From Methanobacteriota archaeon (GTDB lineage Archaea > Thermoplasmatota > Poseidoniia > Poseidoniales > Poseidoniaceae): 64,000 nucleotides of DNA. A program made the translations under genes and the position numbers. The stretch's first letter is position 1; every line of letters begins with the position of its first letter. The stretch covers positions 1 through 64,000 of the forward strand of contig JABJMO010000027.1 of the NCBI GenBank assembly GCA_018659375.1, given 5' to 3'. Of this stretch, positions 1 through 64,000 are shown one piece after another. The notes under the pieces were generated by a model. It did no database searches, was not told the DNA's origin, and was given only the letters and a program-made list of their open reading frames with translations.

Positions 1-825
1 CCTACCTGCATGTATCCTTTGAATAGTAAAATTGCTATACAAGTCGTCAAAGAAATCGTCATCTGGTACTGTGTTTTTCGGGTCTGAGTTTGAGAGAATG
101 AATTTGACATTTCTATCATTTAATGTATTACAAAATTCAGCCAAATTGTTTTGGTCTTCATCGTTGAAATCTCCTTTCGAATATGATACAAAACTTGAGG
201 TCTTTGATAGTGGCCTGTATGGAGGATCGAAATACACCAGTGTTTCCCCTTCTATCCAATCAATTGCTGAGTCATAAGCCCCAAGATGAATTTTAACATT
301 TGATAATGCCTTACTAACTGCAATTAAATCATTATTACTAGGGAATGACGGATTTACATATTTGCCCGTAGGGACATTGAATTCTCCTTTACGATTCAAT
401 CTAAAAAGACCATTGAAACAGGTTTTATTCAAGAAGATGGTTTGCGCGACCCTATCGCATTGTTTCTTTTTAGACATATTTTCGATGTCTAAGTTAGAGT
501 TCCATTGACTTCGAATCTCATAGAAGAATGTTGCACGGCTTTCATTATCTGTTGGATATTCTGAAATCAACTTATTGAGTGCTGTATTTACTGATTTTAC
601 TGAATCCTTAATCCTCTTGTAGCACAGAATTAATTCTGGGTTTATATCTGAGATATGCCAATTCTTAAATTGGTTTTTTTCGAGAAAATGGAATAATAGA
701 GCACCGCCACCAATAAAAGGTTCAATGTAGGTGTCAAGATCTTCAATATTCTTTGGCAAAACACCTTCAATGGTTGTAATTAGTTGGCGTTTCCCGCCAG
801 CCCATTTGAGAAATGGTTTTGCCAT
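1..825 (-). CDS. D12 class (Dam-like) adenine-specific DNA methyltransferase, partial (C-terminus beyond left edge)
   Basis: Not in ORF track. Reverse strand from ATG at 825 reads MAKPFLKWAGGKRQLITTIEGVLPKN..TYIEPFIGGGALLFHFL...GETLVYFDPPYRPLSKTSSF.. with FxGxG SAM motif and DPPY catalytic motif; open to position 1. Confidence 0.93.
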   Translation of the reverse strand, partial: MAKPFLKWAGGKRQLITTIEGVLPKNIEDLDTYIEPFIGGGALLFHFLEKNQFKNWHISDINPELILCYKRIKDSVKSVNTALNKLISEYPTDNESRATFFYEIRSQWNSNLDIENMSKKKQCDRVAQTIFLNKTCFNGLFRLNRKGEFNVPTGKYVNPSFPSNNDLIAVSKALSNVKIHLGAYDSAIDWIEGETLVYFDPPYRPLSKTSSFVSYSKGDFNDEDQNNLAEFCNTLNDRNVKFILSNSDPKNTVPDDDFFDDLYSNFTIQRIHAGR

Positions 826-904
826 ACATCCCACTTACGAGTCAACCGTTCTTTAACAATTTGATTCATTTACCACCCGACTGTATACCCACTGTACAGA
901 CAGT

Positions 905-955
905 TCACGCGTGGGTACCCTCTGATGAGTTTCTCACGCTTGGGTGTACAGAGGG
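905..955. repeat. Direct repeat plus inverted repeat cluster upstream of the DNA methyltransferase
   Basis: tcacgcgtgggtac (905-918) / tcacgcttgggtgtac (934-949); ccctctg (918-924) complementary to cagaggg (949-955); tgtaca also at 893-898 and 945-950. Confidence 0.6.
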
Positions 956-980
956 GTATCACGATTTGTCCAGAGTATGT

Positions 981-2117
981 TTAAGATACAATTTGTACCA
1001 CACATTTACCTTTTGCTCGACCAGAAAATGAGCGATTGAACGCCCCCTGCCAACCACCTTCGGTATCTTCCGAATGGAAGTCCCAAACACCGTCAAGCAC
1101 AGGCTTAATCGCACCGCTTTCGAGATGTTTTGCTAGCGTTGAGAGATCTTCATGACTTGGCGAAAGGAAGAGGTAGTGCCAGTTTGCGTTCATAGATTGA
1201 GCCGCTTTGTGCTCCTTTCGCTTTTCTTTTCGCTTCATGAAGAGTTTGAGAATCCAAGCCGTTCCACCAATACGACGTATTTCTTCGAGCGTGGGCATTC
1301 CTGCGATGGTCACAATTTGTCCGCCCTTTTTGACAATCTTAGCCATTTTGAGACTCTCTGCCGTTGTATCGAAACACACGTCAAATTTTTCTGCATTACT
1401 GTTTCCATAAACATCGTCAAACTTGGTGTTCTTGTAGTCTAATACTACATCTGCGCCGAGGCTCTTACACAACTCTTCTTTCTCACCTTTGGAAGCAGTC
1501 GTGACAACGAGGCTGGCCTTGAATACGTGCTTTGCTAATTGAATCGCCATTGTGCCAACGCCCCCAGCACCTCCTGAAATGAAGATGGAACCACCTTGTT
1601 TAAGCCCCGATGATTTGAGCACCTGAAGTGCAGTCATGCCAACAAGTGGAATTGATGCAGCTTCTTCAAAACTAAGGTTATCGGGTTTTGCCACCACGTT
1701 TGCCGTATCTGCAACGCAATATTCTGCCATCGCGCCTCTGTACCAGGGGGTTTTCTTCCCATCTTTTGCATTCCCAAAAAGGCGAGCAAATACGGGTTGG
1801 CCTACAGTGAATTTTCCTTCAAGGTCTGCTTCTTCAACAACACCAGCAACATCGTAACAAATGACGTGAGGGAAGGTCGCAACGGGTCGTACCATCTTCA
1901 AGTCGCCTGAGAGCAGGGCTTTGTCAACTGGATTGATGGCCGATGCGTGAACCTTGATTACGATATTGTGTGATGCGTCAAAACCATAGGGATAAGCCAC
2001 ACTTGTTTTCTTCAATTGAGTCGGTTTACCGTACTTTGAGAAACCGATAATATTCATTTTTTTGCCGTTTGGATGTTCCATCATAACCCGGCCTGTGTGC
2101 TTTTGTATGTAAACCAA
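981..2117 (-). CDS. Zinc-type/MDR-family NADPH:quinone oxidoreductase-like protein; start probably internal (MMEHPNGKK or MNIIGF)
   Basis: AINPVDKALLSGD, SIFISGGAGGVGTMAIQLAK Rossmann motif, typical MDR layout. Confidence 0.88.
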   Translation of the reverse strand: MVYIQKHTGRVMMEHPNGKKMNIIGFSKYGKPTQLKKTSVAYPYGFDASHNIVIKVHASAINPVDKALLSGDLKMVRPVATFPHVICYDVAGVVEEADLEGKFTVGQPVFARLFGNAKDGKKTPWYRGAMAEYCVADTANVVAKPDNLSFEEAASIPLVGMTALQVLKSSGLKQGGSIFISGGAGGVGTMAIQLAKHVFKASLVVTTASKGEKEELCKSLGADVVLDYKNTKFDDVYGNSNAEKFDVCFDTTAESLKMAKIVKKGGQIVTIAGMPTLEEIRRIGGTAWILKLFMKRKEKRKEHKAAQSMNANWHYLFLSPSHEDLSTLAKHLESGAIKPVLDGVWDFHSEDTEGGWQGAFNRSFSGRAKGKCVVQIVS

Positions 2118-2138
2118 AAAGTGGCAGAGGTGTTCTTT

Positions 2139-2155
2139 TGTAACAATGTTGTAAC
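2139..2155. promoter_or_regulatory. Candidate HxlR operator in the divergent promoter region
   Basis: TGTAAC at 2139-2144 and 2150-2155, 11 bp apart, in the gap between MDR oxidoreductase and HxlR genes. Confidence 0.4.
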
Positions 2156-2173
2156 CTGTTTCTTAATAACAAA

Positions 2174-2545
2174 ATGATACTTAGGATATCTATGTCTCAA
2201 GCACAATCACAGCGAATGGCATCAATGTGCGATTCAGCTCGCAGCCATGTTGATGATTTACTGGTTTTACTTTCAAAATCAAAAATGCTCAGTATTCTCT
2301 ACGTGATGAATTGTGATCCCGATCCAATGCGTTTTTCTGAAATCAAAAAGAGGGTTGACTCTTCTTCAACAACAGTTGCAAGACGATTGGGGGAACTTGA
2401 AGCCCATGGACTCGTCACTCGCACTGCTTATGCAACCGTACCTGCCACAGTTGAATATACCCTTACAAGAGATGCCATAGCACTTCAACCAAGTCTTGAA
2501 TCAATGTTTGAGTGGGTGCTGAATCGAGCAGATAGTTCTCTTTGA
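2174..2545 (+). CDS. HxlR-family winged-helix transcriptional regulator; start may be MSQAQSQ
   Basis: MRFSEIKKRVDSSSTTVARRLGELEAHGLVTRTAYATVPATVEYTLT is a typical HxlR HTH; divergent from the MDR oxidoreductase. Confidence 0.85.
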   Translation: MILRISMSQAQSQRMASMCDSARSHVDDLLVLLSKSKMLSILYVMNCDPDPMRFSEIKKRVDSSSTTVARRLGELEAHGLVTRTAYATVPATVEYTLTRDAIALQPSLESMFEWVLNRADSSL

Positions 2546-2675
2546 ATCCCAGCCAAAATACAAAGAAACGACATATCATTTCCACGAAATCACGAGGGTT
2601 CTTGCAAACCCCTCAAGACATTATGGAGAAGTGCAATGGGTGTTCAGTCCCACAGTACACTGCCTACCCACTGAA

Positions 2676-3950
2676 TCAATTAAATTGACGATAAATTCTT
2701 CTCAATTTAGTCGCCGAAGGAACATGAGTGTATGGGGTAATTTCAATTTGTACTGGCTGAAGATTCTTGGAGTTCCATAACTTATCAAATCCTGCCATTG
2801 AAAGGTCGGATAAACCTTCAGGTTTGAGTTGTATTTCGATTTGGTCTGGAGCCTTTTGGATGGCGATATAATCAGTAATTTCATCACTCATTTGCATTAT
2901 TGCTCGGCGAATCAAATCTGGCACTACTAACTCTGGTGTATCATCGACTCTAGTTAAGTGAAACATATCATCAGAACGACCCATAATCGCATCAATTACT
3001 TCCCGTTTATCACCACAAGGACATACTTTATTGGAAGTTACCAAAATATCATTGAGCCGGTAACGAATTATTGGTTGCGTTTTACGTTTAAAATCTGAGA
3101 TTATTGGATGATACCAGCCTTTTCCCTCATCGATCCATTCTTTTTGAATCACCATCAAATCTTCATTCAAATGTAATGTGCCGTGCTTGCAAGTAGCTGC
3201 AAGTTCTCCTTCAGTTGAAGAATAAAACTGGTGTAAAGTTAAGTCAAAATGCCGCTCAATTTTTGCTCGGTCAACATCTTCTAAGACTTCAGCAACTGAA
3301 ACCATTTTTCTCACCTTAATTGGAGAGTCAATATCAACAAAATAGCTCAACACACTTGGTGGACCCATCAGTATGTCAAGTTCATCCTTGATGATACTGT
3401 CATGTAATTCATCCAGCGGTTTCATTAAATCGTAAAAACTGAATTTAATTCGATTAGAACCAACTGACTCAAAGGTATTGGAATTAGCGCGTAAAATCAA
3501 CCCAATTTTGTAGCGTTCAAATATTGAACCGTCAAGACCTCTAGATAGCATGAAACCGGCCCATGAAGCCTGTTCTTGTTCACTGATGAAATGCATACCT
3601 CTTGAGCCGCTAGTGCCAGAAGAATAACCGATTGAATACGGGCCAATTTTGGGCGAAAAATCACGCTTTTTTTCAGCCTTATCGGCTAGTTGTTTGGCGT
3701 GATTCACATCTAGCCTAACCGTCAACAAATCAGCCAAGTTGTCCATCATAATCGATTTATCAATAAGTGGGAATTTGGCCCATTCATCATCTGATAGCCC
3801 TTCCCAGTGCTTGCCGTAAAACGGCGAATTTTTCCTGACAAATCTTACTTGTTGCTTCATTCCCTTGCGCTGTATTTTTTCAATACGTTGTCGGCTACGG
3901 AATTTCTTTGGAGTAACAAAGTAACGAAACAGAGTTCTAAGTTTACTCAT
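2676..3950 (-). CDS. PaaK/CapK (F390-synthetase-like) adenylate-forming enzyme; ORF track start 3995, preferred start 3950 (MSKLRTLF)
   Basis: GYSSGTSGSRGMHF P-loop, FYSSTEGELAATC, TQPIIRYRLNDI; ATGA overlap with upstream SDR stop supports start at 3950. Confidence 0.8.
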   Translation of the reverse strand: MSKLRTLFRYFVTPKKFRSRQRIEKIQRKGMKQQVRFVRKNSPFYGKHWEGLSDDEWAKFPLIDKSIMMDNLADLLTVRLDVNHAKQLADKAEKKRDFSPKIGPYSIGYSSGTSGSRGMHFISEQEQASWAGFMLSRGLDGSIFERYKIGLILRANSNTFESVGSNRIKFSFYDLMKPLDELHDSIIKDELDILMGPPSVLSYFVDIDSPIKVRKMVSVAEVLEDVDRAKIERHFDLTLHQFYSSTEGELAATCKHGTLHLNEDLMVIQKEWIDEGKGWYHPIISDFKRKTQPIIRYRLNDILVTSNKVCPCGDKREVIDAIMGRSDDMFHLTRVDDTPELVVPDLIRRAIMQMSDEITDYIAIQKAPDQIEIQLKPEGLSDLSMAGFDKLWNSKNLQPVQIEITPYTHVPSATKLRRIYRQFN

Positions 3951-4915
3951 TCCAACTCCTCCATACCTTGCTCGAAGGTTTTTATTGGCTGCCAACCAAG
4001 GGCTGCCTTAGCACCTGATATATCGAGTGTTAACGAGCCTGTGACCTGTCTTAGACCATATGGTGTCAGGGTTGGCTCATAGGGCTTACCCGGTATTATT
4101 GACGCTACAGCACTGACAAGATGAGCGAGGATGAAAATTGGCCAGTAAGGTAATTTACGCTGCTGAAAGTTCCCAGAAAATTTAGCGGTGTAGGACTGCA
4201 TAATCGAATTAAAAGTTCGTGAATCGCCATTAGAAATGTTGTAAAATTTACCTAAACTACTCTCCGGTGCCTCGATAGCAAGACAAACAGCATCAACGAA
4301 ATTGGACAAACAGGTGACATCGATAAGTCCCTTTCCCTCACCGATGGTCCGGTAACTATTCTTACCGATCAGTCGCGTTAATCGAGGCAGTAGCGTTTGG
4401 TCTCCAAGCCCAAATACCGCTCTTGGTCTAAGGCCTATCCACTGATGTTTTGGTTGTGATAAACAGAACAATTCAGCATCATACTTACTTGCTCCATAGT
4501 GGTGTTTTGGTCTATATTTTAGTTCGGGTGTTGCATCCGTATGCGGCTTGTCGTGAGTCATTCGGTCAAAAATTGAGGCAGAAGATATCATCACTATACG
4601 AGAAACTGAATTTTGTTGACCTGCCTTATAGACATTTTTGGTTCCTTCAACATTGGTTTGGAAAAATCGCTTTTTACTGCCAAACGGTGCTGCATAAGCT
4701 GCGCAGTGGATAATCACATCACAATTTATTAATGCTGTAGTCAACTCTGCTAAATTACCTATATCGCATCTTTTCATTACGTGATTTTGGTTTTGCATGG
4801 CGGTAATTTTTGCCTGATTTCTACCAATGCCGATAACTGAATGACCTGCTTCGCTAAGCCTGAGCATGATTGCCTTGCCAAGTGTACCAGTAGCACCTGT
4901 AACCGCTATTTTCAT
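3947..4915 (-). CDS. NAD-dependent epimerase/dehydratase, extended SDR (3-beta-HSD/OleD-like)
   Basis: MKIAVTGATGTLGKAIMLRL (GxxGxxG), YGASKYDAELF (YxxxK). Confidence 0.88.
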   Translation of the reverse strand: MKIAVTGATGTLGKAIMLRLSEAGHSVIGIGRNQAKITAMQNQNHVMKRCDIGNLAELTTALINCDVIIHCAAYAAPFGSKKRFFQTNVEGTKNVYKAGQQNSVSRIVMISSASIFDRMTHDKPHTDATPELKYRPKHHYGASKYDAELFCLSQPKHQWIGLRPRAVFGLGDQTLLPRLTRLIGKNSYRTIGEGKGLIDVTCLSNFVDAVCLAIEAPESSLGKFYNISNGDSRTFNSIMQSYTAKFSGNFQQRKLPYWPIFILAHLVSAVASIIPGKPYEPTLTPYGLRQVTGSLTLDISGAKAALGWQPIKTFEQGMEELE

Positions 4916-4927
4916 ACTTGCACCTCG

Positions 4928-6559
4928 TTATTTATGAGAAATATTTTTCCAGATTAAAATCATTAATGCCGGCCAAGAAATTGCTAGGAGCCAGGCCAGC
5001 CAAACCGGCAACAAAGGTGGACCGTCGACATCAACTGGAATTTCTGTAAAACTTGATTGACCATTAACTTCTAACCATACCTCTAATGTTTGGTTGCCAG
5101 AAAATGGGAAATTAACCTGTCCATTCCATATTGAATGATTATTTCTATCTTCGAAATTAGTCCGCATCCTAACAGTGTCTTTTTCTGTTGGATAAACCAG
5201 TTCAATCCATGCATTAGTAATATCACTAGTATCATTATTTGCCGGCAGGATTGATACCTCAGTTTCAATTAAGGCCTTTGGCGGCCAAATCATAAATTCA
5301 ACCCAGACATAAGTTTCATTGACATCAATAAGGAATCTCTTTGGCGCATCTAATCCTTCACCATCTTCGGATAAGTGAATTACATGACCACTTGCTAAGG
5401 GGGTGAAAATTAGCAGCAGGAAAACGCCTGCTACAGACATCTTTGCAGTAGGCGGAGATTTCTTGCCAAGAGTAATCATTTTGTCTACTGATAAACGTTC
5501 AATTGCGGCACTAAAACCTTGACTCAAAAAGATAAATCCACGCAATACAAGTACAGTAATTACAACTGATAGAATGGTATTAAACAACCCGATTTGCGAA
5601 GGAATATAATCGATGAAAGTCGGCAACCATACCGCATCAACAACAATTACTAGAGCAATAAGTCTGTTGGGGTTTTGTAACACTGAATAGCGTCTTGTTG
5701 CTAAAAGAATTGGCAATAATAGCCAAGGTAAACATTGTGCAGCCCAGACTGTATGAGGCGAACCGGGTCGGAAATAATGCTCACTGGTCATCATTGACTC
5801 GACTAGAAGCGGTACCACTGTAAGGAATAATAATTGCGATGCTAGTAGTAAACTGGATAAGGCTAGCGCCCCATTCTTACCAAGTAATCTGTCGGCTAAA
5901 GGTAAGAATATTATCAGTGAAGCACCAGCAAAAATGATGTGCAGCATGATTTGTAAATTGAAGATATTAAGGGACCAGACACGAGGGTCCAAGAAGTTGG
6001 CAAAGGCAAGATGAAAATGGTATACTAAGGCCCAAAGAGTCCCGGTGATTACTAAGTTAAGCCATTTAGGAGTCGCCTCTTTTAGTCGGTTTCTCATTTG
6101 TAATGCTAGGACAATTGTCGCTACTTCTACTAACATTCCACCAGCAAAAGTCCAGATATGTGGAGGAGTAATTATGGTTGTATCGACACCATAGGAGGTA
6201 TGCCAATAATCATCATATAATCCCCCAAAGACAAGGGTGATTAAGCCACATACCATCATCCATAGACTGGTTGGAGCAACAAATGGGCCAATAAAAAACC
6301 CTGCCTTCTCAGGGTTTTTTGAAACAAAACTATTCCACAAAATGTATGAAACAAGCATGATACTTGTTGGAACTATCCCGGCTAGAATCATTATGTGAGG
6401 TGGAGTAAATAATTCATCACGCCCAATATCGGTATGCCATTGAAGGTCAACTGCTAAGCCAAATCTAGCAATGATGTGGTACAAGCATAGTACTACCAAG
6501 AAGGCTAACAAGAAATTATCTTCCCTACTACGCTTTATTGTCATAATTAGAACACCCAC
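4928..6559 (-). CDS. Polytopic membrane protein with a C-terminal extracytoplasmic beta domain and final TM; unknown function
   Basis: Many hydrophobic segments; duplicated LQWHTDIGRDELFTPPHIMILAG / DYWHTSYGVDTTIITPPHIWTFAG; overlaps upstream gene. Confidence 0.8.
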   Translation of the reverse strand: MGVLIMTIKRSREDNFLLAFLVVLCLYHIIARFGLAVDLQWHTDIGRDELFTPPHIMILAGIVPTSIMLVSYILWNSFVSKNPEKAGFFIGPFVAPTSLWMMVCGLITLVFGGLYDDYWHTSYGVDTTIITPPHIWTFAGGMLVEVATIVLALQMRNRLKEATPKWLNLVITGTLWALVYHFHLAFANFLDPRVWSLNIFNLQIMLHIIFAGASLIIFLPLADRLLGKNGALALSSLLLASQLLFLTVVPLLVESMMTSEHYFRPGSPHTVWAAQCLPWLLLPILLATRRYSVLQNPNRLIALVIVVDAVWLPTFIDYIPSQIGLFNTILSVVITVLVLRGFIFLSQGFSAAIERLSVDKMITLGKKSPPTAKMSVAGVFLLLIFTPLASGHVIHLSEDGEGLDAPKRFLIDVNETYVWVEFMIWPPKALIETEVSILPANNDTSDITNAWIELVYPTEKDTVRMRTNFEDRNNHSIWNGQVNFPFSGNQTLEVWLEVNGQSSFTEIPVDVDGPPLLPVWLAWLLAISWPALMILIWKNISHK

Positions 6560-7260
6560 TTGGCAGTTGTTGACTTACCAGAGCGGTCTACTATACGATG
6601 TTCTAGTGTATCATTATGTTTGTTGATCAACTGCAAAAATTCATGCATGTGTTTCCCAGATAACCAGTTTTGATGACCTTGAAAGAAGTTACTGCTTGAC
6701 TGTTGTTCGAGAAATTCAACCGTGCCTGTTTTAACAAACCTATTTCGTTTAATACTTTGATCGAAATAGCCTGTTGTAGTTGTATTTGGAGTTAAATCAG
6801 AGTTGTCGTGAGTTATTGATTCACATTTAGGGCCGTCTCCCGATAGTCCAATTACCGCGACAACACAATACGACTCATATTCCCAATCACAATATTTCGT
6901 CGGACGATCATCTCCAATACACAGCAAGGCATAATCGGTTGAGAGAGCGGGTAATAAATCGGCAACTGATTGTATAGCAACGTGTGGACTGCAACTACCA
7001 TCAGTGACGTCAAATGCAAAACATGACTGGCTATCAATTCCAATCCCATGACAGTGGATATCGAGATCTCCTTGGATGTGAGTAGCAAATGCTGGCTCGG
7101 TTCTAAAGTGCTCTCTATATACACCACCATGCACTACTAACCCGATTTCTTCGGGCTTAATACCTGCATTACTGATAGCCTTTTTAGCCAGCTTTAGGGT
7201 GGATTTTAACAAACCGGTATATCCTATTTTCTTACTTTCCCAAGACAACATTACAACCAA
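6547..7260 (-). CDS. Truncated/degenerate beta-ketoacyl synthase III (thiolase-fold) partner protein
   Basis: Aligns by eye to the adjacent KASIII (KKAISNAGIKPEEIGLVVHGGVYREH.., EPAFATHIQGDL, FAFDVTDGSCSPHVA vs FDVSNACAGMLTG) but catalytic Cys position is shifted/replaced. Confidence 0.6.
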   Translation of the reverse strand: MVVMLSWESKKIGYTGLLKSTLKLAKKAISNAGIKPEEIGLVVHGGVYREHFRTEPAFATHIQGDLDIHCHGIGIDSQSCFAFDVTDGSCSPHVAIQSVADLLPALSTDYALLCIGDDRPTKYCDWEYESYCVVAVIGLSGDGPKCESITHDNSDLTPNTTTTGYFDQSIKRNRFVKTGTVEFLEQQSSSNFFQGHQNWLSGKHMHEFLQLINKHNDTLEHRIVDRSGKSTTAKWVF

Positions 7261-8294
7261 TTTTCCACCCCCATTGGGAGTTTAAAATGTACGGCTAAGA
7301 TTGCAAGACCTGAGCCAAATGAGACCAACAATGCTGTCTGGTCTGACTTTAGATAGCCGCTATTTTGAGAGATTTCGAGCTGAACACCGTGGGTAGTCGA
7401 TGCAGTGTTGGCCGTTTTTTCAGTATTATTGTGTAGAAAGTTGATTTCCCCCATCACTTCAATTGCTACTTTTGCCCCTTTTTTGACTGCCTTGGGAGTT
7501 GTTGGGTGAGAATAAGTATGATCTATTTCATCCCACTTGAGTTCCATATAATCAATTGACCTCTTAAGAAAATCTCCTAAATTGTCAATAATACCGTTTT
7601 GCAAATCCTTAGCTCTAGTTCTCATCTGTGGACCAGCATGTGATTTACAGGCTTGTCCGATACAATGCCTGTTGTATTGTGCCATAGTAAATGGCTCACT
7701 AAATCTTATTCTACCAGATTCGTTAGAAGGTCCAAGGATGTACGCGGCAGCTCCATCACCAACGGTTAGTGAAGCAATTGCTCGTGGGTGAAGATACAAA
7801 TTTCTTCTCTTGGCTTCACCAATGATAGGAGTAATGTGCTCCCCTGATACCACCAAAGCATACTTGCATTGTCCACTGCTAATTCTTGATTCGGCAATCA
7901 TCAATCCGGTTAACATCCCCGCACATGCATTAGAAACATCAAAGGTTTGTGCGTTGGTAATTTGCAATTCATTAGCAATTAAAGTGGCAAAACTTGGTGA
8001 TAAGTGTTGACGAAGTTTACCGTCCATCTTACTGACTGAACAATTAATTACCAAATCAATATCATCGGGTCCTATATCTATTCTTGAAAGAGCCTTTTTA
8101 GCGGCTCCCACGGCTAATTCGAAACTACCTTGGCCATTTGATACTTCACGATGGGCTAAGATTCCGGTTAAACGAACAAAATCTAGTGAACGCGGCAAAT
8201 CATCTGGTGATGCAAATGATGTTGTCGCTACTTTTGTGTCCGGTAGAAAGCCAGCAAAAGATAGCATCTGGGCGTGATTATCACTCCCTAACAT
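7251..8294 (-). CDS. 3-oxoacyl-ACP synthase III / OleA-like thiolase-fold condensing enzyme
   Basis: FDVSNACAGMLTGL (active Cys), HTYSHPTTPKAVKKG (His), TANTASTTHGVQLE (Asn region), LVSFGSGLAILAVHF. Confidence 0.85.
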   Translation of the reverse strand: MLGSDNHAQMLSFAGFLPDTKVATTSFASPDDLPRSLDFVRLTGILAHREVSNGQGSFELAVGAAKKALSRIDIGPDDIDLVINCSVSKMDGKLRQHLSPSFATLIANELQITNAQTFDVSNACAGMLTGLMIAESRISSGQCKYALVVSGEHITPIIGEAKRRNLYLHPRAIASLTVGDGAAAYILGPSNESGRIRFSEPFTMAQYNRHCIGQACKSHAGPQMRTRAKDLQNGIIDNLGDFLKRSIDYMELKWDEIDHTYSHPTTPKAVKKGAKVAIEVMGEINFLHNNTEKTANTASTTHGVQLEISQNSGYLKSDQTALLVSFGSGLAILAVHFKLPMGVENWL

Positions 8295-8436
8295 ATCACT
8301 TGGTATTGTATTCTAATAAAAAAAGGTTCAACCGACATATACATTACAATTCCCGATAAATTTCGACAATATAAGAGATAAAACATAATCCTACCTAGTT
8401 AGACAGATTTATTCATTGCCTAATGTTGAATAGTTC

Positions 8437-9186
8437 ATGGAACTTTTGTTAGTTGTAGTGAGCATGGTAATCACTTTACTGGCTGCAGCATTAACAGTAC
8501 CTGCAGGTTTTGGTCTAGCAACAATGCTGACCCCAGTAGTATTATTTTGGTTACCACCACACGAAGCCATCGCTGTGGTTGCCATTATTCATGGCGCGCA
8601 TAATGCTTGGAAATTTAAATTATTGAAATCCAGTGTTGATTTTTCTGCGGTAAAGCGCTATGGATGGGCTTTAGTAATCGGCGCTACAATTGGCGCGATA
8701 TTGCATTCTTACATTCCTTCGGACCCATTGCTACTGGTTGTTGGAATAGCACTAGTGATTCTACCAGTTCTATCAGTTACTGAGAAATGGACAAATATTA
8801 GGCTACCAGATTCAGAGGATAAAATAGGCGGATTTGGCTCAGGGTTCTTTGGTGGCTTAACAGGCCATCAAGGTGCACTACGGGCAATGTTTCTTCAAAA
8901 ACGGTTACCAGATAAGGTCGCTTATGCAGCAACTGCAAGTGTCTTAGCCTTGGCAGTAGACCTCACGCGCATTCCGATTTACATTATGTTTGAAGGGAGT
9001 GCAATACTTGACGAATTTATCTTGATACCATGTTTGGTGGCATCGGCAATTATCGGAGTCAATTTGGGTAAACGCTGGCTAACAAAGTGGAAACAATCAG
9101 CGATCAGTACTGGTATACTAGTCGCGATAGTTGCTAGTGGTGTAATGTATATTGTCGAGGCGACAAATAATCTAGGTTATTGGTGA
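8437..9186 (+). CDS. TSUP family permease (TauE/SafE-like sulfite/anion exporter)
   Basis: Polytopic, VPAGFGLATMLTPVVLFWLPPHEAIAVVAIIHGAHN; GFGSGFFGGLTGHQGALRAMFL second repeat. Confidence 0.85.
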   Translation: MELLLVVVSMVITLLAAALTVPAGFGLATMLTPVVLFWLPPHEAIAVVAIIHGAHNAWKFKLLKSSVDFSAVKRYGWALVIGATIGAILHSYIPSDPLLLVVGIALVILPVLSVTEKWTNIRLPDSEDKIGGFGSGFFGGLTGHQGALRAMFLQKRLPDKVAYAATASVLALAVDLTRIPIYIMFEGSAILDEFILIPCLVASAIIGVNLGKRWLTKWKQSAISTGILVAIVASGVMYIVEATNNLGYW

Positions 9187-9191
9187 AACAA

Positions 9192-9869
9192 TCAGAAGGT
9201 GGATTGCCATTCTTCGACGTCTTGCGCTGCTGCCCAATCTTCGTCTGTGGTTTCGCCACGTACTTTCAAGACCTCTCTTGCTAGCAACCAGTAAACCAAT
9301 GCTAGTGAACGACGACCTTTGTTGTTAGCCGGCACCGCAATGTCTACGTTTCTTAGATTGTTATTAGCATCAACAATGCCAACAACCGGCAAGCCAGTAT
9401 TTACTGCTTCTTTCAGTGCTTGCTGGTCAGCAGCAGGGTCGGTAACAAATAGGATATCAGGCTCAACATATGAACGTAGAGCAGGGTTAGTTAGAGAGCC
9501 TGGAATAAATCTTCCAACTGCTGAGTGAGCACCAACTGCTTCTGCGAATTTTCGAGCGGGTCTTTGTCCATATTGCCTTGCAGAAACAACCATAATTCTT
9601 GGAGCTTCGAATTTATTCAAGAACTCTGCAGTGGTTCTAATTCTGGAGTCGGTCATATTGACGTCTAGCAGATAAAGACCGTCATCCCTTACGGAATCAA
9701 TGAATCTAGCCATATCCGCACTCTTCTGTTGAGTACCAATATTTACAGCATTTTCTTCATAGGTTTCAAACGGTAACAATAGACTTGTTTCTTCAGACAT
9801 GAAATGACCTCTGCATTCGACCGACTTGACCCCCATATTAAACCGCTTCGCAACATGACAGATTTCCAT
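9192..9869 (-). CDS. rps2: 30S ribosomal protein S2 (archaeal type); real start probably MSEETSLLLPF near 9800
   Basis: RFIPGSLTNPALRSYVEPDILFVTDPAADQQALKEAVNTGLPVVGIVDANNNLRNVDIAVPANNKGRRSLALVYWLLAREVL. Confidence 0.96.
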   Translation of the reverse strand: MEICHVAKRFNMGVKSVECRGHFMSEETSLLLPFETYEENAVNIGTQQKSADMARFIDSVRDDGLYLLDVNMTDSRIRTTAEFLNKFEAPRIMVVSARQYGQRPARKFAEAVGAHSAVGRFIPGSLTNPALRSYVEPDILFVTDPAADQQALKEAVNTGLPVVGIVDANNNLRNVDIAVPANNKGRRSLALVYWLLAREVLKVRGETTDEDWAAAQDVEEWQSTF

Positions 9870-9892
9870 AAATCATATTTTGAGGAAAAAAC

Positions 9893-11143
9893 GTGACACA
9901 AATTGGCGAAGATTACAAGACTCAAGACATCAAAGGTACTCATATGGGGGATGTGACTAACCACGGCATAGGTTCACAATTTGACCCCTCGACAGCCAAG
10001 AAAAGTAAAGATGGCTTTTGGCGAGATAACAATAATAATTTGCCAAAAGTAAGTGCTAGTGACATTGAACGTCACGCATATTGCCCACTGTCTTGGGAGT
10101 TAGCGAAAAAAGGTAATTCTGGGCAGGGGGATGCGATTAATTCTGGCAAAACAAAGCATGCAAAAATACATGAACGGGTATCTGAATTTAAGATAAAACA
10201 AAGCCAATTCAAACGTCATATGATTATTTGGACATGGTGGTTTACTGTAATAATCGCAATAGTCATTGATTCTATTGCCTTCATGAGTATCGACGACATA
10301 GCATTATATCCAAAAGATATTGCCAAATATCTTGCTATGTGGAGCCTTACTGTACTACTTGCTGGCATTATTGCGGTATCAATTCCATGGCGTGATTGGC
10401 TTGGTTTTGATGTGACGATTAAACAACAGAAAAATGAGTTGATTCAAGAGACAAAAATCCTGCAGCCCGAGTGGGAACCTGAAGGGTTTGAAGGAGGGTG
10501 GTTTGAGGCTGGAAAAGTGGAGACGAGTTTGTTATTTGCGGCGATCTTGCTCGGAATCCATTCGATTGCCCTAAACGGGGCGGATAATAGAAAACAAGCC
10601 GGCTTTATCCTTATTGTGTTAGCAATGCTGTGGACTTTTGCTGCTTCGTGGCAATTGCAGCGCGCATTGATTACGGAAAATGAATCAGAGTTAGCAAGAA
10701 AAGATGTCGGGTTAAAAGAAGGCACTGAAGTCGCATATTCTGATGATGAAGAGTCTGCTGGATTACTTATTGATAATGTGACTGCGATAAGAGGAAGACC
10801 TGACCAAATTGTCATAATTGATGGAGAATTTATTCCTATCGAACAAAAAACCGGTCGAGTCCCTAAACGCCCCCATACATCGCACAGAAGACAAGTTCTA
10901 GCATATATCCACTTAGTTGAAATAAATACCAAAAGAACCACTCCATACGGCATCTTGAGATACGGCAATGAAGATATCCACCAAGTAATGTGGGACGATA
11001 ATGCCAAGAATGAATTATTTGATGAGGTAAAAGAAATACAACGACTGATGGCAATTGGTGGTGCCAAGCGTAACCATGACCGAGTTGGGAAATGTCAGAA
11101 CTGTTCTAGAAAGTATGCCTGTAATGAATCCCTTGCGGAATAA
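9893..11143 (+). CDS. Cas4/RecB-like PD-(D/E)XK nuclease with four cysteines and an inserted transmembrane region
   Basis: SASDIERHAYCPLSWEL, GRPDQIVIIDGEFIPIEQKTGRVP (D..ExK), HRRQVLAYIHLVE (QxxxY), CQNCSRKYAC; several hydrophobic helices between. Confidence 0.82.
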   Translation: MTQIGEDYKTQDIKGTHMGDVTNHGIGSQFDPSTAKKSKDGFWRDNNNNLPKVSASDIERHAYCPLSWELAKKGNSGQGDAINSGKTKHAKIHERVSEFKIKQSQFKRHMIIWTWWFTVIIAIVIDSIAFMSIDDIALYPKDIAKYLAMWSLTVLLAGIIAVSIPWRDWLGFDVTIKQQKNELIQETKILQPEWEPEGFEGGWFEAGKVETSLLFAAILLGIHSIALNGADNRKQAGFILIVLAMLWTFAASWQLQRALITENESELARKDVGLKEGTEVAYSDDEESAGLLIDNVTAIRGRPDQIVIIDGEFIPIEQKTGRVPKRPHTSHRRQVLAYIHLVEINTKRTTPYGILRYGNEDIHQVMWDDNAKNELFDEVKEIQRLMAIGGAKRNHDRVGKCQNCSRKYACNESLAE

Positions 11144-11782
11144 TCATTTGTCACACGGTGGCTCGAGAGGGTATTGTTGACATACCCGGTGTATGGTTAT
11201 CACAATTATGAAATTGTCTTGTAAAGCACCAATTGTTGTTTCACCCCAACCTCTAGATTCTACGTTTAAATCCCAGTCTCCGGATTCAAACGACGGGTCT
11301 GGCTCAAAGTTGTCAACTGTAGGAGTGACATCTTGGCAAACATCTTGTGACCAAATTGCTGCACCTGAAGGAGATGTGACTTCGGCTCTTACATATCTTA
11401 ATTCGCTACTTAGAGCCTCATCAAAACAGGAAATCTGATCTGAACCACTCATGGTTACTTTGAAGTATATCTCGATTCTTTCAACCGTATCATCTACTGG
11501 AAATGATGTAAAATTCGAGTAGGGTTGAATTGAGATAGTAGTGAAAGTATGAGTCATATCCACTTTATCTGGGTAAGACACTCTTTCAACTGGTTCCCTC
11601 ATACTTTCTATGGTTTCCCTTGCTTGTAGTAAGCCAAGACATCCAGATAGGCTAGATATCATAAACGTCGATATGAGGAACACTGCTAAACTGTATCTCC
11701 TCATGGCTCTGCGATGAGCAACTTGGTTATCAAATAAGTGATTAATCGAGCGTGGGTTTGAAGTGTACAATTCAATCCGCAA
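11144..11782 (-). CDS. Predicted lipoprotein/secreted hypothetical; start may be MRRYSLAVFL
   Basis: Signal-like LAVFLISTFMISSLSGCLGLLQ with lipobox-like SLSGC. Confidence 0.6.
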   Translation of the reverse strand: MRIELYTSNPRSINHLFDNQVAHRRAMRRYSLAVFLISTFMISSLSGCLGLLQARETIESMREPVERVSYPDKVDMTHTFTTISIQPYSNFTSFPVDDTVERIEIYFKVTMSGSDQISCFDEALSSELRYVRAEVTSPSGAAIWSQDVCQDVTPTVDNFEPDPSFESGDWDLNVESRGWGETTIGALQDNFIIVITIHRVCQQYPLEPPCDK

Positions 11783-11848
11783 CTGTCCGGATGACGCACA
11801 TGGTGGCCGAGCTCACGCAATGACGAACCCTATGAAAGCCGACGGACA

Positions 11849-14638
11849 TCACTCAAATTCAGCGCCACAAACTGGGCACTCTTTGGCCATAATTGGTATT
11901 TCAGCACCACAAGAACCACATTCAGCAGTCTTTTTTGATGATTGACGTCGCTTAGGTTTTTGTCTTGCAGGTTGTAATTCATCAGTCGCCTTAATCTTAG
12001 CAATCGGAGTATCCTCATCCTCGACAGTAAAGTCAGAACTGGTTTCTTCGATCTCATTTCCTGCCAATGAAGAGTCGGAAATCCCAAGTCCAATGTGAAC
12101 TTGATCCCCTGGCATTACTCCATCTTCCCCGGTTAATTCAAAGATTCTACCTCTTATTTCTGCATCGCTTGCTGATAAATCTGCACCATCGTCCTTGTGA
12201 GATACTAATTCTCCTTTGGATGCAAGCATGTCGTCAAGATCTTGTACTCCTGCGCTCATCTCTTTGAGGCCCTTTAGACGGGTAGTGACCTGTGAGTCGA
12301 ATTCTTCAATCTCTTCAGGAGTAAGTCCTTCAGTGGAAACTTCTTCTTCATACGATTGTTCAATTTCGGCAATTTCAGCTTCTGCTGTAGCGATATTCTC
12401 ATCCCAGAAATCACCAAATTGCTCCTCATCGTAACCAAATTCCTTAACGGTCTCGTCAAAGTCTTCCGACCCAGTGACCACTTCATTTTCATCAGTTTCT
12501 GGTAATGCGACCTCTTCTTTAGGTACAACTTTTCTTTCTCGACGTTGCCGTTGTTCAAAGAATGATGAAACATCTTGCTCAGCACCACAATATGGGCAAT
12601 TATCCATTAAATCTGGTACTGATTCTCCACATTCGTGGCATTCGTGGAATTGTTTTCTCGCCTTAGCCAGATTAAAACTACAGTGGGGACAGCGGTTCTC
12701 GTCACCTTCCAATTCTCCATCACAGGCAGGACAATATTCGAAAATATCTCGTTCTACTTCTTCTTCTGACTCTCTAGTCAACCATATGGCAAGTCCAAAA
12801 ATGACAAGTAATGAAACCACTGCAAGACCAATTAAAGCTGCTGTATTCATTCCTGAATTTTCATTCTCAACTGAATCAGAAACGGTGGAAGTGGTAGACA
12901 GTTTGCGAGTGTAGGTACTGGTAACTGCAGGGTCAGAAGGCGTCATTTGTATGGTTGTAGAAGGTGCGGTTGCGGTAAATTGACATTCTAAAGATACTTT
13001 CTGACTGATTTCAGAAACATTTACCGGAATTGTAACAATTAGTGAATTTGCGGTAGCATCATAGCAATCAATAGTTAAATCACCCAACTCTTGACTGGTC
13101 AAATTTATGGCAAAGATGTATTCTTCGCCTTCATCTAGAGGTAATTCCACTGATTCTCTATTCAAGTCAAGAATTCGTAGTGATGAACCTGCCCAATTCA
13201 GGACAAGTTTTGACTCAACTGAAATAGAATTAGTGGCGATATTATTGGTCAAGTCTCTGTCTAATGAATCGCCTGCCGGCGTCCACTCTGCAACAAAATT
13301 AGCAGTGTGAGACCCTGCTCCAGTTGACAATTCTTTTGTCCAATATCGCGACTCACCAGCATTCAGTACTATTATTGCCGAATTTGCTGAGACTCCTTCA
13401 AAAGTGTATGCTAAATTACCTCTTACCTGTACTCCGCCTAGATTTGTTACAGTTACGCCCCAAGTCACCTTGTCTCCTGCTTGTACTACTGGAGTCGAGG
13501 CTAGAGCGACGGAATCGACCAATACATCTGGTGATTCTAGTTTTATTAAGTTCGAAGATAGCCTATCGTTAGTAGTGTCTTCTTGGGTAAAGTCACCATC
13601 GCCAAATGGGTCAATGACTGCGGTGATTTGATAGCTTCCCGGTCCAAGTGAGCCAATCAAATTATTATCAAAATTATTTGACCAAGATTGTTGAGTATCA
13701 GCCCCGCCAACTAGGGAAACGGTGAATGGCGGGGAAACTTCCATCCCGTCCGTGTGGGCAATTTCAAGCCACATAGTAACTTCTGTAGTGCCGCTGCCCC
13801 CTATTCTACCGATTGTTCCGTTAACAAACCATGGACCATTGACTGAACCTGAATTAGGCGTCACCTCTAATTCTCCGACGTGATATATATCCATACGAGG
13901 TTTAACCAACATAGCGACCTCTATGGTTTTGCTTTGTTCGGATGCTTCAGTCACTTCGTCGTTATAATCTGGAGTTAGATAAATTGTGTAGGAACCAGTT
14001 GCAGGAGCGGTAAAAGAGGTATTGACCCAAGTTTCCTGCCCGGGTGTCAAACTAGCAGTACTAATCATTTGATCGTTTATTGAACCCGGCAAATTTACCT
14101 CTAATTGACTCGCTGATGCAGGTTCAGTACCAGTATTTTTCACTAAAGAGGAAATTTCTACAGTATCCCCTGCATATATCTCTGTAGCAGGCGTTAGTAC
14201 GGTTTGCATTATTCGTAAATTAGGTAATCCAGCGACTTCAAACTCAACAAAGAAGGAGACCTCGTTGCCGCTATTAAACGGATATTCGAAGGTAATCCAT
14301 ATTTTGTCGTCACTTTCTAGTAAACCGTCCCAAGTAGCACTTACCGTTTCTGAGGTGTCACCTGAAATATCTATTACGTCTTGAACAAATTTGTTGTTAT
14401 TGCTTAATTGATTCTTGTAAAATGCATAACCGACATTGTTAGCTTCACCTTGTTGAGTGTTGGTTAATGTTAGGAAAAAAGTCACTGAGTCCCCAACTGC
14501 TAGTCCAGTAGAAGGAATCATGGCCACTTGTGCCTCTGATGCTTCAATGCCACCGCTATTGTAAGCACTTGCACTGAGAGGAAGGGCGACCATGGTAAGC
14601 AATATTGCTCCAAGAAAGACCGCTGTTCTACCTGCCAT
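11849..14638 (-). CDS. Secreted CARDB-repeat membrane-anchored protein with cytosolic tandem zinc ribbons
   Basis: Signal peptide; CARDB-like repeats; TM ALIGLAVVSLLVIFGLAIWL; CPACDGELEGDENRCPHC, CHECGESVPDLMDNCPYCG, CGSCGAEIPIMAKECPVCG. Confidence 0.85.
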   Translation of the reverse strand: MAGRTAVFLGAILLTMVALPLSASAYNSGGIEASEAQVAMIPSTGLAVGDSVTFFLTLTNTQQGEANNVGYAFYKNQLSNNNKFVQDVIDISGDTSETVSATWDGLLESDDKIWITFEYPFNSGNEVSFFVEFEVAGLPNLRIMQTVLTPATEIYAGDTVEISSLVKNTGTEPASASQLEVNLPGSINDQMISTASLTPGQETWVNTSFTAPATGSYTIYLTPDYNDEVTEASEQSKTIEVAMLVKPRMDIYHVGELEVTPNSGSVNGPWFVNGTIGRIGGSGTTEVTMWLEIAHTDGMEVSPPFTVSLVGGADTQQSWSNNFDNNLIGSLGPGSYQITAVIDPFGDGDFTQEDTTNDRLSSNLIKLESPDVLVDSVALASTPVVQAGDKVTWGVTVTNLGGVQVRGNLAYTFEGVSANSAIIVLNAGESRYWTKELSTGAGSHTANFVAEWTPAGDSLDRDLTNNIATNSISVESKLVLNWAGSSLRILDLNRESVELPLDEGEEYIFAINLTSQELGDLTIDCYDATANSLIVTIPVNVSEISQKVSLECQFTATAPSTTIQMTPSDPAVTSTYTRKLSTTSTVSDSVENENSGMNTAALIGLAVVSLLVIFGLAIWLTRESEEEVERDIFEYCPACDGELEGDENRCPHCSFNLAKARKQFHECHECGESVPDLMDNCPYCGAEQDVSSFFEQRQRRERKVVPKEEVALPETDENEVVTGSEDFDETVKEFGYDEEQFGDFWDENIATAEAEIAEIEQSYEEEVSTEGLTPEEIEEFDSQVTTRLKGLKEMSAGVQDLDDMLASKGELVSHKDDGADLSASDAEIRGRIFELTGEDGVMPGDQVHIGLGISDSSLAGNEIEETSSDFTVEDEDTPIAKIKATDELQPARQKPKRRQSSKKTAECGSCGAEIPIMAKECPVCGAEFE

Positions 14639-14762
14639 CGTTTATATGGACAAAGGATGTAGCACTTGAACCCATCTCTAAACTTGCAGTCATATCAATA
14701 AAATCTGCGCCCATAATGTGAAGCCAGCAGTAACCTCAACCAAACATTAGATTACTGATAAA

Positions 14763-16613
14763 TTGAGGGTAGCATTCAAGGCTTATCGCCGATGTGTAAA
14801 CATCATGCGAGCAACTGGCATGGCGGCTTTTTTGTGCCTCTTGCTAGTATGCACAACAATTCAATTCCAACCCAGCACCAATAATCAACTGGCGGAAGAA
14901 ACGGTTATTGCTCAATCTAATTCGGACGTTACTATCACTTTTACTAACGGACCCAGCAGCGGTCAAAGCTTGACTGGAGTTTATACACTTTCATTCAGTT
15001 TTGGCGGCACCGGTACTGTCACCTCACTGATTATCGAAATCTCTGATGGCACCACTTGGGACAATGTCGCCACTTTGACTGCCTCTCCATGGGTGACTTA
15101 CCTAGATACGACAACTCTCACTAACGGTTCTTACACCCTCAAAGCAACAGCATATGATGATACTGTCGCTGAAACTGTAGCCGAAATTTCACCAAGTTTT
15201 ACCATTGATAATCAAATACCTATAATCACGCAATTTACTGTTGACAATATTGAATATGGCACTGGAAGTTCGGCATTAGACAGGGCTTGGTTTTCCATTG
15301 GTTCAACTGCGGCTTTAGAGTTTTCTTGGAACGCTGCTGATGATGATTTGCTTAGAGCAACCCTAAGCAATGTCCCGGGGCCAGGTGCTCCAGCAAGCGA
15401 CGGTCCGTCCAATATTGCCTATGGCTGGGATTGGTCTTCGGGTAGTTTTGATGAAGGTACTTGGAACCCTCGACTTACCGTTTATGACAATTCCGGACTC
15501 AGTGTGACCGAAACTATGTTTATCGGAATTGATCGAACTGGACCAACAATCGGTACAATTACTAGTGGTTCATCATCAGGGTGGCTATCTAGTTCAAGTG
15601 TGACGTTATCTGGGTTGATTAATGCAGTAGATGATGGACAAGGCAGTGGACTTGCTTACACTGAAGTTAGTTTAGACGGGGCATCATGGACGCAAAATAC
15701 GCTAGACTCTTACACACTCAATCTAAATGATGGCAGCCATACAATTTCTATTAGGGCAGCAGATAATGTTGGCAATATTGGCCCAACTACCCAAATTTCA
15801 GTTCAAGTTGATACTGAAGACCCTATTGCCAACGGTTGGTTGGTAGATGAACTGACCACTGCACTAACCGGTTCAGCAAATGTTGAATTCCTAGCCATAG
15901 ATGAAAGCTCTGGAATTGACAATACTAATTCATTCATCGAGTATGGATTTGATGCTAATGGTTTTGGTCAAACCCCTGATTTATCTGGTTCTTGGCAGGC
16001 CTCTATGGGTAGCGGACTAGACAGTGAAGTGGCACAATTAAGTTGGGCTACAAAATCTAGGCAGTATTTGATGCTTAGAGCTACTGTTACCGATATCGCA
16101 GGAAATTCTTTCCAAACAAGTCCGGTGTTTTATCAGATTTTGCCTAGTCTAGACTTTGAATGGAATTTAACTGAAACTAATATTGATAGATTAATCGTCA
16201 AACCAGGAGATTCCACTGGCAATATTACTGTAACTGGTCTGTTAGAGGTCAATGAAAATTATGGCGGAACCATCACATTGCGACTTGAATCTGCACCAGC
16301 CGACCGGGACGCTCAAGTTGCGTGGACAGTCATAGAATCTCGAACTCTTGATGCAGGTTTAATGACTGACCAGGAAGAATTACTTCTTTGGAATTATACT
16401 GTACCAAGTAAAGGTCAATTCGATTTAAGATTGGTCATTGACCCAAATAACGTAATTGATGAATATAATGAAAACAACAATCAAAACTACATGGTAGTCA
16501 CTGGTGCTTCGGTTAGTAGCGTAATTAATGCCCCGTCATTTAACCCTTCAATAGGTGCAATAATTGTTTGCGCTTTCGTTATTTCACTACTACAGCGGAA
16601 TACAAGGGATTGA
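14763..16613 (+). CDS. Secreted Ig-like/CARDB surface protein with C-terminal TM
   Basis: Signal peptide MAAFLCLLLVCTTIQ; Ig-like repeats (NGSYTLKATAYD, DGSHTISIRAADNVGN); GQFDLRLVIDPNNVIDEYNENNNQNY CARDB; terminal IGAIIVCAFVISLL. Confidence 0.8.
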   Translation: MRVAFKAYRRCVNIMRATGMAAFLCLLLVCTTIQFQPSTNNQLAEETVIAQSNSDVTITFTNGPSSGQSLTGVYTLSFSFGGTGTVTSLIIEISDGTTWDNVATLTASPWVTYLDTTTLTNGSYTLKATAYDDTVAETVAEISPSFTIDNQIPIITQFTVDNIEYGTGSSALDRAWFSIGSTAALEFSWNAADDDLLRATLSNVPGPGAPASDGPSNIAYGWDWSSGSFDEGTWNPRLTVYDNSGLSVTETMFIGIDRTGPTIGTITSGSSSGWLSSSSVTLSGLINAVDDGQGSGLAYTEVSLDGASWTQNTLDSYTLNLNDGSHTISIRAADNVGNIGPTTQISVQVDTEDPIANGWLVDELTTALTGSANVEFLAIDESSGIDNTNSFIEYGFDANGFGQTPDLSGSWQASMGSGLDSEVAQLSWATKSRQYLMLRATVTDIAGNSFQTSPVFYQILPSLDFEWNLTETNIDRLIVKPGDSTGNITVTGLLEVNENYGGTITLRLESAPADRDAQVAWTVIESRTLDAGLMTDQEELLLWNYTVPSKGQFDLRLVIDPNNVIDEYNENNNQNYMVVTGASVSSVINAPSFNPSIGAIIVCAFVISLLQRNTRD

Positions 16614-16638
16614 AAAGATATGAGTCTCACGGACGACC

Positions 16639-17382
16639 ATGCGACAAGGTCTTCCTAGGGTGCCAAAAGACAGGATTGCTGTTTTGATAGGAGCCAAAGG
16701 TACTACGGTGAAATCAATTCGCGAAGCATGTGGATGTCAAGATTTATTCATCAATTCTGAAACTGGTGATGTCGAAGTCACATGGGGTGAACCGGGAAGT
16801 TATGACCCGGTTAAAGCAATGAAATTACCTGATGTGGTGAAGGCAATCGGCCGTGGAATGTCGCCAAAGGCGGCAATTCGCTTATTTGATGACCAACATT
16901 TTTTCGAAATGGTTGATTTGAGAGACTTCGTTGGTAAGCGTTCAAATCAGCAACGAAGAGTTCGCTCAAGAATTATTGGCAGTCAAGGAAAAGTAAGACA
17001 ATTGATTGAAAGTCTTACCGATACCGAGATTACTATTTACAAATCCACAGTAGTTATTATCGGCGAGCAAGAAGGTCTCTTTGCTGCTAGACAAGCAATA
17101 GAAATGCTGGCTGGTGGCTCTGAACATGGGTCTGTGCTGGGTTTCTTGGAAAAAGATCGAAGGAAATCAAAAATAAGTAATCGATCTCTAGATTCTATCG
17201 AAATTAAATCAGCTTCCGTCGAAACGACTGGTTTTGAAAATTTAGTTCCTGGGCTAACAGAAATCTCTAATCGGAGGTCTAGGAGAATGCGAGCCAGCCA
17301 AGTGGACCCAGAAGATGGAGAAGCGGTCTTTGAAATGATGGAATTATCTGAGGATGAAACTGTTGTTTGGGAAGAGGAATGA
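16639..17382 (+). CDS. KH-domain RNA-binding protein (archaeal Dim2/Pno1-like rRNA processing factor)
   Basis: VPKDRIAVLIGAKGTTVKSIREACGC; second KH RSRIIGSQGKVRQLIESLTDTEITIYKSTVVIIG. Confidence 0.92.
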   Translation: MRQGLPRVPKDRIAVLIGAKGTTVKSIREACGCQDLFINSETGDVEVTWGEPGSYDPVKAMKLPDVVKAIGRGMSPKAAIRLFDDQHFFEMVDLRDFVGKRSNQQRRVRSRIIGSQGKVRQLIESLTDTEITIYKSTVVIIGEQEGLFAARQAIEMLAGGSEHGSVLGFLEKDRRKSKISNRSLDSIEIKSASVETTGFENLVPGLTEISNRRSRRMRASQVDPEDGEAVFEMMELSEDETVVWEEE

Positions 17383-17386
17383 CCAT

Positions 17387-18361
17387 TCATTCTTGTTCCA
17401 CAATATGTGTCAAATCCATATTAAGCACCTCATACATTGCTTCAGCAAGTTCCTTATCTAACCCGTTTTTATTACCCCATTCCACCAATCGAGTAACGTC
17501 CCTGATGAGGAACTCCTGTGCTTTAGGATGAGTTTGTATTACTGCTTGACCAACATCGATTACGATTGGTCCAACCTCATCGCTCCATAAGATGTTGAAC
17601 GGCGAAAAATCTCCGTGGACCAAGTTTGCTTTTTGCCATGCTACCGCAAGAAATTCTAACAATTCATCATATACTTCTTGCGGATTTTCAACTGAAACCT
17701 CGCGTAGTTTAGGATATGGTGAGGTATCATTACCAAGGTAATCCATCACCAAGACGTTTTTGTGAATACCCAGCGGTTGAGGCACCTTAAGACCCCATTT
17801 GGCTAATCTCGATAGATTTCTTTGTTCTTTCCTCACCCATATGTCGACTAGGTCTCGATGCCGGCGTCGGAGTCCGCTGAATCTGCGATCGCCTTCGATA
17901 TATTGAATTAGATTCTTAAAAACTGCATTAGAGGTGTGAAAGATTTTGATTGCAATCGGTTTACCATTTGGGTCTGTACCATGAAATACGTGGGCTTCTT
18001 TACCTCTAGCGACGGGAAAATCAACCGTATCAATGACTTCATTTTTCATCAACTTAAATATCGACATAAGGGTGAGTCTATCAAAGACTTGATCAAACAC
18101 TCGTCGGTCAACCCATTCAAATGAACCCTTTCCCATAACTCCTTGCAGTTTATTTTCTATGTCCCGGAATAGGGATTTGTACCGTTTTTCCTTCATCCAC
18201 TCATACTTACCAGTAGAAGTTTCTAGGGAATCGATAAAGTCGCGATCATCTCGTTCATCTTGGTCGATTTTCTTCTTTGACTTTGACCGCTTTGATTTAC
18301 CTTTCCGGTTGCGGTTCTTATTGATTGCCAGTTCGTCCCAGTTTTCTTTTCGGTCTTTCAA
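17387..18361 (-). CDS. rio1: RIO1-family serine/threonine protein kinase (TTG start in track)
   Basis: VARGKEAHVFHGTDPNGKPIAIKIF, LVHGDFSPFNILW, PIVIDVGQAV. Confidence 0.95.
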   Translation of the reverse strand: MKDRKENWDELAINKNRNRKGKSKRSKSKKKIDQDERDDRDFIDSLETSTGKYEWMKEKRYKSLFRDIENKLQGVMGKGSFEWVDRRVFDQVFDRLTLMSIFKLMKNEVIDTVDFPVARGKEAHVFHGTDPNGKPIAIKIFHTSNAVFKNLIQYIEGDRRFSGLRRRHRDLVDIWVRKEQRNLSRLAKWGLKVPQPLGIHKNVLVMDYLGNDTSPYPKLREVSVENPQEVYDELLEFLAVAWQKANLVHGDFSPFNILWSDEVGPIVIDVGQAVIQTHPKAQEFLIRDVTRLVEWGNKNGLDKELAEAMYEVLNMDLTHIVEQE

Positions 18362-18383
18362 TCGACCACCTCTGGGCTTTTAT

Positions 18384-19052
18384 TTAGCCGAATAATGAGT
18401 CGATATCGATGTCTTCATCATCATCATCGCCCTCATAACCGGAATCTGGATATTCTTCAACTGGGACAAAAGGCTCTTCGGTGGCCTCTGTTGGTGCTTC
18501 TTTGGATTCTACTTCTTCAGCTTCCCCAAACATGTCATCAACATCGTGTTCTTCCTCTTCACTAGCATCACCAAACATAGAGTTAACATCATCGTCAGAA
18601 TCCTCGACCACATCATCCTCTTCTTCCTCCATGACTCCAAAAATATCATCATGCTCGTCGTCATCATCATGGGTTACATTCATTCCAAAGATATCAACAT
18701 CATCAGGGAGAACTCCTTTTCTCGATAAGTACATGGCTTGAGTTTTGGTATATCTGTGCGTTACGTCAGCCTTAGAATCCTGAAAATCCCATGGCCAGAC
18801 AATTATCAAGTCACCCTCTCTAACCCATTGTCGACGCCTCATTTTACCAGGAATCCTAGCAAGTCTAGTCTCTCCATCTTCGCAAAGTATTGACACTCTT
18901 CTGCCGCCTAGAATTTGGTCGGCTAGGGCAAACATCTCGTTGATTTTTCGGTTTGGCATTTTGACACGAATCTTACTAGTCGAACCGTCCTCTGGATTTT
19001 CCAGACGGGCTAGCTCTTCTACGTCGACTTTTTCTTCGTGTCTTCTACCCAT
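18384..19052 (-). CDS. eif1a: Translation initiation factor aIF1A with extended acidic C-terminal tail
   Basis: OB-fold MFALADQILGGRRVSILCEDGETRLARIPGKMRRRQWVREGDLIIVWPWDF; tail of about 100 residues with repeated xFG motifs. Confidence 0.95.
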   Translation of the reverse strand: MGRRHEEKVDVEELARLENPEDGSTSKIRVKMPNRKINEMFALADQILGGRRVSILCEDGETRLARIPGKMRRRQWVREGDLIIVWPWDFQDSKADVTHRYTKTQAMYLSRKGVLPDDVDIFGMNVTHDDDDEHDDIFGVMEEEEDDVVEDSDDDVNSMFGDASEEEEHDVDDMFGEAEEVESKEAPTEATEEPFVPVEEYPDSGYEGDDDDEDIDIDSLFG

Positions 19053-19112
19053 TGAGTCTCACTCATCCGGCCTAATCGACATCCCTTATTGAATTGACCA
19101 CATAGAAGGAGA

Positions 19113-20849
19113 TTAATTCCAACTATAATTTAGGCTCTTTGCAGCAACTTCACAAATCTCTAACAATTGGTCGCTAGCAACTCCCATGAAGAGTGTCACC
19201 ATTAAACAGGCTAGGATGGCAAATCTTACTTGCCAGCCTGATGGTAGCGGTCCTGTCCTGCCTTCTTCAGGTTCCTCAAAGAACATAACAACTACAACTC
19301 TTAGATAGTAAAACACCGATATTGCTGAGTTAATTACCATAGCAAGGGCTAACCACCAAACCCAGTGAACATCGGCAAGACCGTAATCTCCGCCAGCCAT
19401 TATTTCAGCACCCATCTGGCCAATTGCCACCTTGACAATACCCATAATGACTAGAAGTTTAGAGACGAATCCTGCTAATGGAGGTACACCAGCAAGTGAA
19501 ATCATGAAGACAAACATAGCAACTGCTAGGAATGGTTCACGCTTTGCTAAACCACCAAGCGATGAAAGACGTGATGCATCACCATCTGATTCTAATACCG
19601 AGAGAACTAGGAAAGCTCCAAGCTTAAACGCAACAAGAACCACAAGATGGAAAATCACTGCGGTTAGCACGGCAACGGCTGCTTCACCGGGCTCTCCTGC
19701 AAGTGAGTCATCCCAATTCCATGCCCCAATCGCAGTTATTGCAGCAAGCATGTATCCCGCATGAGCGACTGACGAGTAGGCAAGCATACGCTTAGGATTC
19801 GTGCTGCCAAGGGCAGCAATATTACCCCATGTCATAGTGACTAGTGAAATTATTCCAAGTAAAGTTAACCATACAGTACCGTCTTCGCTCGCCTCAGGTG
19901 ATGCAACAATTAGCAGCATTCTGATAAGTCCGATGATACCCATTGCCTTGCTGGCTGTAGCCAAAATACCGGCAACTGGGCTGCTAGCACCTGCATATGC
20001 ATCTGGCGCCGCAAAGTGGAAAGGCGCAGCACTAACTTTGAATCCAAAGCCAACCAAAACAAAGCCAATACCGATTAGTGGAAGGGGATCAGTTCCATTG
20101 ATTACGAACTGTGCGGCAAGGACATCAAATTGTAAAGAACCAGCCCATAAGTAAAGCATTGAAAGTCCATAAAGCCCAACTCCAGAGGCTACTGAGCCCA
20201 CGATGAAATATTTCATTCCTGCTTCTGTACCAACCTTAGATTCCTTGTAGAAGGCAACTAAGACATAGGTTGAGAATGAGGCTAACTCAAGACCAATAAA
20301 CAAGACAAACAAGTCTTGTGCAAGGGCAACTACAGACATACCCAAGCCACAAGTCAACATTAGAATATAGAAATCCGCTTGTCGGCGATTGTTATACAGG
20401 TCATCTGTAGACAATCTAGGACCTATTCCTTTGACTTCTAAACGATTCATTGAAGCAAATGCTGCTAAGGTAAGTGCACCAAAGAAGATCATTTCAAAGA
20501 CTCTACTAAAGCCATTTACCAACAACAATTGTGTGCCGTTTTCAGTAACAATGGCAGTTCGGTCAACTCCATCTTGGAACGATAATACTGTTTGGACAAA
20601 TGCTGCACCTAAAGTAATCGTAGCGATCCATGCTGGCATCTTAGGATTGCTGGTAATTTTGAATCTCTCACCACCAAACAACCACATTACTCTAGTCTGA
20701 GTACCTGGTATTCTGAAGGTCCCTTTACCGATGTTTGGGATGATAATCAATGCTAAGAGACCGGCAAAAATTATCAGTTCAGGGCAAAGTGCCGCAATGA
20801 AACCATCACCAAATGGCTCAACGTTTTGTACAGTGGACATATCAGGCAC
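19113..20849 (-). CDS. nuoN: NADH-quinone oxidoreductase subunit N
   Basis: Antiporter-like polytopic protein in nuo operon; ALAQDLFVLFIGLELASFSTYVLVAFYKES. Confidence 0.93.
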   Translation of the reverse strand: MPDMSTVQNVEPFGDGFIAALCPELIIFAGLLALIIIPNIGKGTFRIPGTQTRVMWLFGGERFKITSNPKMPAWIATITLGAAFVQTVLSFQDGVDRTAIVTENGTQLLLVNGFSRVFEMIFFGALTLAAFASMNRLEVKGIGPRLSTDDLYNNRRQADFYILMLTCGLGMSVVALAQDLFVLFIGLELASFSTYVLVAFYKESKVGTEAGMKYFIVGSVASGVGLYGLSMLYLWAGSLQFDVLAAQFVINGTDPLPLIGIGFVLVGFGFKVSAAPFHFAAPDAYAGASSPVAGILATASKAMGIIGLIRMLLIVASPEASEDGTVWLTLLGIISLVTMTWGNIAALGSTNPKRMLAYSSVAHAGYMLAAITAIGAWNWDDSLAGEPGEAAVAVLTAVIFHLVVLVAFKLGAFLVLSVLESDGDASRLSSLGGLAKREPFLAVAMFVFMISLAGVPPLAGFVSKLLVIMGIVKVAIGQMGAEIMAGGDYGLADVHWVWWLALAMVINSAISVFYYLRVVVVMFFEEPEEGRTGPLPSGWQVRFAILACLMVTLFMGVASDQLLEICEVAAKSLNYSWN

Positions 20850-22470
20850 CTCCCTTTAGGAGAGGGATTATTAGGCCCTCAAATGCTTGTATGGTCCAAT
20901 CATCCATCATGTCTAAAGCAATCCATGGCAGAACACCAAAGATTATGGTGAATAGAGCCAATATCAACATGGCGAATTTTTCTGAATTACTGATATCAGG
21001 AATTGCGTGTCCTTTCATAGACGCTGGAGGTTGTGTATCTTCTCCGCCTTCGAATATTGTTCTCTGCATTGACCATAGATAATAAGCGGCAGTTAGGGCT
21101 AGAACAAGAGCTGGTCCAACCATCCACCAAATGCTCCATCCATCAAGAGAAATCATTTTCCAGAGGGCGATTAACATCATAATTTCAGCGACAAACCCGG
21201 CAAGCAGCGGTAGACCCAAAGACGCCATCCAAGCAAACATCATTGATGTAGCAAGCCATGGTGAATGTTTAGCCATACCTCTCATCGCCCCGATTTCCAT
21301 ACTGTGATAATGATGTTTGAAAGCACCGCAAACTGCGAACAGCATTGGACTGATTATACCGTGAGCGAACATCATGAAGAGTGCTGCAGCCCAGCCCATT
21401 GGCTGCATTGTAGCAATTCCGATTAGGATTACTCCCATGTGAGATACCGATGAATAAGCAACCATCTTCTTGAGATTGGTTTGACCCAAACAAACTATTG
21501 CGCCCCAAACTAAGGAAACCATACCAATTATCATCAAGGCTAATTGGAAGTGATATAATGCATGTGGAAACAAACTGATCGGTAACCTAAACATTCCATA
21601 GGCGCCCATTTTCAGCATTACTCCAGCAAGCAGCATAGAGCCACCTGTTGGTGCTTGTACGTGAGCATCTGGCAGCCAAGTATGGAATGGAACTGCTGGA
21701 AGTTTGACTAAAAACCCAATCATCAGCATAACAAAGAGTATCTTTTGCATTTGAGCGCCCAGATACCAGTTGTCTCCAATATTGTTAGCCCTAGCATTAT
21801 CTATCAGTTCTGGAATGGAGAAACTCCTACCAGTCATCGTCCCTGATGAGGCCAAACTGTATGGGTCTTGTAAGAAGTACAAGGTGATTAGACCTAACAG
21901 CATTACTACTGATGCAGTGAAGGTGTAGATGAAGAACTTCTGAGAAGCATACTTTCGATCTTTGCCGCCCCATTTTAGAATAAGGAAAAACATTGGAATT
22001 AGAGTTAATTCCCAAAACACGTAGAACATGAATAAATCAAGTGAAACAAATACTCCAATTAGCGCACCGCCCATCATCAATAGAAGAGGGAAATAGGTGG
22101 CTCCATGTTTTTCATTCCAGGTAGCAATTATGGTGACAGGTAGCAAGAAAGTAGTCAACCAAACCATAGGGAAAGATAGTGCATCAAGGCCAACAGCCCA
22201 ATTGATTCCAAGACTTTCAACCCAGGTATATTTATGTTCAAACTCATATTCATTGAAACCTATATCCATCCAAGTTACATCGCCAAAGTATCTAAAGAAC
22301 ATACCAGTAGTAAGAACGAGCATCAATAATGAAAATACTAGACATGCCATTCTAACTGGTCCAACTAAGCGAGCACGCATTCGAGCATTGGCGTTAGACA
22401 CAAAGGCTAGTAAAATCATGCTGGCAATTAATGGGAACGCCACCAAAGGTATAGAAATTAAGTCAGTCAA
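20842..22470 (-). CDS. nuoM: NADH-quinone oxidoreductase subunit M (TTG start abutting nuoL stop)
   Basis: FYVFWELTLIPMFFLILKWGGKDRKYASQKFFIYT; LPDAHVQAPTGGSMLLAGVMLKMGAYG. Confidence 0.95.
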   Translation of the reverse strand: MTDLISIPLVAFPLIASMILLAFVSNANARMRARLVGPVRMACLVFSLLMLVLTTGMFFRYFGDVTWMDIGFNEYEFEHKYTWVESLGINWAVGLDALSFPMVWLTTFLLPVTIIATWNEKHGATYFPLLLMMGGALIGVFVSLDLFMFYVFWELTLIPMFFLILKWGGKDRKYASQKFFIYTFTASVVMLLGLITLYFLQDPYSLASSGTMTGRSFSIPELIDNARANNIGDNWYLGAQMQKILFVMLMIGFLVKLPAVPFHTWLPDAHVQAPTGGSMLLAGVMLKMGAYGMFRLPISLFPHALYHFQLALMIIGMVSLVWGAIVCLGQTNLKKMVAYSSVSHMGVILIGIATMQPMGWAAALFMMFAHGIISPMLFAVCGAFKHHYHSMEIGAMRGMAKHSPWLATSMMFAWMASLGLPLLAGFVAEIMMLIALWKMISLDGWSIWWMVGPALVLALTAAYYLWSMQRTIFEGGEDTQPPASMKGHAIPDISNSEKFAMLILALFTIIFGVLPWIALDMMDDWTIQAFEGLIIPLLKGGA

Positions 22471-24747
22471 TCAAGCCACCCCCCAAAGTAAAAAGAAAAT
22501 ACCTAATGTCCCAACTGCGACCATTAGAATGTAGTCTCGAGCAGACCCTGTAGTCATTGAACGAACAACTTTGGAAATTGATTGAGTTCCAGTCTCAATC
22601 TTCTTTATTACTCCATCAACGATATTCTTGTCAGCCTCTGCTGATTTATCTGAAAATCCGGCGACAATCTTGAGCATAGCCATGTCGTAATAGTGGTCAA
22701 TGTAGAGCCTGTTCTCTAGTGCTCTAGACAATCCAGAGTTAGCGATTGCTTGGTTATCGAAATTATAACGATTGTAGACCCAAGCATTTAGTCTAATAAT
22801 TGGCTTCATCCATGGCTTAACTTTCTCGCCTTCAGCCAAACTGCCGCCATACAGCGAAAGGGCAAGACCTGGCCCTAATACTGCACCAATAGCAATTGCT
22901 ACATATGTTAGAATGAAGAAGAATGTGTCTCCATTAGCAAATGCATGACTCATTTCGTAAGCGATGCCCTCAAAGAGATTCTTTTCAGATAATAGACCAT
23001 ATTCGCTGTCTGGTGCCCAGTGAGTAAAGCCCATTCCAGCAAACAAAATAGCTGATAGAGTGACAAAGGTAAGGACAAATAATGGGATTTTAATCCAAGT
23101 ATTAGTTTGACCAACGTGGGCTGCAACTTCGGTCTTTGGTTTGCCAGCGAAGGTCTTCAGCCACATTCTTGACATGTAAAATCCAGTCATTGCGGCTCCA
23201 ACAAGCACACATATTGCTGGCAGGAAGAAACGAGGATCTTCAAGAGCAACCCTCCATGCGTTGGCGATGATTCCTTCTTTAGACCAAAAACCACCAATCA
23301 GTGGAAGACCCATAATTGAGGCAGAACCTACCAACATTGCGGTAGCGGTAAGTGGCATCTTGGAAGCCAGCCCACCCATGTTGTCCATTGATTGTGCGTC
23401 AAATTCTTCTTCGTGATGTTCATCATGGTCGCCATGATCATCATGATGATCGTCATGGTGGTGTAAGTGATGATGAGCATGATGCACTTCGTGAATTACT
23501 GAACCACTGGCCATAAACAGCATACCTTTGGCCATTGCGTGATTAAACAAGTGGAATAGAGCAGCACCAAATGCTACAATAACAATGTAATGTGCATCAG
23601 CATCAGTTTGCCAGTCAAGAGTATTAGCAAGGAACATTGCGCAACCTAGACCTGTGAAGATGTAAGCGAGTTGACTCATTGTTGAGTAAGCTAGGACCTT
23701 TTTCAAATCGTGCTGGACAAAGGCAATTGCTGCCGCCATTACTGCAGTAATTCCACCAACTAGGGCAATGATGAATGCAAGGTCAACCAAATCATGTTGT
23801 AGATACTCTGAGCCAAAGAATGGAAACATCCGAGCAACTAAGTAAAGACCGGCATTGACCATTGTTGCTGCGTGAATAAGTGCTGAAACTGGGGTTGGTC
23901 CTTCCATAGCATCAGGCAACCATACGTGTAATGGGAATTGAGCAGATTTACCTACCGCACCGATAAACATCAGACCAAGTGCCCATTGCAAAGTGCTAGA
24001 TGAAACTCCAGCCATGAATGTCTCATCTTCAACCGCGCTAAAGATAACATCATAGTCAAGTGAACCGAACATATCCCACATCATGACTAGGCCGATTATC
24101 AAGAATACATCGCCAATACGAGTGGTCAGGAACGCTTTCTTTGCCGCATATGCTGCGCTTGGTTTTTCGTAATAGAAACCAATCAGTAGGTAGGAACAAA
24201 GACCCATAATTTCCCAGAAGATAAACAACCAGAGGAAGGAGTCTGCTAGTACCATACCTAGCATACCGGAACAGAATAGTACAAACTCTGCGTAAAAACG
24301 ATGGTTTCGGTTATCATTGATAGGATCGGTATTCATGTAACCAATGCTGAAGATATTAATTAACAAACACAAGAATGACGCCACAAATAGCAGCATAACA
24401 GTGATGTGGTCGATATAAATTCCAAAACCAAAGGAAATTGATGTTAAATTACCGCTCTCATATACACTGGAATTTAGCCACAGGAAATCTACGGAATCTT
24501 TCATGCTGGCAAATCCCCCAAGATGATCTTTAATCAACAATAGAGAGATGATTAAACTAGAGGCCATGACTACTAAAGCAATTATGCCTCCCTCTTTCAT
24601 TGTGTCTTTCCAAAATGGGTTCCTGTTGAACACCCGCCCAAGGAATAAAATCACCGGGAATGCTAACATTGGAAGAAGAATAATCAGTGGTGCAAATTGC
24701 ATTAATTCGCTATCGATGATTGTGTCTGTGCCTGTTCCTGCCACCAT
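22471..24747 (-). CDS. nuoL: NADH-quinone oxidoreductase subunit L with His/Asp-rich loop
   Basis: FWEIMGLCSYLLIGFYYEKPSAAYAAKKAFLTTRIGD; HVWLPDAMEGPTPVSALIHAATMVNAGLYLVAR. Confidence 0.96.
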   Translation of the reverse strand: MVAGTGTDTIIDSELMQFAPLIILLPMLAFPVILFLGRVFNRNPFWKDTMKEGGIIALVVMASSLIISLLLIKDHLGGFASMKDSVDFLWLNSSVYESGNLTSISFGFGIYIDHITVMLLFVASFLCLLINIFSIGYMNTDPINDNRNHRFYAEFVLFCSGMLGMVLADSFLWLFIFWEIMGLCSYLLIGFYYEKPSAAYAAKKAFLTTRIGDVFLIIGLVMMWDMFGSLDYDVIFSAVEDETFMAGVSSSTLQWALGLMFIGAVGKSAQFPLHVWLPDAMEGPTPVSALIHAATMVNAGLYLVARMFPFFGSEYLQHDLVDLAFIIALVGGITAVMAAAIAFVQHDLKKVLAYSTMSQLAYIFTGLGCAMFLANTLDWQTDADAHYIVIVAFGAALFHLFNHAMAKGMLFMASGSVIHEVHHAHHHLHHHDDHHDDHGDHDEHHEEEFDAQSMDNMGGLASKMPLTATAMLVGSASIMGLPLIGGFWSKEGIIANAWRVALEDPRFFLPAICVLVGAAMTGFYMSRMWLKTFAGKPKTEVAAHVGQTNTWIKIPLFVLTFVTLSAILFAGMGFTHWAPDSEYGLLSEKNLFEGIAYEMSHAFANGDTFFFILTYVAIAIGAVLGPGLALSLYGGSLAEGEKVKPWMKPIIRLNAWVYNRYNFDNQAIANSGLSRALENRLYIDHYYDMAMLKIVAGFSDKSAEADKNIVDGVIKKIETGTQSISKVVRSMTTGSARDYILMVAVGTLGIFFLLWGVA

Positions 24748-24748
24748 C

Positions 24749-24755
24749 TCACCTC
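24749..24755 (-). promoter_or_regulatory. Shine-Dalgarno-like GAGGTGA before nuoL (recurs before other nuo and hem genes)
   Basis: tcacctc on + strand just upstream of nuoL; the same string precedes nuoH (28099), nuoD (29248), nuoB (30504), nuoI (26587), hemL (54437). Confidence 0.7.
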
Positions 24756-25056
24756 AGTTCCTCAAGACGTCTACATCGTCCAATGATATCGTTTCGTGTT
24801 TACCGTACATGGCAAGGAAAATGGCTAATCCAATTGCCACTTCACTCGCTGCTATGGCGATTGCAAAGATTGTGTAAACCCAACCAGTTGGGTCGCCGTG
24901 ATGCACTGCTGCTGCGGCAAATTGCATATTAGCAGCATTGAGCATTAGTTCGATACACATCAAGACAATGATGGCATTCTTTCTAGTGAAAGCTCCACCA
25001 AGTCCGATGATGAACAATATGGCTGAGAGGGCTGAAACCCATGCTGGATCTATCAT
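24754..25056 (-). CDS. nuoK: NADH-quinone oxidoreductase subunit K
   Basis: KNAIIVLMCIELMLNAANMQF; AIAIAASEVAIGLAIFLAMY. Confidence 0.95.
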   Translation of the reverse strand: MIDPAWVSALSAILFIIGLGGAFTRKNAIIVLMCIELMLNAANMQFAAAAVHHGDPTGWVYTIFAIAIAASEVAIGLAIFLAMYGKHETISLDDVDVLRN

Positions 25057-25322
25057 TCCTCTTCACCGCCAAATTCCCAAAGCAGGTTTTCCCTTCTTTC
25101 ATCACGAATCAGATAGGCAGCACCAATCATTGAAGCTGCCATTAGCACCCCTACAATGAGTAACGGCAAAGCCCAATCATTGAGTAGTGAGTCTGCAAGT
25201 CCGTTAGTAGTTGGTTGGTCATCACTAGAGTTTGCCCAAACTTCGTCAGCGCTGAGCACGGAAATCAAGATCATTGCCAGTGCAAGTAGGCCAATTCTGG
25301 TAAGTAAGGATACGAACTTCAT
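25053..25322 (-). CDS. nuoJ: NADH-quinone oxidoreductase subunit J, C-terminal part (split nuoJ)
   Basis: Small TM protein between nuoK and NuoJ N-part; ends overlap both neighbours by 4 bp. Confidence 0.7.
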   Translation of the reverse strand: MKFVSLLTRIGLLALAMILISVLSADEVWANSSDDQPTTNGLADSLLNDWALPLLIVGVLMAASMIGAAYLIRDERRENLLWEFGGEEE

Positions 25323-25594
25323 TCAAAATCCTCCTCCAATATTTGCCTTCTAGTCAGCATTATACCGAACAGTACCACCAAACCAACGCTAGCGAGATAG
25401 ACTAAAATTTGTATGGCTGCTAAAAACTCTGCACCCAAAAGAATGAAAATACCAGATACTGCCATGAAACAGAAAATGAGTGACAACATAGAGTGTGCCA
25501 CTCTTTGAGCAAGTATTAGTCCCAGTGCGCCACCAATGGTAATGGTGGCAAATAGGAAAAATACTCCTGCTTCGACAATACCTGCTACATCCAT
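25319..25594 (-). CDS. nuoJ: NADH-quinone oxidoreductase subunit J, N-terminal part; track start 25648, preferred MDVAGIVEAG
   Basis: FFLFATITIGGALGLILAQRVAHSMLSLIFCFMAVSGIFILLGAEFLAAIQILVYLASVGLVVLFGIML. Confidence 0.9.
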   Translation of the reverse strand: MDVAGIVEAGVFFLFATITIGGALGLILAQRVAHSMLSLIFCFMAVSGIFILLGAEFLAAIQILVYLASVGLVVLFGIMLTRRQILEEDFE

Positions 25595-25595
25595 C

Positions 25596-26582
25596 TCAAG
25601 CACCTTCTTCGGCAGCAGCCTTGGCAGCCTTAGCAGCCTTTTTGGCACGCTTATCTTTCTCTTTGTTAGCGCGCTTGGCTAGTTCAGCATCAACCGCTTC
25701 TTGGTGAACAGAAGGCAGTACTCTAGTTCTACTTGCATCAAACCACAAATCTTGACGGGTAAAACCTGACATTCCGTCGTATTCATTGGTCATGAAGAAA
25801 GAAGTGAAACCGCATGCCTCCATACATAATCCACAGAACATACAACGACCTAAGTCGATTCTACCGGACACTATTTGGTCATCTGCGACAAATAATTCAG
25901 TTTGTTCAACCTCTTGTTCAATGCCTGAATCGTTCCATCGAACCATTGCTGTACTACCTGACAGATCAAGCACCTCAGCAAATCTCCATTGGTCAGGAGT
26001 GTCTGCGTGTGCTGTAACGTGATTAAAATCGTCAGATGATTCTGCTATCTCGGGGATTAATTTAGCGGCGTAGCCACCGACTTCTAATTCTGCGCCGAAT
26101 CCTTCGTGTTCCCCGTCAGCACCGTCTAATACGTCTACTCGAAGTTCGGTAGTCATATGCAGACAATCGTTTGGACAAGCGGTAACACACAGTTTACAGG
26201 CAGTACAGGTCTCCCAAATGACCCCGATTCTACCGTTGTAATTGCCTGGGACGAACAGCCAAGGCTCCATGTCTTCTAATCGCTCATAGGGATATTGAAC
26301 AGTCTGAGGCTTCCACAAAGTTGGGAATAAGTCTGATGTGACACGGTCAGGAGCAAATTGTTGTTGTGTTATGTCATTGTATTGACTGTTTTTGTCGGCG
26401 CGAGCTTTTGACCCGTCGTCGAGGAATTCCGGGTGAGTCGTGTTGTGATAGCCCATTGCTAGACGCTTGCCAAACAACTTTCCGAAAATCGGGAAGGTTC
26501 TCAGGGCGGTAATGAGCGTTATCTTAAACGGGTACCAAAATAGGTTTCTAAAATTCGGTTTTGCATGGGGGTGCATTGGCAT
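25596..26582 (-). CDS. nuoI: NADH-quinone oxidoreductase subunit I (2x[4Fe-4S]) with large inter-cluster insertion
   Basis: CTACKLCVTACPNDC and CMFCGLCMEACGF separated by about 110 residues; nuo operon position. Confidence 0.9.
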   Translation of the reverse strand: MPMHPHAKPNFRNLFWYPFKITLITALRTFPIFGKLFGKRLAMGYHNTTHPEFLDDGSKARADKNSQYNDITQQQFAPDRVTSDLFPTLWKPQTVQYPYERLEDMEPWLFVPGNYNGRIGVIWETCTACKLCVTACPNDCLHMTTELRVDVLDGADGEHEGFGAELEVGGYAAKLIPEIAESSDDFNHVTAHADTPDQWRFAEVLDLSGSTAMVRWNDSGIEQEVEQTELFVADDQIVSGRIDLGRCMFCGLCMEACGFTSFFMTNEYDGMSGFTRQDLWFDASRTRVLPSVHQEAVDAELAKRANKEKDKRAKKAAKAAKAAAEEGA

Positions 26583-26591
26583 ATTTTCACC

Positions 26592-28094
26592 TCACTCCTG
26601 CCCCGGGACATAAGTTCCCGCAGGCTTTTCTGTGTAAACGTGGAACATACGTTCAGTATTTCCACTCTTATCCTCATCGTTGAGGAATAGGACAAAGATT
26701 CCCAACCAAGCAATCGTGGTCAAGATTGGAACTAACATTGGAACTCCAAAAGCGTCCCATGCCCAGCCGCCAGCGGCTGTGTCTTTCATTTCAGTAGGGT
26801 CGAATAAGTAGAGGCGGTAAATACCAGCCAGCACCACTTGTAATACTGCCAATGGCAATAGGATTCGCCAACCAAATTCTAAAATTTGATCAGTTCTAAT
26901 CCTAGCGAGTGAAAATCTAGCCCAAACGAATACTAGTAGGAATACCAGCCAAGCTTTAATCAGCACAACTATCGCACCAGGAATCAATAAGTAAGCATCA
27001 CCTAGAAGCGGGATTTGGCTAATCAATCCTTGGAATGGCAAGTGCCATCCACCCAAGAAGAAGTGAGTGAATAAGAAACATGCAGCATAGGTTCTGATGT
27101 ATTCTGCCATAAATAGCATACCAAATCTCATGCCACCATATTCAGTCCACCAACCTTCAACTAATTCTGCTTCAGCCTCAGGCATATCAAACGGCACTCT
27201 TTCCACTTCAGCAATCATAGTTAAGAGGAAAAGTCCGGCTCCAAGCGGCATCAGGAATAAATTCCAAGCGCCGGCTGAATGTTGGAAATGAATGCTTTCA
27301 ATTATGTTGAATGTGCCTGATAATACGGCGACTGATAAGAGCGTCAAGAGCAATGGAATTTCGTATGCAGTTAGTTGTGCTGCTGACCTGATTCCGCCAA
27401 TCAGAGTATATTTGTTGTTGGAAGACCAACCAGCGAAAAAGACACCAATTGGCGCAATTCCAAAGATTGCGATTGCGTAAAGAATAGAAAGTTCGGGGTT
27501 TGTTGCATACATACCACTTGACAACGGTATTATTCCCAAAATGAGTAACGTTGAGGATACGATGAGGAAGGGTGCCACTTCAAAAATCAGTTTGTCAGCT
27601 CGTTGTGGCACCATATGCTCTTTGACTAAAAATTTCATACCATCAGCCACATTTTGGAAGAAGCCAGGGAATATCGAATAACCCATCCACGACCGATTGT
27701 TTACTCTGTCGACTGTGGCGAATTTTTCATCTCGGTTGCCAAATTTTTTGTTTAGCCATTTGTTTAGACCGCCTATGGGTTTGCCTAATCCAAACGGCAA
27801 CATATTCCACCATTCGCCTGCAGTAACACCATTTTCTCCAACCCACAAGGAACGTAATGCAGTTGTTGCACCACGTCTATCGTTCATTCTAGCGACTGCT
27901 TTACGCTCAATCCACAAGATGGCGAATTGGGAAAAGAATAGCATCAAAAACACGATGTTTACCACCGCAAAAGTTGCGAGTCCAAAGGCAATCTGTGCCG
28001 AACTATCTTCTAGAGGAGTTCCTTCTAGAACTTTTGGAATTAAATCTTCGAAGGTCGAGAATAATAGGCCCCTTAGATCGTATTTGTCATCCAT
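26592..28094 (-). CDS. nuoH: NADH-quinone oxidoreductase subunit H
   Basis: WIERKAVARMNDRRGATTALRSLWVGENG; ERVPFDMPEAEAELVEGWWTEYGGMRFGMLFMAEY. Confidence 0.96.
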   Translation of the reverse strand: MDDKYDLRGLLFSTFEDLIPKVLEGTPLEDSSAQIAFGLATFAVVNIVFLMLFFSQFAILWIERKAVARMNDRRGATTALRSLWVGENGVTAGEWWNMLPFGLGKPIGGLNKWLNKKFGNRDEKFATVDRVNNRSWMGYSIFPGFFQNVADGMKFLVKEHMVPQRADKLIFEVAPFLIVSSTLLILGIIPLSSGMYATNPELSILYAIAIFGIAPIGVFFAGWSSNNKYTLIGGIRSAAQLTAYEIPLLLTLLSVAVLSGTFNIIESIHFQHSAGAWNLFLMPLGAGLFLLTMIAEVERVPFDMPEAEAELVEGWWTEYGGMRFGMLFMAEYIRTYAACFLFTHFFLGGWHLPFQGLISQIPLLGDAYLLIPGAIVVLIKAWLVFLLVFVWARFSLARIRTDQILEFGWRILLPLAVLQVVLAGIYRLYLFDPTEMKDTAAGGWAWDAFGVPMLVPILTTIAWLGIFVLFLNDEDKSGNTERMFHVYTEKPAGTYVPGQE

Positions 28095-28103
28095 AATCTC
28101 ACC

Positions 28104-29243
28104 TCAACGATCTGTTTCCCCAATACACGGGTCGAAACTTCCCATAATTGCTGGGATATCAGCGACTTTATATCCTATCATTGTCTTAGCAACAAATGGA
28201 ATTGTGATGAACATTGGAGAACGGATTGATAGCCTGTAAGGCTTTTTACCTCTTCCTTCTCCACCACCTTCGATGTAAAATTGGGAGGCCCCTCTAGTAC
28301 ACTCGTAGTTACTAAACCCGGTTGCACCTTCAGGTGCTCGGGTTGGGGCTTTTGTGTAAATCATCTCATCCCCACTAGCGTAATTAGTGTTTTTGCCGCC
28401 CGGTATTTTTTCAATAGCATCAAGTACCATTCGACAAGATTGACGCATTTCCTCGATTCTAACACGGTAACGATCGTAGCAATCTGCACCTTTGACTGAG
28501 GTCGGTTTCTCAACCGCTGGCTCCCAATCAACTTCATCATACACTGAGTATGGGTGAGCCCATCGCACGTCATAGTTAACACCAGCAGCCCTGACATTAG
28601 GACCAGATACGCCGGCTTCGACCATTTCCTCTGCGTTACAATATCCAACACCTTGAAGGCGAACCAACCAGATTGTTGATTCGTCCAGCATCATTTCATA
28701 TTCTTCGATTCTCTTTTCGAATAATTTCACTTTGGCAATCATTCTATCAGCAAAGCCAATTGGAATATCTCGCTTTACTCCGCCGATACGAGGATAGTTG
28801 TAATGCATCCTAGAGCCACCTAATTCCTGTAACAAATCAAGGAACATTTCTCTGTCTCTCATACACCAAGTCATCAATGTAAGATTACCTATGTCCGGTC
28901 CAAAAGCGCCAAGCCACATAAGGTGGCTAGCTAATCGTTGTAATTCTGCAGAAATTAGCCGAATATATTCCGCTCTTTCAGGGACGTCTGCCTCGAGCAA
29001 ATCCTCTGCTGCGTAAATGTAAGAATTAGCCCAAGTCATTGCGCTAACATAGCATAATCTGTCACAATACGGCGTAACTTGTGTGAAATCTCTTGCTTCA
29101 CAGATTTTCTCTACACCTCGATGGATATAGCCCAATTCTGCTTCTGTATCGATTACTGTTTCACCATCGACTTTTACTCTTAGCGTCCACAATCCGTGTG
29201 TCATTGGATGTTGGGGTCCCATTGTAATCCACATTTGTGCCAT
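28104..29243 (-). CDS. nuoD: NADH-quinone oxidoreductase subunit D
   Basis: MGPQHPMTHGLWTLRVKVDGETVIDTEAELGYIHRGVEKICE; DPCIGETDR C-terminus. Confidence 0.97.
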   Translation of the reverse strand: MAQMWITMGPQHPMTHGLWTLRVKVDGETVIDTEAELGYIHRGVEKICEARDFTQVTPYCDRLCYVSAMTWANSYIYAAEDLLEADVPERAEYIRLISAELQRLASHLMWLGAFGPDIGNLTLMTWCMRDREMFLDLLQELGGSRMHYNYPRIGGVKRDIPIGFADRMIAKVKLFEKRIEEYEMMLDESTIWLVRLQGVGYCNAEEMVEAGVSGPNVRAAGVNYDVRWAHPYSVYDEVDWEPAVEKPTSVKGADCYDRYRVRIEEMRQSCRMVLDAIEKIPGGKNTNYASGDEMIYTKAPTRAPEGATGFSNYECTRGASQFYIEGGGEGRGKKPYRLSIRSPMFITIPFVAKTMIGYKVADIPAIMGSFDPCIGETDR

Positions 29244-29252
29244 GATCTCACC

Positions 29253-29906
29253 TCACTTTACCCGGCCCTCATCTGCCGGTTTCCTAACGAACCCTTGGGC
29301 ATCGTCATACATCTCATTATAATCATGATATCGAATCTTATGTTGCTTTTGTAATGGATGGAATCCATCTGGACTGTCAAGCGGATTGAGTACTCTAAAC
29401 ATATTCTCGTGGCCTTCAAATTGAATTCCAACTAAATCCCAAGTCTCTTTTTCATTCCAATCCGCACCAACCCAAACCTTTTGCACGGTTGGAACTGAGG
29501 GGGCGTCGTTATTTGGTAAATTGATTAACACTTCAAATTCAACCGGGATTTGTGAACCAAGCATCTTTTCAGCAACATAAACTGTACTTGTATCTGGTCT
29601 TTGGTTGCTGATTGGTTGTCTAAGAAGATGGTATGCCAATCCCCATCCCCGTTCATCTGGGCCTTCGGGGTAATGTGTACCGGTAATCATTGAGCAATAG
29701 TTTACTCCCATGTCGAATTTCATCCACTTGGCCAGTGCCTGCCAATGTTGTGGCGGGGTAACGACTCTCACGAAGGAATATTTCTTGGCGTTGGAATGCT
29801 GAACGATGTCTGCACTGATGCCTGAGCCGCTGAATTTGTCGTTGATCGCATCTGCGCATTCAGTGACTGCTGCCGCATTTTGCTCGAGAGTAATTTTCAT
29901 CCCCAT
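29253..29906 (-). CDS. nuoC: NADH-quinone oxidoreductase subunit C
   Basis: Operon position; WVGADWNEKETWDLVGIQFEGHENMFRVLNPLD.. matches the NuoC family pattern. Confidence 0.92.
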   Translation of the reverse strand: MGMKITLEQNAAAVTECADAINDKFSGSGISADIVQHSNAKKYSFVRVVTPPQHWQALAKWMKFDMGVNYCSMITGTHYPEGPDERGWGLAYHLLRQPISNQRPDTSTVYVAEKMLGSQIPVEFEVLINLPNNDAPSVPTVQKVWVGADWNEKETWDLVGIQFEGHENMFRVLNPLDSPDGFHPLQKQHKIRYHDYNEMYDDAQGFVRKPADEGRVK

Positions 29907-30499
29907 TACTCATCACCCACAATAATCGGCTTCTCTGACTCACGGCCGGAGCTTGGCGCTCCGCCAATTCGAATTATTTTCTCGCGCAACAGGCCAAATC
30001 CGTCAATCAGTGCTTCAGGCCTAGGAGGGCATCCTGGGATGTAAACGTCAACTGGAATAACGGTGTCAACGCCCTCTAAGATGTTGTAGGACTGGAAATA
30101 TGGTCCGCCCGAAATAGCACATTCGCCCATGGCTATGCAATATTTTGGCTCTGGCATTTGTTCCCACAGCCTAACAATCTTGTCAGCAAATTTCTTTGAT
30201 ATTGGGCCGTTAACCAATAAAACATCTGATTGTCTTGGAGATGAACGGAATAGTACGCCAAATCGGTCTCCGTCGAATCTCGGCGTCGCTGCAGCAGCCA
30301 TTTCAATAGCACAACATTTGATCCCCAAGTGAAGAGTGAACAATGATTTTCTGCCAGCCCAGTTGAAAAATCGGCCTGCTAGAACGCTCAAGAATTGTTT
30401 GATTTTAGTGGCCTTTAACGCTTCATCGGTAACCCCACCGACCATTTCTACCAATGCCCGGCTGTTGAATGCTGCAAAATTTTCGCCTGTATCTGCCAT
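29906..30499 (-). CDS. nuoB: NADH-quinone oxidoreductase subunit B
   Basis: TLHLGIKCCAIEMAAAATPRFDGDRFGVLFRSSPRQSDVLLVNGPIS; VDVYIPGCPPRPEALIDG. Confidence 0.97.
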   Translation of the reverse strand: MADTGENFAAFNSRALVEMVGGVTDEALKATKIKQFLSVLAGRFFNWAGRKSLFTLHLGIKCCAIEMAAAATPRFDGDRFGVLFRSSPRQSDVLLVNGPISKKFADKIVRLWEQMPEPKYCIAMGECAISGGPYFQSYNILEGVDTVIPVDVYIPGCPPRPEALIDGFGLLREKIIRIGGAPSSGRESEKPIIVGDE

Positions 30500-30508
30500 A
30501 ATTTCACC

Positions 30509-31036
30509 TCAGATGTAAATTCTACCTCTTTTTCTAAAGACGTACCAAACGCCAAGTGACATGATTGCGAAGTAAGTTGAAAGCACCACTAACGCATCTT
30601 TTGCTCTGTCTACCGCGCCGTCTCTAGCACTATCTGCTAAATCTTGTGCTGTTGCATCTGAAGCAACTATTCCGCCCAAAACTAGGAACATGAAAGCTAC
30701 ATCAAAAACGAGGAATATGATTGCATACCAGTAATATTGGAAATGAAATTGGATCATAGCATCGCCAACAGGCTCACTACCACACTCGAACGTGGTTAGC
30801 CTTCTTGGATACAAACTATGGTCTCTTTCATAGCCTTCCAGCAGGTATGATTTAGTTATATGAGGACGAGCAGGATCTACTCTTGGACGAACTACCCAAG
30901 TGATGATGAAATTGGTCAGTGGCATTAGTATTCCGACAACTGTCAAGAACCCGATAGAAAGGTACGCACTTGGCACTGATTCTAGTCCGGACATTCGCTC
31001 ACCCAGTGCAAAGCATACGCTTAACAAGCATTCCAA
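30509..31036 (-). CDS. nuoA: NADH-quinone oxidoreductase subunit A
   Basis: YPRRLTTFECGSEPVGDAMIQFHFQYYWYAIIFLVFDVAFMFL. Confidence 0.94.
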   Translation of the reverse strand: MECLLSVCFALGERMSGLESVPSAYLSIGFLTVVGILMPLTNFIITWVVRPRVDPARPHITKSYLLEGYERDHSLYPRRLTTFECGSEPVGDAMIQFHFQYYWYAIIFLVFDVAFMFLVLGGIVASDATAQDLADSARDGAVDRAKDALVVLSTYFAIMSLGVWYVFRKRGRIYI

Positions 31037-31126
31037 TAATTACCCCTCAATAAGGGTTCCCAAATGTTTGAAACCTTTTGAAGCGAAGACAAACGAGGAA
31101 AACATGTGCTTGTGGACTGATTCAAC

Positions 31127-34100
31127 TCAAACTTTGCCAAACCATATTGCCCATGAAGTATTAAGAGATTCTTGCATCATTTTCCAAATCTTGTAGAATG
31201 GATATGTCCCAAGGCACCAGAAGATTGCGTAGTACATTACATAAGCCAATATTTTAGCTGCTAAGCTACCCAGTAGCAAGAAGATTGGAATCAACGCTAA
31301 TGCGCCAACTATCAACGCCCCAAAGGTCAACAGTGGGAATAAGAATAGCCCTAGCAGTAACCAAATCATTGGCGAAGATGTTGATATCTTTGTTGAATGT
31401 TTTGTTCGCTCTTCTAGTTGCCTAATTTCGCCAATAAATTTGAATGCTCGATAAATATTTAACAACGGAATTATTGTGAAAATGAGGTGTTTGCCGCCGC
31501 CCGGCCCTATATCTGCGTGCTTCTTCATTTCACTTGCAATGCGATAATTTATCCAAAGCCCATACAAACCAAAAGTGATTGGCACTAACAGAAACCACTC
31601 TAATTTTGCTGAACGGTACGGTACCGGATTAACGCTAAATGCACTACTTGACATGAAACCTTGCTCTCTTGACGCGATTAGTTTCTCGGCATATTTGGCA
31701 CGGTTTTTGTTCCTACCAGATTGAACCATTTGATCGATTGTCGGCTTCCCAGCGCGATACATTATTCCAGCAAACAACACTGCTACGATAAGGTAAACTC
31801 CGCTTTCTATTTGCCCCTGGGAAAGACCAAGACCAAGGGGGCCATCATCAGGTTGACCAAGTACTGAAATTTCGATATTTTCGCGTCCAACAACACCAAT
31901 TTCAACTGGCTCGACAGATAATGTAAATGTGTAGTTATCCTTTATTTCCGCATCATATGATGGCCTTACAACTGCAGTAATTTCGATTACTTCGTCAACA
32001 TCTGCCCAGCATTTTAACCCTTCAGAAATAGTTGAACAACCCGAGTCTGCCTTGTCAAGAACGACTGACCAACCTCTGAAACTCTCAGGCGTGTAGATTA
32101 TGAATTGAGTACGAGTATTACCATCGTTAACGATAGAAATTGGTACCTCCTTCCGGTCCGGGTATTCTAATTCATAGTACAGCTCGACATCAGCGTCAAA
32201 TTGAATGTCATAGATAGTTTGCACTTCCAAATTTAACACAAGTCTGCCGTTAGTCCTGTCAGCAGCATTTTCTTGGCTAAATACTACCACTTCGAGTATC
32301 CCGACATCGCCTGTTTGGGCACTTGGACTTACCTCAACAATTACCATGACTTTTTGCTTGAACTTCCTTACTTCGTTACCAAAAGAACTGATGTTATTGC
32401 TGAGCATGATCGAATTAGCCCCTAACTCTGACTCAGCGAAGAATGGTTGGCCGTTTTCATTTAGTACATAGGTTTGCGAAGTTAAATTAAATATCGCATA
32501 CTTAGTGGTTATCGGCACACTTCCATCATATAGTTCACCATCAACAAATATCTGTCTTGTCGCAATTCCTTCAAGTCCATTGATGTCAATTACTGCTAAA
32601 TCTGTCCTTAATAGACCTGAAGGGCCTACTTGAGGAGTACCGACGTTCTCTATCCAGAATTCAAAAGTCATCGTGCCCTCGGGGGCTAAAATTACCGATG
32701 CTGCTTTATTGTCAATGGTCACTGAATTGTAATCGCCATCGCCAAATCTGGTTTCCATAGAGTAGGTGATATTGTTTTTAATTGCTCTGATAGTGAATTG
32801 TGCCTTGTTATCTGGCAGGCCATCGCCATCGTCATCATCATTAGTTGAATGTTCTAAATTGGTTATTTCGATGATTATGTCGTTGTTGTTATAATTGCCA
32901 ACATTAGGAACAAGAACGTTGACATTGATTACTAAGCTTTGTCGTGCAGGGACATTGAATTCAGTCTTGGTATCACCGACTAAATCGGTGAAAGAAATAT
33001 CCCAGTCTGATCCAGATGATGGTCGTTGTTGTTTAGTGTAAAATCTAAACACGTCATCATTATTTCCAAGATTTTCGATTTCTATTGGAAATACTAAGAC
33101 ATCATTATAATCACCAGTTTGTGAAATATACCCGTTACTATCTGAGGGGATTACTGAACTTGAGGACATTCCGTGAGTTTCGCTTACCGTTACTGTTAAG
33201 ATTTTACTTTGGTAAGCAGCACCCCCGCCGGCAGGTAAGACTGAGAATGTTAACTCGATACTTTCGGTCGCCAGTGCATTTAGTGGCACGGAAACTGAAT
33301 ACTGTACATTGATTGATTTTCCAGCGCCGTGACGGCTGTTGACTGTCACAGTGGACTGCTCTAATTGAACCCCCCATCCAGATGGTGCAGAAGATACAGA
33401 GATTCTCAGGTTGTCTTGCCCGTTTCCAGTATTGGTAACAGTGACTGAAGAGGTGCGATTTTCCCCAGGCTCAATTGGACCCAGTGATTGAGTTGTTAGA
33501 CTGATTTGAGCGCCAAATGATTGGCCGAGTACTATTGAGATGACTTTACTGCATTTCACTGTATTTCCGTCTTTGGCTTGAATTGTTATTGAATTTGAAG
33601 AACCGGCATTCTCGGAGTCATCTGGTGTGACTTTGAAGTCGAATGTTTTGGTTCCACTGCCATCACTATATGGTAAGACGCCGCTTGATGGACCGTCAAA
33701 TGTAACCCAACTAGCGCGCTCACCAGATCTAGTCATACTGACTGACCAGTCACTATTTCCATCATTGGTTAGAGTTGCTGAAAAACTTCCTTCTTGGTTT
33801 GGATTGAGGTTTAATGTGGTTTTAGATAACGACATTGAACACTCTTTGAGAACTGGTACTTCAAGTTCTAAATTAACCGTATCAGTCACTTCTTCAGTCG
33901 GGTTTGGCGTGGTTACAGTACCGGTCACCTCCCAACAGTAATCATCAGCCTCTTGGCCATCTGGAACTTCGATTTCGACATATACAACTTGTTTGTTTGC
34001 ATCATCATCATCCTCATCTTCTGAATCTAGAGTCACCGTATTATCGCTTAATGTTGCTTCTAAATCACCTGCATTGCCGCAGCCACTATCGTCTCGCTCT

Positions 34101-34813
34101 TCAAGAGTCAAGTTTACTGTAGTCGAATTTTGTTGTCCGGTGTTTTCAACCGTAATCATATATTCGATTAATGATGAGGAACCGGTGTAAGTAATGGTCT
34201 TGTCATTACGATCTTTTACTCCGTCAAAGTATAAGTCAACACCCCAAAGTCCGCCGCCTGACCCATCACCAGTGGTTGTAGTGACGGTTTCTGTTGAAGG
34301 TTCAGGTATTTCCGCGGCTGGAGCGCCAATTACCGCGGTGATTGTGGCAGTAACGGTCGTATCACAGGAAGTGTCAGCCTCCACGGTTTGAGCAACGGCA
34401 ATATTCATGGTTGTTTCCTCACTCTGTCCAGATTCTATTTGCCCAGGTATTTGGCCAATTGTTGAGGTAAAGCCATTACAATCCTCACCTGGCTCATTGC
34501 TTGCTTGTAAATTGACTGTAATTGGGTCATCACCTGTGTTTCGTACAATTATTGTGTACTCTCCAGAATCACCCGGGTTAACTTCTAACGAATTTGGTGA
34601 AACGTTCAAGGTGATACTTGGGGCTGCTGAAACGGGCATAGCCATCAATGGTAGTAAGGATACTAACATTAAACTGACAAGGAAAAATGCTGCTCGATTA
34701 GCACGAGACACACTTTCCCCTCGGTTGAGCATGATTAGCGGTGAACGACTTAGTATCAAAAGCCTATCCTTTATTGTGCCCAAAAACCACCCTGAAAAGT
34801 GGGATTTTAACAA
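31127..34813 (-). CDS. Large secreted beta-sandwich-repeat (NEW3/CARDB-like) protein with C-terminal multi-TM DUF4234-like region; start may be MLNRGESV
   Basis: Signal segment FFLVSLMLVSLLPLMAMPVSAAP; repeats such as PGDSGEYTIIVRNTGDDP; DDDDGDGLPDN Ca-type motif; EWFLLVPITFGLYGLWINYRIASEMKKH near C-terminus. Confidence 0.78.
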   Translation of the reverse strand: MLKSHFSGWFLGTIKDRLLILSRSPLIMLNRGESVSRANRAAFFLVSLMLVSLLPLMAMPVSAAPSITLNVSPNSLEVNPGDSGEYTIIVRNTGDDPITVNLQASNEPGEDCNGFTSTIGQIPGQIESGQSEETTMNIAVAQTVEADTSCDTTVTATITAVIGAPAAEIPEPSTETVTTTTGDGSGGGLWGVDLYFDGVKDRNDKTITYTGSSSLIEYMITVENTGQQNSTTVNLTLEERDDSGCGNAGDLEATLSDNTVTLDSEDEDDDDANKQVVYVEIEVPDGQEADDYCWEVTGTVTTPNPTEEVTDTVNLELEVPVLKECSMSLSKTTLNLNPNQEGSFSATLTNDGNSDWSVSMTRSGERASWVTFDGPSSGVLPYSDGSGTKTFDFKVTPDDSENAGSSNSITIQAKDGNTVKCSKVISIVLGQSFGAQISLTTQSLGPIEPGENRTSSVTVTNTGNGQDNLRISVSSAPSGWGVQLEQSTVTVNSRHGAGKSINVQYSVSVPLNALATESIELTFSVLPAGGGAAYQSKILTVTVSETHGMSSSSVIPSDSNGYISQTGDYNDVLVFPIEIENLGNNDDVFRFYTKQQRPSSGSDWDISFTDLVGDTKTEFNVPARQSLVINVNVLVPNVGNYNNNDIIIEITNLEHSTNDDDDGDGLPDNKAQFTIRAIKNNITYSMETRFGDGDYNSVTIDNKAASVILAPEGTMTFEFWIENVGTPQVGPSGLLRTDLAVIDINGLEGIATRQIFVDGELYDGSVPITTKYAIFNLTSQTYVLNENGQPFFAESELGANSIMLSNNISSFGNEVRKFKQKVMVIVEVSPSAQTGDVGILEVVVFSQENAADRTNGRLVLNLEVQTIYDIQFDADVELYYELEYPDRKEVPISIVNDGNTRTQFIIYTPESFRGWSVVLDKADSGCSTISEGLKCWADVDEVIEITAVVRPSYDAEIKDNYTFTLSVEPVEIGVVGRENIEISVLGQPDDGPLGLGLSQGQIESGVYLIVAVLFAGIMYRAGKPTIDQMVQSGRNKNRAKYAEKLIASREQGFMSSSAFSVNPVPYRSAKLEWFLLVPITFGLYGLWINYRIASEMKKHADIGPGGGKHLIFTIIPLLNIYRAFKFIGEIRQLEERTKHSTKISTSSPMIWLLLGLFLFPLLTFGALIVGALALIPIFLLLGSLAAKILAYVMYYAIFWCLGTYPFYKIWKMMQESLNTSWAIWFGKV

Positions 34814-34829
34814 TAATTTACCCTCGCCG

Positions 34830-37800
34830 TTACTCGCTAATAAAGGTCGAAGATGGTGATTGACAACTTAAGCAGTTTTCAACTGAATTAATATCACAAC
34901 CATCGATGCTTTCTGCGTGATATCTAGCACCACATTGGGGACAACCAACGACCTTTCCGTCAATTGTTTTGCGACAATTCCAACAGATTGGCGCAGGGCT
35001 GACAACTTGGCTTGGCATTGTAGTTTGAACTGGTGGCACTGATAAATTCATCATTGGAGGTTTTGGTTGGACTATGGCACTTTGAGGTTGAATAAATGGC
35101 ATCATTGGCGGAGCAACCTGTTGCCGGTTAGTTGGTTTAACAATTACTAGACCGATTATTACTATCAATAAAATTACCGCGAGAATCATTCCGATTTGAG
35201 TTGCTGGAATGCCAAGCGCGGTATTTTCTGACGGGCTCTCTTGTGCATTGGCGGTAAACCGGTAGTTATTCTCTGCCGAGTTTTCTATTCCAATAAATTG
35301 GATAGTGAGGTCACTCAACCCAGAACTTGTTGGTTTGACTGTGAATTTCAAGGTTCTTGACTCTCCAACTTCAAGATTGACTATCCCATCTCCAATAACA
35401 TCTACTTTCCAATCCTTATTTGAGTCAAAACTAGCCACGTAATTAAACGGTAAAGTACCGGTATTAGTTACTAAAATTTGGACTTCTTGTGCCTCTCCTT
35501 CGGTGAAATTATTTGATGACAAATCTGACCAAGATACCTCTTCATACCCACCTATGTAAAGTGAAAATTGTTCTGAATAATCAGTTCCTGCGCCAGCAAA
35601 TTCTAGGGTGAAGCTCGGCTCACTAAATGGTAAACTTTCTGAACTTGTCAACACATTGCAGGTCAACTGAGTTGACTCTTGATAACCTATCGTTTCAAGT
35701 GAGCCGCAAGCAACGGAAAGTTTAGGATCACTGAGTGAACTAACTACAGGTTGCCATTGAACATCTGCATCATTGGTTAAAGTCCAGATAAATTGTAATT
35801 CGGCACCAGCAGGGTGAGAACCGGAACCAAAGAATGTAGCAGAATACTCTTGGCCATCAGGATAAATTACTTTTTCAAACGATAAACTCGGTTTTGGATA
35901 AATTTGTACCTCAAGATAATCGCTCCAAGTAAATCGATCAGAACCGTTGTCAAAATGTACTTGCGCTTCGCCTGATTTTGCACTGCTTGACAATTGCAGT
36001 GTGGTAAGATAAATTTCTGACCCACCCACTGCTAAATCTATGGTTCCTGTTGAACTGATTACTTGTATGCCTTGTGGAAGAATAAATGTTGGTGATAATT
36101 CGACTGGTAAATTACCATTGTTTTCGATGGTGAAAACCATGACTAATTGAGAATCAGGCTGGAGATTAACCACCGAAGTATCACTTCTAACTTGTACAGA
36201 TTTAACTGCCTCAACCTCGATAGGCACTTCGATTAACCAGTTTACTGCTGGAGTTGTTTTAGAAGTGACGCTTAAGGTAACCAATGTTTGATAGCCAGAG
36301 TTTGGCACCACAGATGGAGGTTCAATTATCATCTCCAAGGTGGCAAAACCGTTAGCCTCAACCGGTGGTGAAGTGGCGAATTGGCTAGGTGTAAAGTCTT
36401 GAATAAAATTGGCATCCCAACCGTTAGGTGATTGGACTTGAAGATCGTAAGCGATCTCTGTATTGCCGGTGTTAAACAAATAAATTGGTACCGAAGTTGG
36501 CTCGATTGGGTGGACAGGGACAATGTCGTAATCTGTAACTAGCTCAATATCAGGTATTTCACCTACGGATAATTCAACGTAATATTGCTCGGATATGCTG
36601 TTATCAAGGTCTTGCCCGATTAGATTGATCTGATATATTCCCGGCAAGGGTGACTCTTGATGTAGCGCGGTTACAGTTAGGTCTGCTGACTCCCTACCCT
36701 CAAGTGAATAATCACTTCCAGAAAGCCCAACATACCAATCCATTACACTGCCATTATTTACTGATAGAATGGTTGAATAGGCAATAGATGCATTGGTTGG
36801 CAATAAACCGGTATTTTGTAAACTAATTTGCCAAGTAGTTGAAGTCTGTTTAGCGTCTTGTAAAACAGAGGTTTGTTGCAAGGAAGTGATGGCAACTCCC
36901 GGTTCAGAAACATTTACAATTATGTCAAGACGATTGTTAGTTTCCAGAGTTTCAACAACTAGTTCGTCTCTATCGATAATGAAGGACACTGTGTTCTGGC
37001 CAGCGGTTTGCGGAGTCCATGACCATACTAATTCACGGTCTGCTCCGCCGCTGAGTTCCATTGATTGTGAGTTTAGTTCTACACCGTTTACCTCGAGCGT
37101 AACATCAAAAGGGTCTGATCGGATATTACCAGTGTTTTCTAGCATACAAATTAATTCTGTTTGCTGCCCCACGCTAGGGATTGCGATATCTATGCTATAT
37201 CCAGATTCAATCATCACTAAGTCTGGTTTGAGGTCATTGATACCATGACCCATAACTGCCAATGAAAATGGTTGTGACCTACTACCGCCATGATTGCCAT
37301 CAATCACCTTTACAGTCCATATCCCAATAACTGCTGAATCTATCAAAACTACCTCTACATTGTTCAAGGAATCTGCACTGCCTCCAGTTGTTGAGCGACC
37401 ATTAGCAAAATCATTGCCTAGGTAGATTAGACCATTCGGGTCAGTAATTTCTAAATCTAAATCAGTTACCAGTTGGGTGCTTGACCAGGTTGATGCATAT
37501 TCATCTGACCAAGCAAGTACCGCTTTGAATTGGTCACCAGCTGAATCGATATCAAAGGTGTAGGATTTGGAATTACCTGTTGCTGAGAGTAGCGACCTAT
37601 CATCAACCCAAACGCCTTGTCCGCTAGGAGGTGCAAGCGAATTGCGTAAGTTTACTCGGCCCCAGCCCTCGTCGTTGTTTGGGATATCTCTAGCACCAAC
37701 ATCCTCCGCTCCTAGTATCAAAAGTGCTTTGACAAGTGCTCCTTGAGGTGATTGTCGAAGGGCGATCTCTTCCAAATATTCTCTAATCATGGCTGCCGCC

Positions 37801-39452
37801 CCAGCAGCATTTGGTGTAGCCATTGAGGTCCCGGTATATTCTAGATACCATGTGCTAGACCAACTGGAACCGCCTGTATCTGCGGCCTCTTGGGCACGAC
37901 ATGAGCGCACATAACCGCCAGGTGCCAAAATATCGGGTTTGATTCTGCCATCATCAAGCGGGCCTCGAGATGATCCCTCCATTATGAAATCTGGAGCACC
38001 TTGGTAACGGTTTTGATGCATTCCAACGGTCACTGCATTCTTGGCAGTAGATGGAGGAGTAATTGTATCAGAATCAGGACCATCGTTACCAGCAGCAAAT
38101 AGAATGGTTAATCCTTCTCCGCCGCTGTAGTATCGGTCATAATAATTGGCCCGGTCATCAACATCTTGGCTTTCAGAAGAGTATTCACCAAAGCCTCCAG
38201 AATTACCCCATGAATTAGTATGCGTTCTTGCCCCTGCGCTGTAGGCAGAATTGAGTAGGCTGTTTAGGGAAGGGGATTGAAAGTTCCCAGTGTTATCGTT
38301 TTCCATGGCTTGAAAATACAAGTCTGCTGCAGGAGCAACTCCAGAATAACCACCACGATTGCCATCACCAAGCACCGTGCATGAAACATGAGTCCCGTGG
38401 CCAGACCATCGGTCTGCTGTAGAGCCATCATTGATGACATCATTATTAGCCACCACACGAGAACCAAAATCGCCATGGTCTTCATCTAAACCCGAATCGG
38501 CAACTGCAACTGTTTGGCCTGAACCATCAAGGTCTGTGGTGAAGTAAATTTGCATGCTGTTTGATTTCATGTGGCTGCCAGCGTTGTTATTGTGGACTTG
38601 GAAAGCAGGATTGAAACGAAGTAATTTTAGGGCTGGTTGGGATGCTAACTCGATTATATTTGCAGTAGTTAAATCGCCTTCAAATCGGCCAATGTCCCAC
38701 ATTATTTCATCAGTAATCGACCAATTAACCACATCCAGTAAGTCTTGTTTAACCTCTGAGATACCATCGCTCAATGAGACAGTTTGTTCTAGTCCATTCT
38801 CGCCGCGCCAACCTTCAAGCCTCACCCTTTCACCTACTAATGATTCTTCAGAACCCTGCATAAGTAAGACATCCAGAAGGTTTGGTTCTATTATCAAGGC
38901 GATAGGAACGTTTTGAATTGAGGCGATGTTTTCCAACATCGACAACTGCTCAAAAGCTGTTTGAGTCCCTTGAACAACCAATCCGGATGGCGATAAATAC
39001 TCCCTAATAACCAGCCCCTCTAAGTCACTGATTTGTGCTCTAGCTTCCTTCAGATTGATATCTGAATCAATTAATGCTAATCGTAAGTCATCCCTTGGCT
39101 GGAGAAATTCTGCACTGATGAGGCGTGATAATACTAAACCAGATTCGCTGAAGGTTCCCAAAACCGTATTGGCTGTTACTTCTCTGGACTCTTTACTAGT
39201 TGAGTTATCGTAAGTTCCGACCGCATCGTGATAAACACCGTCTTTTAGTTCAAAACTAACCCATTCGATACCGTTATTTTCAGTTATTTCCGTTTGACTA
39301 TGCTCATTGTTGGACGCTAATTGTGAGGTCCCTTGCAAAATAAACAACGCTACAAGGAAAATCACTCCCCATGCAGAACGCTCACTTTGCATAATATAAT
39401 CCCAGTTCTGCTGCGCTTTATTGCTTGGGGTATTGTGTGAGGCGGTAATCAA
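34830..39452 (-). CDS. Subtilisin-like (S8) serine protease with CARDB-like repeats, TM helix and C-terminal zinc ribbon
   Basis: TVAVADSGLDEDHGDFG (Asp), WSGHGTHVSCTVLGDG (His), YTGTSMATPNAAGAAAMI (Ser); TM MILAVILLIVIIGLVIV; CWNCRKTIDGKVVGCPQCGARYH. Confidence 0.92.
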   Translation of the reverse strand: MITASHNTPSNKAQQNWDYIMQSERSAWGVIFLVALFILQGTSQLASNNEHSQTEITENNGIEWVSFELKDGVYHDAVGTYDNSTSKESREVTANTVLGTFSESGLVLSRLISAEFLQPRDDLRLALIDSDINLKEARAQISDLEGLVIREYLSPSGLVVQGTQTAFEQLSMLENIASIQNVPIALIIEPNLLDVLLMQGSEESLVGERVRLEGWRGENGLEQTVSLSDGISEVKQDLLDVVNWSITDEIMWDIGRFEGDLTTANIIELASQPALKLLRFNPAFQVHNNNAGSHMKSNSMQIYFTTDLDGSGQTVAVADSGLDEDHGDFGSRVVANNDVINDGSTADRWSGHGTHVSCTVLGDGNRGGYSGVAPAADLYFQAMENDNTGNFQSPSLNSLLNSAYSAGARTHTNSWGNSGGFGEYSSESQDVDDRANYYDRYYSGGEGLTILFAAGNDGPDSDTITPPSTAKNAVTVGMHQNRYQGAPDFIMEGSSRGPLDDGRIKPDILAPGGYVRSCRAQEAADTGGSSWSSTWYLEYTGTSMATPNAAGAAAMIREYLEEIALRQSPQGALVKALLILGAEDVGARDIPNNDEGWGRVNLRNSLAPPSGQGVWVDDRSLLSATGNSKSYTFDIDSAGDQFKAVLAWSDEYASTWSSTQLVTDLDLEITDPNGLIYLGNDFANGRSTTGGSADSLNNVEVVLIDSAVIGIWTVKVIDGNHGGSRSQPFSLAVMGHGINDLKPDLVMIESGYSIDIAIPSVGQQTELICMLENTGNIRSDPFDVTLEVNGVELNSQSMELSGGADRELVWSWTPQTAGQNTVSFIIDRDELVVETLETNNRLDIIVNVSEPGVAITSLQQTSVLQDAKQTSTTWQISLQNTGLLPTNASIAYSTILSVNNGSVMDWYVGLSGSDYSLEGRESADLTVTALHQESPLPGIYQINLIGQDLDNSISEQYYVELSVGEIPDIELVTDYDIVPVHPIEPTSVPIYLFNTGNTEIAYDLQVQSPNGWDANFIQDFTPSQFATSPPVEANGFATLEMIIEPPSVVPNSGYQTLVTLSVTSKTTPAVNWLIEVPIEVEAVKSVQVRSDTSVVNLQPDSQLVMVFTIENNGNLPVELSPTFILPQGIQVISSTGTIDLAVGGSEIYLTTLQLSSSAKSGEAQVHFDNGSDRFTWSDYLEVQIYPKPSLSFEKVIYPDGQEYSATFFGSGSHPAGAELQFIWTLTNDADVQWQPVVSSLSDPKLSVACGSLETIGYQESTQLTCNVLTSSESLPFSEPSFTLEFAGAGTDYSEQFSLYIGGYEEVSWSDLSSNNFTEGEAQEVQILVTNTGTLPFNYVASFDSNKDWKVDVIGDGIVNLEVGESRTLKFTVKPTSSGLSDLTIQFIGIENSAENNYRFTANAQESPSENTALGIPATQIGMILAVILLIVIIGLVIVKPTNRQQVAPPMMPFIQPQSAIVQPKPPMMNLSVPPVQTTMPSQVVSPAPICWNCRKTIDGKVVGCPQCGARYHAESIDGCDINSVENCLSCQSPSSTFISE

Positions 39453-40063
39453 GTTCTATCTTTGAATTCTTCCCATGCCCAATCACCAACTTCATGAGTC
39501 CAGATTTCAAACTGCCGATTACCGTTGTGATCGGTATATTGCAAGTCGATAGCAATCACATAATTATCCCATACCGTATGGCCAGCAACTAACATTTCAA
39601 CATCATCACCAGCAACTGAGGAGTGAGCCGAAATGGCATCTGCATCAATACCCATAGAGTCTAATATTTCGCCTTCCAATGATTGAAATTTAACATCGAA
39701 TTCAACGTCGGTAATTTCTCGACTTCCCGTATTGTGGATTTCTGACATCACCAAATGACCGCTGCGTTGCATGTACAAAGTCTCAACCATTACTGAGTCT
39801 CGTGGTATTACCCAGTACCATGTGCTAAAGATGGCACCGATAAGCAACATTACGATTAATCCAGCCATTGCTACTCGGTTTGACGTAATTTCTTTTTTAA
39901 TATCTTTAACAAATTGAGCCGCATCTTTAGAGGCTTGAAGGATTGCTAATTCATCCTCGGTCATTTGGGTCGTCTCATGAATTGAATCTTCGTGAATGAG
40001 GAGTTCATCCTCATCATTGAATATCATCTCATCACTAGCCATTTTATCAACCCAACATTGCAA
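39449..40063 (-). CDS. Single-TM hypothetical protein; preferred start MASDEMIFND
   Basis: TM MAGLIVMLLIGAIFSTWYWVI; 4-bp overlap with protease gene and short overlap with upstream gene. Confidence 0.65.
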   Translation of the reverse strand: MQCWVDKMASDEMIFNDEDELLIHEDSIHETTQMTEDELAILQASKDAAQFVKDIKKEITSNRVAMAGLIVMLLIGAIFSTWYWVIPRDSVMVETLYMQRSGHLVMSEIHNTGSREITDVEFDVKFQSLEGEILDSMGIDADAISAHSSVAGDDVEMLVAGHTVWDNYVIAIDLQYTDHNGNRQFEIWTHEVGDWAWEEFKDRT

Positions 40064-43000
40064 TTGTACTGGCGATTAGCGAAGTAACTGGCTCTACTAA
40101 CAAGACGTGTCTAGTCTCGACATTACCACCAGTCAAAGTGCCAATTAGGGATAAGTCTGAAACCATGCCGTTAACACCTAAAGAAGAAGATACTGGAATT
40201 ATACCAGTGAATTGAGTATCTAGCATTACTGCACGACCGTCAAATTTGGTGTCGCCAAAGAAGTCAACATAGTAGCCAGGCTGTGAGGTAACTTGAGAAC
40301 TTGCCACAATTCGGCCCGAGGTAATGTCCTCAAGGATTATTACAGGATATTCATATGGACCTCTCTTGACTTTTATTGTCGCTGATTTAAGGTCCTCTCC
40401 GACTAATTCTAATCGGTTAACCATGACTCCTGGTTGTACTGGAATATTGGTTTGTTTCATGTATAGGCTTTCAACTCCTTCCCCTGATGAAGCAACTCGC
40501 ATTCCCCAATCACTGGTGGTTTCGAGTTTGAACGTTGATGGCAAACCTTGAGCAATCATCAGTACATCGCCACGGAAGTCAACAGCTCTCCCGCTAGCCT
40601 CTAAGTACAAATCTAAGTCATCACCATTAGATGAGTAATCAAGTGTCATCATTCCTTGGAATGAAGTATCCTTTCTAATATCAAAATCATTAGCAGGTAT
40701 GGCTGATAATGACATCACGCTTGGTAGGTTTCGCATGAAAGTGGTTGCAGGCCACCAAAATCCATCGATATAGCGCATCTGTTGAATCATCAATTTTTCC
40801 GCTGAGAATTTACCCTGTGTTCTAAATTGTTCTGGAACGTTCATAGATATGTTGAAAATATCTCCTATAGTTGCTGAAAACTCCATCGATTGAGCCACAT
40901 CAATAATCAATGCTTCAACCCTGGTATCTTCGATTCGATCAATGAAAGTAGCATGAACAGAATCTAGATTAGAACCAAAATCATAAGTCATTATTACATT
41001 AAATCTTGGAACTATCAAATCATCTTGGGTAAAGAATACTGCATTTGCACTAACATCATTGGGTTTAGTAGTGTCTAAACCGTCAATTACTAGGTCCATA
41101 TCTGTTCCCTGTAAGCCATTAATCACTATACTGATTTGTTCTCTTAGTGGTTTCCATTGCCCAAGGAATAGTTCGAATTCGTATTGAGGTATGTCACCAA
41201 TCATCCTAAAATCATACTCTAGAGATATCTCTCCAGCGGGTAATTGTGGTAACCAAAGCCGATTATGCCAACTACGGCGGAATTCGAAAGTGATTCCTTG
41301 TTCTTCTAACAACGTTTCATTGAGTAAATTTCGTTCGAAATCATATATTGTTCCGTCCTCTAAAACAGAAATCAGCATATCTGCTTGAGTAATGTCTGAA
41401 CGTGTCAAAATATCAAGAGCTAATCCTTCTTCTGTTTTGTCTATTTTATAATCATCAAGAATTTCATTGGCGGACTGAATATCCGATTGCGTTAGTGAAG
41501 GTAAGCGGGAAAGGTTGAAATTGAGCACTGAGGCCTCTTTTGCATTCATACCAATGCCATGGGACCAGATTGGTTCATCCAAGCCGTTGTTGCCTTTTCT
41601 AACGTCTACCGTTAGATTAAACGCCTCACCAGTCAGCAAATCAACACCAAGAGAAAAGTCCTCTTCATCGCCCTCAGTACCCACTAGATCCTTGGTGAAA
41701 TCGTAGATCAAATCGTTGACTGAGGAACCAAAGTCAACCAAATCTCCGAGGAAGAAAGATAATGATTCAATTCCTTCACCTTCATCGAAACTTGGTAATT
41801 CAAGGCCCGATGAATCAACAGTACTTGGGAATGCAAGACTGATGTTAGACGGCAGAGGGTCCAACATCACACGGCCGTTCATGCCAAGGAATTCATCATC
41901 ATATTGCGACTCATCCTCAAGTAAAACGTAGAATGGTGAAGATTGGCTACGAACCATTTCGATAATCGAGTTGCCCTCAGGCCCAACGGCATCTGGAACT
42001 TGAGGTGAGTATCTTTTCAAACTAATTATGTCTGAAATTTTCAAACTCAAACTAGCCTCTGAGGTATCTTGATTAACAAAGAATCTGAAATGGTCGCCGT
42101 CCATTGTTCTTGCTTCAGTGGCGTTTGAAAGTTGGATGATTATCGAATCTATTGCTTCTCTACCGGTGTATCCAAGCGTATCTCCTAAGGTCAAAGTGAA
42201 CTCATCTGGCAGTCCGTTTAGTTGAATTGCATTTTGTTGACTTGGACTCTTTCCACCATAGGTAATTGACTGGATGGCACCACTTGCTTGATATGTTACA
42301 TCATTTGAGGTTTGAATAATTTTTAGCGTATCAGGGCGATTAGAAATTCTTGCCGATTGAGTCGTAGCAGTGCTCTGGTCACCATCCTGGTGCTTAATAT
42401 GGCCAATGAGAATTGGTTCTCCAGAAGTACCGGTAATCTCAAGCTCCCTAACATCGGTGTCCGGGTCAAATTCTTGAATCACACTAGAAATTCCTGTCAC
42501 TCGAATACTGATAGCAACTGGTACTAGCGGTTTAATGGGTTGACCATCTCTGCCGATTACTAAGTCGATGTTGGTGTCTTCGGCAATCAAAATGTGATCC
42601 TGACCGGTAATCACTGGATTATCACTACTTGAAAATGCCAATTCAACCAAGCCAATTTCAGCCGTTTCTCGAGGGTCGCCAGCAATGTTACCTTTGACTT
42701 GGTCATAACAGTGGATATGTAATTTGCCACCATCCGAACCGGTTGTACTGACAATTAAGTCCGGTAGAGAATTCACTATATCGCCAATATCTAAAGCGAC
42801 TTGAACAACACTCAGCAAAGCATTGTCAAATATCTGAGCAATTGAATTTAGATTAGGATTGTCGTAGTTAACTCGATCAATACCTGTTGGCGCAATAAGG
42901 AAACTACCCTCAACCAAAACAACCTCTGGTATGTCCTCAATCGTGAATTCTAACGATGAACGGTCAGTTGTCACGCCGCCCCGTTCGAAAGTTGATTTGT

Positions 43001-44729
43001 ATTCCAAACGGTCAATAGATTCTGAACCAACAATGGCAATCAAAGTATTGGGCGCTAATTCCTTAATTGGGTTTACCGGCAAGGTTGGGTCATCGACATT
43101 TTGTGTGTTATCTCCGGAGAAATTCTTGATAGCAATGATTAGAGATAATCTTGCTGGCACTTCTCCAGGTAGGTTGACCGAGCCAGGGGCTTCTCCAATC
43201 ATGGTGAAAATTGAATTTATTTCCTCTTGGGGCATAGTTCCCGAAGGCAGACCGTGAATCCATACTCTAGCATCTGTTACGTTACCAAAAGACGAATCCC
43301 CTTCTGGCACATTTTCTCGATCTTCAAAGTAATGTAGGTAAACATCTGAACCTTTATCTGAATATATTTCCACAGAATCAAACGAGTTTTCGCCCAAGTT
43401 ATCGTTTCTAATCGTTATGTCTACTTCTTCTGGCAATCTAGTGTCACCCATCTCTGGATGGAATCCTGCATCTAAGTAACTCATTTCAAGAATTGGAGCC
43501 GCTTCACCGCCTCCATCTCCATCGAATCTGATGAACCCAACACCAATCCCGTAGCCACATTTATGCTCATGGCTAGGTGCTTCATTATCGGCAATTGGAT
43601 CGTAATAATTTTCATCTTGACAATTTGTTTGCAGGTTTGACCCTGGAGCATTGGGATTATTTATCTGAACAGAATATGGCGCAGTTATCGATGTTAGTGA
43701 GAATTGACTAGAGTTGATACCACCGAGTACCAAAGATGCGAGGAATGTTACTAAATCTTGGGGAGCTACGTTGAACTCTATCTTTTCTATGCCAACTCCA
43801 AGAGTAAATTCATGTGGAGGTTGAGTAAATCTAGTATCGATGACTATTGCATATGACTCTGATTCATCTAAAGTAATGTCAAACGCTAAACCTTTCATTA
43901 GGCTAATCTCAAGATTTTGTAATGAATCCCATAACGGGTCTGTTTGGTCTATCGCAGATACTTTCCACTGGAAAGTTGGATTAATCCACAGTTTTTGAAC
44001 TATCGGTATTATGCCCCCACTTGTTTCAACATCCCAACCTTCGCCTCGATTAAAGATTCCTTCAATCGTTAAAGCGACTGATAAATCATCTGCTCCATCC
44101 CCGTCAATATCGATGAGGTTGGTGAATAAAAGTATTTGTCCGTTAACAATTAATTCACCGGTGAAGGTACCTTGTTCCCATGCTTCATAGGAAGGACCAT
44201 TATCTCGAGAAGTAAAATTAACATAAACAGCATAAGTATTGACTCCTATTGCTAGAATGTTGTCAAGTCCCAGATTATTTACCGAGAATAAAGTATCAAA
44301 CAGGTTATTTGGAAAGCCATCAGGTTGTGTAGATGCATCCATTAAAAATTCGTAAGGCCTAGGATGATCTGGTTCGAATGATGTCGAATCGCGCATCGTT
44401 ACTCCATCGAGAAATGAGTTAGATATTGCTAATGGGTCTTCTGGCGACAACGTGCGCGCATTGGCATCTACTTGAGCAAGCGAGGCTTCTGCAGAATTTT
44501 GAGCGATTAGAGCCTCACCATTCTCAGTTCTCATGCTCAGGGTTTCCATCAGTGCATCTAGGACATCAAAATCATCTCTAGAGATAGTCGTATCTGCAGC
44601 AACTGGATGAGAAATCGACAACACCATCAATAAAATCAGCATTATTGCTGGTTTTCTTGGGTCGCCAGACTGAGGCAAACCCGGTCTTACCAACCTTAGC
44701 GTGCGCTCATCCATGCCCTTTGGTTGCAT
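40047..44729 (-). CDS. Giant secreted/surface protein of unknown family
   Basis: 1560 aa uninterrupted ORF; signal segment AIMLILLMVLSISHPVAAD; DIDGDGADDLSV Ca-type motif; beta-rich. Confidence 0.7.
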   Translation of the reverse strand: MQPKGMDERTLRLVRPGLPQSGDPRKPAIMLILLMVLSISHPVAADTTISRDDFDVLDALMETLSMRTENGEALIAQNSAEASLAQVDANARTLSPEDPLAISNSFLDGVTMRDSTSFEPDHPRPYEFLMDASTQPDGFPNNLFDTLFSVNNLGLDNILAIGVNTYAVYVNFTSRDNGPSYEAWEQGTFTGELIVNGQILLFTNLIDIDGDGADDLSVALTIEGIFNRGEGWDVETSGGIIPIVQKLWINPTFQWKVSAIDQTDPLWDSLQNLEISLMKGLAFDITLDESESYAIVIDTRFTQPPHEFTLGVGIEKIEFNVAPQDLVTFLASLVLGGINSSQFSLTSITAPYSVQINNPNAPGSNLQTNCQDENYYDPIADNEAPSHEHKCGYGIGVGFIRFDGDGGGEAAPILEMSYLDAGFHPEMGDTRLPEEVDITIRNDNLGENSFDSVEIYSDKGSDVYLHYFEDRENVPEGDSSFGNVTDARVWIHGLPSGTMPQEEINSIFTMIGEAPGSVNLPGEVPARLSLIIAIKNFSGDNTQNVDDPTLPVNPIKELAPNTLIAIVGSESIDRLEYKSTFERGGVTTDRSSLEFTIEDIPEVVLVEGSFLIAPTGIDRVNYDNPNLNSIAQIFDNALLSVVQVALDIGDIVNSLPDLIVSTTGSDGGKLHIHCYDQVKGNIAGDPRETAEIGLVELAFSSSDNPVITGQDHILIAEDTNIDLVIGRDGQPIKPLVPVAISIRVTGISSVIQEFDPDTDVRELEITGTSGEPILIGHIKHQDGDQSTATTQSARISNRPDTLKIIQTSNDVTYQASGAIQSITYGGKSPSQQNAIQLNGLPDEFTLTLGDTLGYTGREAIDSIIIQLSNATEARTMDGDHFRFFVNQDTSEASLSLKISDIISLKRYSPQVPDAVGPEGNSIIEMVRSQSSPFYVLLEDESQYDDEFLGMNGRVMLDPLPSNISLAFPSTVDSSGLELPSFDEGEGIESLSFFLGDLVDFGSSVNDLIYDFTKDLVGTEGDEEDFSLGVDLLTGEAFNLTVDVRKGNNGLDEPIWSHGIGMNAKEASVLNFNLSRLPSLTQSDIQSANEILDDYKIDKTEEGLALDILTRSDITQADMLISVLEDGTIYDFERNLLNETLLEEQGITFEFRRSWHNRLWLPQLPAGEISLEYDFRMIGDIPQYEFELFLGQWKPLREQISIVINGLQGTDMDLVIDGLDTTKPNDVSANAVFFTQDDLIVPRFNVIMTYDFGSNLDSVHATFIDRIEDTRVEALIIDVAQSMEFSATIGDIFNISMNVPEQFRTQGKFSAEKLMIQQMRYIDGFWWPATTFMRNLPSVMSLSAIPANDFDIRKDTSFQGMMTLDYSSNGDDLDLYLEASGRAVDFRGDVLMIAQGLPSTFKLETTSDWGMRVASSGEGVESLYMKQTNIPVQPGVMVNRLELVGEDLKSATIKVKRGPYEYPVIILEDITSGRIVASSQVTSQPGYYVDFFGDTKFDGRAVMLDTQFTGIIPVSSSLGVNGMVSDLSLIGTLTGGNVETRHVLLVEPVTSLIASTIAMLG

Positions 44730-44787
44730 TCAACCTACGATAAACTATCCCCTCTATGTTCGTTCAATGAGCCAAACGAGAGGTGTT

Positions 44788-47376
44788 TTATTCAAACCGC
44801 AATTTGAAATCTTTGCTACAGGAAGGACATGCCACAATTGCTTCGTCTACATCAGGAATGCGAATCTTAAACGAAAAATCACATAGTGGGCAACTTACTT
44901 GCTTAATTGTTTCATCAATTACCATTGATTCGATTTGATTATCAGATTTGGCGACTTCAGGAACTTTGTTGATTTGATTATCAGACTTGGCGACTTCAGG
45001 AACTTTGTTGATTTGATTCTTCACTTGGAAAGGCAATTCAATGCCACCACTTACCACTTCTGTCACCTTGACAACGGCATCTGATTCGGTTACAGAAGCA
45101 ATAATTTCTTGATTTTCCTCCTCTTCAAACATTGCCAGTGCGTCAGAAGCAGCAGTATGTGTGGCAGCGTTGTATTGTGGTTGAGGAGTAGGTACAACGG
45201 CTGGAGCGTAGGTATTTGCTGGGGGGGCAAATGCTGAGCCGGTGTTAGACTGAGTTTGTTCATTACCCCCATATATCGACTGATATTCTGCTTGGTGCAT
45301 TTGTTCTTGTTGAAATTCTTTTGTTGTAAATTGAACGTCGGAGTCAAGACCGGCTATTTGGGGAGCATCGGCAAATATTGGGATTTTTGTTTTCTGTTTT
45401 ACCATCGAAATATGTTGTTTAGCCTCCTCCTCTGACAAACCCCTTCCTTGAAGTAATTGTACGGCAATTCCGGTTTGCCATCTTCGAAAACCAATCATCG
45501 AAACCGCCATAACAACGACAAAGGCAAATAACGATATTACGACTATGCCAAACATACTTGTTGGCTCTGTAGCACTGGCGACCTTAACTGAAAATGCATG
45601 AGAGTCAGAATTGCCAGATTGGTCAAATACTGTCACTACTATGTCTTTTGTGCCACTATTAGCAAAGCTAATTTCCACATCTGAACCAACAAAATCAGGG
45701 TCATCTGTGGCATCTCCATTGCCATCACTATCAAACGATGGATCGAGATCCCAATAATATTGTAATTGATAGGATTGATCATAAGCGTCAATGGCTAAAA
45801 TGCTAAAAGTTAGTGAATCATCTTCGTCAATAGTGGTCGGCAACTGACTCTTTAATTCAGCATTTAGTACAGGTATTGAAGAATCATCAACCACAATGTT
45901 AGCAGATGTTTGGCCAATGTTCCCTGAAACGTCAGTTACAGTTAGATTCACGACATAAGTTCCAATATTTGGCCATGTTATTGACGCCGAATTGTTAGTA
46001 TTGGAAAATACGCCACCCCACTCCCATAAACAGCCAGCAATCTCACCGTCATCAAAACTAGAACTACAACTAAATGCAGTAGGTGTGTTAATTCCAGTCT
46101 TTAATCCACCACTAAACGATTCTGCGCTGCTGGTTATTTGTGCAATTGGATTAGCAATATCAGATACGGTTGCTGAAAAGTTCGTTGTTGCAATCTGTCC
46201 TGATTTTGAGATTAATGTCAAGGTTATTTCTTTGGTTCCAATCGTATTCCATACTGCTTCTACTTGGAAACCTTGGCCGTCTTGATCGTTGATGAAAATA
46301 CCGTCACCATCTTCATCAACTGCTGAATTAAAATCCCAAGAAAGGGTGTCAATTTGTCCAAGTCTGTTTGGTGAATTATTTGCATCTAATGATAATGCAA
46401 CTCCGATAGAAGTTTGTCCATTACTAGTCGAAGTGATTATTGGATTCACCACTGGGGCTAGTTCCATTCTAACACTGATTCTTACGTCACTATCTCCAGC
46501 TCCTCCACCTACTGGATTGTTGGTGTTGTCCACTATTAGCAATAACTCTTGACCGTCTAATTCTTGAGGAACAGTCCAAGTGTCAGAGTCAGAATCACTA
46601 ATTGATTGTAAGTCTATTTCTGGAATAAATAATTGGCCAATACCTTGTGAAATGTACAAGTCATGCATTGCTCTAGTCTGCAAATAAACATCTGCTTGAC
46701 CTTCCAGTGGCCATGCTGTCACAACCATTGTCGTGCCAGCATCTAAACGAAGAGCGTCACCTAATAGCAAAGTTGCGTAGTTATCACTGGCGACTGCTAC
46801 AACGTCATGGAAAGGAGTCCAGTACGATTCCTCGATTTTGTCAAAAGTGATACCGATTTGGCTTTGTGAACCGCCCAGATCACCTTGACCATTGTCACCA
46901 TCATGATCGAGATTATCTAACACCATATACCATGTTTTAGGATTGATCGATGCTGGAACTTTCCAGTGGAAACTATAGCCACCTAGAGCGTCTTCAGTTG
47001 AGATTATCTGGTTAAATTGTGTCCGATAGGATTGCCCCGCATCATAAGTTAAGATTTGATTTTGATCGAAGAATAACAAATCGATACCATCACTGATAAT
47101 CGATATACTGACATCATAAACATCACCTGGTTGAAGTGCTCCAAGATCGACTTTTACACACACTCCATCATCTACAGTCACCGTATTCAAAATATTACCA
47201 ATTTGACGATCTAAGCAATTGGGCGCATCTCGACCTGAGGGCTGGGCTATTACTGCTGGTGCAAGTAAAATTACTACCAACATCATAGCAATAGTAGCAC
47301 AACGCATATCGCGCTGTATGGTGACATACACTTGAAATGAACGCTTTAATGAATCAGCGACTCCAGCCGTTATCAC
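44788..47376 (-). CDS. Secreted PKD-domain protein with TM and C-terminal cytosolic zinc ribbon
   Basis: Signal segment; PKD-like GEIAGCLWEWGGVFSNTNNSASITWPNIGTYVVNLTVTDVSGN; TM MFGIVVISLFAFVVVMAVSMIGF; CPLCDFSFKIRIPDVDEAIVACPSCSKDF. Confidence 0.85.
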   Translation of the reverse strand: MITAGVADSLKRSFQVYVTIQRDMRCATIAMMLVVILLAPAVIAQPSGRDAPNCLDRQIGNILNTVTVDDGVCVKVDLGALQPGDVYDVSISIISDGIDLLFFDQNQILTYDAGQSYRTQFNQIISTEDALGGYSFHWKVPASINPKTWYMVLDNLDHDGDNGQGDLGGSQSQIGITFDKIEESYWTPFHDVVAVASDNYATLLLGDALRLDAGTTMVVTAWPLEGQADVYLQTRAMHDLYISQGIGQLFIPEIDLQSISDSDSDTWTVPQELDGQELLLIVDNTNNPVGGGAGDSDVRISVRMELAPVVNPIITSTSNGQTSIGVALSLDANNSPNRLGQIDTLSWDFNSAVDEDGDGIFINDQDGQGFQVEAVWNTIGTKEITLTLISKSGQIATTNFSATVSDIANPIAQITSSAESFSGGLKTGINTPTAFSCSSSFDDGEIAGCLWEWGGVFSNTNNSASITWPNIGTYVVNLTVTDVSGNIGQTSANIVVDDSSIPVLNAELKSQLPTTIDEDDSLTFSILAIDAYDQSYQLQYYWDLDPSFDSDGNGDATDDPDFVGSDVEISFANSGTKDIVVTVFDQSGNSDSHAFSVKVASATEPTSMFGIVVISLFAFVVVMAVSMIGFRRWQTGIAVQLLQGRGLSEEEAKQHISMVKQKTKIPIFADAPQIAGLDSDVQFTTKEFQQEQMHQAEYQSIYGGNEQTQSNTGSAFAPPANTYAPAVVPTPQPQYNAATHTAASDALAMFEEEENQEIIASVTESDAVVKVTEVVSGGIELPFQVKNQINKVPEVAKSDNQINKVPEVAKSDNQIESMVIDETIKQVSCPLCDFSFKIRIPDVDEAIVACPSCSKDFKLRFE
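44932..45018 (-). repeat. Coding tandem repeat, two 39-bp units plus 9-bp partial
   Basis: gatttgattatcaga[t/c]ttggcgacttcaggaactttgtt repeated at 44932-44970 and 44971-45009, one mismatch; encodes NQINKVPEVAKSD x2. Confidence 0.97.
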
Positions 47377-48481
47377 GCCAATAAAGATGAGTTGTTAAAC
47401 CATCATCACCGATAAGTAAACGGTCACCATCCCAAGCCGCAGTGACTTGAATATTAGTATTAGACAAAACTTCTTTGGCTTCCTCGATGGAATCATTTGG
47501 AACTTTTATACGAGCCCCATAATGCGTCAAAACAAGATGTTGCGCATTGCATTTAACCGCAGTTCTTGCTGCCCCAGCTGCCGTACTGTGCAAATAATCC
47601 TCAGCACGCTGGCTCCAATCGTTGAGAAAGGTAGCTTCATGAATAAGTAAATTGCATTCAGATAATTGTACAATACCTAGCGCCATTTCAGAGGTATCAC
47701 CAGAAATCACAACTGAAATGGATTGGAGATTAGTACCCCTAAATTGCTTGGCATGTAGAGTTTCTCCGTTATGTAAAATATCGTCTCCAGCGGCTAATTG
47801 AGCCCGTTGTTCATCATCTAGGCCTAATTCAATGGCCCTCATCCGATCAAATTTACCCGGTTTTTCTTTAGTTGAGAATTTCCATGCACATGATGGAATG
47901 GTATGTAGCGTGGATAAAGCATCGATACGATTGTTTCGCCAGCCTTCTGGTTGGGGCTGGTTAGGCAACTGGATTACCTTACCAGTACTCGTATCAAATT
48001 CTAACCACCTGTCGCCCGCCACATCACCAAGAACCCACCTTACTTGATAGCCTAAATTTTCACTAGTGCCGCCTAATTTGTGCCAGAATTGAAACTGTAG
48101 AGATAAGTCTGAGTGCGGTGCATCATCCGGCATGGTAGTATTTTCTAACAATGAGTCTACAACCTTACCTGAAGTAGGACCAATTATCAGTAAGGGTTGA
48201 TTTCTGTTATCAAGCGACATTGACTGTAACCAAGGCAAAACTCCCCAAGTGTGGTCTAGATGTCCATGGGTAAGACACAGTGCACTCACTTTACTTGATT
48301 TCAGATGATAAGCCTCGAGATTTTTCATGCGCTTTCGTTGGGTTGAAAACCGGCTCTGAAAACCTTCACCAGCATCTACAACAACAATCCCCTCATCACA
48401 AGAAATTAAACTACCACTTACCTGACGAATATTAGTTGGTCGTGCAGATGACGTACCTAAAACATGAACTTCCAAACCCAT
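47354..48481 (-). CDS. rnz: Ribonuclease Z / tRNase Z-like metallo-beta-lactamase
   Basis: LGTSSARPTNIRQVSGSLI, LCLTHGHLDHTWGVLPWL, VISGDTSEMA, HEATFLNDW, LVLTHYGAR. Confidence 0.88.
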   Translation of the reverse strand: MGLEVHVLGTSSARPTNIRQVSGSLISCDEGIVVVDAGEGFQSRFSTQRKRMKNLEAYHLKSSKVSALCLTHGHLDHTWGVLPWLQSMSLDNRNQPLLIIGPTSGKVVDSLLENTTMPDDAPHSDLSLQFQFWHKLGGTSENLGYQVRWVLGDVAGDRWLEFDTSTGKVIQLPNQPQPEGWRNNRIDALSTLHTIPSCAWKFSTKEKPGKFDRMRAIELGLDDEQRAQLAAGDDILHNGETLHAKQFRGTNLQSISVVISGDTSEMALGIVQLSECNLLIHEATFLNDWSQRAEDYLHSTAAGAARTAVKCNAQHLVLTHYGARIKVPNDSIEEAKEVLSNTNIQVTAAWDGDRLLIGDDGLTTHLYWRDNGWSR

Positions 48482-48490
48482 CTAATAGCC

Positions 48491-48751
48491 TCATTTGCTC
48501 ATTGGTATGGGAGTTGGGGGGAACCAGCGAAGTAGGACGATGTCATTTACACCACGAACCCAGCGCCATGGAATTGCAACATTTATCCCGGCTTCTACTA
48601 ATTCATGGTCAGTCTCCTTGACAAATAGGTGCGTGCATTTGATACCATCGGTATCGATTACCACATCATAGACAATGCCAAGTTTCTGTCCAGTCGGCAA
48701 GTAGACCTCCATACCTGCCAATCGAGAAACATTGTCTTCGCCCTGCGTCAT
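48491..48751 (-). CDS. PRC-barrel domain protein; track start 48796, preferred MTQGEDNVSRL
   Basis: LAGMEVYLPTGQKLGIVYDVVIDTDGIKCTHLFV. Confidence 0.75.
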   Translation of the reverse strand: MTQGEDNVSRLAGMEVYLPTGQKLGIVYDVVIDTDGIKCTHLFVKETDHELVEAGINVAIPWRWVRGVNDIVLLRWFPPTPIPMSK

Positions 48752-48895
48752 GATGTGAACCAACCAGCCCTGTAGGCACCACAAAATAAAGAACACCGCA
48801 AACTTTTGATGAAATAATCAATTTGCTGGGATGTGGAATTTTTCAAGTACTGCGTAGTGACAAATCATTATTAAGAAAGGTTCGATGCAAAAAGT

Positions 48896-49927
48896 ATGTC
48901 CAAGAAAGGTGTCTTGCTTATCAATGTTGGAACACCCGACGAGCCGACGGTAAAATCTGTTAGAGATTATCTTAGAGAATTCCTTCTCGACCCTGATGTT
49001 ATTGATGCACCATACCTAGTCCGTCAGTTTCTAGTAAGAGGTATCATATTGAGGGTGAGACCAAAGAAAATCGCCCCATTGTATCAAAAAATATGGATGG
49101 AAGATGGCTCTCCATTAAGAGTATACTCTCACCGAATTACTAAATCATTGAATTCAACCAATGACCAAATTGAATTTGAATTTGCCATGCGTTATGGCAA
49201 CCCCAGTATTCTGCATGGTTTAGAAAAATTACAATCTAAAGGTGTTGATGAATTGTTATTATTGCCAATGTTCCCACACTATGCTCAAGCAACTACTCAG
49301 TCCGCATTAAAGCATACTTATAAACAACTCAAAAAGATGAATTGGCAACCAAATATATTAGAAATGGGCCATTTTGAAACCGATGAAGAATATGTAGTAC
49401 CCCTAGCAAAATCAATAGAAGCTGGATTACAAAAGGATACTCACTTATTATTTTCTTACCATGGTCTGCCAGTTTCCCACGTCAAACGAATAGACAAATC
49501 TAAGAATCACTGTCAGAAAGTAAATGATTGTTGCTCAATTGCCAGCGAAGCTAATTCACTTTGTTATGGCCATCATTGCATGAAAACTACCCAGACCGTT
49601 GTTGGATTATTGGGCCTAAAACCCGATCAATGGTCACTTAGTTTCCAAAGTCGCCTTGGGCCAGTGAAATGGTTAGAGCCCTCGACTTTGGACAAGGTTG
49701 CCGAACTTGTTGAACAAGGTGTCAAGAAATTGGCTATAGTTGCCCCTGCATTCTTGGCCGACGGACTCGAGACCTTGGAAGAACTAGATATTGGAATTAG
49801 AGAACACTTCATTAGTTTGGGTGGAGAAGAACTAACAGTTATCAAATGCCTAAATGATAACGAAGACTGGATAGAGGGACTTGGTAATTTAATCAATAAA
49901 AAGTTCCAAGCAGTAGTTAGTGCTTAG
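48896..49927 (+). CDS. hemH: Ferrochelatase
   Basis: GVLLINVGTPDEPTVKSVRDYLREFLLDPDVID; LLFSYHGLPVSHVKR; SFQSRLGPVKWLEPST. Confidence 0.96.
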   Translation: MSKKGVLLINVGTPDEPTVKSVRDYLREFLLDPDVIDAPYLVRQFLVRGIILRVRPKKIAPLYQKIWMEDGSPLRVYSHRITKSLNSTNDQIEFEFAMRYGNPSILHGLEKLQSKGVDELLLLPMFPHYAQATTQSALKHTYKQLKKMNWQPNILEMGHFETDEEYVVPLAKSIEAGLQKDTHLLFSYHGLPVSHVKRIDKSKNHCQKVNDCCSIASEANSLCYGHHCMKTTQTVVGLLGLKPDQWSLSFQSRLGPVKWLEPSTLDKVAELVEQGVKKLAIVAPAFLADGLETLEELDIGIREHFISLGGEELTVIKCLNDNEDWIEGLGNLINKKFQAVVSA

Positions 49928-51180
49928 AATAATTCTGCAACACGCTCTGCTTCATCAACAACGTGAGTAATAGAAACCCCACTGACTGCCCAACCAACCA
50001 TAGTAAAATCAGGCGACATAACAGAAGTTTTTGACATATATCCTGGTTTGTAACGAGGTATTTGTCGCTCACCTATCTTGGTAAACAAGACAGGCTTTTC
50101 AGCTAGTAATTCCTCAGCACAGGCAAGCACCGATGAATCGTCCTTATCCCATCGACTATGTGGCACCATCAATCTAAACAAACGATATCCAGCAGGGCTA
50201 CGCTTCGATTGATGAATATCACTCTCATGTAAAATCCCACTTATTGGTAGTGATTTATTGGGGATTAGTGTGCCGTAGCCTAGTTTCACATCAGAGACTT
50301 GTTGGCTCTCATAACCTATGGCAAAAATAGACAATTCGGTGCTCTCAAAGTCTTCTTGCAAACCTGGTGCTGACCAAATAACCGAACTAATTGGAACATT
50401 ATTTTCGGCAGCTACCGACTTAGGAGATTGAGCATTATAATTGAGCATTATTTCTACATTAGGCATGCTTTGAAGACGTTCAATAAGGCCTTTCGTCAAT
50501 GTTATCATACCGCCTTCTAGCGAGGCGATTGTCCCTTTTTTGGGAGTGAATAGTGGGTATGACTTGGCAACTAGTGAGGCAAGTTTTGACTTTTTAATCG
50601 GAGGATTATCGCCAAATTTTGTCGCAGAGGGCATCAAAAAATCCGCATCAACATTTGATGCGGTATCATTGACAATACCCAAGGTTAACGCATCAGCAAT
50701 CTGCTTATTGGGTATCAAGTCAGCAACTGAATAACCACCATTTCTAACTAACTTGAGCGCTTTTCTTAGTTTGAACGGACCGATTTTCAGTAACGAAAAA
50801 ATGGATAACTTGTGCGGTTTATTACCTAGCAGAATCCATCTAGATTTGGCTTTTGGATTTGAGGTTTGAAATTTACTAGATAGTTGTAAATCATCAATTA
50901 ATCGCCAAAATGCTGGATGGGGGCGAGTCGCATTAACCGCTAGGTCACAAATCCACTCCTCCTCTTGCCATGTTCCAATTACTCCACCAAGTTCAGCTGA
51001 TTTTTCAACTAATAAAATTGGCAACTCAGGGCGTTTTTCTGCGATACGCAACGCACAACAAAGGCCCGATAAACCACCACCAACAATTACCAATTTCTCG
51101 GCTTTGGGCAAATCTGAATTCGCTAGTAGGGGGCGTCGCATTTCATCGCCATGACGAATCCAGTTTTGCAAACCTGCCAT
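49924..51180 (-). CDS. hemY: Protoporphyrinogen oxidase (FAD-dependent, HemY-type)
   Basis: LVIVGGGLSGLCCALRIAEKRPELPILLVEKSAELGGVIGTW; C-terminal GVSITHVVDEAERVA; heme operon context. Confidence 0.85.
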   Translation of the reverse strand: MAGLQNWIRHGDEMRRPLLANSDLPKAEKLVIVGGGLSGLCCALRIAEKRPELPILLVEKSAELGGVIGTWQEEEWICDLAVNATRPHPAFWRLIDDLQLSSKFQTSNPKAKSRWILLGNKPHKLSIFSLLKIGPFKLRKALKLVRNGGYSVADLIPNKQIADALTLGIVNDTASNVDADFLMPSATKFGDNPPIKKSKLASLVAKSYPLFTPKKGTIASLEGGMITLTKGLIERLQSMPNVEIMLNYNAQSPKSVAAENNVPISSVIWSAPGLQEDFESTELSIFAIGYESQQVSDVKLGYGTLIPNKSLPISGILHESDIHQSKRSPAGYRLFRLMVPHSRWDKDDSSVLACAEELLAEKPVLFTKIGERQIPRYKPGYMSKTSVMSPDFTMVGWAVSGVSITHVVDEAERVAELF

Positions 51181-51194
51181 GATAACATCTCATT

Positions 51195-52112
51195 TTACTG
51201 GCCTAACCAATCCTTGGGAGTACGCAAGTATTGCAATAATCTATCCTCTTCACTACCCTCTTCAACTTCGTGACAATATTCCCATCTCGCTGTTAGTGGC
51301 AGGGACATCAAAATGCTCTCAATCCTGCCATTAGTGGTCAAACCAAATGTAGTTCCACGATCATATACTAGGTTAAATTCAACATATCTACCTCGGCGAA
51401 TCTGCTGCCATTGTTTGTGTTCTTCGCGATATGGTAAATCCTTACGGCGCGTCAATATTGGAATATATGATTCTAGGAATGATTCTGCACAATCGGTAAC
51501 AAAGTCAAAACAGTCTTCTCTGCTAGCTTTATTGATGTCATCAAAAAATAAACCACCAAGACCTCTTCTTTCTCCACGATGCTTGATATGAAAATAATCA
51601 TCACACCATTGCTTGAAATGGTCATAATCTGCAACATCATGACGGTCGCAAGAATCTTTGAGTATTTGGTGAAAGTGAATTGCATCTTCTTCAAACAAAT
51701 AACTTGGAGTCAAATCCGCTCCCCCACCAAACCACCAGCTACCTGGCTTATTGCCATCTCCCCGCTCAAAGTATCGATAATTGGCATGAACTGTTGGCGC
51801 CATTGGGTTTAATGGATGCAACACTAGGCTTATTCCTGTAGCAAAAAAGTCCAAATCAGCGCCTTTTAATTCATGACCGCCGCCCATACTTTTAGCCGCT
51901 TGAGGGCTTAACGTACCGTGCACAATACTGACATTGACACCTGCCTTCTCAAACACTTTACCGCCTGAGAAAACTCGGCTTCTTCCACCACCGCCTTCTT
52001 CTCTAGTCCACTCATCTTCGCGGTAATCAACGCCGTCAATTTCTCTTAACACCAAGCAAATCTCGTCTTGTATGCGATGTACCATTTCGGCCATTTTCTG
52101 ACGCATGCTCAT
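51195..52112 (-). CDS. hemF: Oxygen-dependent coproporphyrinogen III oxidase
   Basis: [69 protein letters not shown]. Confidence 0.97.
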
Positions 52113-53149
52113 TCACCTGCAATTTCTCTAAGTACAGTTTCAACGCATTCGATTCTTGCCGAAGGGGCAAAGCCATGTCCAAGGTTGAAGATATGTCCGG
52201 GCTTATCACCGGCGGCTTTGAGGACTTCTCTAGTGGCTTGTTTAGCCATCTGTGTGGAGCCATGTAAAAGCGAAGGGTCTAGATTTCCTTGGAAGGCAAA
52301 TTTGTCGCCAAATTGCTGTCTATTATCTGCTAAATTATCGCGCCAATCAAGAGAGATGGCATTTATGTCATATTCTCTAATTGCTGAATGGAGATGTCCT
52401 GAGCCTTTAGCATAATGAATTAGGGGGATATCGTTACCAACTTTCTCTCTAAACACTTCAATCGTTCTAGCAGTAGCAGGCATGGCAAATTTACGATATG
52501 TCTCTGGCGATAATAGCCCTGCCCAGGTGTCGAATAATTGAACTCCATCTGCTCCACCATGGATTACTTGGTCAGCTAGTAAATCACCGACAATTTCGCC
52601 CATCTTAAGCAGCATATTGGAGGCTTGTTCTGGATTTGAATAGACCTTGGCACGGGCATTATGGAAATCTTTGTCGCCAGTACCACCAGATAGCAGGTAC
52701 ATACAAATCGTCCAAGGGCAGCCAACAAATCCTAGCCTAGCGATTGAATCGCCAACTTCTTCGCCCACTGCTTTGAGGCCATCAGCAGCCCAAGGTGCGT
52801 GCTTTCTAGCGCTAAAATCCGTCCAGTCATCAACATCAGCAAGAGAAAAATCACTGATTCTTATTCCGCCACCATACTCGACATCATAGCCAAGACTTGG
52901 TAGTGGTGTGAGAATATCACTGAAAATAATCGCCGCGTCGATTTGTGGATACCTTTCGAGTGGCTGTAAAGTTATTTGAGTACATAGATCAATATCCATG
53001 CAACGTTCCCAAAAATTATGTTCTGCAGCTATTTTACGATATTCGGGCAGATGTCTACCGGCTTGTCGCATAAACCATACTGGAGTTCTATCTACAGGTT
53101 GCAGGTTTAGTGCCGAAACTATTCGCTCCTTGCCATTCATCCCTACCAC
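52109..53149 (-). CDS. hemE: Uroporphyrinogen decarboxylase
   Basis: [50 protein letters not shown]. Confidence 0.97.
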
Positions 53150-54432
53150 TCCAAGACTTCCAATACTTCGTCCAAGGCTTGGGCCATACCAAGAATGTGT
53201 TGTTCCTCATGAACCGTTGCAATAAAACCGATTTCGTAGGCTGATGGGGCTAACATGTAGCCTTTTTCTAACAGCCCTTTGTGAACATCAGAGTACAATG
53301 CTCCAGCAGTTGATGGTATCAGGTCGGCTCTTGCGGGAGGTTGACTTGACCCTGGTGAAAACCAAAACAAACTCCCTCGCCTAACAAGGCGCATTGGGTG
53401 GCCATGTTTAGCCAAAATAGGTTCTACGGCATTTTGTAAAACTTGGCCCAATGATTCTAATCGGTCATATGCCGCCTCGTCGAGTAAATCTAGCGTCATT
53501 ATCCCTGCCGCCATGGCTAATGGATTACCAGAGAGTGTACCGGCTTGGTAAACTGGACCAAGTGGCGAGAGTCGTTCCATAACCTCACTTCGAGCACCAT
53601 AGGCACCAACCGGTAGCCCGCCGCCTATTACCTTACCAAGCGATGTGATATCTGGAGTAATTCCTGACAGGTCTCCATAACTACCATCTTTGAATCTAAA
53701 GCCACTAATGACTTCATCAAATATTAACAAAGCACCATACTCATCACATAGCGACCTCAACTTTGCCAAGTACTCATGGCGTTGAACCAGTAAGCCATTG
53801 TTAGCAGGCAAAGGCTCAATTACTACTGCAGCAATATCTTCTCCATGTTCTTGGAATAGAAATTCTACTGCATCTTCGTCATCAAGTGGTGCCACTAGTG
53901 TAGTGGCAACTGTATCTTTTGGAATACCCGGGCTGCTGGCAATACCAAAGGTAGCAAGTCCACTACCAGAACTAACCATTAGTGAATCTACATGGCCGTG
54001 GTAGCAGCCTTCGAATTTAATCAATAAGTCTCTACCAGTATAGCCTCTAGCGAGCCTAACCGCACTCATTACTGCTTCAGTCCCTGAAGAGACAAATCTG
54101 ACTTTGTCCATGTATGGGAATCGTTGCTTTACTCGCTTAGCCAATTCTATTTCACCGACGTGAGGAGCACCAAAAGAGGTACCATTCTGCATCTTTTGAT
54201 AGACCATTTCAATTATCTTCGGATGTGAATGACCGTGAACTAGTGGACCCCAAGACTGGACGAAGTCAACTAATTCATTACCATCAACATCTGTGACTAT
54301 GGCGCCAGAGGCTTTTTCAAAATATATCGGGTTTCCATGCACCGATTTGAAGGCCCTAACTGGTGAATTAACCCCTCCTACCAAGTGGTTTAATGCCTCC
54401 TTGTGCAAGGTATCAGAGTTGGTTCTTTGCAT
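53143..54432 (-). CDS. hemL: Glutamate-1-semialdehyde 2,1-aminomutase
   Basis: GGVNSPVRAFKSVHGNPIYFEKASGA; VRFVSSGTEAVMSAVRLARGYTGRD; LIFDEVISGFRF; SLGKVIGGGLPVGAYG. Confidence 0.97.
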   Translation of the reverse strand: MQRTNSDTLHKEALNHLVGGVNSPVRAFKSVHGNPIYFEKASGAIVTDVDGNELVDFVQSWGPLVHGHSHPKIIEMVYQKMQNGTSFGAPHVGEIELAKRVKQRFPYMDKVRFVSSGTEAVMSAVRLARGYTGRDLLIKFEGCYHGHVDSLMVSSGSGLATFGIASSPGIPKDTVATTLVAPLDDEDAVEFLFQEHGEDIAAVVIEPLPANNGLLVQRHEYLAKLRSLCDEYGALLIFDEVISGFRFKDGSYGDLSGITPDITSLGKVIGGGLPVGAYGARSEVMERLSPLGPVYQAGTLSGNPLAMAAGIMTLDLLDEAAYDRLESLGQVLQNAVEPILAKHGHPMRLVRRGSLFWFSPGSSQPPARADLIPSTAGALYSDVHKGLLEKGYMLAPSAYEIGFIATVHEEQHILGMAQALDEVLEVLEW

Positions 54433-54441
54433 TGATTCACC

Positions 54442-55416
54442 TCAATTGAGCCAGTTTCCAGCCACAGCCTCGCGGGTGTGGTAACTAACTATCACGTCAG
54501 CCCCGGCCCTTTTGAAGGAGTGGAATATCTCACGAACCATTTTTGCCCTAGACTGTTCATCTGGAGTTGCGGCCATTACCATCGAATATTCACCGCTGAC
54601 GTTGTACACAGCAACAGGTCTAGCAACAGCATCAGAAACTTGACGAACTACATCAAGATAAGTTAGTGCTGGTTTTACCATGATTATATCTGCCCCTTCT
54701 GCTTCATCACTAACTGCTTCAAGAATCGCCTCGTCATATCCAGAACGGATATCCATCTGATGACTTCCTCGGTCACCAAATGATGGTGCAGAAGATGCTG
54801 CATCTCTAAACGGGCCGTAAAATGAGGAAGCATATTTTACTGAATAAGATAAAATCCCTGTATTTGCCAAACCAGCTGATTCAAGAGTTGTTCGAATTGC
54901 TTTGACTCTACCATCCATCATATCAGATGCTGAAACATAATCTGCGCCAGCCTCAGCATGCGATTGAGCAATCTTGCATAACTCTGGAATAGTTAGATCG
55001 TTGTCAATTTCATGATTGTGGACAATACCGCAGTGACCGTGGTCTGTAGCAGTACATAGGCAAACATCTGTCATCAAAACAATATCTTTGCCGTACTTAG
55101 ATTTTAACTGTTTAACCGCTTGCTGCAGAGGCATATCTTGACTAGAAGCCTTTGAGGCGGTAGAATCCTTGTCGTGAGAATCAACTACTGGAAATAGCAT
55201 GTGAGCAGTAATTCCCATAGCCATATCATTAGCGATAGTCGATAGTAATACATCAACTGATTGTCGATTGATACCGGGCATACTGGAAATTTCTTGGTCA
55301 ACACCGCTTCCAGCAACAACAAAATGTGGTTGAACTAAACAAGAAATAATGCTACGTCCAAAGTTTAAATCACGCCTTGCTGGTGTCCACCGATTAATTC
55401 TTGGTCTGATATTCAT
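54442..55416 (-). CDS. hemB: Delta-aminolevulinic acid dehydratase (zinc-type Cys motif)
   Basis: LMTDVCLCTATDHGHCGIVHN; IIMVKPALTYLDVVRQV; YNVSGEYSMV. Confidence 0.97.
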   Translation of the reverse strand: MNIRPRINRWTPARRDLNFGRSIISCLVQPHFVVAGSGVDQEISSMPGINRQSVDVLLSTIANDMAMGITAHMLFPVVDSHDKDSTASKASSQDMPLQQAVKQLKSKYGKDIVLMTDVCLCTATDHGHCGIVHNHEIDNDLTIPELCKIAQSHAEAGADYVSASDMMDGRVKAIRTTLESAGLANTGILSYSVKYASSFYGPFRDAASSAPSFGDRGSHQMDIRSGYDEAILEAVSDEAEGADIIMVKPALTYLDVVRQVSDAVARPVAVYNVSGEYSMVMAATPDEQSRAKMVREIFHSFKRAGADVIVSYHTREAVAGNWLN

Positions 55417-57108
55417 TTATTCACCCCTTGCTGAGTTCCACCATTTAGCAACAAATTCGGCGGTTGGACCCTGTAAAACTTCGACTTTGGAGTTCGCGAA
55501 ATCTTGCAGTGATTCTATCTCCTCTTGTGATGCTTTGCCCATACACAGTATATTTTTAGGTATGGGTAGGTCATTTTCGACCCAAGCACGGGCAGAAGAT
55601 GGAGAAGATAGTAGCAATACATCATTATCAGCAACTGGCATCTTGTCGACTTGCTTAGCTTGATTCTCATAGCCAACCCATGTTTTGACATTGAAACCTA
55701 ATTCCGCTAGGCCGTCAACAAAAGTTGTCGAGCCGACATTGGAACGTGGTATCATTAGAGTTATGTTGCGCTCAATTTTATGCTTGATAAACTCGGTAAG
55801 TTCGACTGAATCTCTCGATTTAGCACAAATTGATACCGTGACACCACGCATGAAACATGCTCTTGCTGTCCCTTCACCAATTGCTAGCCATTGAATACGA
55901 TTCAAATCATCGTTTGTTTTGGCTACTTCAATAGCACACTTAGCGGCAAATGGTGAGGTCAATACCAGATAAGGCCATTGCGACCGAGAGACGGAATTAT
56001 CAATAAATTCACTTGGCCAATTATCAGCTTTAGGAATTAATTCGATTACCGGCTGATTCACGACGTTAATTCCGTCATTTTGTAGGATTCTTGCTAATCG
56101 ATTTGAATTTAATGTTGAAATTAACTTCGGGCCATTGTCAACTTGTCGAGTTGTACTAATCTGGGTATTAGGTAAATTGATTTCCAGTTTGCTCAATGGT
56201 CCGTGGTATTTCATGCTGTCAAATTTCAAACCTTGGCAAAATACTTCACGCCAGTTTTGCGGAGAAACTTGTACTGAAACGTTATCGCCATCAACCTTAA
56301 TCCCAGCCGGATATTGACAACCGCCACCTACCGAGGTCAATATTTCACGCTCTTTACTTACATCGTCTGCAGTTTTTTGGTGATTTAATGCTGTTCTCAA
56401 ATGGTTGAGCAGATCTACATCTGAGGCTCGGCAGTGGACGGAAATAGCACCTTGACCTGGTGCAGTAGGCCACTGCTCGTCGCTAATTCTCACTGCACTA
56501 AATTCTAGAATCCAATCCTCTAAAGCGCCGATTTCATGTAATCGCAAAAGGCCAATCTCTGCCAAAACTATCGCATCCACTCTGCCTTGGCGTAGTCTCT
56601 TCAACCTTGTTTCAACCTGTCCTCTTACAGCTATTGGGATGACATCTGGACGTTGTGATAGAATGAATGATTGTCTTCTTCCTGAAACCGTACCAACTGT
56701 TCCTGATTTAGGAATAACTGCTAGTGCTTCAAGTAATGACGAAGTGTGACTTGTTTTGAATAAATCACCTAATGAAAGGTGATCTTTTGATTTGGGGAAA
56801 ATAAGTAAATCATTGGTACAACCACGTTCAAGATAAGCCAAATTGACGATTTCATCAGAAATTTTTACTGGAACATCTTTGCTAGAGTGCACTGCAATAT
56901 CGATATTTCCAGCCATCAATTCGTTGTCTACTGCATGAATAAATTGGCCAACTGTTGATGCTAGGTCACCACCAAGAGATTTGTCTCCTTGTGAAGAAAT
57001 TCCGACAATTTTGGTTTTACAACCATTATCATGTAGTATTTGGCGGACCTTATTGGCCTGCCACATTGCAAGTGTTGAGGTTCTAGTCCCGATTTTTATT
57101 TGGGTCAA
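55417..57108 (-). CDS. hemCD: Fused hydroxymethylbilane synthase / uroporphyrinogen-III synthase
   Basis: N-term IKIGTRTSTLAMWQANKV, VHSSKDVP, SVGGGCQYPAGIKV (HemC); C-term MIPRSNVGSTTFVDGLAELGFNVKTWVGYEN.. DNDVLLLSSPSSARAWVEN (HemD). Confidence 0.92.
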   Translation of the reverse strand: MTQIKIGTRTSTLAMWQANKVRQILHDNGCKTKIVGISSQGDKSLGGDLASTVGQFIHAVDNELMAGNIDIAVHSSKDVPVKISDEIVNLAYLERGCTNDLLIFPKSKDHLSLGDLFKTSHTSSLLEALAVIPKSGTVGTVSGRRQSFILSQRPDVIPIAVRGQVETRLKRLRQGRVDAIVLAEIGLLRLHEIGALEDWILEFSAVRISDEQWPTAPGQGAISVHCRASDVDLLNHLRTALNHQKTADDVSKEREILTSVGGGCQYPAGIKVDGDNVSVQVSPQNWREVFCQGLKFDSMKYHGPLSKLEINLPNTQISTTRQVDNGPKLISTLNSNRLARILQNDGINVVNQPVIELIPKADNWPSEFIDNSVSRSQWPYLVLTSPFAAKCAIEVAKTNDDLNRIQWLAIGEGTARACFMRGVTVSICAKSRDSVELTEFIKHKIERNITLMIPRSNVGSTTFVDGLAELGFNVKTWVGYENQAKQVDKMPVADNDVLLLSSPSSARAWVENDLPIPKNILCMGKASQEEIESLQDFANSKVEVLQGPTAEFVAKWWNSARGE

Positions 57109-58493
57109 TGTGTAACCTCCGAAAGAGTTGACTTTTCATTGATGCGAATAATCGTCTCAGTCACATCACTAGCCACCCTCTTAAGAAGAGTTGGATTGAT
57201 TGGTCTATCGGTTGATAACACCATATTGCCTAATTCATCGGTTGCAAAGGGACCGTCTTGATTGCATAGCCAAGTGGCAATCTCTCGAGAAAATGCTTCA
57301 AGTTGTGCCGCAGATTCAATAGCATGTTCATACTCCACCCATTGCTTAGATAATGATTCAAGTGTCTGATACATGAATGACCTAAATTTGGCTTGGGTTC
57401 TATCAGTCAATGCTGACATGAACCGTTGTTGAATTTCGGTGATCATCAATTCACTTTTTTCTATGGTTGATGAATAATCCCACTCGACGCCCAACTTGTG
57501 GGCTATTTTAATCCAATGCACCATTCCCATTAGGTCTTGATTAGCACCAATACCCGTTGAATCAATGGATGGTGGCCAAGAGAAATCCATTATCTTGGCT
57601 GGGGCTGTTGTCGGGATTGGATTGCTTGAATTATAACTCGCTACCGTATTGCGGATTGTTGAGATTATCAGCGATGGTTGGTGGTCAAGTTCCTTCCACT
57701 GATCAAGCGTCATGATGTTTACTTTAGCCGCTGTCTCTGGGTTACGCTTTGCTGATTCATCTGGAGACCTAGAGATTACGGTGATGTCGGTTTGTCCTAA
57801 GTCTAGCAATACCTCTACTGCCTTACAGCCCATCTCGCCAAAGCCTAGCACTACTGAGATTGAATGCGGATTTTTTGACACCACTTCCTCCAAAGCTGTT
57901 GTCGCAAGGTTAAGCATTGACTCGGTTGTTTTGTTGAAACCAAATTCTCGCCTAATGACTCTGTTTGCCGAAATAACGTGATCAAAAAAGGAACCGTTGA
58001 TATCGCTGGTTAAACCATGCTTACGATGCCAGGCAACAGAGCCCCTGAATTGTGACATGACCTGTAATTCACCAATCATAAACGAATCTAATCCGCTGCA
58101 CACCTTGACTAACTGGCGCCAAACATCAATGCCAGTGAAACGATCAAATGGTGCATTGTCAAGAGATGTACTGGCTAGAACGCTGGATTCCAATTCATCA
58201 CAATCTACTCCAAACCCAACATAAACTACCCTGTTACAAGTGGATAATTCAAACAGGTCAGCTCCAAGATTATCTCGTATTTTCTTGATGAATTCTAATC
58301 GTTGTTTCTTTGAAAGACCTTCGGTTGTCAAATATTTGACATGCTCAACATTGTTGGAGTCAAGCTTCATTGAAATCATGCTCACGCTATTGATTAAACT
58401 CATTGCGTCAACTCTTTGACCATCAATTTCATGAGTCGGAGATTCGTTGAGGAAACGCGTCAAATCTATATTAGGGTGACCTAAATTAGCCAT
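57105..58493 (-). CDS. hemA: Glutamyl-tRNA reductase
   Basis: ADLFELSTCNRVVYVGFG (catalytic Cys), FDHVISANRVIRREFGFNK, VVLGFGEMGCKAVEVLLDLG. Confidence 0.94.
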   Translation of the reverse strand: MANLGHPNIDLTRFLNESPTHEIDGQRVDAMSLINSVSMISMKLDSNNVEHVKYLTTEGLSKKQRLEFIKKIRDNLGADLFELSTCNRVVYVGFGVDCDELESSVLASTSLDNAPFDRFTGIDVWRQLVKVCSGLDSFMIGELQVMSQFRGSVAWHRKHGLTSDINGSFFDHVISANRVIRREFGFNKTTESMLNLATTALEEVVSKNPHSISVVLGFGEMGCKAVEVLLDLGQTDITVISRSPDESAKRNPETAAKVNIMTLDQWKELDHQPSLIISTIRNTVASYNSSNPIPTTAPAKIMDFSWPPSIDSTGIGANQDLMGMVHWIKIAHKLGVEWDYSSTIEKSELMITEIQQRFMSALTDRTQAKFRSFMYQTLESLSKQWVEYEHAIESAAQLEAFSREIATWLCNQDGPFATDELGNMVLSTDRPINPTLLKRVASDVTETIIRINEKSTLSEVTH

Positions 58494-58590
58494 CTATCTC
58501 CCCTCCTAGACCTTGCGCGCAGTCCACCTTTATCAAGGTCGGTCTGATAGGTTCAAATGAATTCAATAACCTCACCTTTTTTTAGTTATT

Positions 58591-59160
58591 TTAAGGCTGA
58601 GATTTGTTACTATTAGTCAGCCGTTTGGTAATTTCTGAAGGCCATACAATATACTGGTAATCACGTAGGTATTTTATGAATACCCAGGCAATCAATGGCA
58701 GCATTGAGTAAGTCAAGATTTGTTCTGCATTCCAAGCCCAAGCATCAAACCATCCCTGGCTGTAACCTCCAATTGGCCACATCGGTTTGACACTCCAAAC
58801 TCCTGAATGCGAAGGTATGTCCAAAAGTAAGTGTGACAAATAACCAACACTGATTAAATTGCTGTATCCAGAACGATAGATTATGGGAGCTAAAACTAGA
58901 CCTAAGAATAAGAAACTATGACTTAAATTCCACAGCATCCACGACCAATGTTCGGTAACCCACATATTTTCATAGAAGGCTTCAGCGCTTGGAATCCACA
59001 TGAAACTATCCGTTTTCATGCCCAAATAGAGGTACAATGGTATGTTGGCTAGATCAGGGCTCATCGCCGCCAAAGCCCCTTTAGTGCGCCGGTTTTTGAT
59101 GTGCTTGGGCGCACACTCACCGATTATTGCACCAACAAGACCGTGAAACAAAAAGTCCAT
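58591..59160 (-). CDS. Membrane-bound metal-dependent hydrolase-like protein (DUF457/YdjM-type)
   Basis: MDFLFHGLVGAIIGE, LANIPLYLYLG, HSFLFLGLVLAPII, YLSHLLLDIPSHSGVW. Confidence 0.65.
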   Translation of the reverse strand: MDFLFHGLVGAIIGECAPKHIKNRRTKGALAAMSPDLANIPLYLYLGMKTDSFMWIPSAEAFYENMWVTEHWSWMLWNLSHSFLFLGLVLAPIIYRSGYSNLISVGYLSHLLLDIPSHSGVWSVKPMWPIGGYSQGWFDAWAWNAEQILTYSMLPLIAWVFIKYLRDYQYIVWPSEITKRLTNSNKSQP

Positions 59161-59338
59161 GCAGTTACCCCCTTTAACAGATAATCCCTAATCATTTCGT
59201 AAATAAACACATGCATAATTCCACATATCTATCGATTTATTGAAGCCTTGAATATTTCACAAAGTCGACACAATTCATTTTCACTTTCATCTGCGGTCAG
59301 TTATCAATCCTTTTTAGGTGAAGGCGCCAGATTAAATC

Positions 59339-60097
59339 ATGCCGATAAAATATCAACCTGCTGTGTTTGACAGGATAATTGATGAACAACAAATAGCGCC
59401 CAAAATAGGTGAGTTGTATCAATTATCAGGTAGCGGTTTTGGTGGTAAATCAATGCGGAGTTATGCTGAGGCTTGGGCTGCTATAGCACTACTTAATGGA
59501 GAATATGTCCATTGGGTTGATGGCGCATGTCGCTTTAATCCTGCACGGATAATAAAATGCTTACCGAGCAATATCCCTGAAGCTAATAATTTGCTGCATA
59601 ATTTATTTGTTGGGCGGGGTTTTACCGTCCATCAATTCTCTGCATTAATTGAGAGATTAGCTAGTGAAATAAGTATTACTAAAGCGAAACTAGTGGTCAT
59701 TGATGGACCTGTAGTGATGCACTTAGATGAACAAGTGAAAGACCGTGAAGCACGCGCATTATTGAAAAAATCCTTGAAGCATCTTGCCCATTGCGCTAGT
59801 AAATATCACATCGCAATAATTGTCATCACTTCATCAAAGCCTTACTCAAAACGACATGCTAGTCTGCTGAAAATGATTGAAAATAGTTGCCCTCAACGAT
59901 TAACCGGCAGAATTGAGGCGCGGGGTAAAACAAGTAGAATGCGCCTACTACACTACCCTAGCGGCACATCTGGATATCGAGAATTTGCAGTCGAACAAGA
60001 AACCTTACAGCAGAGTTTCAGTAGAATTTTTCATCAACAAATAATGTTGCAGCATGGCTCTAATGAAGAGATAGAATCGCTCATTGAGTTGTCATAA
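59339..60097 (+). CDS. RecA/RadB-superfamily ATPase
   Basis: Walker A LSGSGFGGKSM (GxxxxGKS), Walker B AKLVVIDGP; next to PolB2-like gene. Confidence 0.72.
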   Translation: MPIKYQPAVFDRIIDEQQIAPKIGELYQLSGSGFGGKSMRSYAEAWAAIALLNGEYVHWVDGACRFNPARIIKCLPSNIPEANNLLHNLFVGRGFTVHQFSALIERLASEISITKAKLVVIDGPVVMHLDEQVKDREARALLKKSLKHLAHCASKYHIAIIVITSSKPYSKRHASLLKMIENSCPQRLTGRIEARGKTSRMRLLHYPSGTSGYREFAVEQETLQQSFSRIFHQQIMLQHGSNEEIESLIELS

Positions 60098-62492
60098 AAT
60101 CAAGTAATGTAGTAGTCTTACTGCCTACTTTAATTTCTTCATCAGACCAGCCAAATGGCGCTAGAATGGCCCAAGTTGCCCGAACTGCCAAATCATGATA
60201 ATACTGATAATCTATTTTCACACCATTGGCCGTAGTAATTTCCTCGAATAAGATTACTCGATTCATCGGATGAGTATTAGCAGGCTTAACGACAACAAAT
60301 CTAGCTTTGCGCCCGGGTAGTATCTGATGGCCAAGACTGTCAGCGCGCAGTAAGGCAGAATGAGTCATAGTTGAGGTGTTGAACTGATCCAGTGTTTTAG
60401 TAACTCGACGAGAGACTACCAAATCAGCCAATTTTACGCCACTATTATTCAACAAATTTAGTTGCTCGTGGAGCATTGCAGAGATGGTATTTGGCACCTT
60501 TTTACTAGTCAAATTAATTCCTTGGTCAACACAATCAATTAGAATCTGCAAGGCCATATTTTGTAAATTCTTCACCCATTTACATGTTGAATGTTGTCTT
60601 GCTTCAATTCCGCGTAATTTTAACCCCTTCTCACCATATGCCCAATACTTAGTCAGTGAGCCTGCACCATGCATTCGACTTGGTAAGAATCCAATGAAAT
60701 GATACATGTCCTCAAATTCTAGTGGAATACCTATCTCATGGCTTACACGTTGAGCCAATAGTTGCGCTTGGTGTAATTTCTCGGCTCTGGTTTTGATGGA
60801 TTTATTCTCAATCCACACACAATCAACGATGGCATGCAATACTGTCCACCCTGCTTGTTCAGCCATTGCAATAGTTTGCAATAATATTTCGCGAGCCCAT
60901 GCACAGATTGCTTCATGTGCTTCGATTCTACCAAACCGGGCATTTTTGTATCCAGTATAGCCAAAGCAGGTCACTAATAGCCATTTCAATGCATTTTGTT
61001 GTTTGTCAAAACGGTCGCCTTTGTGCAAAATTTGAGTTTTTAGTGCGCGACGGCGTTCAATTATTGGCGCTACTACTCGACCGAGAAAACCATGGTCACG
61101 GCCGCAAGTATGAGATGACAGTCCCGGTACTGGCAGTGCGCCTGAATTGGTAGAAGGAAATAATCCGGTGCCAATTTGTTCCTCTAAATGACGGCGGCGG
61201 AGTTCTTGGATAGCTAATTCAATGTTAAGCGGCAACAGGTTTGATCTAGTTATTACCTCACCTGATGGCTGGCAACAAGCACAATTAAGAGTTTCAGGAG
61301 AGATATTACGTGTCGCAATAATACTGGGAAACAGACTGGCAAAGTCAAGTTCAATCACATCAGTATAGAGACCGGGTCTACTATCAAGGTACAGACCACC
61401 ACGGTCTGCCATCATCAATTCCCAAGCGGTTTTCGTATCCTCGGGACGATTCTTTTTCCACGGCACTAGAATTCCATCTTCCATAGCGATACGCATTTGT
61501 ATGGCACTAATCACTGAACCTGGAGATAAGCGTGAGATGTCTTGTGGTGATTGCCTTGAATGGCGTGCTAATTCAAACAAGCCAAGTATACCGCCTTCTC
61601 TAACAATGAAACTAGCTTGTTGGTCGATGTGTAAACGACCGTGTATTGGAAAATAACTGTCTTTGCGGATTACTTGGCCGTAAGAATGTATAACTCTAGA
61701 CATTGTTCTTGCCTTTAGCGTGGAGGATTTACGACTGAATGAAAAATCAGTTGCCGACTGTTCGCTGAGTTTTTGCAGCATTGGAAAGTGTAGTGAATCG
61801 CCGCCTTGTGTTAGAATAATGTCGGGATTTAATCGAACTATGGCCGATTGTAATTGTTGTAAAAAAGTGGCAGTTGAAGCACCATGGCTAATCTCTTCAG
61901 CAGCGGCAATCACACTGTTATCGCCACTAGCGTACAGTATTAATTTCACTTGTTCTAGGTGAGAGTCGATGGTTTCAAAGCCGTCCGATGAGTGATAGTG
62001 AAACTCCATTGCTAACTGAGTTAGTTGCGGCCACGCTTGACTTTCATCGATAACAGTAAATTGATGTCCATTCCAATTCACATGTTGAAACGGACCAATG
62101 TTGTGTTCGATAAAAAACCGTTGAGCTAAATGGGCATCTACTGAGTATAATGTATGGCGATGAAATTCCCCTCTTGATTCAATATGCTGAGCTAGACGTC
62201 TGATGGCACGACTATCAGTCAAGTCGACCTCGAGTACATCGTGCATCTCATATTGATCAAGTGATAATCGTCGGCGAATAAGTCGCATTGAACCAACGCA
62301 AAAGCGCTGACTGATTTCTTGATATTCAAGCCAGCTAGCCAAATTAATCAGATGAGTTTTGGTTGCGTGAATATGAATTGACGCACACCATGGTACGATA
62401 ATTCGCTGCACTCCAACTTTATCGACATACATCCACACATCAATCGAGGTACCATCATCACCTAATTGAGCATCAATAATCCAACCGTTCAA
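60081..62492 (-). CDS. Family B DNA polymerase, PolB2-like with altered motif C
   Basis: Motif A VIELDFASLFPSIIATRNISPETLNC; motif B ALKWLLVTCFGYTGYKNARFG; motif C position reads HAIVDCVWIEN rather than YGDTDS. Confidence 0.9.
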   Translation of the reverse strand: MNGWIIDAQLGDDGTSIDVWMYVDKVGVQRIIVPWCASIHIHATKTHLINLASWLEYQEISQRFCVGSMRLIRRRLSLDQYEMHDVLEVDLTDSRAIRRLAQHIESRGEFHRHTLYSVDAHLAQRFFIEHNIGPFQHVNWNGHQFTVIDESQAWPQLTQLAMEFHYHSSDGFETIDSHLEQVKLILYASGDNSVIAAAEEISHGASTATFLQQLQSAIVRLNPDIILTQGGDSLHFPMLQKLSEQSATDFSFSRKSSTLKARTMSRVIHSYGQVIRKDSYFPIHGRLHIDQQASFIVREGGILGLFELARHSRQSPQDISRLSPGSVISAIQMRIAMEDGILVPWKKNRPEDTKTAWELMMADRGGLYLDSRPGLYTDVIELDFASLFPSIIATRNISPETLNCACCQPSGEVITRSNLLPLNIELAIQELRRRHLEEQIGTGLFPSTNSGALPVPGLSSHTCGRDHGFLGRVVAPIIERRRALKTQILHKGDRFDKQQNALKWLLVTCFGYTGYKNARFGRIEAHEAICAWAREILLQTIAMAEQAGWTVLHAIVDCVWIENKSIKTRAEKLHQAQLLAQRVSHEIGIPLEFEDMYHFIGFLPSRMHGAGSLTKYWAYGEKGLKLRGIEARQHSTCKWVKNLQNMALQILIDCVDQGINLTSKKVPNTISAMLHEQLNLLNNSGVKLADLVVSRRVTKTLDQFNTSTMTHSALLRADSLGHQILPGRKARFVVVKPANTHPMNRVILFEEITTANGVKIDYQYYHDLAVRATWAILAPFGWSDEEIKVGSKTTTLLDFMTTQ

Positions 62493-62496
62493 GACA

Positions 62497-62847
62497 TCAC
62501 TCTTCTGTAATTATTTGGTCAATCTTTCGTTCAAGTTCATCAATGCGTGAATAGCATTCGAGTAACATCGACAATAACATTGGTTTCCAAGAATCATGAG
62601 CAGGCATCATCCCACCAGCTGTTCTACGGGTCCTAACGCCATTTTTCAGGCTTGTAAGAGCGCGTTTGTCGGCAGTACTAAGAGCTCGTTCAAAATTATC
62701 CAATGCTGATAATTCTGCTTCTATGCGGTTTCGCCATGTTGGTACTGTTCGACCCATTAACCAAAATTGACCGAGCCGGAAGACCATCTTTTCCAAGACC
62801 CTGTAGCATGGATTAGTTAAACTAAAAATGAACGGTGGACCGATCAA
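62497..62847 (-). CDS. Small hypothetical protein in the photolyase-PolB2 operon; start uncertain
   Basis: Short overlap with upstream gene, 4-bp gap to polymerase; C-terminal coiled-coil-like RIDELERKIDQIITEE. Confidence 0.55.
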   Translation of the reverse strand: MIGPPFIFSLTNPCYRVLEKMVFRLGQFWLMGRTVPTWRNRIEAELSALDNFERALSTADKRALTSLKNGVRTRRTAGGMMPAHDSWKPMLLSMLLECYSRIDELERKIDQIITEE

Positions 62848-64000
62848 AAAAGCTTCGATTGTATCGCATATTGCTCATTTGGGGTTGAGCAATTATGATT
62901 CCAGATAACAGCAGCAAGTTGCCATAATGCAGATTGAAAAGATGTTGAAAAATCATCTGAACCATCAGCTGTTTGGTCAATAGATGGCTCAACTAATAAC
63001 TCTTGAATGGCGTCTTGTAAGCCATTTAATTGGTCCGAAAAATGACTTTTATTAGCCAACCAAATCCCAATAATTGGCTGTGGTGAATCATCAATGTTCA
63101 GGTAAACTTTACTTTCACCATTAACGTCTTTAACCAAGATTTGAGATTCGTTTGCCTCTGAGAGCCCTCTAACTAGATTCTTGGTAAGTTCTGTAATCTC
63201 GAAGGTATTCAATTTTTCAGTGATAGACAGTAATCTCTCACTGATATAAGACGGTAAGCGGCTTAGTATTTCTTGACTGAGTTTTGACATTTTCACAGAG
63301 GGAGCATTAGGTGATGGTAAAAGATGCACTATGTATCCATTGTCGGACAAAACTCTAGCAACATAACAATCGATTAGAGTGTTGCCACATACTAGAAAAA
63401 CTCCTTGTTGTGAGTTTAGTGGCCGATTTATTTGTGTTGCATATGCTTCAGTATCAAGCCTAGAGTTATGAGTTTCAAGTTCTCTTTTACGAACTACTCC
63501 CATCACTGGCATTGAAGGAAAAAACGGTCGGTCAAACAGTCCGTGGCACCACTGAACACCAGCTATTGAGGATGGATCCCGGCCGTCAAGAGCATATTTG
63601 TCATTGTACTTTTGACTCAGCGTTAGGGAATCCTCCAAAGACTTAGTCCATCTGGGAAATGATTTGCCCCAAGTCATCCGCAAATTATTATGCAACTCAC
63701 CATGTCGTAACAATGATTTTTGACACAAGTTCCAGAATAGATTGGGTGAGCGTGCATACTCTAATTCATGACTAGCAACGATTACTGGCCTAGGATCTTG
63801 GGCAGTATTGTTCCATGATTCAAGTGCCCAATGAGGCAGATTAGCAGAACTGTATGGATCGGGCTTACTGGCTACATGATGCCAAGCATGTTCCCGGAAA
63901 ATCAGTAGTTCGTCAAGATATTTATCGGCAGATTTAGTGCCAATTGCTGCAGCCTCTCGAGCCACCTTCATCGGTGATAAAAATCCGTAATGAAAGGCAG
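62844..64000 (-). CDS. DNA photolyase-like protein (class II-type FAD-binding C-terminal domain) with a long C-terminal extension; N-terminus beyond right edge
   Basis: Frame stays open beyond track start at 63971: AFHYGFLSPMKVAREAAAIG..YLDELLIFREHAWHH..ELEYARSPNLFWNLCQKSLLRHGELHNNLRMTWGKSFPRW..KYNDKYALDGRDPSSIAGVQWCHG. Confidence 0.85.
   Translation of the reverse strand, partial: AFHYGFLSPMKVAREAAAIGTKSADKYLDELLIFREHAWHHVASKPDPYSSANLPHWALESWNNTAQDPRPVIVASHELEYARSPNLFWNLCQKSLLRHGELHNNLRMTWGKSFPRWTKSLEDSLTLSQKYNDKYALDGRDPSSIAGVQWCHGLFDRPFFPSMPVMGVVRKRELETHNSRLDTEAYATQINRPLNSQQGVFLVCGNTLIDCYVARVLSDNGYIVHLLPSPNAPSVKMSKLSQEILSRLPSYISERLLSITEKLNTFEITELTKNLVRGLSEANESQILVKDVNGESKVYLNIDDSPQPIIGIWLANKSHFSDQLNGLQDAIQELLVEPSIDQTADGSDDFSTSFQSALWQLAAVIWNHNCSTPNEQYAIQSKLF

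Follow-up and report, generated by a model that had tools for sequence, protein, structure and literature searches.

What could a compact group of five genes, two of them encoding KASIII homologues, synthesize in a marine archaeon? A preliminary description of the window (the whole stretch of 64,000 nucleotides analyzed here) had proposed a five-gene coupled operon with Ole logic in a likely archaeon. The host is indeed a Candidatus Poseidoniales (Marine Group II) archaeon, and all five open reading frames were found on the minus strand in the order that had been given. We consider it probable that they constitute an OleA/LstAB-type biosynthetic operon, in which A and B would perform head-to-head condensation, D reduction, C activation, and M finishing or transport.

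Organization and Conservation of the Operon

The operon runs from position 8294 to 2676 in the order A-B-M-D-C (Table 1), and neighboring genes overlap or lie 2–12 bp apart. The start of M is most likely the ATG at 6544, two bases past the stop codon of B, rather than the GTG at 6559, and C starts at the ATG at 3950 within the ATGA overlap of D and C (3947–3950), not at the TTG at 3995. The operon is under strong purifying selection, with dN/dS values of 0.06–0.13 against the nearest relative for all five genes. In the loci L013 and L016, the HxlR regulator and quinone oxidoreductase that lie downstream here (981–2545) do not adjoin the operon.

Table 1. Genes and sequence features of the operon, with positions in the window.
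Feature	Positions	Strand	Remark
Gene A	7251..8294	(-)	LstA/OleA-type KASIII, 347 aa
Gene B	6547..7260	(-)	LstB-type KASIII-fold partner, up to 237 aa
Gene M	4928..6544	(-)	Polytopic membrane protein, 538 aa
Gene D	3947..4915	(-)	OleD/LstD-like extended SDR, 322 aa
Gene C	2676..3950	(-)	TIGR02304 (F390-synthetase-related, PaaK-like) adenylate-forming enzyme, 424 aa
Cys124 of A, codon	7923..7925	(-)	Predicted nucleophile
Ser99 of A, codon	7998..8000	(-)	OleA Glu117 position; Glu/Asp in deep-branching relatives
Glu55 of B, codon GAG	7096..7098	(-)	Aligned with OleA Glu117 and the LstB Glu-Pro glutamate E60
TAATG	7249..7253	(-)	A stop overlaps in-frame ATG of B (alternative B start, ATG 7251)
M-D spacer, 12 bp	4916..4927	(-)	Shine-Dalgarno-like GAGGTG just upstream of D

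Gene content, conservation, homology, and the pattern of catalytic residues can be read from the sequence itself. The A-B-M-D-C order is kept in 15 of the 15 related Poseidoniales loci whose length allows for five genes, and five incomplete loci are consistent with it. Since the five genes recur in the same order in all of the sufficiently long loci, the arrangement is not due to chance, and the neighborhood is conserved, a point that the preliminary description had left to a survey. The distribution of the operon is patchy, and most relatives are without it. In some relatives, the operon is directly preceded by a gene of the fatty-acid-hydroxylase superfamily, a glycosyltransferase gene, or ATP-grasp and GNAT genes; in the deep archaeal loci L039 and L041, the latter two adjoin A and are like those of a bacterial cassette considered below.

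The Putative Condensing Pair

HMM searches matched A to PF08545 (1.6e-13) and PF08541 (2.2e-6). Its catalytic triad, C124-H263-N296, is intact, and the triad was present in all readable A sequences. The position of OleA Glu117 is occupied by Ser in 12 of the 15 distinct A sequences, by Glu in two, and by Asp in one deep-branching member; judged from this alignment, A has lost the OleA-type glutamate while keeping the Cys-His-Asn triad. In the tree, A falls together with LstA and a Rhodococcus A (99/95), separate from a group of FabH and the KASIII of the bacterial cassette (98/95), and the A profile scored 171–183 bits with LstA, 234–245 bits with Rhodococcus A, and 93 bits with OleA. A role of A in FabH/FAS-II initiation was ruled out because A groups with LstA, not FabH.

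The smaller protein, B, matched only weak KASIII subfamily models in the HMM search. Its predicted model has a KASIII fold (pTM 0.83), with PDB matches including OleA, FabH, and PqsC. It has neither the His nor the Asn of the triad, nor a Cys at the aligned position; Glu55-Pro56 is invariant, with Glu-Pro found in 17 of 17 distinct B sequences. The B profile scored 45–54 bits with LstB, 49–67 bits with Rhodococcus B, and 24 bits with OleA. The branch leading to archaeal B is very long in the tree, and the putative kinship of B with LstB is seen as this preference in profile scores.

A and B are two adjacent, phylogenetically distinct KASIII homologues. In OleA, Glu117 from one subunit works in the active site of the other subunit (PMC7064751). 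In LstA, the triad is C128/H271/N305, and mutation of E60 in LstB abolishes LstAB function, the E60A variant being inactive (PMC12141560). By homology, the archaeal pair corresponds to LstA/LstB of lipstatin biosynthesis and looks as though it forms an obligate heterodimer that joins two acyl groups by non-decarboxylative condensation, the halves of a single active site being apparently parted almost cleanly between two genes. In outline, the Ole logic suggested previously holds for the presence of a KASIII pair, an OleD-like reductase, and an adenylating enzyme, but the closest counterparts are lipstatin LstA/LstB/LstD, not the homodimeric OleA. As had been described, no OleB homologue was found in the operon or its flanks.

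Proposed Pathway and Acyl Supply

We propose that A and B pair as a KASIII heterodimer in which A would hold one acyl chain on Cys124, whereas Glu55 of B would cross the interface and act as the base deprotonating the second acyl thioester. This head-to-head (non-decarboxylative Claisen) condensation would yield an alpha-alkyl beta-keto acid, which D would reduce to the alpha-alkyl beta-hydroxy acid. C may then adenylate the carboxylate, leading either to beta-lactone closure, as with OleC and LstC, or to an activated acid for transfer elsewhere, so that the product would be a beta-lactone or an activated alpha-alkyl beta-hydroxy acid. M could act on this product at the membrane, either finishing it as a metal-dependent enzyme or serving in its transport or insertion. 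The first steps of the pathway are well supported; the activity, the substrates, and the reaction of C are what we infer, as is everything about M.

No family was assigned to M by HMM, neither a PDB sequence search nor a viral library gave a match, and Foldseek found nothing better than E 1.8e-3. Among its partial matches, only the weak ones of the C-terminal domain to the copper proteins CrdA and FetP were sensible. M contains two HxDxGRD...TPPH-type repeats and further invariant His/Asp residues, and its C-terminal part comprises a beta-sandwich domain followed by the last TM helix. As its models were moderate (pLDDT 70), no mechanism was drawn from them.

The acyl donors may be supplied by a PfaA-like synthase or as acyl-CoAs of beta-oxidation. 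The host genome and nearly all sampled Poseidoniaceae encode a multidomain synthase that is PfaA-like and includes three ACP domains (TIGR02813; 2e-239 for the incomplete copy of the host and 5e-252 for a complete relative), as well as acyl-CoA dehydrogenases. The synthase is accompanied by a FabI-type reductase in the host genome and lies beside a PPTase in a relative. In Shewanella, OleA takes acyl chains of the Pfa synthase (PMC6463001). Acyl donors are plausible because the host has this fatty acid synthase. The earlier objection that archaea lack FAS-II, leaving the substrate unclear, is weakened by the synthase and the acyl-CoA dehydrogenases. The synthase occurs much more widely than the operon; thus, the link between them is not specific.

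Predicted Activating Enzyme and Reductase, and Alternative Explanations

C belongs to TIGR02304, "F390 synthetase-related" (5e-112; 374.9 bits against a curated NCBIfam cut-off of 251.9), and matched neither PF00501 nor the OleC models in the HMM search. LstC has PF00501/OleC matches, with the LstC-type L127 reaching 3e-158 against OleC models. An OleC/LstC-type beta-lactone synthetase was ruled out for C by the lack of such matches.

This lack of OleC similarity, together with the kinship of C to PaaK/F390-synthetase (acyl-AMP, then a CoA ester or an adenylylated product), also suits a second outcome, which we hold to be possible, if tentative. The operon might produce a mycolate-like alpha-alkyl beta-hydroxy acid, with C making an acyl-AMP/CoA that would be attached to a polar lipid or a cell-surface molecule, no beta-lactone being formed, and M serving as membrane acceptor, flippase, or transferase. 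The fatty-acid-hydroxylase-superfamily, glycosyltransferase, and ATP-grasp/GNAT genes upstream in some relatives would suit such a decorated lipid, but they are missing from some members, and no such lipid is known from Poseidoniales.

The bacterial TIGR02304 relatives of C sit in a KASIII-[ATP-grasp]-SDR-MBL-TIGR02304-[GNAT] cassette, whose KASIII falls with FabH in the tree and lacks a Glu ahead of the Pro, the OleA-type glutamate being missing. Since TIGR02304 has its own bacterial cassette without this glutamate, C is not simply a substituted OleC; of the previous suggestion that a PaaK-type enzyme replaces OleC, the PaaK-like identity was borne out and the simple substitution was not. A literature search on "F390 synthetase-related protein" found no paper.

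The best family model for D was OleD (7e-44), at 150 bits against a model cut-off of 580, and D carries the TGxxGxxG and YxxxK motifs. D is a predicted OleD/LstD-like reductase, and its tree does not favor any one of the cassette SDR, OleD, and LstD as its nearest kin. Neither D nor C is closer to Ole/Lst than to the bacterial cassette, which counts against our preferred explanation.

It is nevertheless unlikely that the operon belongs to this cassette as a divergent form and makes the same compound by FabH-like chemistry of A and B. C is 35–46% identical to the cassette TIGR02304 proteins, the SDRs of the cassette match D at 1e-39 to 1e-70, and the adjoining ATP-grasp and GNAT genes of L039 and L041 fit such an origin; however, archaeal A groups with LstA, every archaeal locus has the added B and M and no MBL-fold hydrolase, and M was never found beside bacterial TIGR02304 cassettes or in the bacterial cassette genomes searched. 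As a plain cassette member, the KASIII part of the operon was rejected, A being LstA-like and the cassette KASIII FabH-like without the glutamate.

A PqsBC-type heterodimer joining a C-made CoA-activated aromatic or other starter to a fatty acyl group is very improbable; in PqsBC, too, an active KASIII is paired with an inactive one and encoded alongside a ligase, and PqsC appeared as one of the weaker matches by profile and by fold, but LstA/LstB and OleA-type residues fit better, and the other PQS-pathway partner genes are absent from the operon. That A is the mevalonate HMG-CoA synthase and the cluster ordinary isoprenoid lipid metabolism, the placement that the preliminary description had named as fatal to its own proposal, is hardly credible, because A matches archaeal HMG-CoA synthase models weakly (8.5e-7) and FabH/OleA models far better (~1e-34), reaches 28.5 bits against a family cut-off of 353, and groups with LstA, while the genome has a separate HMG-CoA synthase elsewhere (G000:C71; PF01154, 4e-19; PF08540, 6e-16) and most relatives are without the operon.

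If the OleA/LstAB-type explanation is true, LstA/LstB-type acyl-acyl joining would be placed in one of the most abundant archaeal groups of the surface ocean. Poseidoniales have bacterial-like fatty acid genes and figure centrally in the debate on the lipid divide (PMC7852524). In a survey of ole clusters, Archaea were reported to have none (PMC7158056), and this is apparently the first such LstA/LstB-type operon there. It offers a compact test case combining a parted active site, an activating enzyme that does not belong to the OleC family, and an uncharacterized family of membrane proteins, as well as a foothold on the product of the widespread, uncharacterized bacterial TIGR02304 cassette. 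A rather doubtful extension is that Poseidoniales make an undescribed class of head-to-head lipids from Pfa-synthase chains, either beta-lactones or alpha-alkyl beta-hydroxy acids that are decorated further. TIGR02304 would then serve as a non-OleC activator, and the finishing step would fall to M, a new metal-dependent enzyme of the membrane.

Comparison with Known Systems

The bacterial TIGR02304 cassette shares related C and D with the archaeal operon; some archaeal loci also have its ATP-grasp and GNAT genes, and in others, as in E. coli L025, there is a gene of the sterol-desaturase superfamily. The cassette differs in its FabH-like KASIII without the glutamate, its MBL hydrolase, and the absence of B and M. 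The oleABCD systems of Xanthomonas and Shewanella have in common with the operon an OleA-type condensing enzyme with a cross-subunit glutamate, an OleD-like reductase, and ATP-dependent activation, whereas the archaeal enzyme is a predicted heterodimer instead of the OleA homodimer, C is not OleC, and OleB is absent.

The closest relatives found of A (~35% identity) and of B are a KASIII pair on a Rhodococcus plasmid (L125, L126), whose genes also overlap; that pair lies among stress/dormancy-type genes without adjacent D, C, or M. Compared with the lipstatin operon lstABCD(EF) of Streptomyces, the archaeal operon has the order A-B-M-D-C instead of A-B-C-D, a TIGR02304 enzyme instead of the OleC-type LstC, an extra M, an archaeal host, and no NRPS or formyltransferase. 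Both operons contain an SDR and an adenylating enzyme, and both encode an adjacent KASIII pair whose catalytic residues are divided between the partners in the same way.

Results

The KASIII-like proteins A and B, encoded by the first two genes of the operon, were compared with known condensing enzymes. The closest relatives of A found were Rhodococcus plasmid proteins (35% identity), and A shared 28–32% identity with the first gene of lipstatin-type clusters from Streptomyces and Rhodococcus plasmids. These plasmid clusters run in the order KASIII, small second KASIII-like protein, fatty acid CoA ligase, SDR, NRPS and formyltransferase, which is the layout of lst. LstA and LstB are adjacent in lst (PMC12141560). 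A tree of 52 sequences placed A with LstA and Rhodococcus A in one clade (99/95) and the KASIII of bacterial TIGR02304 cassettes with E. coli FabH (98/95). B was weakly KASIII-like by Pfam, and its predicted structure has a KASIII fold (pTM 0.83); a profile of B scored LstB and Rhodococcus B at 45–67 bits versus 24 bits for OleA. As the branch of B is very long, its exact placement is unsure. Rhodococcus plasmid loci (L125, L126) carry an LstAB-like pair that lacks a nearby reductase or ligase; its neighbours are universal stress protein, wax ester synthase and trehalose genes.

In OleA, one subunit contributes Glu117 as base to the active site of the other, and almost all OleA carry Glu followed by Pro at this position (PMC7064751). 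In LstAB, the Cys-His-Asn triad comes from LstA, and E60 of LstB is essential (PMC12141560). HMMER, unprompted, aligned EPAFA of B with LEPSTA of OleA. This Glu-Pro was invariant in all 17 distinct archaeal B sequences, in which the catalytic His and Asn were absent and the nucleophile position held Ser, Thr, Ile or Asn; a Cys usually follows one residue later, one member lacking it. The triad was present in every readable A. Of the 15 distinct A sequences, 12 have Ser at the glutamate position; the deep branches differ, with Glu in L019 and L041 and Asp in L040. LstA and Rhodococcus A carry Glu there. The simplest account of these residues is a heterodimer, in which the Glu of A would face the dead site of B and be free to disappear, and the Glu of B would be required by A. 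No other single point argues as strongly for an obligate LstAB-like heterodimer as this parted pattern.

In the reductase D, both the cofactor motif of SDR enzymes and YxxxK are present. Among curated models OleD scored best (7e-44, far under that model's cut-off); the SDRs of bacterial TIGR02304 cassettes are at least as similar to D (1e-39 to 1e-70), and a tree of D did not decide between the two. The PaaK-like enzyme C scored above the TIGR02304 family cut-off, with the invariant ANL-type motifs SSGTSG, YSSTEGE, RYR.ND, GR.DD and K415 near the C-terminus. C matched neither the PF00501 nor the OleC model; LstC-type enzymes match the latter at 3e-158.

The five ORFs of the preliminary description, all on the minus strand, were borne out in position, and the starts of the membrane protein M and of C were revised to ATG at 6544 and 3950. 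B starts at 7260, or at an alternative ATG at 7251 within a TAATG common to the stop of A. A overlaps B, a gap of 2 bp separates B from M, the 12 bp between M and D contain GAGGTG, and the ATGA overlap of D and C was confirmed. Purifying selection acts on all five genes (dN/dS versus the nearest relative, L012: A 0.06, B 0.09, M 0.07, D 0.13, C 0.07). The divergently arranged genes downstream of C showed no conservation with the operon in the relatives seen.

The window is a single contig from a genome assembly of 1.9 Mb, whose relatives carry the names Candidatus Poseidoniales or Poseidoniaceae. When 85,462 species genomes were scanned with C as query, 20 archaeal loci emerged, every one from Poseidoniales, including a complete MG-II chromosome (L035, CM001443.1). 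The operon proved to be a conserved neighbourhood, with A-B-M-D-C order in 15 of the 15 loci long enough and consistent visible genes in the five truncated ones. Within the class, C occurred in 10 of 146 sampled genomes, from three genera of one family. Many genomes of the genus have the operon beside the same tauE gene as the window; it was absent within the stretch seen from other tauE-bearing genomes, and its upstream neighbour differs at L016. Based on this patchy occurrence and the different neighbour, the operon is an accessory unit, probably mobile or repeatedly lost. At L144 (G518:C188), tauE precedes a stretch with just the end of M, then D. A and B appear to be missing through deletion, a natural partial loss of the operon, unless the locus is an assembly join. 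Upstream of A, the window has no fatty-acid-hydroxylase-superfamily, ATP-grasp or GNAT gene.

Positions of the operon genes and associated features
Feature	Position	Remark
A, KASIII-like	7251..8294 (-)
B, KASIII-like	6547..7260 (-)
M, membrane protein	4928..6544 (-)
D, SDR	3947..4915 (-)
C, PaaK-like	2676..3950 (-)
HxlR-type regulator, zinc-type quinone oxidoreductase	981-2545	window, divergent
Fatty-acid-hydroxylase-superfamily gene	L013:3384-4556, L018:5370-6530, L017:1695-2786, L043:4512-5660	directly upstream of A, four lineages
ATP-grasp, GNAT genes	L039:3424-5741, L041:3423-5739	upstream of/next to A, two deep archaeal loci
Glycosyltransferase gene	L016:3702-4748	upstream of A, complete MG-II genome
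M in two frames	L013:6312-8083	frameshift or assembly error
LstAB-like pair	L125:8926-10897, L126:8944-10906	Rhodococcus plasmids
PfaA-like synthase	L158:3-9509	own genome, contig C65
PfaA-like synthase, three tandem ACPs	L175:3305-13750	FabI-type reductase one side, phosphopantetheinyl transferase other side

M is a protein of 538 residues and roughly ten TM helices. Its two repeats carry invariant H-D-(G)-R-D...TPPH and D-D-x-W-H...D-T-T...TPPH, further His and Asp are invariant as well, and the C-terminal domain is a beta-sandwich that opens with HxxH. A search of 14 bacterial genomes that carry the cassette yielded no M; the protein has distant relatives in other Thermoplasmatota (L097) and in actinobacteria. 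In Streptomyces mirabilis the relative shares both repeats and the C-terminal domain, and its gene is flanked by one for a cupredoxin-domain protein and one for a heavy-metal P-type ATPase. Because of these neighbours and a weak structural likeness of the C-terminal domain to copper proteins (E 0.02), our guess is that M has a copper or other metal role.

Concerning acyl supply, the window's own genome has acyl-CoA dehydrogenases and a 2.5-kaa KS-AT-ACPx3-KR protein, truncated at the contig end and adjoined by a FabI-type reductase, which is PfaA-like (TIGR02813, 2e-239, below the family cut-off). In a related genome (G002) the protein is complete, at 2941 aa (KS-AT-ACPx3-KR-DH), and a phosphopantetheinyl transferase is encoded next to it. 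Nearly every Poseidoniaceae genome sampled has the synthase, as do some from the sister family; across the class, 85 of 146 genomes gave a match. In Shewanella, the acyl chains for OleA come from the Pfa synthase (PMC6463001). An acyl supply for the operon is plausible; the putative link between synthase and operon is not specific, since the synthase is far more widespread. Such a PUFA-synthase-like system in archaea is worth a separate study.

Discussion

In the mechanism proposed from these assignments, A and B would very likely catalyze a condensation, D would quite probably carry out the reduction, and C would very likely activate by adenylation, from which a beta-lactone may result. A limited search of openly accessible papers found no description of this operon.

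One study reports finding no ole clusters in Archaea (PMC7158056). The preliminary description had likened the genes to Ole logic. Full membership of the ole or lst pathway was rejected, because an OleC-type enzyme was tested for and not found in the place of C. The archaeal operon would work like LstA/LstB/LstD. TIGR02304 also occurs in Bacillota, cyanobacteria and proteobacteria, where it comes last among the enzymes of a widespread and seemingly unnamed KASIII-(ATP-grasp)-SDR-MBL-TIGR02304-(GNAT) cassette (L020-L027, L047-L065, L067, L076, L082); on an E. coli plasmid (L025), PAP2, sterol desaturase and acyl-CoA desaturase genes come next. Compared with this cassette, the archaeal operon has the LstAB pair in place of the FabH-like KASIII, lacks MBL and has M in addition, and at L039 and L041 it shares ATP-grasp and GNAT genes with it. 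Based on these cassette-like neighbours and the LstAB pair, the archaeal operon looks like a hybrid of an LstAB pair and a TIGR02304 cassette.
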